Of a stretch of 37,572 nt of DNA, positions 1 through 37,572 are shown one piece after another; within the stretch, counting starts at the first letter, position 1; every line of letters starts with the position of its first letter. Where the stretch lies: contig JASHQX010000042.1 of assembly GCA_030038895.1 (NCBI GenBank), positions 1-37,572 of the forward strand, read 5' to 3'. The notes below the pieces were generated by a model. It saw nothing but the letters and a program-made list of their open reading frames with translations. It searched no databases and had not been told where the DNA came from. The translations under genes were made by a program, and so were the position numbers. This DNA is from Thermoplasmata archaeon. Its GTDB lineage: Archaea; Thermoplasmatota; Thermoplasmata; Lutacidiplasmatales; UBA184.

Positions 1-755
1 TTCGTCAGGCCCATGAAGACGAGGAGGTCCCGCGTGTCGGTGTGGCGGAGGGAGAAGGTGAGCGGCTTTGCGGCCGGGTTGAGCGAGACGTCCGGCGAGT
101 ACTCCTGGACCTGTCGCGCGAACCCCTGGGACTCGACACCGAAGCGCGAATGGCCACCGTTCTTTTCGGCCGCGACCCGAAGCGACCCGTACTCGCCGTG
201 GGGATCGATGACCACGCACGTCACGTGGTGACGGAGTAGCTCCTCGACGAGGACGCCCAGGAGGTAGCTCTTCCCCCCGCCGGTCTTCGCGAGGACGCTC
301 ACGTGCCGCTGGACGAGCTGGTTGATGTCGAGCTCGACCCGGAGGTCGTGGTTCCGCAGGAGACCGACGTACGCCCCGCTGTTCGGGTGGTGCTTCAAGC
401 CGAGGACGCTCGCGATGAGGGGCTCTTCGGCACGAAAGACGTGCGCGCCGGGCCGGAACGGGATCGTCGGCAGCTTGACGAGCCCCTGGCCGTCCCGGTA
501 CCCGATGATCCGGGCAATCCCGAGGAGGTTCTCGTGGATCGCCGCCTCCTCGCGGGGGCCGAGCGAGCCGGCGCGCTCGAGATCGAAGTCGCTCTTGCGC
601 TTGAGATCGTCCAGCTGGCAGAGGACGGGGCCGTGCAGCTCGTCGTCGACAGCGAGATAATCGCCCCGCTCGACCGGACGCGAGAGGCTCAGCTGAAACT
701 GTCCGAGCCCGACGTCCCCGAAGATGCGTCCGATCTCCTCCACGGCGCGATTCAT
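1..755 (-). CDS. herA: HerA-type DNA translocase ATPase, N-terminal part (runs off the window)
   Basis: HerA is a hexameric DNA translocase that works with the NurA nuclease and Mre11-Rad50 in DNA-end resection. The minus-strand frame is open from ATG 755 to the window edge (251 codons). Residues 1-90 look like the HAS-barrel typical of the family. They are followed by a Walker A loop (AKTGGGKSYL, about residue 170) and a Walker B-like VIDPHGEY about 25 residues later. The C-terminal third lies outside, so nurA, mre11 or rad50 neighbours cannot be checked. A second possible start is GTG 743. An AT-rich element at 767-775 would place transcription near 745, which favours 743, while the TATA-like 821-828 read on the minus strand would suit 755. 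The family call is strong; the exact start is not. Confidence 0.88.
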   Translation of the reverse strand, partial: MNRAVEEIGRIFGDVGLGQFQLSLSRPVERGDYLAVDDELHGPVLCQLDDLKRKSDFDLERAGSLGPREEAAIHENLLGIARIIGYRDGQGLVKLPTIPFRPGAHVFRAEEPLIASVLGLKHHPNSGAYVGLLRNHDLRVELDINQLVQRHVSVLAKTGGGKSYLLGVLVEELLRHHVTCVVIDPHGEYGSLRVAAEKNGGHSRFGVESQGFARQVQEYSPDVSLNPAAKPLTFSLRHTDTRDLLVFMGLT

Positions 756-818
756 CGGGCCTACGGCATATTAGACTGACGTGGCAAGCGAAATCCGTCG
801 GCGAGCTTCGCTCGGAAG

Positions 819-828
819 CCTTTATATC
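819..828 (+). promoter_or_regulatory. TATA box of the coiled-coil gene
   Basis: The AT-rich stretch tttatatcg stands out in GC-rich surroundings. Transcription about 26 bases downstream would begin near 850. This rules out the TTG at 837 as start and favours GTG 885. The element also reads as atataaa on the other strand and could serve herA. Confidence 0.6.
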
Positions 829-884
829 GCGTCTCCTTGTCGAGCCGTCCCCCCGCCGGGAATTTGGCGCGGGGCGGCGGCCTC

Positions 885-1748
885 GTGACCGAAGCGACCG
901 AAGAGCTCGAGAGAAAACGAGCGGAGTCGAACGCCCGCGCGGACGAGTCGCGTGCGCGTCGCGACCGGCTCAATGCGGAGGCGCGGACGACGGCCGAAGA
1001 GCGATCCCGGATCCTGGATGAGCTGCACCAGAAGAGCAGCGAGGCTCAGGACCATCGTCGGCACCGCGACGAGCTCAACGCCGCGGTCCGCGAAGAAAAA
1101 CGCCTTCGCGAGGAGTGGAACCACAAGCTCCAGGATCTCGGCGACAAGGTCCAGGAGCTCAAGCGTTCCCGGAACCCCCGCCCGGGCGCCGTACCGGTCT
1201 GGCGGCTCCGCAAGGAGTTGAAGGAGCTCGAGTTCCGCCACATGACGACCGCGCTCAACGGCGAGCAGGAGAAGCGCCTCATCGAGGAGATGAAGCGCCT
1301 CGAGGCGGCGATAAAGGAACAGGACGAGCAGCTCCGCCAGGATCCCCAGGTCGAGGCGACGCTCAAGGCGTTCAACGAGGCGCGATTGGAGGCCGAGAAG
1401 CACCACGCCGCGGTCGGCCAGCTCGCCGAGGAGGCGCAGCGGGAGCACGAGTCGATGGTACGGCTCTACGAGTCGGTCGATGAGCTGCGTCGCCAGGCGG
1501 ACGAGGTCCAGACGAAACTCCTCGAGGTGAAGAGCCAGGCCGACGACGCCCACCGGGCGCACATCGCGGCGATCGAGGAGGTCCGCGACATCGAGAAGAT
1601 GCTCTACGCCGCCCGGGGGGGCCGCGCGCCGGCGGCGTGGGGCGAACCCGAACCTCCGCGGGAGGAGGACTTCCTCGCCCGACTGAAGAAGGGCGAGAAG
1701 GTCTCCACCGAAGATCTCCTCGAGCTGCAGAAGAGCGGCCGCGCCTGA
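885..1748 (+). CDS. Archaeal coiled-coil protein (COG1340 type)
   Basis: This protein of about 287 residues is almost entirely heptad-like, rich in Glu, Arg, Lys, Ala and Leu, with no signal peptide or membrane span. It is predicted to be a long cytoplasmic coiled coil. A break near the middle (RNPRPGAVPVWRLRKELKEL, then an LEFRHMTTALNGEQEKRLIEE-like segment) matches the conserved centre of the uncharacterised archaeal COG1340 family. The function of that family is unknown, although members often lie near DNA-repair or phosphatase genes. Here it diverges from herA and is followed 13 bases later by a HAD-like gene, so the two probably form one transcript. I use GTG 885 because the TATA at 821-828 makes the upstream TTG 837 too early. 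Confidence 0.82.
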   Translation: MTEATEELERKRAESNARADESRARRDRLNAEARTTAEERSRILDELHQKSSEAQDHRRHRDELNAAVREEKRLREEWNHKLQDLGDKVQELKRSRNPRPGAVPVWRLRKELKELEFRHMTTALNGEQEKRLIEEMKRLEAAIKEQDEQLRQDPQVEATLKAFNEARLEAEKHHAAVGQLAEEAQREHESMVRLYESVDELRRQADEVQTKLLEVKSQADDAHRAHIAAIEEVRDIEKMLYAARGGRAPAAWGEPEPPREEDFLARLKKGEKVSTEDLLELQKSGRA

Positions 1749-1761
1749 CGCGGCGATCCCC

Positions 1762-2538
1762 GTGACGCTCCCGTACGGTGCCGCAGAGCTCGACGCGGTC
1801 CTGTTCGACCTCGACGACGTCCTCGTGCCATTCCAGACCCCCTCCGCGTGGCAGTGGGCGTGGCGACCTCAGGGTCCGGTCCTGGGCGAGCGGCGGGTCC
1901 GCGCGGCGGTCCGCCGCTCCCTCAAGGCCTGGGATCACCGGCGATGGCTCGGGCTCACGGGCAAGTCGCCGCCGACGGACGCGGACGCGCTCCGCCGACA
2001 CCTTGCGGAGACGCTCGCGGCGATCGCGGGCCATCCGCTCCCGGCGGACGAGACGGAGGCGGTCGTCCGCCGGGTCCTGCGTCCCGCCGGGGAGGTCGAG
2101 CGGTTCCCGGACGCTGCGCCGGCGCTCGAGCGGCTACGATTCCGGCAGGTGAAGGTCGGAGTGGTCACCGAACTGCCCCGCGATTCGGCGCTCTGGATGA
2201 TGCACCGGACCGGACTCCCCGAAGGCATGCTCCTTGCCTCGGCCGAGCCCGGATCGCCCGTCCTCCCGCAGCGCGCGGCGTTCCGCGGCGCGCTCGAACG
2301 GCTCGGATCGCCCGCGGAACGGACGGCGTTCGTCGGGGATCTTTACTGGAGCGACGTCCGGGCCGCCGCGCGCTCCGGCCTCGCGGCCGTGCTGCTGGAC
2401 CGCCACGATGCCTGGCCGAAAGTCCAGCACGGGCGGATGACGACGCTCGACGCTCTCGAGAGCACGCTCGCTCGGGGCGCAGCCCCTCCCGGGGAAGCCG
2501 AAGGTCGCGGCGAATCGGAGCCGACGGCGCCCGCGTGA
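1762..2538 (+). CDS. HAD-superfamily hydrolase-like protein
   Basis: This 258-residue protein begins at GTG 1762. Motif I of the haloacid dehalogenase fold is clear (VLFDLDDVL, nucleophile Asp16 and Asp18). Motif II is VVTE near residue 134, and motif IV is FVGDLYWSDV near residues 190-200. The helical cap lies between motifs I and II. The motif III Lys-Pro expected before the last strand is replaced by Leu-Pro (GSPVLPQRAAF), so the phosphate-binding lysine seems absent; a nearby Arg may substitute. The C-terminal 25 residues are a low-complexity Gly/Glu/Ala tail. The gene follows the coiled-coil gene by 13 bases and is probably co-transcribed. The substrate cannot be predicted; phosphatase activity is likely but the altered motif III leaves doubt. 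Confidence 0.82.
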   Translation: MTLPYGAAELDAVLFDLDDVLVPFQTPSAWQWAWRPQGPVLGERRVRAAVRRSLKAWDHRRWLGLTGKSPPTDADALRRHLAETLAAIAGHPLPADETEAVVRRVLRPAGEVERFPDAAPALERLRFRQVKVGVVTELPRDSALWMMHRTGLPEGMLLASAEPGSPVLPQRAAFRGALERLGSPAERTAFVGDLYWSDVRAAARSGLAAVLLDRHDAWPKVQHGRMTTLDALESTLARGAAPPGEAEGRGESEPTAPA

Positions 2539-2634
2539 GCGGCCGCACTTCTGGGCGGGGAACGAATCCGGCCGGGCCGCTCGATCGAGCCCGTGGGGGT
2601 CCGGGTAAGCATCTCGGACGGTCGCGCGCACGCC

Positions 2635-2644
2635 AAGCTATTTA
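2635..2644 (+). promoter_or_regulatory. TATA box of the V4R/roadblock pair
   Basis: The element aagctattta centres near 2641, which puts transcription near 2667 and fits ATG 2672 as a leaderless start. It argues against GTG 2654. Confidence 0.55.
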
Positions 2645-2671
2645 CCCCACCCCGTGGTGCCCGCCCTCGGC

Positions 2672-3073
2672 ATGCGTTCGGTCAAGATTGACCAGGACGA
2701 GCTCCGGCAAATCATGGAGCTGTACGAGGGCGTGATGTCACACGCCTGTCACGGACTGTTCTTCAAGGAAGGCTCGGTCATCGCTTCGGCGATGGCAGAA
2801 GAGGCGCTCAAGGACAGGACCCACTACTTTGAGCGGGTCGCCCAGCAGCTGAAGGAACGCGGCTGGGTCGAGGAGATCACGTTCACGGACCGAGAGGTCG
2901 TCGCGAAAGGATCGATCGAAGTCTCGCCGAGCGACATCCCCACGTGCCACCGGTTGAGGGGGATGCTCCGCGAGTTCTACGAACGTTTTAAGGGGGGGCG
3001 CGTTAAGTGTACGGAAGAGATGTGCGCCAGCACTGGCCACCCCGATTGCCGTTTCCATATCGAGGAAATGTAG
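2672..3073 (+). CDS. V4R-domain small-molecule-binding protein
   Basis: This protein of 133 residues starts at ATG 2672, chosen because the upstream TATA excludes GTG 2654. It has an N-terminal helical part followed by a V4R (4-vinyl reductase-like) ending. The ending carries the pattern KCTEEMC-x7-C (Cys113, Cys118, Cys126) with an alternating Phe/His/Ile strand. Further cysteines occur at residue 26 (HACHG) and in PTCHRL. V4R domains are known as small-molecule or metal/haem-linked sensors and occur in bacteriochlorophyll enzymes and signalling proteins. No catalytic domain is fused here, so this is probably a stand-alone sensor. The next gene, a roadblock protein, begins within 16 bases, suggesting a two-protein regulatory unit. 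The domain call is good; the ligand is unknown. Confidence 0.72.
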   Translation: MRSVKIDQDELRQIMELYEGVMSHACHGLFFKEGSVIASAMAEEALKDRTHYFERVAQQLKERGWVEEITFTDREVVAKGSIEVSPSDIPTCHRLRGMLREFYERFKGGRVKCTEEMCASTGHPDCRFHIEEM

Positions 3074-3088
3074 GTGGGTGAACGGGGA

Positions 3089-3448
3089 ATGATGGCCACG
3101 GGGAACGTTGGCACGGTGATCAAGGACCTCAAGACGCGCATCGGCGGGATCGCCACCGCGCTTGTCTCGCGGGACGGCCTGGTGCTTTACGCGGACGTCC
3201 CCGCGGGTGTCTACACCGAGACGTTTGCGATCATGTGCGCGACCATTCTCGGCGCGGCGGCGACCGCGAACACCGAGCTCAACCGCGCCCCTCCGGAGCG
3301 GATCGTGATCGAGGGGAACGACTCCAAGACGATCATCGTCGGCAGCGGCAAGAAGGCGCTCCTCGTCGCCGTCGTCGACCAGACCGCAGACCTCGCGAAG
3401 GTTCTGGTCGAGGTCGTGAAGGTCGCCGACGTCCTCAAGGCGAACTGA
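3089..3448 (+). CDS. Roadblock/LC7-domain protein
   Basis: This small alpha/beta protein of about 119 residues carries the roadblock/LC7 pattern. It has a first helix (VIKDLKTRIGGIATALVSRDG), strand GLVLYADVP, a central helix rich in Ala/Met/Thr, and strands RIVIEG, KTIIVG and ALLVAVVD before the final helix. Members dimerise and regulate small Ras-like GTPases (MglB) or serve as scaffolds. No GTPase gene is visible in the window. I use ATG 3089 because aggtggg at 3072-3078 is a fitting ribosome-binding site. GTG 3074, directly after the upstream stop, and ATG 3092 are alternatives. It is co-oriented and nearly contiguous with the V4R gene, so a shared pathway is a reasonable inference. Confidence 0.78.
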   Translation: MMATGNVGTVIKDLKTRIGGIATALVSRDGLVLYADVPAGVYTETFAIMCATILGAAATANTELNRAPPERIVIEGNDSKTIIVGSGKKALLVAVVDQTADLAKVLVEVVKVADVLKAN

Positions 3449-3492
3449 GCCGGCGCGAAGACCCCCCAACCGTCTCGATCGAGAACGACGCC

Positions 3493-4311
3493 CTATTCCG
3501 GTCCGAGCCGGTGACCGGCCCCGGTCGCGACCCGGGCCGTGTACCCTCCCAGTGCTGCGGTCAGTCGTGCCCAGGCGATTGCCCCCCGTTGGCCCGAGAT
3601 AAGGCGGCGCACCCGGTAGCGGGCCCACAGGCTTCCGTGCTTCTCGGTGAGCTGCTTGCGGCCGTAGCCGTTCCAGAACGCCTGATAGAGGAAGCGGACG
3701 AAGTTCCCGCGCATGTGGTGGTAGACGACCGCCGTCGGCTGGTACCGTATCGCGACGCCCGACCGGACCGCGCGCAGATTGAGGTCGATATCCTCGGCAG
3801 TGACGAACCGCGTGTCGAAACCCCCGAGCCGCTCGAACAGCGCGCGACGGTACCCCAGGTTGCACGAGGGGTAGGAGACGTCGTACCCGCTCTGGTACAG
3901 CTCGACCCGTTCGAGAGATCCGTATCGCGGCTTGCCAACCGCCACCGTGCGACCCGCCACTACGGGTACGGACGCGAACCCTTCGCGCATCTCTTTGAGC
4001 CAGTTCGAGTCGGCGAAGCAGTCGCCGTCGATGAAGGCGAGGAACTCGCCCGTCGATTGGCGGACCCCTTCGTTGCGCCCGAAACCGCGGGATCCGGCAT
4101 GGCTCACCGCCCGGACGGTCCCGGGGGACCGACGGGCGTACTCGGAGAGTATCTCGAACGTGCCGTCGCGGCTCTCAGCGTCGACGATGACGATCTCGAA
4201 CGGCGGCTCCTGGACGAGCAGGCTATCGAGGAGCTGAGCGATGTGCACCCGCTCGTTGCGGACCGTCGAGACGATCGAGATCAGCGGTCGCTGACCGGTC
4301 TCACTTCCCAA
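3493..4311 (-). CDS. Family 2 glycosyltransferase
   Basis: This 272-residue GT-A-fold enzyme would transfer an activated sugar to a glycan or lipid carrier on the cytoplasmic face of the membrane. It shows the opening strand LISIVSTVRNE, the nucleotide-binding DAESRDG (residues 44-50), the metal-binding DGD (95-97) and the acceptor-side motif TAEDIDL near residue 170. No transmembrane anchor is clear, but the basic C terminus may be peripheral. It starts at TTG 4311, eleven bases inside the upstream PRC-barrel gene, with a GTGAT ribosome-binding site just before it; no better in-frame start exists upstream of the first strand. Co-transcription with the PRC-barrel gene is likely. The donor and acceptor are unknown. 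Surface protein N-glycosylation is one plausible role, given the glycosite-rich surface proteins nearby. Confidence 0.88.
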   Translation of the reverse strand: MGSETGQRPLISIVSTVRNERVHIAQLLDSLLVQEPPFEIVIVDAESRDGTFEILSEYARRSPGTVRAVSHAGSRGFGRNEGVRQSTGEFLAFIDGDCFADSNWLKEMREGFASVPVVAGRTVAVGKPRYGSLERVELYQSGYDVSYPSCNLGYRRALFERLGGFDTRFVTAEDIDLNLRAVRSGVAIRYQPTAVVYHHMRGNFVRFLYQAFWNGYGRKQLTEKHGSLWARYRVRRLISGQRGAIAWARLTAALGGYTARVATGAGHRLGPE

Positions 4312-4543
4312 TGTCCATCACGACGACGTCCTTGACCGCGCGCATGCTCTTGAAGGGGAGCACGAGCCGGCCCGAGGCGTCGCTCTGGAACAGGCGTTGC
4401 TCGACGTCCTCGCTCGGGGTAACGAGGACATGGGCGATGCTGCCGGTGAGAGTGTCGACTACGAAATTGTCGATGAGACCGAGGATCTGTCCGTCATTCG
4501 TCATCACGGTCTTGCCTCGGAGCTCGGTGAGGAACTTGCGCAT
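4301..4543 (-). CDS. PRC-barrel domain protein
   Basis: This compact 80-residue protein is a single PRC-barrel: LRGKTVMTNDGQILGLIDNFVVD, then a strand-rich core ending in LPFKSMRAVKDVVVMD. PRC-barrels act in RNA processing (RimM), photosynthetic reaction centres and, in haloarchaea, as SepF-linked cell-division factors (CdpB). A stand-alone archaeal copy of this length resembles the last group, but that is inference. I start at ATG 4543 rather than further upstream because a TATA (4576-4586) sits about 38 bases before it, which leaves a 12-base leader. Its 3' end overlaps the glycosyltransferase start by 11 bases, so the two are translationally coupled. Confidence 0.8.
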   Translation of the reverse strand: MRKFLTELRGKTVMTNDGQILGLIDNFVVDTLTGSIAHVLVTPSEDVEQRLFQSDASGRLVLPFKSMRAVKDVVVMDIGK

Positions 4544-4575
4544 GGAGGGAGCCTCGAGCGCGGATGGCGGAGAGG

Positions 4576-4586
4576 CGTATTTAATC
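4576..4586 (-). promoter_or_regulatory. TATA box of the PRC-barrel/glycosyltransferase pair
   Basis: On the minus strand the sequence reads gattaaatacg, centred near 4581. The predicted transcription start is near 4555, a few bases before ATG 4543. Confidence 0.6.
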
Positions 4587-4670
4587 GTTCGCGGGTAGAG
4601 GAACGAAATCCGGGGCCGTTCCGCCGCCGGCGACGCGCACATGATCCAGGCGCGAATTCACGGCGGCAAC

Positions 4671-4679
4671 GCTTATATC
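4671..4679 (+). promoter_or_regulatory. TATA box of the ribosomal protein operon
   Basis: The element gcttatatc is a strong archaeal TATA box. It centres near 4676, predicting transcription near 4702, directly before ATG 4707 of L18e. Confidence 0.7.
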
Positions 4680-4706
4680 GAGCACCCGGGTCGGAGGCGT
4701 CCCGCC

Positions 4707-5072
4707 ATGTCTGGGCCGATTCCAAAGAAGAACTCCGAGCTGGTCCGCTTGGTCGTCGAGCTCCGACAGGCGGCCCGCACTCATCACGCGCCGGTCTGGG
4801 CGTCGGTGGCGGACCGCCTCGAGCGTCCCCGTCACCAGGGCCTCCCGCTCAACCTCGGACACCTCGAGCGGCTCGCCGAGCCCGAGGAGACTATAGCGGT
4901 TCCAGGAAAGCTCCTCGCGGACGGGGCGTTCTCGAAACGCCTCACGGTCGGCGCGTTCGCCTACTCCGCTGAGGCCCGGGCGAAGATCCGCGCGGCGGGC
5001 GGCACCGCGCTCTCGCTACATGACCTCGTCCGCGCGAAGCCCGATGGGGCGGGGGTGCGGCTCCTTGCCTGA
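4707..5072 (+). CDS. rpl18e: Large ribosomal subunit protein L18e
   Basis: L18e is an archaeal/eukaryotic-type protein of the 50S subunit that binds 23S rRNA. The 121 residues match the expected length. They show the characteristic opening (GPIPKKNSELVRLVVELR), the central VWASVADRLERP and the glycine-rich VPGKLLADG and AGGTALSLHDLV segments. The TATA at 4671-4679 makes ATG 4707 the start of a nearly leaderless message. It is the first gene of the conserved archaeal cluster L18e-L13-S9-RpoN. Its stop codon is overlapped by the TTG start of L13, so translation is probably coupled. The RpoD/S11/S4/S13 genes that often precede it in other archaea are absent here; a PRC-barrel gene points the other way. 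Confidence 0.95.
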   Translation: MSGPIPKKNSELVRLVVELRQAARTHHAPVWASVADRLERPRHQGLPLNLGHLERLAEPEETIAVPGKLLADGAFSKRLTVGAFAYSAEARAKIRAAGGTALSLHDLVRAKPDGAGVRLLA

Positions 5073-5511
5073 AGCGAAGGAGAAGGAGGTCGCGCCGACG
5101 GTGGTCGACGCGAGCGGACTCGTTCTCGGCCGGGCGGCGAGCCTGATCGCGAAGCGTCTTTTGAACGGGGAATCCATCATCGTCGTGAACGCCGAGAAGA
5201 GCATCGTGATCGGTGCCCGGCGTCAGGTCCTCGCGCACTACACCGCCGCGCGGGCGCGCGGCTCGGTCCGCTCGGGTCCGCACTTTCCCCGCTACCCGGA
5301 TCGCATCTTCCGCCGGACCGTCCGCGGCATGCTGCCCCACCTGAAGACGCGGGGCAAGGTCGCGTTCCGACGACTCGAGGTCCACATCGGGGTCCCCAAT
5401 CAGTGGAAGTCCCAGCCGACCCAGACGATCGATGGGGCGAAGGCGCGGCCGGCGCTGTGCCCGCCGATGACGCTCGAGGAGATTTCTCGCCTCCTGGGGG
5501 CCCGATGGTAA
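5065..5511 (+). CDS. rpl13: Large ribosomal subunit protein L13
   Basis: L13 is an early-assembling 50S protein. The 148-residue product contains the family hallmarks VVDASGLVLGRAASLIAKRLL near the N terminus, HYTAARARGSVRSGPH, FRRTVRGMLPH and the C-terminal RRLEVHIGVP. I choose TTG 5065, which overlaps the L18e stop, because GGGGGTG at 5051-5057 is a good ribosome-binding site at the right distance. The upstream ATGs (5020, 5044) would add residues derived from L18e coding sequence in another frame. Its 3' end overlaps the S9 start in ATGGTAA. Confidence 0.93.
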   Translation: MPEAKEKEVAPTVVDASGLVLGRAASLIAKRLLNGESIIVVNAEKSIVIGARRQVLAHYTAARARGSVRSGPHFPRYPDRIFRRTVRGMLPHLKTRGKVAFRRLEVHIGVPNQWKSQPTQTIDGAKARPALCPPMTLEEISRLLGARW

Positions 5512-5915
5512 AGGCTCCCTCGGTCGTCCTGACGACGGGTAAGCGCAAGGCGGCGGTCGCCCGGGCGTCGGTTCGCAAAGGTTCTGGGCTCGTCTGGTTC
5601 AACGACCGGCCGCTCGAGCTTGTCGAGCCCGAGCTCGTTCGCCTCAAAGTCCAGGAACCCCTCAAGATGGTCGGCGACAAGGCGAGGGCGGTCGATATCA
5701 CCGTTCACGCGTCGGGAGGCGGGGTCGTCGGCCAGGCGTCCGCGGCTCGCACGGCGATTGCCCGCGGCCTCATCGAATGGCTGAAGGACCCGGCGCTTCG
5801 CGACACGTTCAAACGGTACGACCGCTCGCTGATCGTCAACGACCCGCGCCGCAAGCTGCCGAAGCGGCCCGGCGGCCGGGGAGCGCGTAAGCGCCGGCAG
5901 AAGTCGTATCGCTGA
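5505..5915 (+). CDS. rps9: Small ribosomal subunit protein S9
   Basis: S9 lies in the head of the 30S subunit, and its C-terminal tail reaches the P-site tRNA. The 136-residue protein shows [13 protein letters not shown] at the N terminus, a [19 protein letters not shown] segment and the very basic C-terminal tail [20 protein letters not shown]. That tail ends in the conserved Lys-Ser-Tyr-Arg. The start ATG 5505 overlaps the L13 stop, a coupling seen in many archaeal ribosomal operons. Confidence 0.96.
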
Positions 5916-5932
5916 GGGAGGAGGATCGGTCG

Positions 5933-6130
5933 ATGACGATGATGGTGCCCGTCCGATGCTTCACCTGCGGGGCGGTGATCGGCCAGTATTGGGACGAGTA
6001 CCGCGAGCGAACCTCTCGCGGGGAGCCGGCAGGGAAGGTCCTCGACGGCCTGGGTCTCCACCGGTACTGCTGCCGCCGGATGCTGCTCACCCACGTCGAC
6101 CTCTTGGACGAGGTCGGACCGTACGGTTAG
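5933..6130 (+). CDS. rpoN: DNA-directed RNA polymerase subunit N (Rpb10-like)
   Basis: RpoN is a small zinc-binding core subunit of archaeal RNA polymerase, equivalent to eukaryotic Rpb10, that joins the RpoD/RpoL assembly platform to the large subunits. The 65-residue product has the invariant [10 protein letters not shown] zinc knuckle near the N terminus and the second cysteine pair RYCCRRM, plus GKVLDGLGL between them. GGAGGAGGATC at 5917-5927 is a strong ribosome-binding site that selects ATG 5933; ATG 5939 is possible. The gene ends the ribosomal operon. The rpoK, enolase and S2 genes that follow in several archaea are missing, and the next gene converges from the other strand. Confidence 0.95.
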
Positions 6131-6237
6131 GTCAGGGGTCACTCCCGCTCGGTCAGGTCCGCCGAGTCCCCTCTTCGAAAAGGGCCGGGTCTTCGGATAA
6201 CGAGAAGGAAGGGGTTCTCCCGCGGGCCGCGCCGGCC

Positions 6238-9200
6238 CTACGTCTCCTCTTCCTCTTCGTCCTCGTCCGCCGCGCGCTTGCTGCCGCGCTCAAGCCCCGA
6301 CTTGCTGGTCGACTTCGGAGCCTTCCCACCGCCGGACCGGCGGCGCGCCCAGAGGACGATCCCGAGGACCACCACGACCGCCGCCACGCCGACCGCGACG
6401 TACTCGAGGGTTTGCGTCGTCGGGTTGGGGTTGATGGTGATCGACATCGACGCGACGTTTGTCGCGGAACTATAGTCGCCCGAGAACTCGTTGTTCGCGG
6501 TCGCGTTCGCGTAAAGGATGTAGTTGCCCGTGATCGGCGGGGTCCAGGTGATCACCGCGCGGAGGGTCGACTTCCAAGTCACGTTGTTGTACGGGTACGA
6601 CCCGACGGACCCCGTCGCCATCGCGACGGTGTTGACGATCCCGCTCGCCGTGTAGTTGAAGAACGTGACGGTGCTCGCGACGTAGCGCCGGCTCGTGCCG
6701 CCCGGCGAGGTGACGTACCACGCGACGCGGATCCCGAGTGCGCTCGATTTCGTGCCGCCACCGACCGTGACGTTCACCCAGAAGGTGTAGGAGCTACCCT
6801 CGTTGAGCTTCGACGGCCCGGTCAGGTTGGTCGCCGCCAGGATCGGGGTCGTGGTCGTGTTGGCCGCCACGGTCAGGGTCTGGTTCGTGTACCCGGGGTT
6901 ATTGTTCCGGTCGAAGACGGTGAGGTTCACCCAGTAGTTCGAGGTCGACGCGGTGAGCCAGAACTTCGGGTACGGCTTCACGGTCGTCACGTTCGTGCCG
7001 ATGTGGAACGAGCCGTTACCGACCTGTCCGATCAGCCAGTAGTACCGTACGACCGAACCGTTGTGGGGATCCGTCGAGTTGGCGGCGTTCAGCTGGATCT
7101 GGGCCGACAGGTTGGAGAGCGCGACCACGCTCTTCCCCGAGATCGGAGTTCCGGCCGAGTTGAGGATCACGAACGATGCGATCGGCTTCTCCGTGTCGTT
7201 GACGAGGATGACGAGCGTGGTCGTCGCGGTCTGTCCGGTGCCCGTCCAGATCTTCAGGGTGAGGTTGTACTGCCAGCCCTTGAACGGAACCAGGTGGCCC
7301 GCGACGGTCCCGTTCGTGAGGTACGACCCCGCGCCAAGGAACTGGTAGGTGTAATTCGACCCGAAGTACGCCCCGCTGCTCTCGGAGTAGTTCGCGGACT
7401 GGCTGAACCCCTTCGACACCAGGCTGAACGACGCGACCGAAAGCACCCCACTGACGTTGGTGGTGCCCGGGCTCACGGAGGCCTTCGAGCCGGTCGCGTT
7501 GAAGTGGAGCACCGTCCCCCAGTTGATGAAGAGGTACGGCGTCCCGCCGACCGTCTGGTTCTGGGAGGCGCTGGCGTTCGAGACGATGCCGGCGGTGGCC
7601 GGCCCGGTCGCGACGTAGACGTAGAACTTCGTGGTGTCATTGTACCGGTTCGAGCCAATGACCTTGAGCGAGCCCTTGTCCGGCGTGTTCCCAGTCGTTC
7701 CCTTCGCGTAGATGTGGTAGGTCGAGCCCGTCGTCACGTTCGAGTAGGTCCCGTCCCCGAAGTTCCAGAGGAACTTCGTCCCGTTGATCCCGGAAGGGTA
7801 GATCGTGTTCAGCGCACTGAACGTGACGTTCTGGCCGAGGCCCACCTCGACCGTGTAGTTACCGTTCGTGCTGTTGAGGACATTCTTCTCGGAGAACGCG
7901 AAGTAGGTCGGGATCGTCGCGTTGACGATCGCGAAGATTGTGGTGGCCGAGATGATCGTGAAGTTCAACGCAGCCGCGGGGGAGGTATCGTAAAGGGACT
8001 CGAGGGTGAACTTGCTCCAGGTGCCGTCCGGTCCGAGCGGGACCAGCCGCGCGTCACTAGGGACCGGGGTCCCCGCCTTCAGGACATAGCCCGTCGGAAG
8101 GATCACCGTGTAGTTGTAGATGTCCGAGCTGCTCGTTGGGTGGCGGAAGCCGAGACCGATCGAGTAGGTTGAACTGTTCCGGTAGACCGACCCGTTGAGC
8201 GCATAGGTGTTCGACCAAGTGAGTGTGAGGTTCGAGGACGTCCCCGGACCGCAATAGCCGGAGGAACACGAGGTCGTCGCGCTCGCGAGAGGCTGAGTGC
8301 TCGTGGGCGGGACGAACGCGGTCCCGTTGATCGTCGTTCCAGCTTGCACGGCCGGGAAGAACGGACCGGACGAGTTCACCCAGGAGTAGAACGCGCTCAG
8401 AAGGGTCGCCGGGATGGAGGTCGAACTGTTGAAATCGAGACCGAGTTGCGCCCACAGCTGCCCGACGGTCGCGTTGGGCAGGTTCTGCACGATCGTGTAG
8501 TTTCCGAGCGCCGCGGTCGTGTTCACGGTCAGATTGCCCGTGCCGGTCGCGTTGTTGAACTTCGAGAAATCGAGGGTGGTGTTGTACAGGCCCCGCTGAG
8601 AGGACGTGAGCCTCGGTAGGACCGCGTTGAAGGTGATCGGATTGGTCGGACCGTTTGTCGTGAACGTATGCTCGATCGTTCCGTAGCCCTCGGACGAGAG
8701 GAACAGGTCGAACGTGTTCGAGCCGGACCCGAAGTCGGCTCCGTACGTCCCGAGCGTGTACCGGCCGCTCACGTCGGTCGGAGTGGAGTAGATGTACCCC
8801 GTGCTCGGATCGAAGAGCGTCGCGTTGCCCGGGGTTCCGACAGGGACTCCCTTCGAATTGAACATCTGTCCCTTGACGACGTAGCTCTGGATGTTTGGAT
8901 TCACGGTGACGACCGTCCCAGTGGCGGTGACATTCGTTGTGCCGACGTAGCCGGGCGGGTTGGGATCAGTCGCCTGAACGACCCAGCTCCCAGGCGGGGC
9001 CTTGAGGGTGTAGGCGCCCGTGGTCGCGTTGCTCGTGGTGTTGTAGAGGACCGCGCCATTGTAGAAGGGGGCGAGGAGCTGCACCGGGGCGTCCGGTAGC
9101 GCGGAACCGGAGAGATCGACCGTGCCGCTCACTTTCACCGTGTACGAAAGGATGGTGGCATAGAGGATCGGAGTGGGAGGGGTCGTGGTCAGGTTGCTCG

Positions 9201-9600
9201 CGGTGTAGAAACTGAACGAGGGCGTCTGGTTGCTCGGCAAGACCGCGCAGACGGCGCACGGGCCGATCCGGCTCGTGATGGTCGTGACGTTGGTCTGGAC
9301 GGGAACCGAGAGGCCCCAGTACCCCGGCTGGAGAGCACCGGAGGTGCTTGCGGACGTGAACGAGAACTGTCCGCCGCTGTTCGTGAGGGTCGTATAGACC
9401 GCGCCGGTCGCCTGCGAGATTAGGTCTACCTGGACGTTGGCGTAATCGCGAGAAGATCCGACCGGATAGACATAGCCCGTAATGGCGTAGTTCGGCGAAG
9501 CTGCGGACGCCCCGGGGATCGTCGCGAGCGAGGAGCCCAGAACGATCACCACGAGGGCCAGCAGGGCAGCGCGGCCTAGGTGGCTTACCAACGATTTCAC
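6238..9600 (-). CDS. Large cell-surface protein with carboxypeptidase-like and PKD domains
   Basis: This 1,120-residue secreted, membrane-anchored protein begins with a signal peptide (GTG start; hydrophobic AALLALVVIVLGSSL, ending near ASAAS). Three carboxypeptidase regulatory-like beta domains follow (about residues 40-105, 150-225 and 238-310), each carrying a GxYxL-type or GQFSF strand. A PKD domain with WNFGDGTYSNV lies near residue 600, and a PKD-like domain near residues 800-915. One transmembrane helix (about residues 1063-1085) is followed by a basic then acidic cytoplasmic tail ending in a run of Glu. Dozens of Asn-X-Ser/Thr sites suggest heavy N-glycosylation. Composition and layout fit S-layer-type or adhesion proteins of Thermoplasmatota. 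A CAVC cysteine pair occurs near residue 115. The specific function is unknown. Confidence 0.85.
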   Translation of the reverse strand: MKSLVSHLGRAALLALVVIVLGSSLATIPGASAASPNYAITGYVYPVGSSRDYANVQVDLISQATGAVYTTLTNSGGQFSFTSASTSGALQPGYWGLSVPVQTNVTTITSRIGPCAVCAVLPSNQTPSFSFYTASNLTTTPPTPILYATILSYTVKVSGTVDLSGSALPDAPVQLLAPFYNGAVLYNTTSNATTGAYTLKAPPGSWVVQATDPNPPGYVGTTNVTATGTVVTVNPNIQSYVVKGQMFNSKGVPVGTPGNATLFDPSTGYIYSTPTDVSGRYTLGTYGADFGSGSNTFDLFLSSEGYGTIEHTFTTNGPTNPITFNAVLPRLTSSQRGLYNTTLDFSKFNNATGTGNLTVNTTAALGNYTIVQNLPNATVGQLWAQLGLDFNSSTSIPATLLSAFYSWVNSSGPFFPAVQAGTTINGTAFVPPTSTQPLASATTSCSSGYCGPGTSSNLTLTWSNTYALNGSVYRNSSTYSIGLGFRHPTSSSDIYNYTVILPTGYVLKAGTPVPSDARLVPLGPDGTWSKFTLESLYDTSPAAALNFTIISATTIFAIVNATIPTYFAFSEKNVLNSTNGNYTVEVGLGQNVTFSALNTIYPSGINGTKFLWNFGDGTYSNVTTGSTYHIYAKGTTGNTPDKGSLKVIGSNRYNDTTKFYVYVATGPATAGIVSNASASQNQTVGGTPYLFINWGTVLHFNATGSKASVSPGTTNVSGVLSVASFSLVSKGFSQSANYSESSGAYFGSNYTYQFLGAGSYLTNGTVAGHLVPFKGWQYNLTLKIWTGTGQTATTTLVILVNDTEKPIASFVILNSAGTPISGKSVVALSNLSAQIQLNAANSTDPHNGSVVRYYWLIGQVGNGSFHIGTNVTTVKPYPKFWLTASTSNYWVNLTVFDRNNNPGYTNQTLTVAANTTTTPILAATNLTGPSKLNEGSSYTFWVNVTVGGGTKSSALGIRVAWYVTSPGGTSRRYVASTVTFFNYTASGIVNTVAMATGSVGSYPYNNVTWKSTLRAVITWTPPITGNYILYANATANNEFSGDYSSATNVASMSITINPNPTTQTLEYVAVGVAAVVVVLGIVLWARRRSGGGKAPKSTSKSGLERGSKRAADEDEEEEET

Positions 9601-9655
9601 GTCTCCCGTTACATCTCGCCCTCTATCGGGGGCGCGGCGCCGAACCTTGCCTCTG

Positions 9656-9665
9656 TATTAATAGC
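9656..9665 (-). promoter_or_regulatory. TATA box of the large surface protein
   Basis: On the minus strand the sequence reads ctattaatac, centred near 9660. This predicts a leader of about 34 bases before GTG 9600, with a gggag ribosome-binding site near the start codon. Confidence 0.6.
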
Positions 9666-9706
9666 TTGCTCGGGAAACGGAGGCCGTCGCACGCCGCGTG
9701 CTCTGG

Positions 9707-11932
9707 CTATCGGTAAATCGCCTCGACCGGCTCTTCCCGACGCCGCGCGATCCGCTCGCCCGCGAGACGCTTTTCGAACTCTTCGTAGAACTTGAGGGAC
9801 TCCGGGTCGCACGAGGCGTGGACCTGCTTGAGTGCCGCCTCGAAATGGGCGCGCGTTACGCGGTTCGCCTTCAGGTTCTCCCGGATCGCCGTGAGACCCG
9901 CTTCCCGGCAAAGCGCCGCGAGATCGCTGCCGACGTACCCTTCCGTCCGGACCGCGAGGTTCTCGAGATCGACCTCGTCGGCCAGCGGCATTTTCCGGGT
10001 GTGGACAGTGAGGATCTCGAGGCGGCCGGCCATGGTCGGGGGCTCGACGTAGAGCAAGCGATCGAACCGGCCGGTCCGGAGGAGCGCCTCGTCCACGATG
10101 TCCGGCCGGTTGGTCGCGGCGATCACGAGGACCCGCTCGAGGCTCTCGAGGCCGTCGATCGACGTAAGGAGCTGGTTGACGATCCGCTCGGTGACCCCGC
10201 TCGACGTCTGCAGCCCACGGCGGGGCGCGATCGAATCGATTTCGTCGATGAAGACGATCGAGGGCGATGCCTGGCGGGCCTTCTTGAAGATGACCCGGAT
10301 CGCCTTCTCGCTCTCCCCGACCCACTTGCTCATCACCTCGGGTCCCTTGACCGAGATGAAGTTTGCCTGGCTCTCGGTCGCCGCAGCCTTCGCGAGCAGG
10401 GTCTTCCCGACCCCCGGCGGGCCGTAGAGGAGGATTCCGCGAGGCGGCTCGATCCCGATGTGGCGGTACACCTGCGGATTCTTGAACGGCAGCTCGACCG
10501 ATTCCTCGAGGATCCGCCGGACGCGTTCGACGCCCCCGACCTCGTCCCACCGGGTCGTCGGAACCTCGATCGCGACGTCGCGCAGGCTCGACGGCTCGAT
10601 CTGCTTCAGTGCCTCGCGGAAGTCGCCCTCCGTCACCTTCATCCGCTCGAGAAGGGAGAGCGGGATCGGTTGGTCGAAGTCGATCTCAGGGAGATAGCGA
10701 CGAAGCGCGCGCATCGCCGCCTCGCGCGCGACCGAGGAGAGGTCGGCGCCCACGAACCCGTGACTCTGCGCGGCGAGCTCGCGTAGGATTCTCTCCCGGT
10801 CGCGCTCGCTTCCGTCGATCGGCATCCCCCGGGTGTGGATCTGGAGGATCTCGAGGCGTCCCTCCTGGGTCGGGACGCCGATCTCGATCTCGCGGTCGAA
10901 CCGGCCGGGGCGACGCAGCGCCGGGTCGATCGCCTCCTCCCGGTTCGTCGCGGCGATGACGATGACGTTCCCACGGCCGGAGAGCCCGTCCATGAGGGTG
11001 AGGAGCTGGGCGACGACCCGCCGTTCGACCTCCCCCACCACTTCGTCCCGACGGGGCGCGATCGAGTCGAGCTCGTCGATGAAGATCACGCTCGGCGCGT
11101 TCTTCTCCGCCTCCTCGAACTTCTCGCGGAGCTCCTTCTCGCTCTCGCCATAGTACTTCGAGATGATCTCCGGGCCTTGGATCCCGATGAAGTGCGCTCC
11201 GGCCTCGTTGGCGACCGCCTTGGCGATCAGGGTCTTGCCGGTCCCGGGGGGACCGTACAGCAGCACTCCCTTCGGCGGGGTGATCGCGAGCCGGTCGAAC
11301 AGCTCGGGATGTTTGAGCGGCAGCTCGATCATCTCGCGGACCCGGCCGAGCTTCTCCTTGAGGCCGCCGATGTCCTCGTAAGAAATTCGGGGGGCCGCGA
11401 CCTCCGTCTCGCTGACCGTCTCTTCCTTGATGGTGATCAGGGTCGACGGGGCGACCTGGATGATCCCCTTCGGCTGAGTCGAGACGACCATGAACGGGAG
11501 CGACCCGCCCATCAGGAACACCCCGGGGATGACGAAGACGTCCCCGCGGACGAACGGGCGCCGGGCGAGGGCCTTCGCGACGAAGCTCTCGAGGCCTGGG
11601 CCGAGGTCCATCCGCGCCGACCCGGCGTAGATCGGCGCGATGGTGATCGCGTCGGCCGTCGGGCAGTCGACCCGCAGGACCGAGACGCGGTCGCCGATGC
11701 TGACCCCGGCGTTCCGACGGACGACGGCCTCGATCCGCAGCATCCCCTTCCCCTCGTCGTCGGGCTGCGCGCGGCTCACGATCGCGGGAGTGGGTTTCCG
11801 ACCCCGAATCTCAACGATGTCGCCGAGGCCGACCTTGAGTCGCTGCCGGGTCTGGACGTCCAGCCGGGCGATGCCAAGTCCGATGTCCTGCTGGAACGCT
11901 TCGGCGACCCGCAGCGTTACGGCCTCAGCCAT
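9707..11932 (-). CDS. cdc48: Cdc48/VAT-type AAA+ unfoldase
   Basis: This 741-residue ATPase unfolds proteins for degradation or remodelling as a double-ring hexamer. The N domain (residues 1-180, double-psi barrel then Cdc48_2) precedes ATPase domain D1. D1 has Walker A GPPGTGKT near residue 227, Walker [15 protein letters not shown] and arginine-finger region [14 protein letters not shown]2 has Walker A GPPGVGKT near residue 505, Walker [15 protein letters not shown] and [10 protein letters not shown]. The last three residues, Ile-Tyr-Arg, form a HbYX motif (hydrophobic-Tyr-any), the tail by which PAN and archaeal Cdc48 dock on the 20S proteasome. A proteasome beta gene lies at 29628-30302. 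The TATA at 11960-11967 predicts a leaderless start at ATG 11932. Confidence 0.95.
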
Positions 11933-11958
11933 GGGCGTGGGTTTGGACCCCGATTCGG

Positions 11959-11968
11959 ACCTTAAGGC
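11959..11968 (-). promoter_or_regulatory. TATA-like element of cdc48
   Basis: The minus strand reads gccttaaggt. Its centre near 11964 gives transcription near 11938, six bases before ATG 11932. Confidence 0.5.
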
Positions 11969-12031
11969 TTGCTTTCGTTCGGCGAGGGCTAATGGGAATC
12001 CGTGGGAGCGACCCGGCAGCGGGGCGGCGCG

Positions 12032-12889
12032 CTACGCGAGACCCGCCGCGTCGTCGAACCGCATCTGCCCTGGCACCCTCGCGGCTGCGCCCAGATCGGG
12101 TCGGGACTCTCCGAGGACCTCGGCGAACTCGGCGGTCGTCCCGGGCCCGAAGCCCATGAAGTGGTTGTTCGAGTAGGCAAAGACAGTGGTCGCCGACCGA
12201 CCTTCCCGATCGAAGAGGTCCCGCATCTCTTCGAGATCGGCCCGGCGCTCCCGCTGGATCCGGTCGAACCGGGTCAGCGCGCGATCCCCGATGAACCGCG
12301 TGTAGAGGAAATCCGACGTGACCCAGGCAGGTGGACGGGTGTCGGGGACGACCGACCAGACGAGCGCGGCGCCTCGTTCCTCCAGCATCCTCCGGGTCTC
12401 GGGGGTCCACCAAGAGTCGTGCCGGAGCTCCACCGCGAGAACATACTCTCGCGGCACGGCATTCAGCGTCGCCGATAGGCGCCCGTACTCCCTCGACCGG
12501 AACGAGGCCGGGTATTGGAGCACGATTGGGCCCAGCCGGCCCGCGGAGCGAAGTGGGCCGATGTTCGTGAGGAATGACTCGAGCGCCGCCACCCCGTTCG
12601 TGTCCGGCTGGGGGTGGGTGACGTCTCGAGGGATTTTCAAGGAGAACCGGAATCCTTCTGGCGTGACCGTAGCCCAGCGACGGGTGAGGAAACTAGAGGG
12701 AGCGCGGTAGAAGCTCGAATCGACCTCGACCGTTCGGAAGACCCGGGAGTACCGAGGAAGGAACTCGACCGCGGGAGTTCCCGACGGATAAAACGGACCG
12801 ACCCAGTCGTCGTACGACCAACCGGAGCAGCCCAACCAGTACCGGCCCACGCCGGGGGACGGCGGGCCCCCGGAAGAGTGTTTCGCCAC
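12032..12889 (-). CDS. DUF72 (YecE-family) protein
   Basis: This protein of about 285 residues belongs to the DUF72/YecE family, a TIM-barrel-like family of unknown reaction. The conserved signatures are all present: LGCSGWSYDDW with FYP, VEVDSSFYR, FSLKIPRDVTHP, VLQYPASFR, AVELRHDSW and VFAYSNNHFMGFGPGTTAEF near the end. I use GTG 12889, since a TATA at 12926-12934 would start transcription near 12904. GTG 12850, just before the first signature, is an alternative. Starts further upstream would run through the divergent promoter. It stands alone and diverges from the unknown gene at 12957. The family call is firm; the biochemical role is unknown. Confidence 0.85.
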   Translation of the reverse strand: MAKHSSGGPPSPGVGRYWLGCSGWSYDDWVGPFYPSGTPAVEFLPRYSRVFRTVEVDSSFYRAPSSFLTRRWATVTPEGFRFSLKIPRDVTHPQPDTNGVAALESFLTNIGPLRSAGRLGPIVLQYPASFRSREYGRLSATLNAVPREYVLAVELRHDSWWTPETRRMLEERGAALVWSVVPDTRPPAWVTSDFLYTRFIGDRALTRFDRIQRERRADLEEMRDLFDREGRSATTVFAYSNNHFMGFGPGTTAEFAEVLGESRPDLGAAARVPGQMRFDDAAGLA

Positions 12890-12925
12890 CTCCCCCTTAG
12901 GGTCTAAGTCCAAAGGAACGGAACC

Positions 12926-12934
12926 GAGATATGC
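12926..12934. promoter_or_regulatory. Shared bidirectional TATA-like element
   Basis: The sequence gagatatgc is AT-rich in a GC-rich region. Read on the plus strand it places transcription near 12956, one base before ATG 12957. Read on the minus strand it places transcription near 12904, 15 bases before GTG 12889. One element may therefore drive both divergent genes. Confidence 0.45.
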
Positions 12935-12956
12935 CCGGTGCGGGGTGAACGCATCG

Positions 12957-13868
12957 ATGCGACGAATCGCTCCTCCCTCCTCCGTCCTCGGACGACTTCT
13001 CTCAGCCGCGGGGTACCGCGTGGAAGCACGGGGTGAGGCAACCCTTGCGGTCCGGGCGCGTGACCACCGTGCAGTCGTAATTGTAGCGAGCGTGCGCTCG
13101 CCCACGGAGATCGAGGGTCTGTTCCCGGGGGACGCGGTGCAGCGGACGATCGTCTACGACGACGAGCCGGGGGAGGTGGCCCGCTCGCTCGCAGCGGACC
13201 GCGGGATCGAAGTGCTCGATCCGTCAACCCTCGGTTCCGCCCTCGGCGAGATCCTCCTCCCGGGCCCCGGGGCCTTGGGCGAGGAAGCCGAGGGGACCGG
13301 CGACGCGGGACCACTCGAGCCTCCGTTCGCCATCACGCTCGAGGGACAGCGGACGGTCCGGCCTCGCATCGGCCGTGACGAGGCGGAGGCCCTGGCCGGG
13401 GTCGACGGCCCGCGGTACCTCTTGCGCCTCGTGCCATTCTTCGTCGCCGCGTATCGTGTTCGCCCGGCCTCCCCTGACGGTGGCGCCGGGCCGGTGCAGC
13501 GCCAACTGGTCGCGGTCAACGCCGTGACTCGACGCGCCGAGGTCTGGGACGAGGGGGAGCGGGAGCTCGTCGATCACCTCGAGGAGCCTCACCAGAGTCT
13601 GGCCCCCCAGCTCACGGAAGCCCAGGCCGTCCCGCTCGCGATTGACACGATCCGCCAGCACCACACCGTCCGAGTCGAGCATACCGAGCAGCACGGAGGG
13701 GCCCTCGTGATCGAGACCCGCCGAATGCCCCCCTCCGCCGACGATATCCGGCTCGGTCCGTTCGTCCTGCTCTTCGTTCCGCACTGGTACGCCGAGGGCC
13801 GGGAGGGCCGGGTCGTATTGGATGCGGTGACCGGTCGGCGGGCCGTGCCGCCCGACCCCGTACCCTAA
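12957..13868 (+). CDS. Unknown protein, possible degenerate nuclease-like N domain
   Basis: I do not recognise this protein of about 303 residues. The N-terminal 95 residues alternate helices and strands (LGRLLSAAGYRVEARGEA, then LAVRARDHRAVVIVASV, TIVYDDEPGEVARSLAADRG, IEVLDPSTLGSALGEILLP). This layout resembles PD-(D/E)XK restriction-like folds, but I see no clear catalytic D..ExK triad, so any nuclease origin would be decayed. The C-terminal 200 residues contain beta-strand-rich segments (RYLLRLVPFFVAAYRV, LVAVNAVTRRAEVWD, PFVLLFVPHWYAEG) with no motif I can name. ATG 12957 fits the TATA at 12926-12934 as a leaderless start; GTG 12945 is the alternative. The next gene starts 44 bases downstream with its own TATA. 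Confidence 0.7.
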   Translation: MRRIAPPSSVLGRLLSAAGYRVEARGEATLAVRARDHRAVVIVASVRSPTEIEGLFPGDAVQRTIVYDDEPGEVARSLAADRGIEVLDPSTLGSALGEILLPGPGALGEEAEGTGDAGPLEPPFAITLEGQRTVRPRIGRDEAEALAGVDGPRYLLRLVPFFVAAYRVRPASPDGGAGPVQRQLVAVNAVTRRAEVWDEGERELVDHLEEPHQSLAPQLTEAQAVPLAIDTIRQHHTVRVEHTEQHGGALVIETRRMPPSADDIRLGPFVLLFVPHWYAEGREGRVVLDAVTGRRAVPPDPVP

Positions 13869-13883
13869 GCGGCGGGTCCACCG

Positions 13884-13891
13884 TCAAATAG
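13884..13891 (+). promoter_or_regulatory. TATA-like element of the metallo-beta-lactamase gene
   Basis: The element tcaaatag centres near 13888. Transcription near 13914 would coincide with GTG 13913. Confidence 0.4.
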
Positions 13892-13912
13892 CCGCCCCCG
13901 GTGGGGCGCGTC

Positions 13913-14524
13913 GTGATCCTCGACCAGTTCCGGATCGGACCGTACCTGAATTTCACCTACGTCGTGGCGAACGAGGACGGCGGCGAAGGGGTCGTGGTCG
14001 ACCCGTCGTTCGGGATCGACCCGGTGCTCGCCCGCATCGACGAGCGGCGGCTCAAGATTCGGTTCATCCTCAACACCCATAGCCACCCTGACCATGTCGC
14101 GGGCAACCAGGACGTGCGGGACCGGACCGGTGCCAAGGTCGTCGCGCACCGGGTTGCCCCGCTGCACCAGGACATCTCGGTAGAGGATGGCGACTCGATC
14201 AAGGCCGGCCGTATCGCATTCGATGTCGCCCACACGCCCGGTCACACGAAAGATAGCGTCCTCTACATTTTCGAGGGCCACGTTGCGACCGGCGACACGC
14301 TGTTCGTCGGAGAGTGCGGACGGACCGACCTTCCCGGCGGCAGTCCCTCCGAGATGTACGATAGCCTCCTGCGTCGCATCATCTCGCTCGACGACGCACT
14401 CGTGGTCCTCCCGGGCCACGACTACGGACCCACCCCGACGTCGACGATCGGGCGGGAAAAAGCGGAGAACTATACGCTTCAGCCTCGCACCCGCGAAGAG
14501 TTCCTGAAGTTCCTCGCCGAGTGA
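13913..14524 (+). CDS. Metallo-beta-lactamase-fold hydrolase, persulfide-dioxygenase/glyoxalase II-like
   Basis: This protein of about 203 residues has the metallo-beta-lactamase fold with all metal ligands: THSHPDH near residue 58, the HTPGHT histidine, the bridging Asp in GDTLFVGECGRTD and the late PGHDYG histidine. The GRTD motif and the tail pattern PGHDYGPTPTSTIGREKAEN resemble ETHE1-type persulfide dioxygenases and their relatives more than classical glyoxalase II. Sulfide or persulfide handling is therefore the best guess, and thioester hydrolysis the alternative. GTG 13913 is preferred because of the TATA at 13884-13891; GTG 13901 is possible. Its stop overlaps a GTG at 14521 in front of the Cgi121 gene, so the two genes are probably co-transcribed even though their functions differ. 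Confidence 0.82.
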   Translation: MILDQFRIGPYLNFTYVVANEDGGEGVVVDPSFGIDPVLARIDERRLKIRFILNTHSHPDHVAGNQDVRDRTGAKVVAHRVAPLHQDISVEDGDSIKAGRIAFDVAHTPGHTKDSVLYIFEGHVATGDTLFVGECGRTDLPGGSPSEMYDSLLRRIISLDDALVVLPGHDYGPTPTSTIGREKAENYTLQPRTREEFLKFLAE

Positions 14525-14535
14525 GGTTCTCCGCG

Positions 14536-15096
14536 ATGCCCCTTCCTCCCCCCGAGGAGCGGCCCCTGCAAGCGATCGGCGCCCGGCGGCAGGCGCCGGG
14601 CCGTCCCGCGATCTCCGAGATCGTCAGTATGTTGCGGGAGCTTAACCGCGAGTCGGAAAGCCTGGTCGCTCTCTTCGACGCCCGGTCGATCGCGGGCGAG
14701 CGACATCTCCTCTCCGCCTGGGCGCATCTCGGACGGGCCCGTGCCCGCGGCGAAGTCCGACTGCGGGACCGTGGGGCCGAGCTCGCGCTCTACGTCGCCG
14801 GAGACGACCAGCTGCCGCGGGCCCTCGCGAAGGTCGGGGCCACGGAGGAGACCGAGCAGTTCGTTCTCGTCGCCGAGCGCCCGCGCGATCCCGCCGAGCT
14901 CCTCTCGCGGTTCGGCCTAGAGAGGGACGCCTCGGCGTACCCGCGGCCGCCGGACGCCGAGACGCTCGATCGGCTCGGAATTGGAACGTCCGAACGGAGA
15001 GCCGTCCCGCAGAGCGCCTGGGAGGGCCTCGTCCTCGAACGAGTGGCGCTGCTTGATCTCACGGTCCCAGCGGGACGGAGCCGGTCGAGGTCGTGA
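14536..15096 (+). CDS. cgi121: KEOPS complex subunit Cgi121
   Basis: Cgi121 is the tRNA-recruiting subunit of KEOPS, which with Kae1, Bud32 and Pcc1 installs t6A at position 37 of ANN-decoding tRNAs. Residues after about 50 fit the family: FDARSIAGERHLLSAWAHLGRA, then RDRGAELALYVAGDDQLPRALAKVG and a FVLVAERP strand before a helical C terminus. The first 40 residues are a Pro/Arg-rich extension not typical of the family. ATG 14536 follows gtgaggt (14521-14527), a fair ribosome-binding site; GTG 14521 and ATG 14629 are alternatives. It lies 12 bases after the metallo-beta-lactamase gene and about 120 bases before two tRNA genes, an apt location for a tRNA-modification factor. Confidence 0.8.
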   Translation: MPLPPPEERPLQAIGARRQAPGRPAISEIVSMLRELNRESESLVALFDARSIAGERHLLSAWAHLGRARARGEVRLRDRGAELALYVAGDDQLPRALAKVGATEETEQFVLVAERPRDPAELLSRFGLERDASAYPRPPDAETLDRLGIGTSERRAVPQSAWEGLVLERVALLDLTVPAGRSRSRS

Positions 15097-15218
15097 ACGG
15101 TGCGAGTCGAGTGCTGCCGGCCCCGTTTGCCTTTGGGTAGGGGACTCCTCTACACCGATCCTCGTGGGAAATCGTTAACCTCGGGACCTGGGTGACGCGG
15201 CCGCTCGCGGTCGAGCGT

Positions 15219-15319
15219 GCAGGTGTAATCTAGTGGTAGGATGTCAGCCCTCCAAGCTGACTACCCGGGTTCGAATCGGCGGGCCCGGACGGACCCCCGC
15301 GGAGCTCCCGGCACCTGCA
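15219..15319 (+). tRNA. tRNA-Gly (anticodon TCC) interrupted by 30 bases in the T arm
   Basis: The first part, 15219-15276, gives acceptor strand GCAGGTG, a D arm, an anticodon stem TCAGC/GCTGA with loop CCTCCAA (anticodon TCC at 15251-15253), T-stem strand CCGGG (15265-15269) and T-loop TTCGAAT. The matching T-stem strand CCCGG appears only at 15307-15311. It is followed by CACCTGC (15312-15318), which pairs perfectly with the acceptor strand, and discriminator A 15319. Removing 15277-15306 restores a standard 71-base tRNA with every stem fully paired apart from one T-G in the D arm. CCA is not encoded. The parsimonious reading is a functional tRNA with a non-canonical intron; a disrupted pseudogene is the alternative. 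Confidence 0.82.
15277..15306 (+). other. Putative non-canonical tRNA intron (T loop/T stem junction)
   Basis: This 30-base insertion falls around tRNA positions 59-62. Its exact ends can slide by one or two bases because TC occurs on both sides. Inside it GCGGG (15279-15283) can pair with CCCGC (15296-15300), leaving a 12-base loop. I could not draw a textbook bulge-helix-bulge by eye, so splicing by the archaeal tRNA endonuclease would need a relaxed motif. Confidence 0.68.
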
Positions 15320-15350
15320 TGGTCCCGACCGTGGGCTCCCGGGGCGAGAG

Positions 15351-15357
15351 TTTATTC
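15351..15357 (+). promoter_or_regulatory. TATA box of tRNA-Ser
   Basis: The element tttattc lies about 30 bases before the first base of tRNA-Ser, the distance expected for archaeal tRNA promoters. A weaker element (atcgttaacc, 15171-15180) precedes tRNA-Gly. Confidence 0.55.
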
Positions 15358-15382
15358 GGACGAGGTCCGCTCGGGGCCATTC

Positions 15383-15466
15383 GCTGAGGTAGCCTAGTCC
15401 GGTAAGGCGCCAGCCTTGAAAGCTGGTGGCGGTCTCGCCTCGGGAGTTCAAATCTCCCCCTCAGCG
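15383..15466 (+). tRNA. tRNA-Ser (anticodon TGA)
   Basis: This 84-base class II tRNA has acceptor strands GCTGAGG and CCTCAGC, anticodon stem CCAGC/GCTGG with loop CTTGAAA (anticodon TGA at 15417-15419), and a long variable arm with its own short stem (GGCG..CGCC). The T arm is GGGAG-TTCAAAT-CTCCC, and the discriminator is G 15466. The long variable arm and G73 are serine identity elements. There is no intron and no encoded CCA. The mutS promoter follows within 25 bases. Confidence 0.95.
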
Positions 15467-15486
15467 TTCCGCGCACCCTTCGGGAC

Positions 15487-15495
15487 GGTTATAAG
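15487..15495 (+). promoter_or_regulatory. TATA box of the mutS-mutL-nuclease operon
   Basis: The element ggttataag centres near 15491, giving transcription near 15517, four bases before ATG 15521. It excludes earlier in-frame starts, which would lie inside tRNA-Ser. Confidence 0.65.
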
Positions 15496-15520
15496 CGGCG
15501 GGTCGGTCGACGGGCCGTCG

Positions 15521-18145
15521 ATGCCGGCCGCTGCCCCCTCCACTCCCATGCTCGAGCAGTACGAAGGGGTGAAGGCGCAGTACCCGGGGCATCTCGTGCT
15601 CTTCCGCGTCGGCGATTTCTTCGAGACGTTCGGTGAGGACGCGCGGCTCCTGTCGAAGGAGCTCGATGTCGTGCTGACCGCCCGGGCACCGGACACTCGC
15701 GGGGAACGCACGCCGATGGCGGGCGTGCCTCATCACGCGGTCGAGACGTACCTTGGCCGCCTCGTGGGGAAGGGGTACAAGGTCGTGCTCTGCGACCAGG
15801 TCGAGGATCCCCGGTTCGCCAAGGGACTCGTCCGCCGGGAGGTGACCCGGGTGGTCACTCCGGGCACGGTGGTCGAGGACCGTATCCTCGGCGGTCCGGA
15901 TCACAGCTTCCTCGCGAGCGTCTCGCTCGAGACCGAAGGTCCCGGTTCGTTCTCCGCGGTGGACGTGACGACCGGCGAGTGGTTCCGCGGGATCGCCGAC
16001 GGGCCGGGGCCGGAAGGCATCGTTTCCGCTCTCGCACCGTTCGCGCCCCGGGAGATCCTCTGGAAAGCTCCAGAGGAGGGGGAGGCTCCCCTGCGTGCAG
16101 CGCTCCGTCGCGAGTTTCCGGCCGCTCGGCTCGAGCCCGCTCCCGCGCCGGTCATCGAGGGCGAAGTGCCGCTGGCCCTGAGGAGCTCCCCGGCCGTTCC
16201 GGGCACGACCCCAGAACCCGACCTGAGGCTCATCGCCTATCTCCGGGTCACCCAACCGCGGCTCCTTCCGCATCTCGAGCTCCGGGAGCGCACCGCCGGT
16301 GGCCGACGTCTTGTCCTCGACGCGAAGACGCTGCGCCATCTCGAGATCCTCCGCCCGATGAACCCCGACGATCCGAAGGGTCCGACCCTCCTCGGCTGCT
16401 GGGACGAGACCGTCACCGCCGCCGGGCGACGGACTCTCTCCTTCTGGCTGTCGAACCCGCTCGCGGATCCCCCGGCGATCTCCGAGCGGCAGGACGCGGT
16501 CGCTGAGCTCGTGGGGCGGGGCGCCGGCGTCGTAGAGCTTCGCGTCGCCCTACGGGGCGTGGCGGACCTCGCGCGCATCGCTTCGCGCGTCGTGAGCCGC
16601 CGGGTGCGTCCGGCCGAGCTCGGCGCGCTTCGGGACGGCCTTGGCGCGGTGGAACGGGCCCGCGCGCTCCTTACCAGTCGTCCCGTCGATGGTCTTCTGC
16701 GACGTCTCTCAGGCGAGCTCACCATCCCCTCCTCCCTCGCCGATCGGCTGCGATCCGCCCTTCCCGACGCCCTTCCGACGAGCGAGGAGTGGAGCGAGCT
16801 GTTCCGCGAGGGGCACTCGCCCGAGATCGACCGGTGGCGGGCGGCCGAACGGACCGCGCTCGCCCGGCTGGCCGAGCTCGAGCGGACGGAGCAGGACGCC
16901 ACTGGGATCCGTACCCTCAAGGTCGGATACAACCAGGTGTTCGGATACTACTTCGAGGTCACGAAGCCGCACCTCGCCCGGGTGCCGGCGCATTTCCGGC
17001 GGCGCCAGACCGTCGCGCAGGCCGAACGGTTCACCTCGGATCGTCTCGAGGAGCTCGAGCGGGAGATCCGGGCAGCGCAGGAGGGGATGCACGACGCGGC
17101 CCTCGCACGGTGGGAGGAGCTCCTCGTCGAGATCGAGCGCGATGCCTCGGGCCTCTACCGAATCGGACGTGCGCTCGGGGAGCTCGATGCCTTGCTCACG
17201 TTTGCCCACCTGGCCCAGTCCCGCGGATACGTCCGTCCGGTCGTTGACGACTCGGACTCGCTCGTCGTGCGGTCGGGTCGGCATCCGGTCCTCGACCGTC
17301 TGATGGGCGAGTCATTCGTCCCGAACGACACGGAGCTCGACGTTCCCGAGCACCGGCTCCTCGTGATCACCGGGCCCAACATGGCCGGGAAGTCGACGTA
17401 CATGCGACAGGTCGGCCTATTGGTCGTGCTCGCGCAGGCCGGCTCCTTCGTTCCGGCCCGTTTCGTTCGCCTCGGAGTCGTCGAGCGCCTGTTCACGCGG
17501 ATGGGATTCACGGACGAGATCGGGCGCGGCAAGTCGAGCTTCATGGTCGAGATGAGCGAGGTCGCGGAGATCCTCCGAGGGGCGGACGAACGGTCGCTCG
17601 TTCTCCTCGATGAGGTCGGCCGGGGCACGAGTACGTTCGACGGCCTCGCGATCGCCTGGGCGACCTTGAAGCATCTCCACGACGTCGCGCGCTCGCGGTG
17701 CATTCTCGCGACTCACTACCACCAGCTGACCGAGCTCGTGCAGGGGCTCGCGGCCGCGCAGAACGCGCACCTCGCGGTTGCCGACCGGCCGGACGGCGTC
17801 GTCTTCCTCCACCGGCTCGTCCCCGGCGCCACCGACCGGAGCTACGGGCTTCATGTCGCACGACTGGCCGGGCTTCCGGAAGACGTGCTCGCCGAGGCGG
17901 ACCGGCTCCTGCGGCGACTCGAGTCCGAAGGAATGCGCCTCGAATCGAAGGGGCGAGCTCGAGCCCGAGGACCTCGCTACACTCAGGCCGTCCTTCTCTC
18001 CTCGGAGGCGGCGGGAACCGATCCGGTACGCGAGGAGCTTCGGAGGATCGACATCGATTCGCTCGCCCCTGAGGAGGCGGCAGCCAAACTTCGAGAGCTG
18101 CGGCGTCGCGCCTCCGGGGGCCCGTCCGGGGAGCCCGAGCGGTGA
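15521..18145 (+). CDS. mutS: DNA mismatch recognition ATPase MutS (bacterial MutS1 type)
   Basis: This 874-residue protein recognises mispaired and looped DNA and signals through ATP to MutL. The mismatch-binding domain I carries RVGDFFETF (residues 29-37) with the Phe-X-Glu that stacks on the mismatch. Connector, core and clamp domains follow (helical region about residues 250-560). The ATPase has Walker A TGPNMAGKSTYMRQ near residue 617 and Walker B LVLLDEVGRGTSTFDG near residue 693, plus the ATHYHQL switch. The C-terminal tail ends in a short helical segment. Length and motifs are those of bacterial MutS1 rather than the shorter archaeal MutS homologues, so ancient acquisition from bacteria is likely. 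ATG 15521 fits a leaderless start. mutL overlaps by four bases. Confidence 0.96.
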   Translation: MPAAAPSTPMLEQYEGVKAQYPGHLVLFRVGDFFETFGEDARLLSKELDVVLTARAPDTRGERTPMAGVPHHAVETYLGRLVGKGYKVVLCDQVEDPRFAKGLVRREVTRVVTPGTVVEDRILGGPDHSFLASVSLETEGPGSFSAVDVTTGEWFRGIADGPGPEGIVSALAPFAPREILWKAPEEGEAPLRAALRREFPAARLEPAPAPVIEGEVPLALRSSPAVPGTTPEPDLRLIAYLRVTQPRLLPHLELRERTAGGRRLVLDAKTLRHLEILRPMNPDDPKGPTLLGCWDETVTAAGRRTLSFWLSNPLADPPAISERQDAVAELVGRGAGVVELRVALRGVADLARIASRVVSRRVRPAELGALRDGLGAVERARALLTSRPVDGLLRRLSGELTIPSSLADRLRSALPDALPTSEEWSELFREGHSPEIDRWRAAERTALARLAELERTEQDATGIRTLKVGYNQVFGYYFEVTKPHLARVPAHFRRRQTVAQAERFTSDRLEELEREIRAAQEGMHDAALARWEELLVEIERDASGLYRIGRALGELDALLTFAHLAQSRGYVRPVVDDSDSLVVRSGRHPVLDRLMGESFVPNDTELDVPEHRLLVITGPNMAGKSTYMRQVGLLVVLAQAGSFVPARFVRLGVVERLFTRMGFTDEIGRGKSSFMVEMSEVAEILRGADERSLVLLDEVGRGTSTFDGLAIAWATLKHLHDVARSRCILATHYHQLTELVQGLAAAQNAHLAVADRPDGVVFLHRLVPGATDRSYGLHVARLAGLPEDVLAEADRLLRRLESEGMRLESKGRARARGPRYTQAVLLSSEAAGTDPVREELRRIDIDSLAPEEAAAKLRELRRRASGGPSGEPER

Positions 18146-19935
18146 CGGCCACGGGGGCGTCGACGGACCGCCGCCCGATCCGACGGCTAGAGCTCGGGAC
18201 GGTCGAGCGGATCGCGGCGGGAGAAGTCGTCGAGCGGCCGGCATCGGTGGTCAAGGAACTCGTCGAGAACTCGCTCGACGCCGGGGCCACGACCGTCACG
18301 GTCCGGATCGAACAAGGGGGAATCGAACGGATCGTCGTCGCCGACGACGGGACCGGCATCCCGCCGGACGAGCTTGAGATCGCCGTGGAACGGCACGCGA
18401 CGAACAAGATCGGCCCGGCGGGCCCCGTCGAGCTCATCGAGACGCTCGGGTTCCGGGGCGAGGCGCTCGCCGCGATCGCCGCGGTGGCGCGGCTGCGGCT
18501 CCTCTCGCGGCCGCCGGACCGGGAAGTCGCGGAGGGAATCTCGGTCGTCGGAGGAGCACCGGCTGGGCGGTTCGCCTCTCCCCGGGCTCCCGGGACGACG
18601 GTCGAGGTCTCCGACCTCTTCTTCAACACGCCGGCCCGGCGCAAGTTCCTGCGGAGCCCGGCTGCCGAGCAGATCGAGGTGGCCCAGACCCTGGAACGCA
18701 CCTACCTCGCGCGTCCCCACGTTACGGTCCGCTTGGAGGCGGAAGGGAGGGAGATCGCGACGTACCCGTCGACGTCGGACCTTCGGGACGCAGCTTCCCG
18801 GGTCCTCGGCCCCGAGTTTCTTCGTGGATCCTTCTCGGTCACGGGCGAGATCCCGGGAGGACGGGTCCACGGGGTCCTCGGTCGGCCTTCGCTCGCCTCC
18901 CCTTCAAGCCGCGGGCTCTACCTCGCGATCAACGGTCGGGCGATCCTCTCCCGTCCGCTCCAGCAGGCGGTGCGTGTCGCGTTCGGGGACTACCTGCCGC
19001 GCACCCGGTTCCCCGTCGGCGTGGTCCACCTCGAGGTGACGGCGGAGGGCCTCGACGTGAACGTCCATCCCACGAAGCGCGAGGTCCGCCTGGCGCGCGA
19101 GCGGGAGATTGTGGACGCCGTCCGCGTGCGCGTGCGGGAGGGGTTGATCGCCGCCCCCCAGGTCGCCGAGCTGGCCGAGCGCACGGTCGGCGTCGACCGT
19201 CTGGCCCCTGAGGAGGGTGCCGCCCACCCCGGAACCCTCCGCGTGAGCGAGGGAGCCGAGGCGGGGGGTGCCATGAGTTCCATCGGAGGTCGACAGCAGA
19301 CGCTCGGAGAGGTCGGCCCTGCCGTCCGGTTCCCCGAGGTCGCGGCTTCGACGGGTCATCCCCGGCTCGTACTGCTCGGATGCGTAGGGGCCCTCTACTG
19401 GGTCGCAGAAGGGGACGACGGTCTCGTCCTGATCGACCAGCACGCCGCGAGTGAGCGCGTGGTCTACGAAACCCTGCGGCGCGAGGAGCCGGTCGCCCGC
19501 CAGGGGCTGGTCGAACCGGTTCCTCTCCACCTGACGGGCGTCGAGCGGTCGGCGCTCGAGGCCCACCGGGTCGAGGTCGCGCGCGCCGGCTTCGAGGTCG
19601 ACGAGTTCGGTCCGGAGACCTACTGCGTACGTTCGGTCCCTTCGTTCGCCGGGCGACGCGCCCGGCCCGGGGCCGTACTGGAGCTACTCGACGAGCTCGC
19701 TTCGGGCGGACGTCCGACTCAACCGGATGGGCTCATCGAGCGGACTGCAGCCAGCCTCGCCTGCCACGCGGCGATTCGGGCGGGTGACGTGGTGACGTCC
19801 GCAGAGTTCCAGCGGGTCCTCGAAGCGCTCTACGCGCTGCCCGAGGCCGCGTACTCCTGCCCGCACGGCCGGCCGATCGTGCTTCGGATCCCGCGATCCC
19901 GGCTCGACCGCTGGTTCCTGCGGAGCGGGCCGTGA
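18142..19935 (+). CDS. mutL: DNA mismatch repair endonuclease MutL
   Basis: This 597-residue protein is the nicking endonuclease of methyl-independent mismatch repair. The GHKL ATPase half shows IAAGEVVERPASVVKELVENS, DDGTGI, GFRGEAL and NVHPTKREVR. A variable linker (about residues 340-400) leads to the C-terminal dimerisation domain with the full metal-binding set. That set comprises DQHAASERVVYE (the DQHA(X)2E(X)4E motif, near residue 432), ACHAAIRAGD, CPHGRP near residue 575 and a terminal FLR. E. coli-type MutL lacks this set, so the present protein should cut DNA itself. The GTG 18142 start overlaps the mutS stop. The linker segment GRQQTLGEV faintly resembles a sliding-clamp-binding peptide. 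The following nuclease gene again overlaps by four bases. Confidence 0.96.
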   Translation: MTATGASTDRRPIRRLELGTVERIAAGEVVERPASVVKELVENSLDAGATTVTVRIEQGGIERIVVADDGTGIPPDELEIAVERHATNKIGPAGPVELIETLGFRGEALAAIAAVARLRLLSRPPDREVAEGISVVGGAPAGRFASPRAPGTTVEVSDLFFNTPARRKFLRSPAAEQIEVAQTLERTYLARPHVTVRLEAEGREIATYPSTSDLRDAASRVLGPEFLRGSFSVTGEIPGGRVHGVLGRPSLASPSSRGLYLAINGRAILSRPLQQAVRVAFGDYLPRTRFPVGVVHLEVTAEGLDVNVHPTKREVRLAREREIVDAVRVRVREGLIAAPQVAELAERTVGVDRLAPEEGAAHPGTLRVSEGAEAGGAMSSIGGRQQTLGEVGPAVRFPEVAASTGHPRLVLLGCVGALYWVAEGDDGLVLIDQHAASERVVYETLRREEPVARQGLVEPVPLHLTGVERSALEAHRVEVARAGFEVDEFGPETYCVRSVPSFAGRRARPGAVLELLDELASGGRPTQPDGLIERTAASLACHAAIRAGDVVTSAEFQRVLEALYALPEAAYSCPHGRPIVLRIPRSRLDRWFLRSGP

Positions 19936-20486
19936 GCGGTCCCACCGCCTCGTCGCGTCACCCGGAACGAGACCTGGTGGAACAGGCCGCCCGCCACCTA
20001 TCGGACCGGGGGTTCCGGGTGCTCGTCGACCCGGACGGGACCGACTACTTCGACCTCGTTGCCCGACGCGAGAACGAGGTAGGGCTAATCGAGGTGAAGG
20101 TCCGGGACGCGCGGGGCGTTCTCGCCCAGGCGCTCCGGCGCCGGGGGTGGGCGGACTGGTGCGCGATCGCGCTCGGTTCCGCGCATTCGGCCGAGCGCCT
20201 CGCGCGACGCACAGCCGCAACCCGCGCGGTGAAGATCGGCGTCTGGAGCATCGGGAAGGAGGGGGTCCGGGTCCACCGGCCGGCGTCCGCCTGGGTCGGG
20301 CCGGGAGAAGCCGATCCGTTCGAGCCGCTGCGCGCGCGCTTCCGACACTGGCTCGATGAGGTCGAACTCCTCGGTCTCGATGCGTCGGTCCGCTGGGACG
20401 GTCTCCCGGGTGCGGTGCGGCGGGCCTCGGGGGGAAGGGCGTTCGCGGAGTGGAGGCTCGACGAGGGAGCCCCTCCGGAACCCTAG
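19932..20486 (+). CDS. PD-(D/E)XK-type small nuclease, coupled to mutL
   Basis: This 184-residue protein is unnamed. Its first half fits the restriction-endonuclease-like fold. It has a helix with Glu12 and Glu17, strand FRVLVDPDG, then FDLVARRENEVGLIEVKV. The last segment provides Asp41, Glu54 and Lys56 in the D...E-x-K order used for metal-dependent DNA cleavage. Two helices follow, including QALRRRGWADWCAIALG, a typical helix-strand partner. The C-terminal 80 residues, rich in Trp, Arg and acidic residues, match nothing I know and may bind DNA or MutL. GTG 19932 overlaps the mutL stop (GTGA), and mutL overlaps mutS the same way, so the three are probably one translation-coupled unit. The fold call is good but catalysis is inferred. 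Its stop TAG shares the palindrome CTAG with the convergent gene. Confidence 0.75.
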   Translation: MSGPTASSRHPERDLVEQAARHLSDRGFRVLVDPDGTDYFDLVARRENEVGLIEVKVRDARGVLAQALRRRGWADWCAIALGSAHSAERLARRTAATRAVKIGVWSIGKEGVRVHRPASAWVGPGEADPFEPLRARFRHWLDEVELLGLDASVRWDGLPGAVRRASGGRAFAEWRLDEGAPPEP

Positions 20487-21631
20487 GGCGCTAGCTTCGA
20501 AGTCGCCTCGTCGATCGCCCGCACGATCCGGTCCGGGTGGTAGAGGGCCGAGTGCTCGACCCCGTGCGCGGCGATCTCACGGGCGAGCGCCGGGTCGGCG
20601 AAGAGCTCGGCGAGGATCGACGCGAGATCGCCCGGGTCGTCCGTCGGGGCGTACTTGAGCGCGTCCCCGGGGTCGACGGGAAGGTGCAGGGAGGGGACGG
20701 CGGCAACGGCGCAGCCGGCCCGCATGGCGCCGATGACCATGGGGTCGAACGTCCCCCGGTTCTTGGCGAAGAGCGCGACGTTCGCGGCGGCGAAGCCGAG
20801 GCCGAACGCCTCCGCGTCCCTTCGGGGTATCGCGACAAGACCGGGTTCGGTCGGGGGCGACGCCCCGACGATGATCAGGCGGGCCCCCGGAAAGAGTGGA
20901 CGGATCCTCCGGAAGGTCTCCCGCGCGCGATCGACCCCGCCGGTGTCCTTTCCGTTCTCCGGAACGGGACTGACGGCCACGGGCACGTCGCGGGGGATGT
21001 CCAGCATGGCGCGCGCGGCGTCCCGAGAGGCCGGTGGGGGTAGATCCGGAACCGGAGGCAGGGCCGTGCGCACTCGTTCCGCCGGGACCGCGTACTCGGT
21101 CGCAATCGCCGGTGCAAGGCCGGGCGCGTCCACGAACAACACGTCGGCCTCGGTAAGCGCTGCCTTCTCAAACCGGCGGACGTCCCTTCGATCGCGCCAG
21201 GTGTCGAGCCGATCCGTCCATCGTCGGGGGGTGAGGCGCCCGCGCTCCCGGTCGAACGCGTGGAGCTCGATCAAACGGACGAACGCGACGAGCGGCGGAT
21301 GACCCCCTGACCGTCCCCGGGCCCGAATCGCACCGAGGCCGGACGGGTCACGAACGATCACATCCGCTGTCGGACGGACATGCCGCCCGGCCTCGCTCGC
21401 GAACGCGGCCTGGTCGACGGCTGCCCCGGGACGCCGCAGGGGAACCGTGATTTCCACCGAAGCGACGCCCTCGGGTTGCGGGGCTTGGGATGGTCCTTCG
21501 GGACGGATTACGCGGACGTCGTCCCCCCGGGTGGCGTACGCCCGGGCGAGGGCCCACGCCGTCGCGGAGGGGTCGTAGGGGTCGCTCGTCGGGGACCCGA
21601 GAGCGATCAGGTCGATCGTCCGGAGAGCCAT
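20483..21631 (-). CDS. GT-B-fold (group 1) glycosyltransferase
   Basis: This 382-residue protein has a two-domain GT-B outline. The N-terminal domain begins IDLIALGSPTSDPYDPSA and contains alternating strands for the acceptor. The C-terminal donor domain starts with VAVSPVPENGKDTGGVDRARETFRRIRPLFPGARLIIVG. Later LGFAAANVALFAKNRGTFDPMVIGAMRAGCAVAA corresponds to the nucleotide-sugar-binding stretch of family 4-like enzymes, with Asp in place of the usual Glu of the E-x7-E motif. No membrane span is visible. A TATA-like run (21657-21666) supports ATG 21631. It lies in the same orientation as the phosphodiesterase-like and methyltransferase genes, a likely surface-glycan group. The donor sugar is unknown. 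Confidence 0.75.
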   Translation of the reverse strand: MALRTIDLIALGSPTSDPYDPSATAWALARAYATRGDDVRVIRPEGPSQAPQPEGVASVEITVPLRRPGAAVDQAAFASEAGRHVRPTADVIVRDPSGLGAIRARGRSGGHPPLVAFVRLIELHAFDRERGRLTPRRWTDRLDTWRDRRDVRRFEKAALTEADVLFVDAPGLAPAIATEYAVPAERVRTALPPVPDLPPPASRDAARAMLDIPRDVPVAVSPVPENGKDTGGVDRARETFRRIRPLFPGARLIIVGASPPTEPGLVAIPRRDAEAFGLGFAAANVALFAKNRGTFDPMVIGAMRAGCAVAAVPSLHLPVDPGDALKYAPTDDPGDLASILAELFADPALAREIAAHGVEHSALYHPDRIVRAIDEATSKLAP

Positions 21632-21656
21632 CCGGGGCGTTCCAGTCGGTCGGTGC

Positions 21657-21666
21657 CAAAAAAACT
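21657..21666 (-). promoter_or_regulatory. T-rich promoter element of the GT-B gene
   Basis: The minus strand reads gtttttttgg. Its centre near 21662 predicts transcription near 21636, five bases before ATG 21631. The T run could also help terminate the upstream minus-strand transcript. Confidence 0.4.
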
Positions 21667-21681
21667 TCCGCGGGAGCGGTG

Positions 21682-23187
21682 CTAGCCGCCCGCGACCCCG
21701 AGCTCCGGGGCGAAGGAGTGGCCGACCATCTCTCGCGAGCCCGGGACCCCCATCCCGTCGAGGATGGTCGGGGTGACGTCGAGGAGGCTCAGCGCCGGGA
21801 GGGACCTTCCACCTTCTACTCCGTCTCCCGCACCGATTAGGATCCCCTCCATCCGGTGGTTCCCGGTACCGTAGAAATAGTTCGGCCGGTCGCGGATGAA
21901 CGATTGCGGATAGCTGAAGTCCATTCGTGGTTCCGTCCGCATCCCGTCGACGCGGATGAAGAGGGCTGGCCCTTTGGTGAGTTTCCGTCCATGATAGATC
22001 TCGGATGGGCCCAAGACCTCGATGTGCGCTTCGGGGAACGCCTCGAGCCGGGCGCGGATCTCCTCGAGGATCTCGGCCCGCCGCGTGGGCGTGAGGTCCG
22101 GATTCTGCGGGTTAAGATAGATCCCCTCGGGGACAGGGTAGGAGAACGCAACCGTCTTCCTCCAGTCGATCTGCGGCGAGACGTCCTCGAACGAGGTTCG
22201 GCCGCTCAAGTACTGGGCGAGGCCCGCGCGGCGACCGTCCCGGACGAACCCGGCGATGCGTCGGGTCAGCCGGCGGGTGAGTCCGATCCGCTGGGCGTAG
22301 AGCATCATCTGGGAAACGAAACGCCGGCGAGCGAGGGTCGCGTTCTCCTGGAAGACGAGGAACTTTTCGTTGGCGAGCCAGCGGTTGGTTAGGAACTCCG
22401 AGCGAAACCCTCCGTGCCCATGGTCGGAGATTACGAGGGTGATCGACGGCCCACCATCGGATCGGAATGCGCGGTCGACCTCACGGCACGAGCGGTCGAC
22501 CGACCGCCAGAAGTCGAGGAGGTCGGCTGGAATCTTCTCTACGGGGCGCTCGAGCTCGTGCCAGAACTCGTGCTCCACGCGATCGGTCTCTCGGAAGAGG
22601 GCGAAGAGGAAGTCCGGCCGGTGCCGCTCCGCGAGCATCGCCGCCGTTTGGCCGCGCAATGCCACCGACCTCGTCGCGTTCGAGATCCAATCATCCCGCT
22701 CGGAATCCCGGTAGGTCGGCAGCTCGGGCGGGAGTGTTTCCCCAATGGTGCTCTCGATCTCTGCCCGTACGCTGCGCGGGTAGGGGGTAGGATCGGAAGA
22801 GAACATCCCCGGGACGACGAAGCCGTGGAGCGGGTACGCCGCCCGCATCGGGAAATTGAGAACGCCGACCTTCATGCCGATCCGCGAAAGCCGGTCCCAG
22901 ACGGCCTCGGCCGGGCGGAAAGACTGGACGAGTCGCGACCGTCCCGGCCGACCGTCCGGCTCGGTGAAACCGAAGATCCCCAGCTCCCCAGGGTCCTTAC
23001 CGGTCGCGAACGAGTACCACGCGGGGATCGTCTTCGCCGGATACACCGAGTGGAGCGGGGCGCGGACCCCGCGGTGAACCAGGGATTGAAGGAAAGGAAG
23101 CTCCCCGGCCTCCATGAGCGGGTCGAGAAGGTCGAACGTACCTCCGTCCAGCCCTAGGACGAGGAAACGGCGAGGCGGATTCCGCAT
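21682..23187 (-). CDS. Type I phosphodiesterase / alkaline phosphatase-superfamily protein
   Basis: This 501-residue protein belongs to the alkaline phosphatase superfamily, nucleotide pyrophosphatase/phosphodiesterase branch. Signatures are LVLGLDGGTFDLL (first metal-binding Asp), YPAKTIPAW with the presumed catalytic Thr, ISDHGHGG (metal ligands Asp and His) and FYGTGNHRMEGIL with the late His. No signal peptide is visible, so it appears cytoplasmic. Archaeal relatives are often found next to glycosyltransferases and may act on nucleotide-sugar or lipid-linked phosphates. ATG 23187 follows an aggag ribosome-binding site and a TATA at 23234-23243. It is co-oriented with the GT-B gene 50 bases downstream. 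The substrate is unknown; phosphotransfer is as possible as hydrolysis. Confidence 0.85.
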   Translation of the reverse strand: MRNPPRRFLVLGLDGGTFDLLDPLMEAGELPFLQSLVHRGVRAPLHSVYPAKTIPAWYSFATGKDPGELGIFGFTEPDGRPGRSRLVQSFRPAEAVWDRLSRIGMKVGVLNFPMRAAYPLHGFVVPGMFSSDPTPYPRSVRAEIESTIGETLPPELPTYRDSERDDWISNATRSVALRGQTAAMLAERHRPDFLFALFRETDRVEHEFWHELERPVEKIPADLLDFWRSVDRSCREVDRAFRSDGGPSITLVISDHGHGGFRSEFLTNRWLANEKFLVFQENATLARRRFVSQMMLYAQRIGLTRRLTRRIAGFVRDGRRAGLAQYLSGRTSFEDVSPQIDWRKTVAFSYPVPEGIYLNPQNPDLTPTRRAEILEEIRARLEAFPEAHIEVLGPSEIYHGRKLTKGPALFIRVDGMRTEPRMDFSYPQSFIRDRPNYFYGTGNHRMEGILIGAGDGVEGGRSLPALSLLDVTPTILDGMGVPGSREMVGHSFAPELGVAGG

Positions 23188-23233
23188 GCGTTCTCCTGGA
23201 AGAGTTAGCTAAAGCCGTTTCACGAGCTAGGCG

Positions 23234-23243
23234 CTATAAAGGA
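23234..23243 (-). promoter_or_regulatory. TATA box of the phosphodiesterase-like gene
   Basis: The minus strand reads cctttatagc, centred near 23238. Transcription near 23212 leaves a 25-base leader that contains the aggag ribosome-binding site. Confidence 0.6.
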
Positions 23244-23353
23244 TTTCGTCCAACCTACATCCCCGGCCTGAGGCGGAGTGGGTGGGTCCGCGCCGGGCGG
23301 GGGTCCCGAAGCTCGGGAAACCCCTGCTGGACTGTCAATCCGGGAGGGGCGGA

Positions 23354-24034
23354 CTACTTCCTTAGCCCGCCGAGAGAGGGGGGCTTACCCGGGTGGATGC
23401 GGAACACCCTCTTCGTTCGGCCCACACTTTGCGCGAAGTCGTCGAGCGCGCGGTTGCGGTCGACATCGTCCGAGTACAGAACCCCGCCCGGCTTCAGCGC
23501 CGGCCAGGCGATGCCGTACTCGAGGGTCATGTTCGCGTACGTGTGGTCGGAATCGTGGAAGAACATGTCGAGCGGGCCTTCCGAGACGAGACGTCGTAGC
23601 TCCGCCGTAGACGCCCCGGGATCCGCAACGATCCGAAGATCCCATCGCGAACGGAGATACTCCGGCACACACCGGCCCGTGTCAGAGATCGCGTTCACGT
23701 GGGTGTCGTCGAAATTCCCGTCCGTGGTTAAGTGCCCGTGACCCACGAACGGGAGGTCGATGGAGTGGAGGCTCCCGACCCCATTCTCTCGCATGGCGGC
23801 CAAGATCGCCAAGGACGACCATCCGAACTGCACGCCCGTCTCGATCACCTTCTCGGGTCGGAGGGAGCGCACGATCAGGTACAGGAGGGCCTCCTTCCCC
23901 TCGTAGATGCGGTACCGGCCCAGCTCGGGAATGTATTCCTGGGGGGTTCGACCGGTAAGGACTGTGACGAAGGCAGGTACTCTTTGTCTCCGATAGATCC
24001 AGTACAGGTCCTCGATGGGATCGCCAAACGTCAT
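23354..24034 (-). CDS. Class I SAM-dependent methyltransferase (Methyltransf_24 type)
   Basis: This protein of about 226 residues has a Rossmann methyltransferase core. The SAM-binding loop is VIETGVQFGWSSLAIL. The acidic strand is LHSIDLP, and LDMFFHDSDHTYANMTLEY with ALKPGGVLYSDDV forms strands 4 and 5. The HDSDH-type metal site resembles O-methyltransferases acting on sugars, and the cephalosporin-hydroxylase-like group. I use ATG 24034 because a weak TATA (24091-24099) would start transcription near 24069. ATG 24091 would add 19 residues. In context (glycosyltransferase, phosphodiesterase-like protein, surface proteins), methylation of a surface glycan is plausible but unproven. Confidence 0.8.
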   Translation of the reverse strand: MTFGDPIEDLYWIYRRQRVPAFVTVLTGRTPQEYIPELGRYRIYEGKEALLYLIVRSLRPEKVIETGVQFGWSSLAILAAMRENGVGSLHSIDLPFVGHGHLTTDGNFDDTHVNAISDTGRCVPEYLRSRWDLRIVADPGASTAELRRLVSEGPLDMFFHDSDHTYANMTLEYGIAWPALKPGGVLYSDDVDRNRALDDFAQSVGRTKRVFRIHPGKPPSLGGLRK

Positions 24035-24272
24035 GATGGAGGTCGAGACGGCAGTTTGCCCGATGCCGCGGGCCCCAAGCGAGCTCCCCATCTTAACGGA
24101 AACGGAGGCGGGCCGTCCGGCCAGTCCCGGGCGTCCTCGCGACGAAACGCGTGTGAGATCGAATCTGGAGATCCGAGGATCTATGCCCAGGGACCGCCCC
24201 AGACCGGGTACTGGTCAACGAAGTGCGATCGCGGTCGGGTCGAGTTAGTTCTGGATGCATCGGGCAACGGAG

Positions 24273-24284
24273 AAGAACTAAGCT
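24273..24284 (+). promoter_or_regulatory. Weak TATA-like element of the FN3 surface protein
   Basis: The sequence aagaactaagct centres near 24279 and would start transcription near 24305, supporting ATG 24314 over ATG 24302. Confidence 0.35.
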
Positions 24285-24313
24285 CCGGTCGCCAATGAGG
24301 GATGGGGGTACGT

Positions 24314-27300
24314 ATGGTCGGTCGTCCTCCCCCGACGCCTTCCGCCCTCGCCGTTGGCGTGTTACTGATCGCGACCGTTTTCGCGGTTCATGCGGCCTCT
24401 CCGGCCCCGTCTACGTCCGGGTTTGGCGCCCGGCTTTCGCCGGACAGCGTTTCGGGCGTAACGGGCTACGTCTACGCGGATCTGAACAACTACGCGACGA
24501 CCTCTCCGTTAGTGAGAACGACGGTCACCGTCCTCGATGATTGCACGGCGTACCAGAGCCTGACGTGCACCACCATCGGAACGACGGCGACGAACGCGAC
24601 CGGTTACTTCGCCATGAATCTTCCCTCGGGCTCGGGGTACTATGTGTCGGTCTCTGCGAACGCCACACCCGTCCCCGACGCTCCGTTCGGTTTCGGGGGA
24701 GCCGTGCAGCCGTTTACGGCCCCCACGTCCACGCCGTTGATGCTGGACGTGTACCCGCTCGTGCCGTACGGTAACACTTCGATCGTGCTGCCACGTTACA
24801 ACTGCCTCGCAGCGTACGTGGACAATTACGAGGGGTTAGGCCCCGGATGCCAGAACCCCGTGCTCTCCTGGACGCAAGATGGAGCCTACTACGTCAATGC
24901 GACTGACGAGCTCGTCTTCTACTCGTTCATCAACGGTTCCGCTTCCCCGGTGGCGCCGTGGACACCCCTCTACCAGGGCTTCCCGACCTACGCTATGATC
25001 CCGAACGAATTGTTCATCACACAGGACGGTTCGTACATCTACAGCTGGGGGGCGCTCAACACCTCCACCCAAGTCGTCACGGTCGAGGCGGTCAACGTCA
25101 CGACCCACCGCGTCTTCCTCTACAACTTTTCCACCCCGACCATCTCCGATGTGGCGACCAACGGGGAATTGTTCCTCACCGGCTGGGACGGGAACGACTC
25201 CCTGGCCGTCCTGATTGACGCGAATGACGAGATGTTCGACCACGATCTATGGAACAACACCGAGTCTACCGTCGGCACGTTACCCTTCTTCGAGGCGAAC
25301 AACATCTACTGGATGGCGTACCTCAACGGATTCATCAATGTAGAATCCGGGGGAACGGACGGGGATTATCTCGAGGAGCTCCAGCTCTCGGGACCGGTGA
25401 CGAGCTCCAGCGACTACTCGTTGACCCAGACCTACTATGCTCCGTGGTCGACGGCGGGCATCACCGTGAACGGGGTCAACGGGCTTACGTTCAACGTCTC
25501 AAGCCGGGAACTCTCGATGCGGGCGGCGGAGAGCGCGCTGGTCTACGGAGTGCTCCCGAGCGGGACCATCTCGGGACTGGTCACCGAGGCGAACCTCCGT
25601 CAAGCGCGTGCGTGCGCGTGTGTGGACATCGGCCCGGCTTCGGAGAGCGACCGACCCGCGCTGATCGATTCCGGTCCCGAGATGGAATCGGATTACAACG
25701 CCCCGAACAACGACACCTGGCTGACGAGCCAGGTTCCTGGCCACTTCGGCTTCTATTCCACGAACGTGAGTCCGTACATCTACAATCCCCATGCCTTCGA
25801 GAACACGACCTATTCCTGGGTTCAATGGTACCAAGAAGGTCAATTCCTGAACAGTTCGTACATCATCGCCCCGACCTCGTACGCGTGCAACGACATTCTA
25901 CCAGGTCCGTGCACCATCCACGGCGGCGATGGGGCCACTCCCGGAACGATCTGGTGGATGTGGCGGCTGGGCCTGTCGCGGTTCCCATTCCCCGCGACCA
26001 ACCGTGCTGCCGATGATACCGCGCCCCCGGCTCCCGCCATCACCTCCGTTGAAGCGACAAGTACGAACGCAACGCTCGACTGGCTCCCGCCGCCGAACGA
26101 TGTCATCGTGAACTACACGGCCGCGTGGGGAACCTCCTCGGACGAACTGGTACAACAAACATCCGTGCTGGGTAGCGCGAGTTCGTTTACTCTCACTGGC
26201 CTCTCTCCCGGCACGCAGTACTATGCGTCAATCACGGCGTGGAATCTTCATGGCCCCGGTGAGGGCAGCGAGGTCTCCGCGTTCGTCACCGGTCCGGCGG
26301 TGGTTTCTCATGTTGTCGTCACCGGCGCGAACGAAACGAACGTGTCGCTGGCGTGGACCAATCCTCGGTCAGGAACCTTCTCGAACGTCACGGTGGAAGT
26401 CGGGACGTCGCCCGGCGCGCTGACCCATCACTATTCGGTCGGGCTCAGCTCGTCGTACACTGTCTCGGGATTGCTCGAGGGTACCCTCTACTACTTCGCG
26501 ATTGTCGCTTGGAACGGTTCGCTGGAAGGAACGCCCTCGAACGTCGTCAGCGCGGCCACCACTTTCGTGGGCGCAGCCGACCTCACGGTGACAAGCTCGG
26601 GGGTCTCGAGCGTCTCCCTGGCCTGGTCGAACCCTATGGCGGGCACGTTCACGAACCTCACGGTCGCGTATGGGACCGCGGCGGATGCGCTGACGACCCA
26701 TCTATCGGTAGGAACCGTCACCTCGTACTCGGTGGATGGCCTCCGTCCCTCCACGACCTACTACTTCGAAGTCGTGGCCTGGAACAACTCGGTGCAGAGC
26801 CTCCCGTCGAATGTCGTGAGCGCGCTCACGTCGTTCACCGGCGCGGCCTACCTCACGGTGACCGGTACGACGAACCGGAGCGTCTCACTGGCCTGGCAGA
26901 ATCCCGAATCGGGGACATTCACGAACATCACTCTCGAATACGGGACCTCCGAGTCCGTTCTCTCCCAGCACCTATCCCTGGGAATCGACTCTTCGTACAT
27001 TGTCACCGGGTTGACCGCGGCCACGACGTACTACTTCGAGGTCCAAGCATGGAACGGGACCGCGATGGGCACACCGTCGAACGAAGTGAGCACGATCACG
27101 TCCGCGACACCGCCCCCGGTTGTGGTCGTGGGCGCTTCCGCCCTCACGGTGACCGCCTCGACCCAACAGAGCATCTCACTTTCATGGACGAATCCGACCT
27201 CCGGTACGTTCACGAATCTCACCCTCGAGTTCGGGATCTCCGTATCCGCTCTCTCGGACCACCTCTCGGTGGGGACCGTTTCATCGTACATCGTCACCGG

Positions 27301-27610
27301 ATTGGCGCCCTCCACGACCTACTACTTCCGTGTCATCGCTTGGAACGGGACCACCGAGGCTACCCCGTCCAACGAGGTCAGCGCCTCGACAGCCGCGCCT
27401 CCCCCCTCGCCCACTTCGAGCTCAGGGGTCAGCTGGACGGACTTCTATCTGCTCGCCGCCGTCCTCGTGGCGCTGGCGATCGCCCTGGCCGTGTTGCTCC
27501 TGCGCCGGCGGCGAAAACCGGAATCCCCCGTCGCGCCTTGGACGGAGGGCTCGCCGACGCGTTCCGGCGCCCCGCCTCCCGGTCCTCCGTCACCCCCCGG
27601 GGGGTCCTGA
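24314..27610 (+). CDS. Large cell-surface protein with five fibronectin type III domains
   Basis: This protein of about 1,098 residues starts with a signal peptide (ALAVGVLLIATVFAVHAAS). A small carboxypeptidase-like beta domain follows (GVTGYVYADLNNY). Residues about 155-395 are rich in Trp/Tyr/Gly strands and suggest a beta-propeller. A Cys-rich ARACACVD segment lies near residue 430. Five FN3 domains occupy about residues 565-1030; each has a SLAW-type strand and the LxPxTxYYF pattern, and the last four are near copies. One transmembrane helix (about 1042-1065) and a Pro-rich basic tail end the protein. Asn-X-Ser/Thr sites are abundant. ATG 24314 is chosen from the weak TATA at 24273-24284. 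A role in adhesion, or in binding or degrading a polymer, is possible, but no catalytic site is visible. Confidence 0.84.
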   Translation: MVGRPPPTPSALAVGVLLIATVFAVHAASPAPSTSGFGARLSPDSVSGVTGYVYADLNNYATTSPLVRTTVTVLDDCTAYQSLTCTTIGTTATNATGYFAMNLPSGSGYYVSVSANATPVPDAPFGFGGAVQPFTAPTSTPLMLDVYPLVPYGNTSIVLPRYNCLAAYVDNYEGLGPGCQNPVLSWTQDGAYYVNATDELVFYSFINGSASPVAPWTPLYQGFPTYAMIPNELFITQDGSYIYSWGALNTSTQVVTVEAVNVTTHRVFLYNFSTPTISDVATNGELFLTGWDGNDSLAVLIDANDEMFDHDLWNNTESTVGTLPFFEANNIYWMAYLNGFINVESGGTDGDYLEELQLSGPVTSSSDYSLTQTYYAPWSTAGITVNGVNGLTFNVSSRELSMRAAESALVYGVLPSGTISGLVTEANLRQARACACVDIGPASESDRPALIDSGPEMESDYNAPNNDTWLTSQVPGHFGFYSTNVSPYIYNPHAFENTTYSWVQWYQEGQFLNSSYIIAPTSYACNDILPGPCTIHGGDGATPGTIWWMWRLGLSRFPFPATNRAADDTAPPAPAITSVEATSTNATLDWLPPPNDVIVNYTAAWGTSSDELVQQTSVLGSASSFTLTGLSPGTQYYASITAWNLHGPGEGSEVSAFVTGPAVVSHVVVTGANETNVSLAWTNPRSGTFSNVTVEVGTSPGALTHHYSVGLSSSYTVSGLLEGTLYYFAIVAWNGSLEGTPSNVVSAATTFVGAADLTVTSSGVSSVSLAWSNPMAGTFTNLTVAYGTAADALTTHLSVGTVTSYSVDGLRPSTTYYFEVVAWNNSVQSLPSNVVSALTSFTGAAYLTVTGTTNRSVSLAWQNPESGTFTNITLEYGTSESVLSQHLSLGIDSSYIVTGLTAATTYYFEVQAWNGTAMGTPSNEVSTITSATPPPVVVVGASALTVTASTQQSISLSWTNPTSGTFTNLTLEFGISVSALSDHLSVGTVSSYIVTGLAPSTTYYFRVIAWNGTTEATPSNEVSASTAAPPPSPTSSSGVSWTDFYLLAAVLVALAIALAVLLLRRRRKPESPVAPWTEGSPTRSGAPPPGPPSPPGGS
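26290..27400 (+). repeat. Tandem FN3-encoding repeats (four copies)
   Basis: Four consecutive FN3 units share near-identical DNA words. The SLAW codons begin at 26345, 26615, 26885 and 27176, periods of 270, 270 and 291 bases. The last copy carries a Pro/Val-rich linker insertion. The pattern implies recent internal duplication. Confidence 0.8.
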
Positions 27611-27664
27611 TCGGCCGGGCGGATCTACCCTAACGGACGAGCCCCGGCGAGGTCGGGTGGGAGC

Positions 27665-29569
27665 CTAGAGGACCCGGATCGCCTCGAGATTGTACGGGGC
27701 TCTCGACTCGAGGTTGAACCGCTTGTGTAGGCTCGAGCAGAGGTCAACGACCTTCGACTCCTCGCCGTGGTTCAAAATGACCCGCTGGGGCCGGGGGTCG
27801 AGGGAAGCGACGAAGTTCATCAGCTGGACCCGGTCGGAGTGTCCCGAGAACCCCTCGATCGTCGCGAGGTCAATCTTGATCGGCACGGAGGCTTGCCGGG
27901 AGCCGTCCAAGAAAGTCGCCTCGGCCATCCCCCGCTGGAGGCGTCGGCCAAACGTCCCCTCCGCCTGATACCCGACGAAGAGGAGCCCGTTCTTCTCCTC
28001 CGGCGCCCACGCCCGGAAGTACTCCATCACCGGGCCGCCGCTCATCATCCCCGACGTTGCGAGGACGATGCACGGCTCCTTGGAGTCGAGGATACCACTC
28101 CGCATCTGCGAAGAGTCGACCCGGTGGAAGATATCGGAGAGGAACGGGTTGTCCCCCTGCTGGAAGATCTGGGTGCGGAGCTGGCTGTTCAAGAACTCGG
28201 GGTACGCGGTGTGGATCGCCGTCGCCTCGAAGATCATTCCGTCGAGGTAGACGGGGACGCGCGGGATCTTCCCCTCGCGCATCTTGTCCTCGAGGACCAG
28301 CATGACCTCCTGCGAACGCCCGACCGCGAAGACCGGGACGATCAGCTTGCCGCCCCGGTTGAGCACCTGGGTCGCGAGCGCGCTGAACTCCTCGGTCGCC
28401 TGCTGGCGGCTCGGCTGTACGTCGCGGTACCCCCCGTACGTCGACTCGAGAACGAGGGTCTCGAGGCGGGGGAACCGGTTGGTCGCGGGGTTGAACAGCC
28501 AGCTCCGGTCGAACTTGATGTCGCCAGAGTAGGCGAGGTTGTGATCCCCCTCGCCGAGGTGGAAGTGGCAGATCGACGAGCCGAGGATGTGGCCGGCGTT
28601 GTGGAGGGTCAGACGGATGTCGGGGGCGATGTCGGTCGTCTCGCCCCAGCGGAGAGGAATCGTGCGCGTGACGAGTTCACGGACGTGGGAGGAGTCGTAG
28701 AGGCCGCGCCGGGCCTCCTGGTTGACAACCTTGATCGCGTCGAGAAGCATCAGGGTCACCAAATCGCGGGTCGGCGCGGTGCAGTAGATCGGCCCTTTGT
28801 AGCCGTACTTGAGCAGGACCGGGACGAGCCCGCAGTGGTCGAGGTGCGCGTGCGTGACCACGACCGCGTCGAGCGAATCGAGCGGGAGGAGCTCGGGCGC
28901 GTTGAAGAAGGGGGTCCGGTCCGACCCGGGGTCGATGCCGCAGTCGATCAGAACCTTGGAGTTTTGGGTCGTCAGAAGGTGCGCGCTTCGTCCGACCTCT
29001 CGGTAGCCACCGAGCGCGGTGTTGCGCGCCCAGAGCTTCTCGGGCAACGGGTCACGGGCGATTCGTATGCCGACCTTCTTCAGGAAAGAGCGTCGGTCAT
29101 CGAACGAGTTCCGCAGGTGGATGCGGACCTCCTCGACGGTTTTGGACGGGATGGGAGGCGTCCGGACGACCGTCGGCACCCAGCCGATCCGGCGCTTGAG
29201 ATCGTTCAGGACCGATCCTCCACGGCCGATCGCCGCGCCGGGGTTCGCAGCCTCGATGGTGACTTCGCCGGTCTCGGGCTCGAAGAACAGCTGGTTGATC
29301 TCCGCCTCGGGAGGAATCACCTCCCGCACGACCTTCTCGGCATCCTTCGGGTCGATGAGGGTCTCGGGATCGGATCGGACGACGACCCGGCGGTGGAGCC
29401 GCTGGGCGATCTGGCGGAGGAGGTCGCCGCCGGAGAGGAACGAGTCGAGCTGCTTCGTATAGAGGACGATGTGCGGCCCCTCGAGCTCGATGTCGGTGAC
29501 CTCGATGGTCTCCGGAAGCACCTCGCTGAGCGCTGTCCGTGTTTGCTCTATGAGCGAGTCGAAACTCAT
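27665..29569 (-). CDS. fttA: aCPSF1/FttA, KH-domain beta-CASP transcription termination nuclease
   Basis: This 634-residue enzyme is the archaeal homologue of CPSF73. It cleaves nascent RNA at U-rich sites and releases RNA polymerase. Residues 1-150 hold two KH-like domains (NPGAAIGRGGSVLNDLKRR is the GxxG loop). The metallo-beta-lactamase core follows with VVTHAHLDHCG (about residue 240), NAGHILGSS, AYSGDIKF and LESTYGG. The beta-CASP cap contains PVFAVGRSQEVM, and ATSGMMSGGP and IEGFSGHSD (near residue 573) precede the final LNHGEESK histidine. All metal ligands are present. ATG 29569 lies 58 bases after the psmB stop with no clear promoter between, so the two are probably co-transcribed. 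Confidence 0.96.
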   Translation of the reverse strand: MSFDSLIEQTRTALSEVLPETIEVTDIELEGPHIVLYTKQLDSFLSGGDLLRQIAQRLHRRVVVRSDPETLIDPKDAEKVVREVIPPEAEINQLFFEPETGEVTIEAANPGAAIGRGGSVLNDLKRRIGWVPTVVRTPPIPSKTVEEVRIHLRNSFDDRRSFLKKVGIRIARDPLPEKLWARNTALGGYREVGRSAHLLTTQNSKVLIDCGIDPGSDRTPFFNAPELLPLDSLDAVVVTHAHLDHCGLVPVLLKYGYKGPIYCTAPTRDLVTLMLLDAIKVVNQEARRGLYDSSHVRELVTRTIPLRWGETTDIAPDIRLTLHNAGHILGSSICHFHLGEGDHNLAYSGDIKFDRSWLFNPATNRFPRLETLVLESTYGGYRDVQPSRQQATEEFSALATQVLNRGGKLIVPVFAVGRSQEVMLVLEDKMREGKIPRVPVYLDGMIFEATAIHTAYPEFLNSQLRTQIFQQGDNPFLSDIFHRVDSSQMRSGILDSKEPCIVLATSGMMSGGPVMEYFRAWAPEEKNGLLFVGYQAEGTFGRRLQRGMAEATFLDGSRQASVPIKIDLATIEGFSGHSDRVQLMNFVASLDPRPQRVILNHGEESKVVDLCSSLHKRFNLESRAPYNLEAIRVL

Positions 29570-29627
29570 GCACTCGGGAATGGGTTGTCTCGGAAGAGGT
29601 TCAGGGCGGCCCGAAGGCCCTGCGGTG

Positions 29628-30302
29628 CTACGGCAGGACCGGGGGCAGCGGTATCTTGAGGGCCTTTAGGCGTTTATTAATTTCGTCCTCGGTGAGCTCG
29701 CGGTACTCTTTCGGGGAGATGACGTGCACGAGGTAGCCATCCCCGCTCGCGCTGTCGCGCTTCATCGCGGCGGTGAGGCCGCGCAAGGCTAGGTCGACCG
29801 CGTCGGAGGTCGCCATGTCGCGCGAGTAGGTCTCCTCGACCAGGCCGTAGGCGAACGGCGAACCCGAGCCGACGGAGACGAACTTGTCCTCGATGCAGCC
29901 GCCCGCCGGATCCACCGAGAAGACGTGGCCGCCCTTCGCGTCGACCCCGCCGAGGATCAGCCAGGCGTAGTACGGGTAGAACCGGTTCCCGTTCAGGATG
30001 TTCGCGAGCAGGGTCGCGGCACCCTCCGCGGTCAGCGGGGCGTTGCGCCGAAGCCGGTAGAGCGAGACCTCGGCGCGCAGGTACCGGGCGAGGACCTGCG
30101 CGTCGCCGACAAGCCCCGCGATGGTGATACCGATGTTCTGGTCGATCTTGAACAGCTTCTGCGTCGCCTTGTTCGAGATCATGGTGCCGGCGGTCGCCCG
30201 GCGCTCCGTCGCGAGAACGACCCCGTCCTTGCACACGAGTCCGACCGTGGTCGTGCCCTTGAGGAGCCGTTCCTCGTCGATCGCGTTGACCGTGTTCTGC
30301 AT
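29628..30302 (-). CDS. psmB: 20S proteasome beta subunit
   Basis: The 224-residue precursor carries a 16-residue propeptide ending Leu-Lys-Gly. Removal of the propeptide exposes the catalytic Thr of TTTVGLVCKDGVVLATERRA. Counting from that Thr, Glu17 and Lys33 are present, and GSGSPFAYG and the SGD near the C terminus complete the active site. It assembles with alpha rings into the 20S core particle; no alpha gene is in the window. A TATA (30351-30360) leaves a leader of about 27 bases, and gaggtt precedes ATG 30302. Cdc48 encoded at 9707-11932 ends in a HbYX tail and is a candidate partner. The fttA gene follows in the same direction. Confidence 0.97.
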   Translation of the reverse strand: MQNTVNAIDEERLLKGTTTVGLVCKDGVVLATERRATAGTMISNKATQKLFKIDQNIGITIAGLVGDAQVLARYLRAEVSLYRLRRNAPLTAEGAATLLANILNGNRFYPYYAWLILGGVDAKGGHVFSVDPAGGCIEDKFVSVGSGSPFAYGLVEETYSRDMATSDAVDLALRGLTAAMKRDSASGDGYLVHVISPKEYRELTEDEINKRLKALKIPLPPVLP

Positions 30303-30350
30303 CGTGGAACCTCTCTCGGCTGGCCGAAAGCGGAGAACCGACCCGGGGTC

Positions 30351-30360
30351 GCTATATAAG
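30351..30360 (-). promoter_or_regulatory. TATA box of psmB
   Basis: The minus strand reads cttatatagc, a near-consensus archaeal TATA box. It predicts transcription near 30329. Confidence 0.7.
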
Positions 30361-30465
30361 ACCTCACGGGGCGCTTACGGCCGCGTCACCGAGGAACCCG
30401 GTCCCACCTCGTAGGGGGTTTTCCTTGGCGATGAAACGAAGGTACGGGGTCCTCCTCGCGACACC

Positions 30466-30474
30466 GATTAAAGG
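30466..30474 (+). promoter_or_regulatory. TATA box of the sdh operon
   Basis: The element gattaaagg centres near 30470. Transcription near 30496 would give a leaderless message starting at ATG 30499. Confidence 0.6.
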
Positions 30475-30498
30475 AACGTACTCTACGGGCCCTCGCCT

Positions 30499-32181
30499 AT
30501 GTTGCGTCACGAAGTGGTGGTCGTCGGAGCCGGGCTCGCCGGTCAACGCGCGGCGCTCGCCGCGGTCGAGGCCGGTCGGGACGTCGCGATCGTCACCAAG
30601 CTCCACCCGCTGCGCTCCCACTCGGGGGCGGCGCAGGGCGGGATCAACGCGGCCGTCGGGGCGGAAGATTCCGTCGACACCCACATCTACGACACCGTGA
30701 AAGGCTCGGACTACCTCGGAGACCAGGACGCGATCGAGTTCTTCTGCCGAGAAGCCGGGCCGATCGTCGTCGAGATGGAGCACTTCGGCACGATCTTCAG
30801 CCGGTCCCCGGACGGCTCTCTCGCGCGGCGACCCTTCGGTGGCGCGGGTTTTCCGAGGACGATTTATGCAGCGGACCGAACGGGGCTCGCGCTCCTCCAG
30901 GCGCTCTGGGAGCGCCTCGGGACCGAGCGATTCACGCTCTACCCCGAATGGGATCTCATCCGAATCGTCGTGCGCGATGGCCGGGTGCAGGGGATCATCG
31001 CCTACGACCGCAAACGCGGAGAATTCGAGGAAATCGCGGCGAAGTCGGTGGTGATCGCGACCGGCCCCGCCGGGCGCCTTTACAGCCGGACGACCAACGC
31101 CCACAGTTGCACGGGCGACGGCGTCGCAGTGGCGTACGACGCCGGGGCGTTCCTCAAGGACATGGAGTTCGTTCAGTTTCACCCGACTGCCCTGCTCGAG
31201 ACCAGTATCCTGATCACCGAGGGGGCGCGAGGAGAGGGCGGGATCCTGAAGAATGCGAGCGGGGAGCGGTTCATGTCCCGCTATGCCCCGCATGTGCTCG
31301 AACTCGCTTCGCGGGACGTCGTCTCGCGCGCGATCGTGACCGAGGTCGCGGACGGACGTGGGTTCACCGGCCCCTACGGGGGGTACGTCCATCTCGAACT
31401 GATGCACCTCGGGAAGGAGAAGGTGGAGAGCCGCCTCCAGGAGATCTGCGACTTTTGCCGTCACTTCGCCGGCATCGACCCGGTGACCGAGCCGATCCCG
31501 GTCTATCCGGCCCAGCACTACATGATGGGCGGCGTCGGGACGAACATCCGAGGCGAAACGAACATCCCCGGCCTCTTCGCCGCCGGTGAGGCGGCCTGCG
31601 TGTCGATCCACGGCGCGAATCGTCTCGGTGGGAACTCGCTACTCGAGACCCTCGTCTTCGGTCGGGAAGCCGGGGCCGCCGCGGCGCAGTACGCCGTGGG
31701 GGCGAGCGCGACGACAATGCGCGCGACCGATCTGGACGAGGCGGCGAGGCCCATCCGCGGCTGGTCCTCCCGCTCCGAAGGGGAGGACCCCTCCGCGCTC
31801 CGGACCGAGATGCAGGAGACGATGGAGCGGTACGCGGGCATCTACCGAAACGAAGCGGACCTCCTGGAGGGCCTGAGGCGGATCCGCGCGCTCAGATCGC
31901 GGTTCGACCGCGTCCGGGTCGTCGATGCCTCGAAAGTCTACAACCTCAACCTCACCGACGCGGTCGAGGTCGGCCATATGCTCGAGCTCGCGGAGGTGAT
32001 CCTCGTCGGCGCCTACGCCCGCACCGAGAGCCGAGGCGCGCATGCGCGGACCGATTTCCCGAAGCGCGACGACCAGAAGTGGATGAAGCACACCCTCGCC
32101 CAGAAGACCTCGACCGGTCCGAACCTTTCGTACGCCCCGGTGGCGTACACCCGATGGGAACCGAAGGAGAGGGTCTACTGA
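30499..32181 (+). CDS. sdhA: Succinate dehydrogenase/fumarate reductase flavoprotein subunit
   Basis: This 560-residue flavoprotein oxidises succinate or reduces fumarate. The FAD-binding [10 protein letters not shown] lies at residues 10-19. His41 in [10 protein letters not shown] is the histidine that carries covalent FAD in this family. Substrate-site motifs [17 protein letters not shown] with the proton-shuttling Arg, and [15 protein letters not shown] follow. The C-terminal helical domain ends normally ([17 protein letters not shown]). The start ATG 30499 fits a leaderless message. sdhB overlaps the stop by one base and the CCG-domain gene follows, an arrangement seen in type E complexes and in split thiol:fumarate reductases rather than in classical anchored complexes. 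Confidence 0.95.
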
Positions 32182-33155
32182 TGGCGGCGAGCACGGTCGC
32201 CGCGAATTTCGATGTTTTCCGCTTCGACCCCGCCCGTCAGGTGCAGCCCAGATACCAGCGGTACACGCTCGAGCTCGCCCCGCACACGCCGGTCCTCACG
32301 GCGCTCTTGCGAATCCGTGCCGAGATCGACCCGAGCCTGACGCTCCGCTACTCCTGTCGCAGCGCGATCTGCGGATCGTGCGCGATGCAGATCAACTCGA
32401 AGAGCCGTCTCGCCTGCCAGACGCCGATCGGTCCCGAGGTCGAAAGGCACGGACGCGTGGTCGTCGAGCCGATGCGCAACCAGCCGGTCCTCCGCGACCT
32501 TGTGGTCGACCAGGCCTCCTTCTGGGCACAGTACGACCGGATCGAACCCCACTTGAAGCTCGATCCGGCGCACCCGATGCCCGAGGGCCGGACGACGTCG
32601 ATGACGCCCGAAGAGGTCGACCGGTTCAAGGAGACACCGCGGTGCATCGCGTGCGCCGCGTGCTTCTCGGCGTGCCCGGCGGTCGAGGCCGACCCCGCGT
32701 TCCCGGGACCGATGGCGCTCGCGAAGCTCTACCGGTTCGTGGTCGACCCCCGCGACGGGGCGACGCAGGACCGCCTCGTCCGGATCCAACCGAACGGGCT
32801 CTGGCTCTGCCTACGGTGTCACCTCTGCACCGAGGCGTGCCCGAAGGACGTACGCCCATCGGAGCGGATCCGCGATCTCAAGGAGATGGCGATCGCGGTG
32901 CAGGGCGGGACCGAGCACGGTTCGAAGCACGCCATCGGGTTCAAGGACAATATCGTCGACCTTGGGCTCCTGAACGAGATGAAGCTCGTTCGCCAGACCT
33001 TCGGGGTGGGGGGGATGCTCGGCCAGCTCCCCCAGGGGCTCAAGATCTGGCGGAAGAAGCCGGAGGTCATCCGCAAGCCCCACCGGATCGAAGGGGCCGA
33101 CGAGCTCGAGAAGATCTATGCGGAGCTCGACAAGCGTTCGGAGACTCCGAAATGA
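32181..33155 (+). CDS. sdhB: Succinate dehydrogenase/fumarate reductase iron-sulfur subunit with extra cysteine
   Basis: This 324-residue protein carries electrons from SdhA. The N-terminal ferredoxin domain has the 2Fe-2S set CRSAICGSC followed by a later Cys. The C-terminal domain has [12 protein letters not shown] for a 4Fe-4S cluster and [12 protein letters not shown] where classical SdhB has C-x5-C-x3-CP for a 3Fe-4S cluster. The added Cys should make that cluster 4Fe-4S, a property reported for type E enzymes of Sulfolobus-like archaea and for TfrB. The C terminus is about 70 residues longer than in typical SdhB. ATG 32181 overlaps the sdhA stop (TGATG) and has an aaggaga ribosome-binding site. 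The stop is overlapped by the next gene. Confidence 0.95.
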
Positions 33156-34048
33156 AGATCGCGTACTACCCCGGATGCGTCGCGCAGGAGTCGGGAAAGG
33201 AGCTCGACATGGCGACCCGTTGGGTCTGCCGTGCGCTCGGGATCGAGCTAGCGGAGTTCCCCAACTTCTCCTGTTGCGGGTCCGGATTCGTCGACGAGGC
33301 GAACGAGGTCCTGAACGTCGCGATCAACGCGCGGAACCTCGCGATCGCCGAGAAGGCCGGGCTCGACCTCTTGACGATTTGCTCGACGTGCCAGGGGATG
33401 CTCTCCCTCGCGAACCTCCGATTAAAGGACCCCGCGGTGAAGGCCCGCGTGGACGGCGCGCTGAAGCCGCTCGGGATCGAGTACCGCCAGACGGTGAAGG
33501 TCAAGCACCTCCTGCGCGTCCTCACCGAGGACATCGGGATTCCCGCGATCCGCGCGAAGGTCCGGCGCCCCCTCGCGGGGCTCAAGGTCGGGGCGTTCTA
33601 CGGCTGCCACCTCCTCCGGCCGGCGGACGAGATGGCGTGGGAGAGCGGGGAGGAGCCGCATGCGTTCGAGGACCTCCTCGCCGCGATCGGCGCGACCCCC
33701 GTCTACTATCGCGGACGCGTGATGTGCTGCGGCTTCCCCATCCAGTTCGTCAAGCCCGAGACCGCAGCGGGGATCGCCGGCCGCCAGGTGCTTGACGCGA
33801 AGGCCCACGGGGCCGACGCGATGGCGACCCCGTGCCCGCTCTGCCACATTTCGCTCGACGCCTACCAGAACCAGGCCGCAAAGGCAGTCCACCGGCCGCT
33901 CGACCTCCCGGTCTTCCACCTCCCCCAGGTCGTCGGGCTGGCTCTCGGGGCCTCACCAGAAGAGATGGGGCTTCCGCGCCACCTTGTCTCTACCGATTCC
34001 GCGATTGCGAAGATTTCGTCGGTCCCCGCAGCGGCGGCGCGGCCGTGA
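33152..34048 (+). CDS. sdhE: CCG-domain (HdrB/SdhE-like) subunit of the succinate/fumarate enzyme
   Basis: This 298-residue protein has two CCG cysteine-rich domains, the module of heterodisulfide reductase HdrB, SdhE and TfrB. The first gives [13 protein letters not shown] and CSTC. The second gives FYGCHLL, VMCCGFP and CPLC. Such domains bind non-cubane 4Fe-4S clusters that reduce disulfides or quinones. No transmembrane helix is present, so any membrane contact must be peripheral. Two reactions fit: succinate:quinone reduction (type E) or thiol-dependent fumarate reduction (TfrB split in two). The window has no heterodisulfide or methanogenesis genes to decide. ATG 33152 overlaps the sdhB stop in ATGA, so the three subunits are translationally coupled. 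No fourth small subunit (SdhF) follows. Confidence 0.9.
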
Positions 34049-34173
34049 TCGCTTCGTTAGTATCCAAATAGACCGGGCCGCCGTCGTTCGTGTCGGTCGT
34101 TTCGAGCCAGTCGCTGGGGCTCGACGGTTCCGCGGAGAACAACGACCCGTAGGCTGAGGGGCTGGACCTGCTC

Positions 34174-34440
34174 TCACGCCGATCGGTCGGTTCGATCCTC
34201 CGACAGGGCCCGGCCTCCCACGCCCTGCGTCACGTAAAGGTGTAGTCGGTCGCACATCCGACGGAAGTGCCCGGAGGCCAACGGACCGGTAAACTCCTCC
34301 CGAAGGCGTGCGTCGATCCGGTCGTCGGAGAGCGTCGGGTCCACCGACGGGGTGAACATGCACTGGAAGACCAGGTACCGGCGGCCCTCCAGGTCGAACC
34401 GGTCGGTTTCGGGGGCGCCGCAGAAGGGACAGGTGACCAC
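34174..34440 (-). CDS. Small unknown protein with an N-terminal CPFC zinc knuckle
   Basis: This protein of about 88 residues is not recognised. It begins MVTCPFCGAPETDRFDLEGRRYLVFQC, a likely half zinc ribbon with Cys pairs 22 residues apart (C-x2-C ... C), then a short acidic segment (VDPTLSDDRIDARLREEF) and a C-terminal helix. GTG 34440 is chosen because it immediately precedes the knuckle. Upstream codons in this frame overlap the membrane-protein gene. It lies 25 bases after that gene on the same strand, so the two are probably one unit. Confidence 0.55.
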   Translation of the reverse strand: MVTCPFCGAPETDRFDLEGRRYLVFQCMFTPSVDPTLSDDRIDARLREEFTGPLASGHFRRMCDRLHLYVTQGVGGRALSEDRTDRSA

Positions 34441-34465
34441 GAGCGAGGGAGCCGGGCCCGTATCC

Positions 34466-34753
34466 TCACCCTCGGACGTTGAGCCTCGCGGCCCGGAGGC
34501 GTCGGAGCCGGGGGTAGAGCAACCCGCCCGCACCCACGGCGACGAGGACCAGGGCGACAGCGAGAACACCCGACAACTGCCAGACCACCGTGAAGGTGAG
34601 GCACGTAGGCCCTCCGCCTAAGGAGGAGGACGAACCAGAGCATGAGGTAACCATGGTGAAAAAGAGCTCCAGCACCAGCACGGTGGTTAGCAACGCCGCC
34701 CCGATGAGGAGGGTAAGGAGGTACAGGGCGTCGCGCTCGCGGGGACCTCTCAT
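34466..34753 (-). CDS. Small two-span membrane protein
   Basis: This 95-residue protein has two clear transmembrane helices (LYLLTLLIGAALLTTVLVLELFF and VVWQLSGVLAVALVLVAVGAGGLL). They are separated by a short Ser/Gly-rich loop with two cysteines that could form a disulfide outside. The C terminus is arginine-rich, so both ends probably face the cytoplasm. ATG 34753 is preceded by gtaagtactcg (centre near 34780), a weak TATA for a leaderless start. It matches no family I know. The zinc-knuckle gene follows directly. Confidence 0.6.
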   Translation of the reverse strand: MRGPRERDALYLLTLLIGAALLTTVLVLELFFTMVTSCSGSSSSLGGGPTCLTFTVVWQLSGVLAVALVLVAVGAGGLLYPRLRRLRAARLNVRG

Positions 34754-34796
34754 CGGCCTTGGAATGATCCCGCGAGTACTTACACCACTCGGGGCC

Positions 34797-35024
34797 TCAG
34801 TCGATGTACCCCAAGGAGCGGAGCCGGTCCTTGAGCCGTCGCTCGTCCTCTTCGCTGAACGGCGAGTCGCTCGCCCCTTCCGTCAAACGGGCTAGTACGA
34901 AGGTGACAAACGCGTCGACCGATTTGAACGAGGAGCCACGGATCCGGGCGGCAATCGCATCCACTAGCTCCTGAGGAAGTTCGATGGAACGAGTGGCGTG
35001 GGGAGAGACCGGATCGCCGGGCAT
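34797..35024 (-). CDS. Ribbon-helix-helix (CopG/Arc-like) regulator-type protein
   Basis: This 75-residue protein has a short strand TRSIELPQELVDAIAARI, then helices FKSVDAFVTFVLARL, the layout of a ribbon-helix-helix DNA-binding dimer. A C-terminal extension (SEEDERRLKDRLRSLGYID) resembles the EE..v..RLR.LGYi tail found on several archaeal CopG-like proteins and on sulfatase-family enzymes. No toxin partner is adjacent: the upstream gene is guaAb (58 bases) and the downstream gene a membrane protein (43 bases). It may regulate nearby genes, but no palindromic operator was seen. Confidence 0.62.
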   Translation of the reverse strand: MPGDPVSPHATRSIELPQELVDAIAARIRGSSFKSVDAFVTFVLARLTEGASDSPFSEEDERRLKDRLRSLGYID

Positions 35025-35082
35025 GGCACGGACCCGAGTAGCTCCCTCCCGATAGGGTCTTCGCGGGGCGGGGGGGGCAGCG

Positions 35083-36030
35083 CTATTCCCACTCGATCGT
35101 CGCCGGCGGCTTGTCGGTGATGTCGTAGAGGACCCGGACGACCTCGCCGGAGAGCTCGCGTGTGATCCGCTCGGCGATCCGGCCGAGGACCGATCGGGGC
35201 AGGTCCATCGATGTCGCGGTCATCGCGTCGATCGACTCGACGACGCGGACGCTCACGACCTCTCCGTGGACCCGGTTGTCCCCGAGGACTCCCACCGACC
35301 GGACCGGGAGGAGGACCGCGAAGTACTGCCACGGTCGCCGGATCTTCCCGTCGCCGACCGCGCGCTCGATCTCCTCCTCCACGATCGCGTTCGCCACGCG
35401 GGCGCGACGGACTCGGTCCGGCGTGACCAGCCCCGTGACCCGGACGGCGAGGCCCGGGCCCGGGAACGGTTGCCGGTCTGCGTCCGGTACCCCGAGGTAG
35501 CGCGCGAGCGCTCGGACCTCGTCCTTGTACAGGTCCCGCAGCGGCTCGACGACCTTCAATCGGATGTCGGGGGGGAGGCCCCCCACGTTGTGGTGGGTCT
35601 TGATCGTGTCCCGGAGCGCGCCTCCACTCTCGATCCAATCCGGAGCGATTGTCCCCTGGACGAGCCGGTCGGTGCCGAACCGGTCCGCTTCGGCCTCAAA
35701 CACGCGGATGAACGCCTCTCCGATCCGGCGTCGTTTCACCTCGGGGTCCGTTACCCCTTCGAGGGCCGCGAAGAACCGGTCCGCGGCGAGAACCACATCG
35801 AACCGGAGCCCGCTCTTTCGGAAGAACTCGCTGACCCGCTCGACCTCACCGGCCCGTAGTAGACCGGTGTCGACGAAGACCGCCCGCGCCCGGTCCCCGA
35901 GCGCCCGCTCGGTAAGGAGCGCCGCGGTGGTCGAGTCGATCCCGCCAGAGGCCGCGATCAACGTCTTGTCCGGGACCTCACGACGGAGGCGTTCGATCGC
36001 TTCGGGGACGAACTTCGCCGGATCGATCAC
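35083..36030 (-). CDS. guaAb: GMP synthase, ATP-pyrophosphatase/dimerisation subunit B
   Basis: This 315-residue protein adenylates XMP and aminates it to GMP with ammonia from a separate glutaminase subunit. The N-terminal PP-loop is ASGGIDSTTAA (residues 27-37), with VDTGLLR and the QGTIAPDWIESGG segment close by. FPGPGLAVRVTG and the C-terminal dimerisation domain ending DITDKPPATIEWE complete the family. Archaea commonly encode this part apart from the glutaminase, and no glutaminase gene is in the window. The GTG 36030 start overlaps the purE stop (GTGA). Upstream frame extensions read into purE. This places two purine-synthesis steps in one transcript. Confidence 0.95.
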   Translation of the reverse strand: MIDPAKFVPEAIERLRREVPDKTLIAASGGIDSTTAALLTERALGDRARAVFVDTGLLRAGEVERVSEFFRKSGLRFDVVLAADRFFAALEGVTDPEVKRRRIGEAFIRVFEAEADRFGTDRLVQGTIAPDWIESGGALRDTIKTHHNVGGLPPDIRLKVVEPLRDLYKDEVRALARYLGVPDADRQPFPGPGLAVRVTGLVTPDRVRRARVANAIVEEEIERAVGDGKIRRPWQYFAVLLPVRSVGVLGDNRVHGEVVSVRVVESIDAMTATSMDLPRSVLGRIAERITRELSGEVVRVLYDITDKPPATIEWE

Positions 36031-36488
36031 GGTGGGCTCCCCGGCCCCGCCGCCGGCTCCTCCCGCCACTTCGCGCGGTAGGCCTCGAGTGCACGTGCGA
36101 GCTCTGGATGCTGGAGCGCGAGGATTGCGGTTGCGAGGAGCGCCGCGTTCTCGGCGGCGTCGAGTCCGACCGCTGCGACGGGGATTCCTGGAGGCATCTG
36201 CACGACCGAGAGCAGACTGTCGAGGCCCAGGCCGCGATGGAGCGGGACCCCGATGACCGGTTTTAGCGTCCGTGCCGCGACGACGCCCGGGAGCGCGGCG
36301 GAAAGGCCGGCCATGGCGATGAAGACATCCGTCGACGGGTCTCGGACCAGGCGGTCGACCTTCTCCGGGTTCCGGTGGGCGGAGGCGACGTGCACCTCGC
36401 AAGGGATGTGGAACTCATCGAGGCGCGACCGGACCTTCTCCGCGATCTCGAGATCCGACTTGCTCCCCACGAGAACCGTAACCTTCAT
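36027..36488 (-). CDS. purE: Phosphoribosylaminoimidazole carboxylase PurE (class unclear)
   Basis: This 153-residue protein makes CAIR in purine synthesis. VLVGSKSDLEIAEKV and VASAHRNPEKVDRL hold the ribonucleotide-binding loop. The region where bacterial class I enzymes have GAGGAAHLPG with the catalytic His reads AMAGLSAALPGV, closer to class II AIR carboxylases (AGLSNALSG), while VQMPPGIPVAAV later is class I-like. The protein is therefore a mosaic by eye, and direct use of CO2 is possible. No purK is in the window. An AT-rich element (36512-36525) gives transcription near 36491 and supports ATG 36488. It overlaps guaAb by four bases. Confidence 0.92.
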   Translation of the reverse strand: MKVTVLVGSKSDLEIAEKVRSRLDEFHIPCEVHVASAHRNPEKVDRLVRDPSTDVFIAMAGLSAALPGVVAARTLKPVIGVPLHRGLGLDSLLSVVQMPPGIPVAAVGLDAAENAALLATAILALQHPELARALEAYRAKWREEPAAGPGSPP

Positions 36489-36584
36489 CGTACCGGGCGA
36501 CGCCCGCGGTCACAAAACAGTATGCGACGGGCGGAGGCGCTCACCCGGGGCGCCCCGGTCCCGCTCCGCCCCTTTCCAGCGAGG

Positions 36585-36593
36585 CTTCATAGC
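36585..36593 (+). promoter_or_regulatory. TATA-like element of the dolichol-kinase-like gene
   Basis: The element cttcatagc centres near 36589 and predicts transcription at about 36615, immediately before GTG 36616. Confidence 0.45.
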
Positions 36594-36615
36594 CCGGGGC
36601 CTGTCCCGCATCTCC

Positions 36616-37269
36616 GTGGACTCCGAGGCCGAAAGTGCCCGGCCGTTACGCCGCTGGCTCGGGGCCCGGTTCGGCGCCGACGAGGCGGTAGGCGACCGGA
36701 TCGCCCGGCGCATCACCCACTGCCTCGGCGCACTGGTTCTGATCTACTACGCCCTCCCCGCCGGGGTGTTTGTAATCGTCTCCAAGGAGGAAGTCCTCCT
36801 CGCCGCGCTCGTCGCCGCATGGATGCTCGAAGGTTTGCGGCACGCCCTCCACTTTGACCTCGCGATGATCCGGCCGCACGAGCGGGACCGGGTCGCGAGC
36901 TACCCGTTCTACGCGACGGCACTCGCCGGCGCCATCCTCCTGCTCCCGATCCCAATCGCAGCGGCGGTCATCCTTGGAACCGCGCTCGTGGACCCGCTTG
37001 CAGGGGAGCTCCGACTGAACGAACGAACTCGCGTCCTGTACCCGACACTCCCGTTCCTTGTCTACGGCTTCCTCGCGTGGACCGGCCTCGCGCTCGTAGG
37101 GGGGTGGCCTTGGGGGTGGTCGGCGCTGCTCGCCCTCCTCGCGGCGGCGATCGGTATCTCGGCCGAGTACCCGAAGATCCCGTGGATCGATGACGACCTC
37201 GTAATGACGTTCGCCCCGGCGCTCGCGCTCTACCTGATTGGCGTGCTCGCCCTCGGGCTCCCGACCTAG
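36616..37269 (+). CDS. Polytopic membrane protein, dolichol kinase/CTP-transferase-like
   Basis: This protein of about 217 residues has six or so hydrophobic segments beginning near residue 38. RRITHCLGALVLIYYALP resembles the R-x3-H-x2-G opening of the SEC59/VTE5 dolichol and phytol kinases and of the phosphatidate cytidylyltransferase group. The late IPWIDDDLVMTFAPALAL matches the DDN-type end of that family. If right, it would phosphorylate a polyprenol or similar lipid using CTP, which could supply lipid carriers for glycan assembly. I use GTG 36616, set by the TATA at 36585-36593. Upstream codons in this frame overlap purE on the other strand. The similarity is partial, so the exact reaction is uncertain. 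Confidence 0.65.
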   Translation: MDSEAESARPLRRWLGARFGADEAVGDRIARRITHCLGALVLIYYALPAGVFVIVSKEEVLLAALVAAWMLEGLRHALHFDLAMIRPHERDRVASYPFYATALAGAILLLPIPIAAAVILGTALVDPLAGELRLNERTRVLYPTLPFLVYGFLAWTGLALVGGWPWGWSALLALLAAAIGISAEYPKIPWIDDDLVMTFAPALALYLIGVLALGLPT

Positions 37270-37284
37270 CAACCGGCCGGGCAC

Positions 37285-37572
37285 TCAGACGATCGGGGTG
37301 AGCACCGCGTGCGGGGGACCCTTCTCGGGGTCCGGGCTGATCGCGTGGATCGTCGTTCGCGGCCGGATCCCGTAGATGCACGGGGCGTTGTCGATGTTGA
37401 TGATCCGGAAGTACGTGTCCATCATGTTCAGGATCTCGCTCGAGACAAGGAGTCCGGGCTTGAGAAGACCGATCCCGAGGTTCCCCACGTGCTTGGTCCG
37501 TGCGATCGCCTGGAAGTACATCCGGATCGCGACCTGGTCGCCCATCAGGCTCTCGAACGTGTCGAACGCGGT
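37285..37572 (-). CDS. Unrecognised protein, C-terminal 95 residues (runs off the window)
   Basis: The frame is open from the window edge to a stop at 37285. Visible residues (TAFDTFESLMGDQVAIRMYF, LLKPGLLVSSEILNMMDTYFRI and a terminal GIRPRTTIHAISPDPEKG) show alternating strand and helix segments. The pattern faintly resembles the C terminus of RecA/KaiC-like archaeal ATPases, where SSEI-like and DTYFRI-like strands end the fold, but no nucleotide-binding motif is in view. ATG 37545 is an internal Met; the true start lies beyond the window. The gene converges with the dolichol-kinase-like gene 15 bases away. Confidence 0.6.
   Translation of the reverse strand, partial: TAFDTFESLMGDQVAIRMYFQAIARTKHVGNLGIGLLKPGLLVSSEILNMMDTYFRIINIDNAPCIYGIRPRTTIHAISPDPEKGPPHAVLTPIV

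Follow-up and report, generated by a model that had tools for sequence, protein, structure and literature searches.

Can a tRNA gene still yield a working tRNA when 30 nucleotides interrupt its T arm? The question is raised by a 37,572-nucleotide stretch of DNA, here called the window, from a Thermoplasmata MAG of the Candidatus Lutacidiplasmatales group, an uncultured soil archaeon. The window's genome (G000) is about 90% complete, and the analysis of it covered the stretches with tRNA, endA and rtcB genes. Positions 15219-15319 read as tRNA-Gly(TCC), with a 30-nt insert that splits the T arm. As a preliminary description of the locus recognized, all stems form once the insert is removed. Specifically, the acceptor stem (15219-15225/15312-15318) has 7/7 pairs, the anticodon arm (15244-15260, anticodon TCC) has 5/5, and the T-stem (15265-15269/15307-15311) has 5/5. 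Excision leaves a complete tRNA cloverleaf, as is expected of an archaeal bulge-helix-bulge (BHB) tRNA intron spliced by EndA. The gene and its neighbor are laid out as follows.

15219..15275, + strand: exon 1 of tRNA-Gly(TCC) (tRNA positions 1-59), with the acceptor, D, anticodon and 5' T-arm parts, read from the sequence.
15276..15305, + strand: intron of 30 nt at position 59/60, TCGGCGGGCCCGGACGGACCCCCGCGGAGC, in the BHB register given by 75 distinct relatives.
15306..15319, + strand: exon 2 of tRNA-Gly(TCC) (positions 60-73), with the discriminator A at its end; it completes the T-stem (5/5) and the acceptor stem (7/7).
15382..15467, + strand: intact tRNA-Ser(TGA), 62 bases downstream of tRNA-Gly(TCC), reported by ARAGORN and matched by Rfam at 65 bits.

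The Gly-Ser tRNA pair adjoins in same-genus genomes and in order relatives, and serves as a synteny marker. Directly downstream of the pair lie a mutS gene, whose product has four Pfam MutS domains, and then an apparent mutL (15494-19935); the MutS-MutL pair is uncommon in archaea. Upstream, an ORF at 14521-15096 weakly matches Cgi121, a subunit of KEOPS (22.9 bits; cut-off 25). The anticodon loop of the tRNA, CCTCCAA (15249-15255), carries C at position 33, where U is nearly universal in tRNAs. C33 is present in 45 of the 75 distinct relatives and U33 in the other 30.

Exactly where the insert begins is ambiguous in a single sequence, for its boundary can slip among three equivalent placements: 15276-15305, 15277-15306, and 15278-15307. 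Comparison of relatives supplies the register. T precedes CCCGG without exception, while the intron's first base differs among copies (T in 34, A in 28, C in 9, and G in 4 of the 75 distinct relatives). Thus, the junction is 59/60 and the intron is 15276-15305, which puts the predicted intron site inside the T-loop and not in the T-stem. The preliminary description had the length right; its placement, 15277-15306, was one base off. That register, 60/61, is also why it could draw no strict BHB. In the 59/60 register, the canonical hBHBh' arrangement appears, with T-stem CCGGG/CCCGG, bulge AA^U, helix UUCG/CGGA, bulge GC^U, and an intron hairpin; that is, two 3-nt bulges flank a 4-bp helix (H). 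The elements of the motif are the following.

15270..15273, + strand: 5' strand of the central helix H, UUCG (T-loop 54-57), 4 bp with 15300-15303 (CGGA).
15300..15303, + strand: 3' strand of H, CGGA.
15274..15276, + strand: 5' bulge AA^U, 3 nt between H and the intron helix, with the 5' splice site after 15275.
15304..15306, + strand: 3' bulge GC^U, 3 nt between H and the T-stem, with the 3' splice site after 15305.
15277..15299, + strand: intron hairpin (helix h), which alone folds at -10.5 kcal/mol.

The predicted spliced exon junction is GGGTTCGAA joined to TCCCGG, and the predicted circular intron junction is ...GAGC joined to TCGG....

One reading of the locus is that a random insertion has turned it into a pseudogene. 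ARAGORN is consistent with this reading, as it reports the neighboring tRNA-Ser(TGA) alone and is silent on tRNA-Gly(TCC), and so is Rfam, whose match to the gene is partial (model positions 8-63, 30.3 bits). The relatives speak against it. A DNA search blind to the intron recovered the same interrupted gene throughout the genus. In the GTDB collection, a pattern built on the upstream exon alone matched 59 contigs, of which one is from Candidatus Lutacidiplasma silvani and the others are labelled Thermoplasmata archaeon. The insert sits at the same site in all 57 contigs that are readable through it, with the remaining two stopping at a contig edge and hence standing outside the count. The other six genera of the family possess the same intron, bringing the set to 75 distinct versions (28-38 nt long) from seven genera, with the intron in every readable copy. 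No intronless tRNA-Gly(TCC) was found among the 57 readable contigs or in those six genera. Three members of the order from other families were also inspected, and two of them, G025 and G027, have an intronless copy, in both cases likewise with C33. The third, G026 (C19:58300-58700), has a tRNA-Gly(TCC) with two introns, one at 37/38 and one of 14 nt in the T arm, the latter with almost no inner helix.

The insert also changes in a compensatory manner. Among the 75 distinct Gly introns, H has its full 4 bp in 64 and 3 bp in 11. Position 57 and its partner covary (G:C in 68, A:G in 7). For pairs 1-7 of the intron helix, 86% of cells are paired, versus 60% (sd 1.6) in 2000 cross-sequence shuffles, whose maximum is 66%. 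The same signal is present in 20 T-arm introns, most of them belonging to other tRNAs, with a covariation score of 0.595 versus 0.199 for shuffled sequences (0/500 shuffles); sliding the partners abolishes it. The BHB structure is, in short, upheld by compensatory change. With the exons intact, and with no other tRNA-Gly(TCC) found in the genome, we consider a randomly disrupted pseudogene highly improbable, and the suggestion in the preliminary description that the gene might be broken is excluded by conservation and covariation over the 75 distinct relatives.

Thermodynamic folding gives a mixed picture. When the T arm is folded locally, MFE structures of the Gly relatives contain the T-stem in 74/75 cases; H is present in 45/75, versus 5/375 for shuffled introns. 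The full-length window precursor has a nearest-neighbor MFE of -47.4 kcal/mol versus -39.9 kcal/mol for the BHB cloverleaf, so that the MFE fold is not the BHB, and H in the window has a low local probability (0.08). The full-length fold is weak counter-evidence because the program misfolds the mature spliced tRNA too. Thus, folding of the T arm alone is informative, and full-length MFE folding is not.

BHB motifs are also common to split tRNAs (PMC3293823), in which case the two halves would be expressed separately and joined in trans, with the 30 nt as leader remnants. Here both halves lie on one strand, a continuous hairpin occupies the gap of only 30 nt, and we regard a split gene as improbable in the extreme. 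The exons are collinear, neither separated nor inverted, and a split or permuted tRNA was rejected.

The intron of tRNA-Gly(TCC) is one of a set. At least 12 tRNAs of the window's genome have T-arm introns, at least 11 of them besides Gly(TCC), at the same site: Gly(TCC), Glu(CTC), Arg(TCT), Arg(TCG), Ser(GGA), Ser(CGA), Ala(GGC), Asp(GTC), Gln(CTG), His(GTG), Lys(TTT), and Asn(GTT), the last with a poor H helix. A near-complete relative, G001, has at least 11. Across these introns, the partner of position 57 is C where 57 is G; where 57 is A, it is usually G and in a few cases U. The A57-G opposition (e.g., loci L077, L079, L178, and L246) is a consistent non-standard pair that adjoins the bulge. 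A covariance model of T-arm introns has 2-15 matches in each of 56/56 genomes of the family (completeness at least 85%) and 1-4 matches in 37/227 genomes from other families of the class. All 29 matches examined from 16 of these other-family genomes fold as T-arm-intron tRNAs (acceptor 7/7, T-stem 5/5), and are often Arg(TCT), Lys(TTT), Leu(TAA), or Met. Two further matches in a phylum sample, outside the class, are candidates. Strict motifs of ~30 nt are favored by the model, and introns that are short or relaxed escape it; G026, for example, scores nothing. Within the class, T-arm introns thus occur sporadically, with a concentration in this Lutacidiplasmatales family.

Several observations accompany this survey. 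Single Arg(TCT) T-arm introns recur in several families of the class (L234, L237, L239, L241-L243, and L250), and the Arg(TCT) intron is suggested to be of older origin than the others. The tRNA-Lys(TTT) of the window's genome (L172, C6:14180-14520), read by eye, has an apparent D-arm intron in addition to its T-arm intron. Other likely D-arm introns occur in a CAT-anticodon tRNA (L068, G000:C40), probably the initiator Met tRNA and labelled Phe by ARAGORN, and in Arg(GCG) (L182, G001:C2). Finally, a second tRNA-Arg(CCT)-like copy (L074, G000:C128:2952-3226) has a mismatched 3' half and is possibly a pseudogene.

What could remove these introns? The preliminary description proposed establishing the type of tRNA endonuclease, and a single splicing endonuclease gene was found in the genome (G000:C100, 354 aa), encoding two PF01974 repeats. 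Most genomes surveyed likewise have one such two-repeat gene; in five incomplete same-genus genomes, no endonuclease gene was found. The best matches of the protein are 5x89, the Archaeoglobus fulgidus alpha-prime enzyme, and the Methanocaldococcus jannaschii alpha enzyme. The Tyr, His, and Lys motifs are kept in the C-terminal half (FKYG, HAR, and VRK). With one gene, two tandem repeats, and Tyr-His-Lys in the second, the enzyme is of the alpha-prime-2 type as judged from its sequence, a putative homodimer. An RtcB gene is present on G000:C105, so the genome encodes both an endonuclease and a ligase, as a BHB intron demands.

In reviews, endonucleases of the (alpha-beta)2 or epsilon-2 type that bear a specificity loop are linked with non-canonical tRNA introns, and alpha4 and alpha2 enzymes are held strict to a BHB at the canonical position, with loops accompanying intron diversity (PMC4090602, PMC6379350, PMC12397907). 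A lineage-specific loop, predicted from this literature, was looked for and is absent. Specifically, at the site of the Crenarchaea-specific loop (before the LSLxE strand), eight enzymes of the family and 14 class relatives all lack an insertion; the A. fulgidus-like enzyme 3p1y does have one there. A broad-specificity endonuclease, bearing a CSL or an ASL, was rejected, since the lysine-bearing loop is missing.

These results bear on a further reading, that the intron is real but relaxed, possessing no strict BHB and requiring a broad-specificity endonuclease. The 3-bp H in 11 of the 75 Gly orthologs, the G that faces A57 in A57 tRNAs, and the poor H of Asn(GTT) are in keeping with it. Nonetheless, the window copy, whose motif the preliminary description thought might be relaxed, forms H over all 4 bp with two bulges of 3 nt, and the endonuclease lacks a specificity loop. 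We therefore judge a relaxed intron unlikely. What stands from that description is its central proposal, a non-canonical tRNA intron in a Thermoplasmatota archaeon.

We conclude that tRNA-Gly(UCC) here is almost certainly a working gene that carries a BHB intron in the T-loop at 59/60, and that its precursor is presumably spliced. The anatomy, the conservation, the covariation, and both enzyme genes are in hand; cutting and ligation would proceed as follows. In the precursor, the exon T-stem would form the outer helix, and the invariant T-loop UUCG would pair with CGGA near the 3' end of the intron, leaving the predicted splice sites in the two 3-nt bulges, AA^U and GC^U. The two-repeat endonuclease, encoded by a single gene, would cut both bulges, and RtcB would presumably ligate the exons, restoring the T-loop UUCGAAU. 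The spliced product would be the sole tRNA found that reads GGA. A second intact tRNA-Gly(TCC), another check that the preliminary description proposed, was not found in the genome, which at about 90% completeness may still contain one; the other glycine tRNAs found have the anticodons GCC and CCC. A Gly-like match on contig C169 was considered as a second copy and rejected, as it is Gly(CCC). GGA makes up 64 of the 453 glycine codons in eight long ORFs of the window, and by the rules of decoding, neither a GCC nor a CCC anticodon reads GGA. Thus, tRNA-Gly(TCC) is presumably needed.

How could such introns multiply with this enzyme? A loop-less endonuclease may manage splicing in this lineage because the BHBs are strict and use the invariant T-loop sequence. 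The notion is that introns multiplied at one T-loop site (59/60) with no change in the splicing enzyme: the invariant UUCRA provides one strand of H in any tRNA, and a matching CGRR or GGRR near the 3' end of the intron would suffice for a loop-less enzyme of narrow specificity. We give this proposal an even chance of being correct. The Ferroplasma alpha-prime enzyme cuts minimal BHB substrates (PMC8707768), which fits loop-less removal of strict T-loop BHBs. How narrow homodimeric enzymes are is debated, because BHL-like cleavage has also been attributed to them (PMC8707768). If the proposal is true, non-canonical introns can spread without evolution of a specificity loop. Genomes throughout one Thermoplasmatota family carry up to about a dozen T-loop introns apiece, and the only enzyme found is loop-less with two repeats; because the two coexist, the idea that loops and introns co-evolve can be tested here. 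There is also a practical consequence. tRNA finders miss genes with T-arm introns: ARAGORN missed Gly(TCC), and 8 of the 12 T-arm-intron tRNAs of the window's genome fall under the Rfam gathering cut-off, one of which, His, was found only by the dedicated covariance model. In the annotation of these MAGs, tRNAs may therefore wrongly be counted as missing.

Position 59/60 is already listed among tRNA intron positions (PMC4090602), and intron-rich tRNAs are known from Thermoproteales, Caldiarchaeum, and some Asgard archaea (PMC8450103, PMC3293823, PMC11291895). Introns go unmentioned in the paper that described Lutacidiplasmatales, and among open papers, older primary surveys aside (Marck and Grosjean 2003; Sugahara 2007; Tocchini-Valentini 2005, 2011), we found none that reports a set of T-arm introns for Thermoplasmatota. 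Thermoproteales likewise have BHB introns outside 37/38, 59/60 included, and many per genome (PMC4090602). Their enzymes, however, are (alpha-beta)2, and crenarchaeal enzymes bear the Crenarchaea-specific loop (PMC4090602, PMC6379350), whereas the Lutacidiplasmatales family has a loop-less alpha-prime enzyme, and most of the non-canonical introns found in it are at 59/60 and strict or near-strict. Caldiarchaeum subterraneum also has tRNA introns in the D, V, and T arms (PMC3293823), but it represents another archaeal lineage, with introns at several positions. The Asgard archaea Atabeyarchaeia and Freyarchaeia show that many non-canonical tRNA introns can occur outside Crenarchaeota (PMC11291895); in that separate lineage, 92-95% of tRNA genes are affected and over half have multiple introns. 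A further parallel is the epsilon-2 endonuclease of ARMAN-2, a homodimer encoded by a single gene in a lineage with non-canonical introns. The ARMAN enzyme has three units and an ARMAN-specific loop (PMC12397907), while in that of the window's genome the PF01974 repeat occurs twice and the loop site has no insertion. Thus, T-arm BHB introns are of a known kind, and the point of interest is a lineage-wide set of them alongside a loop-less enzyme.
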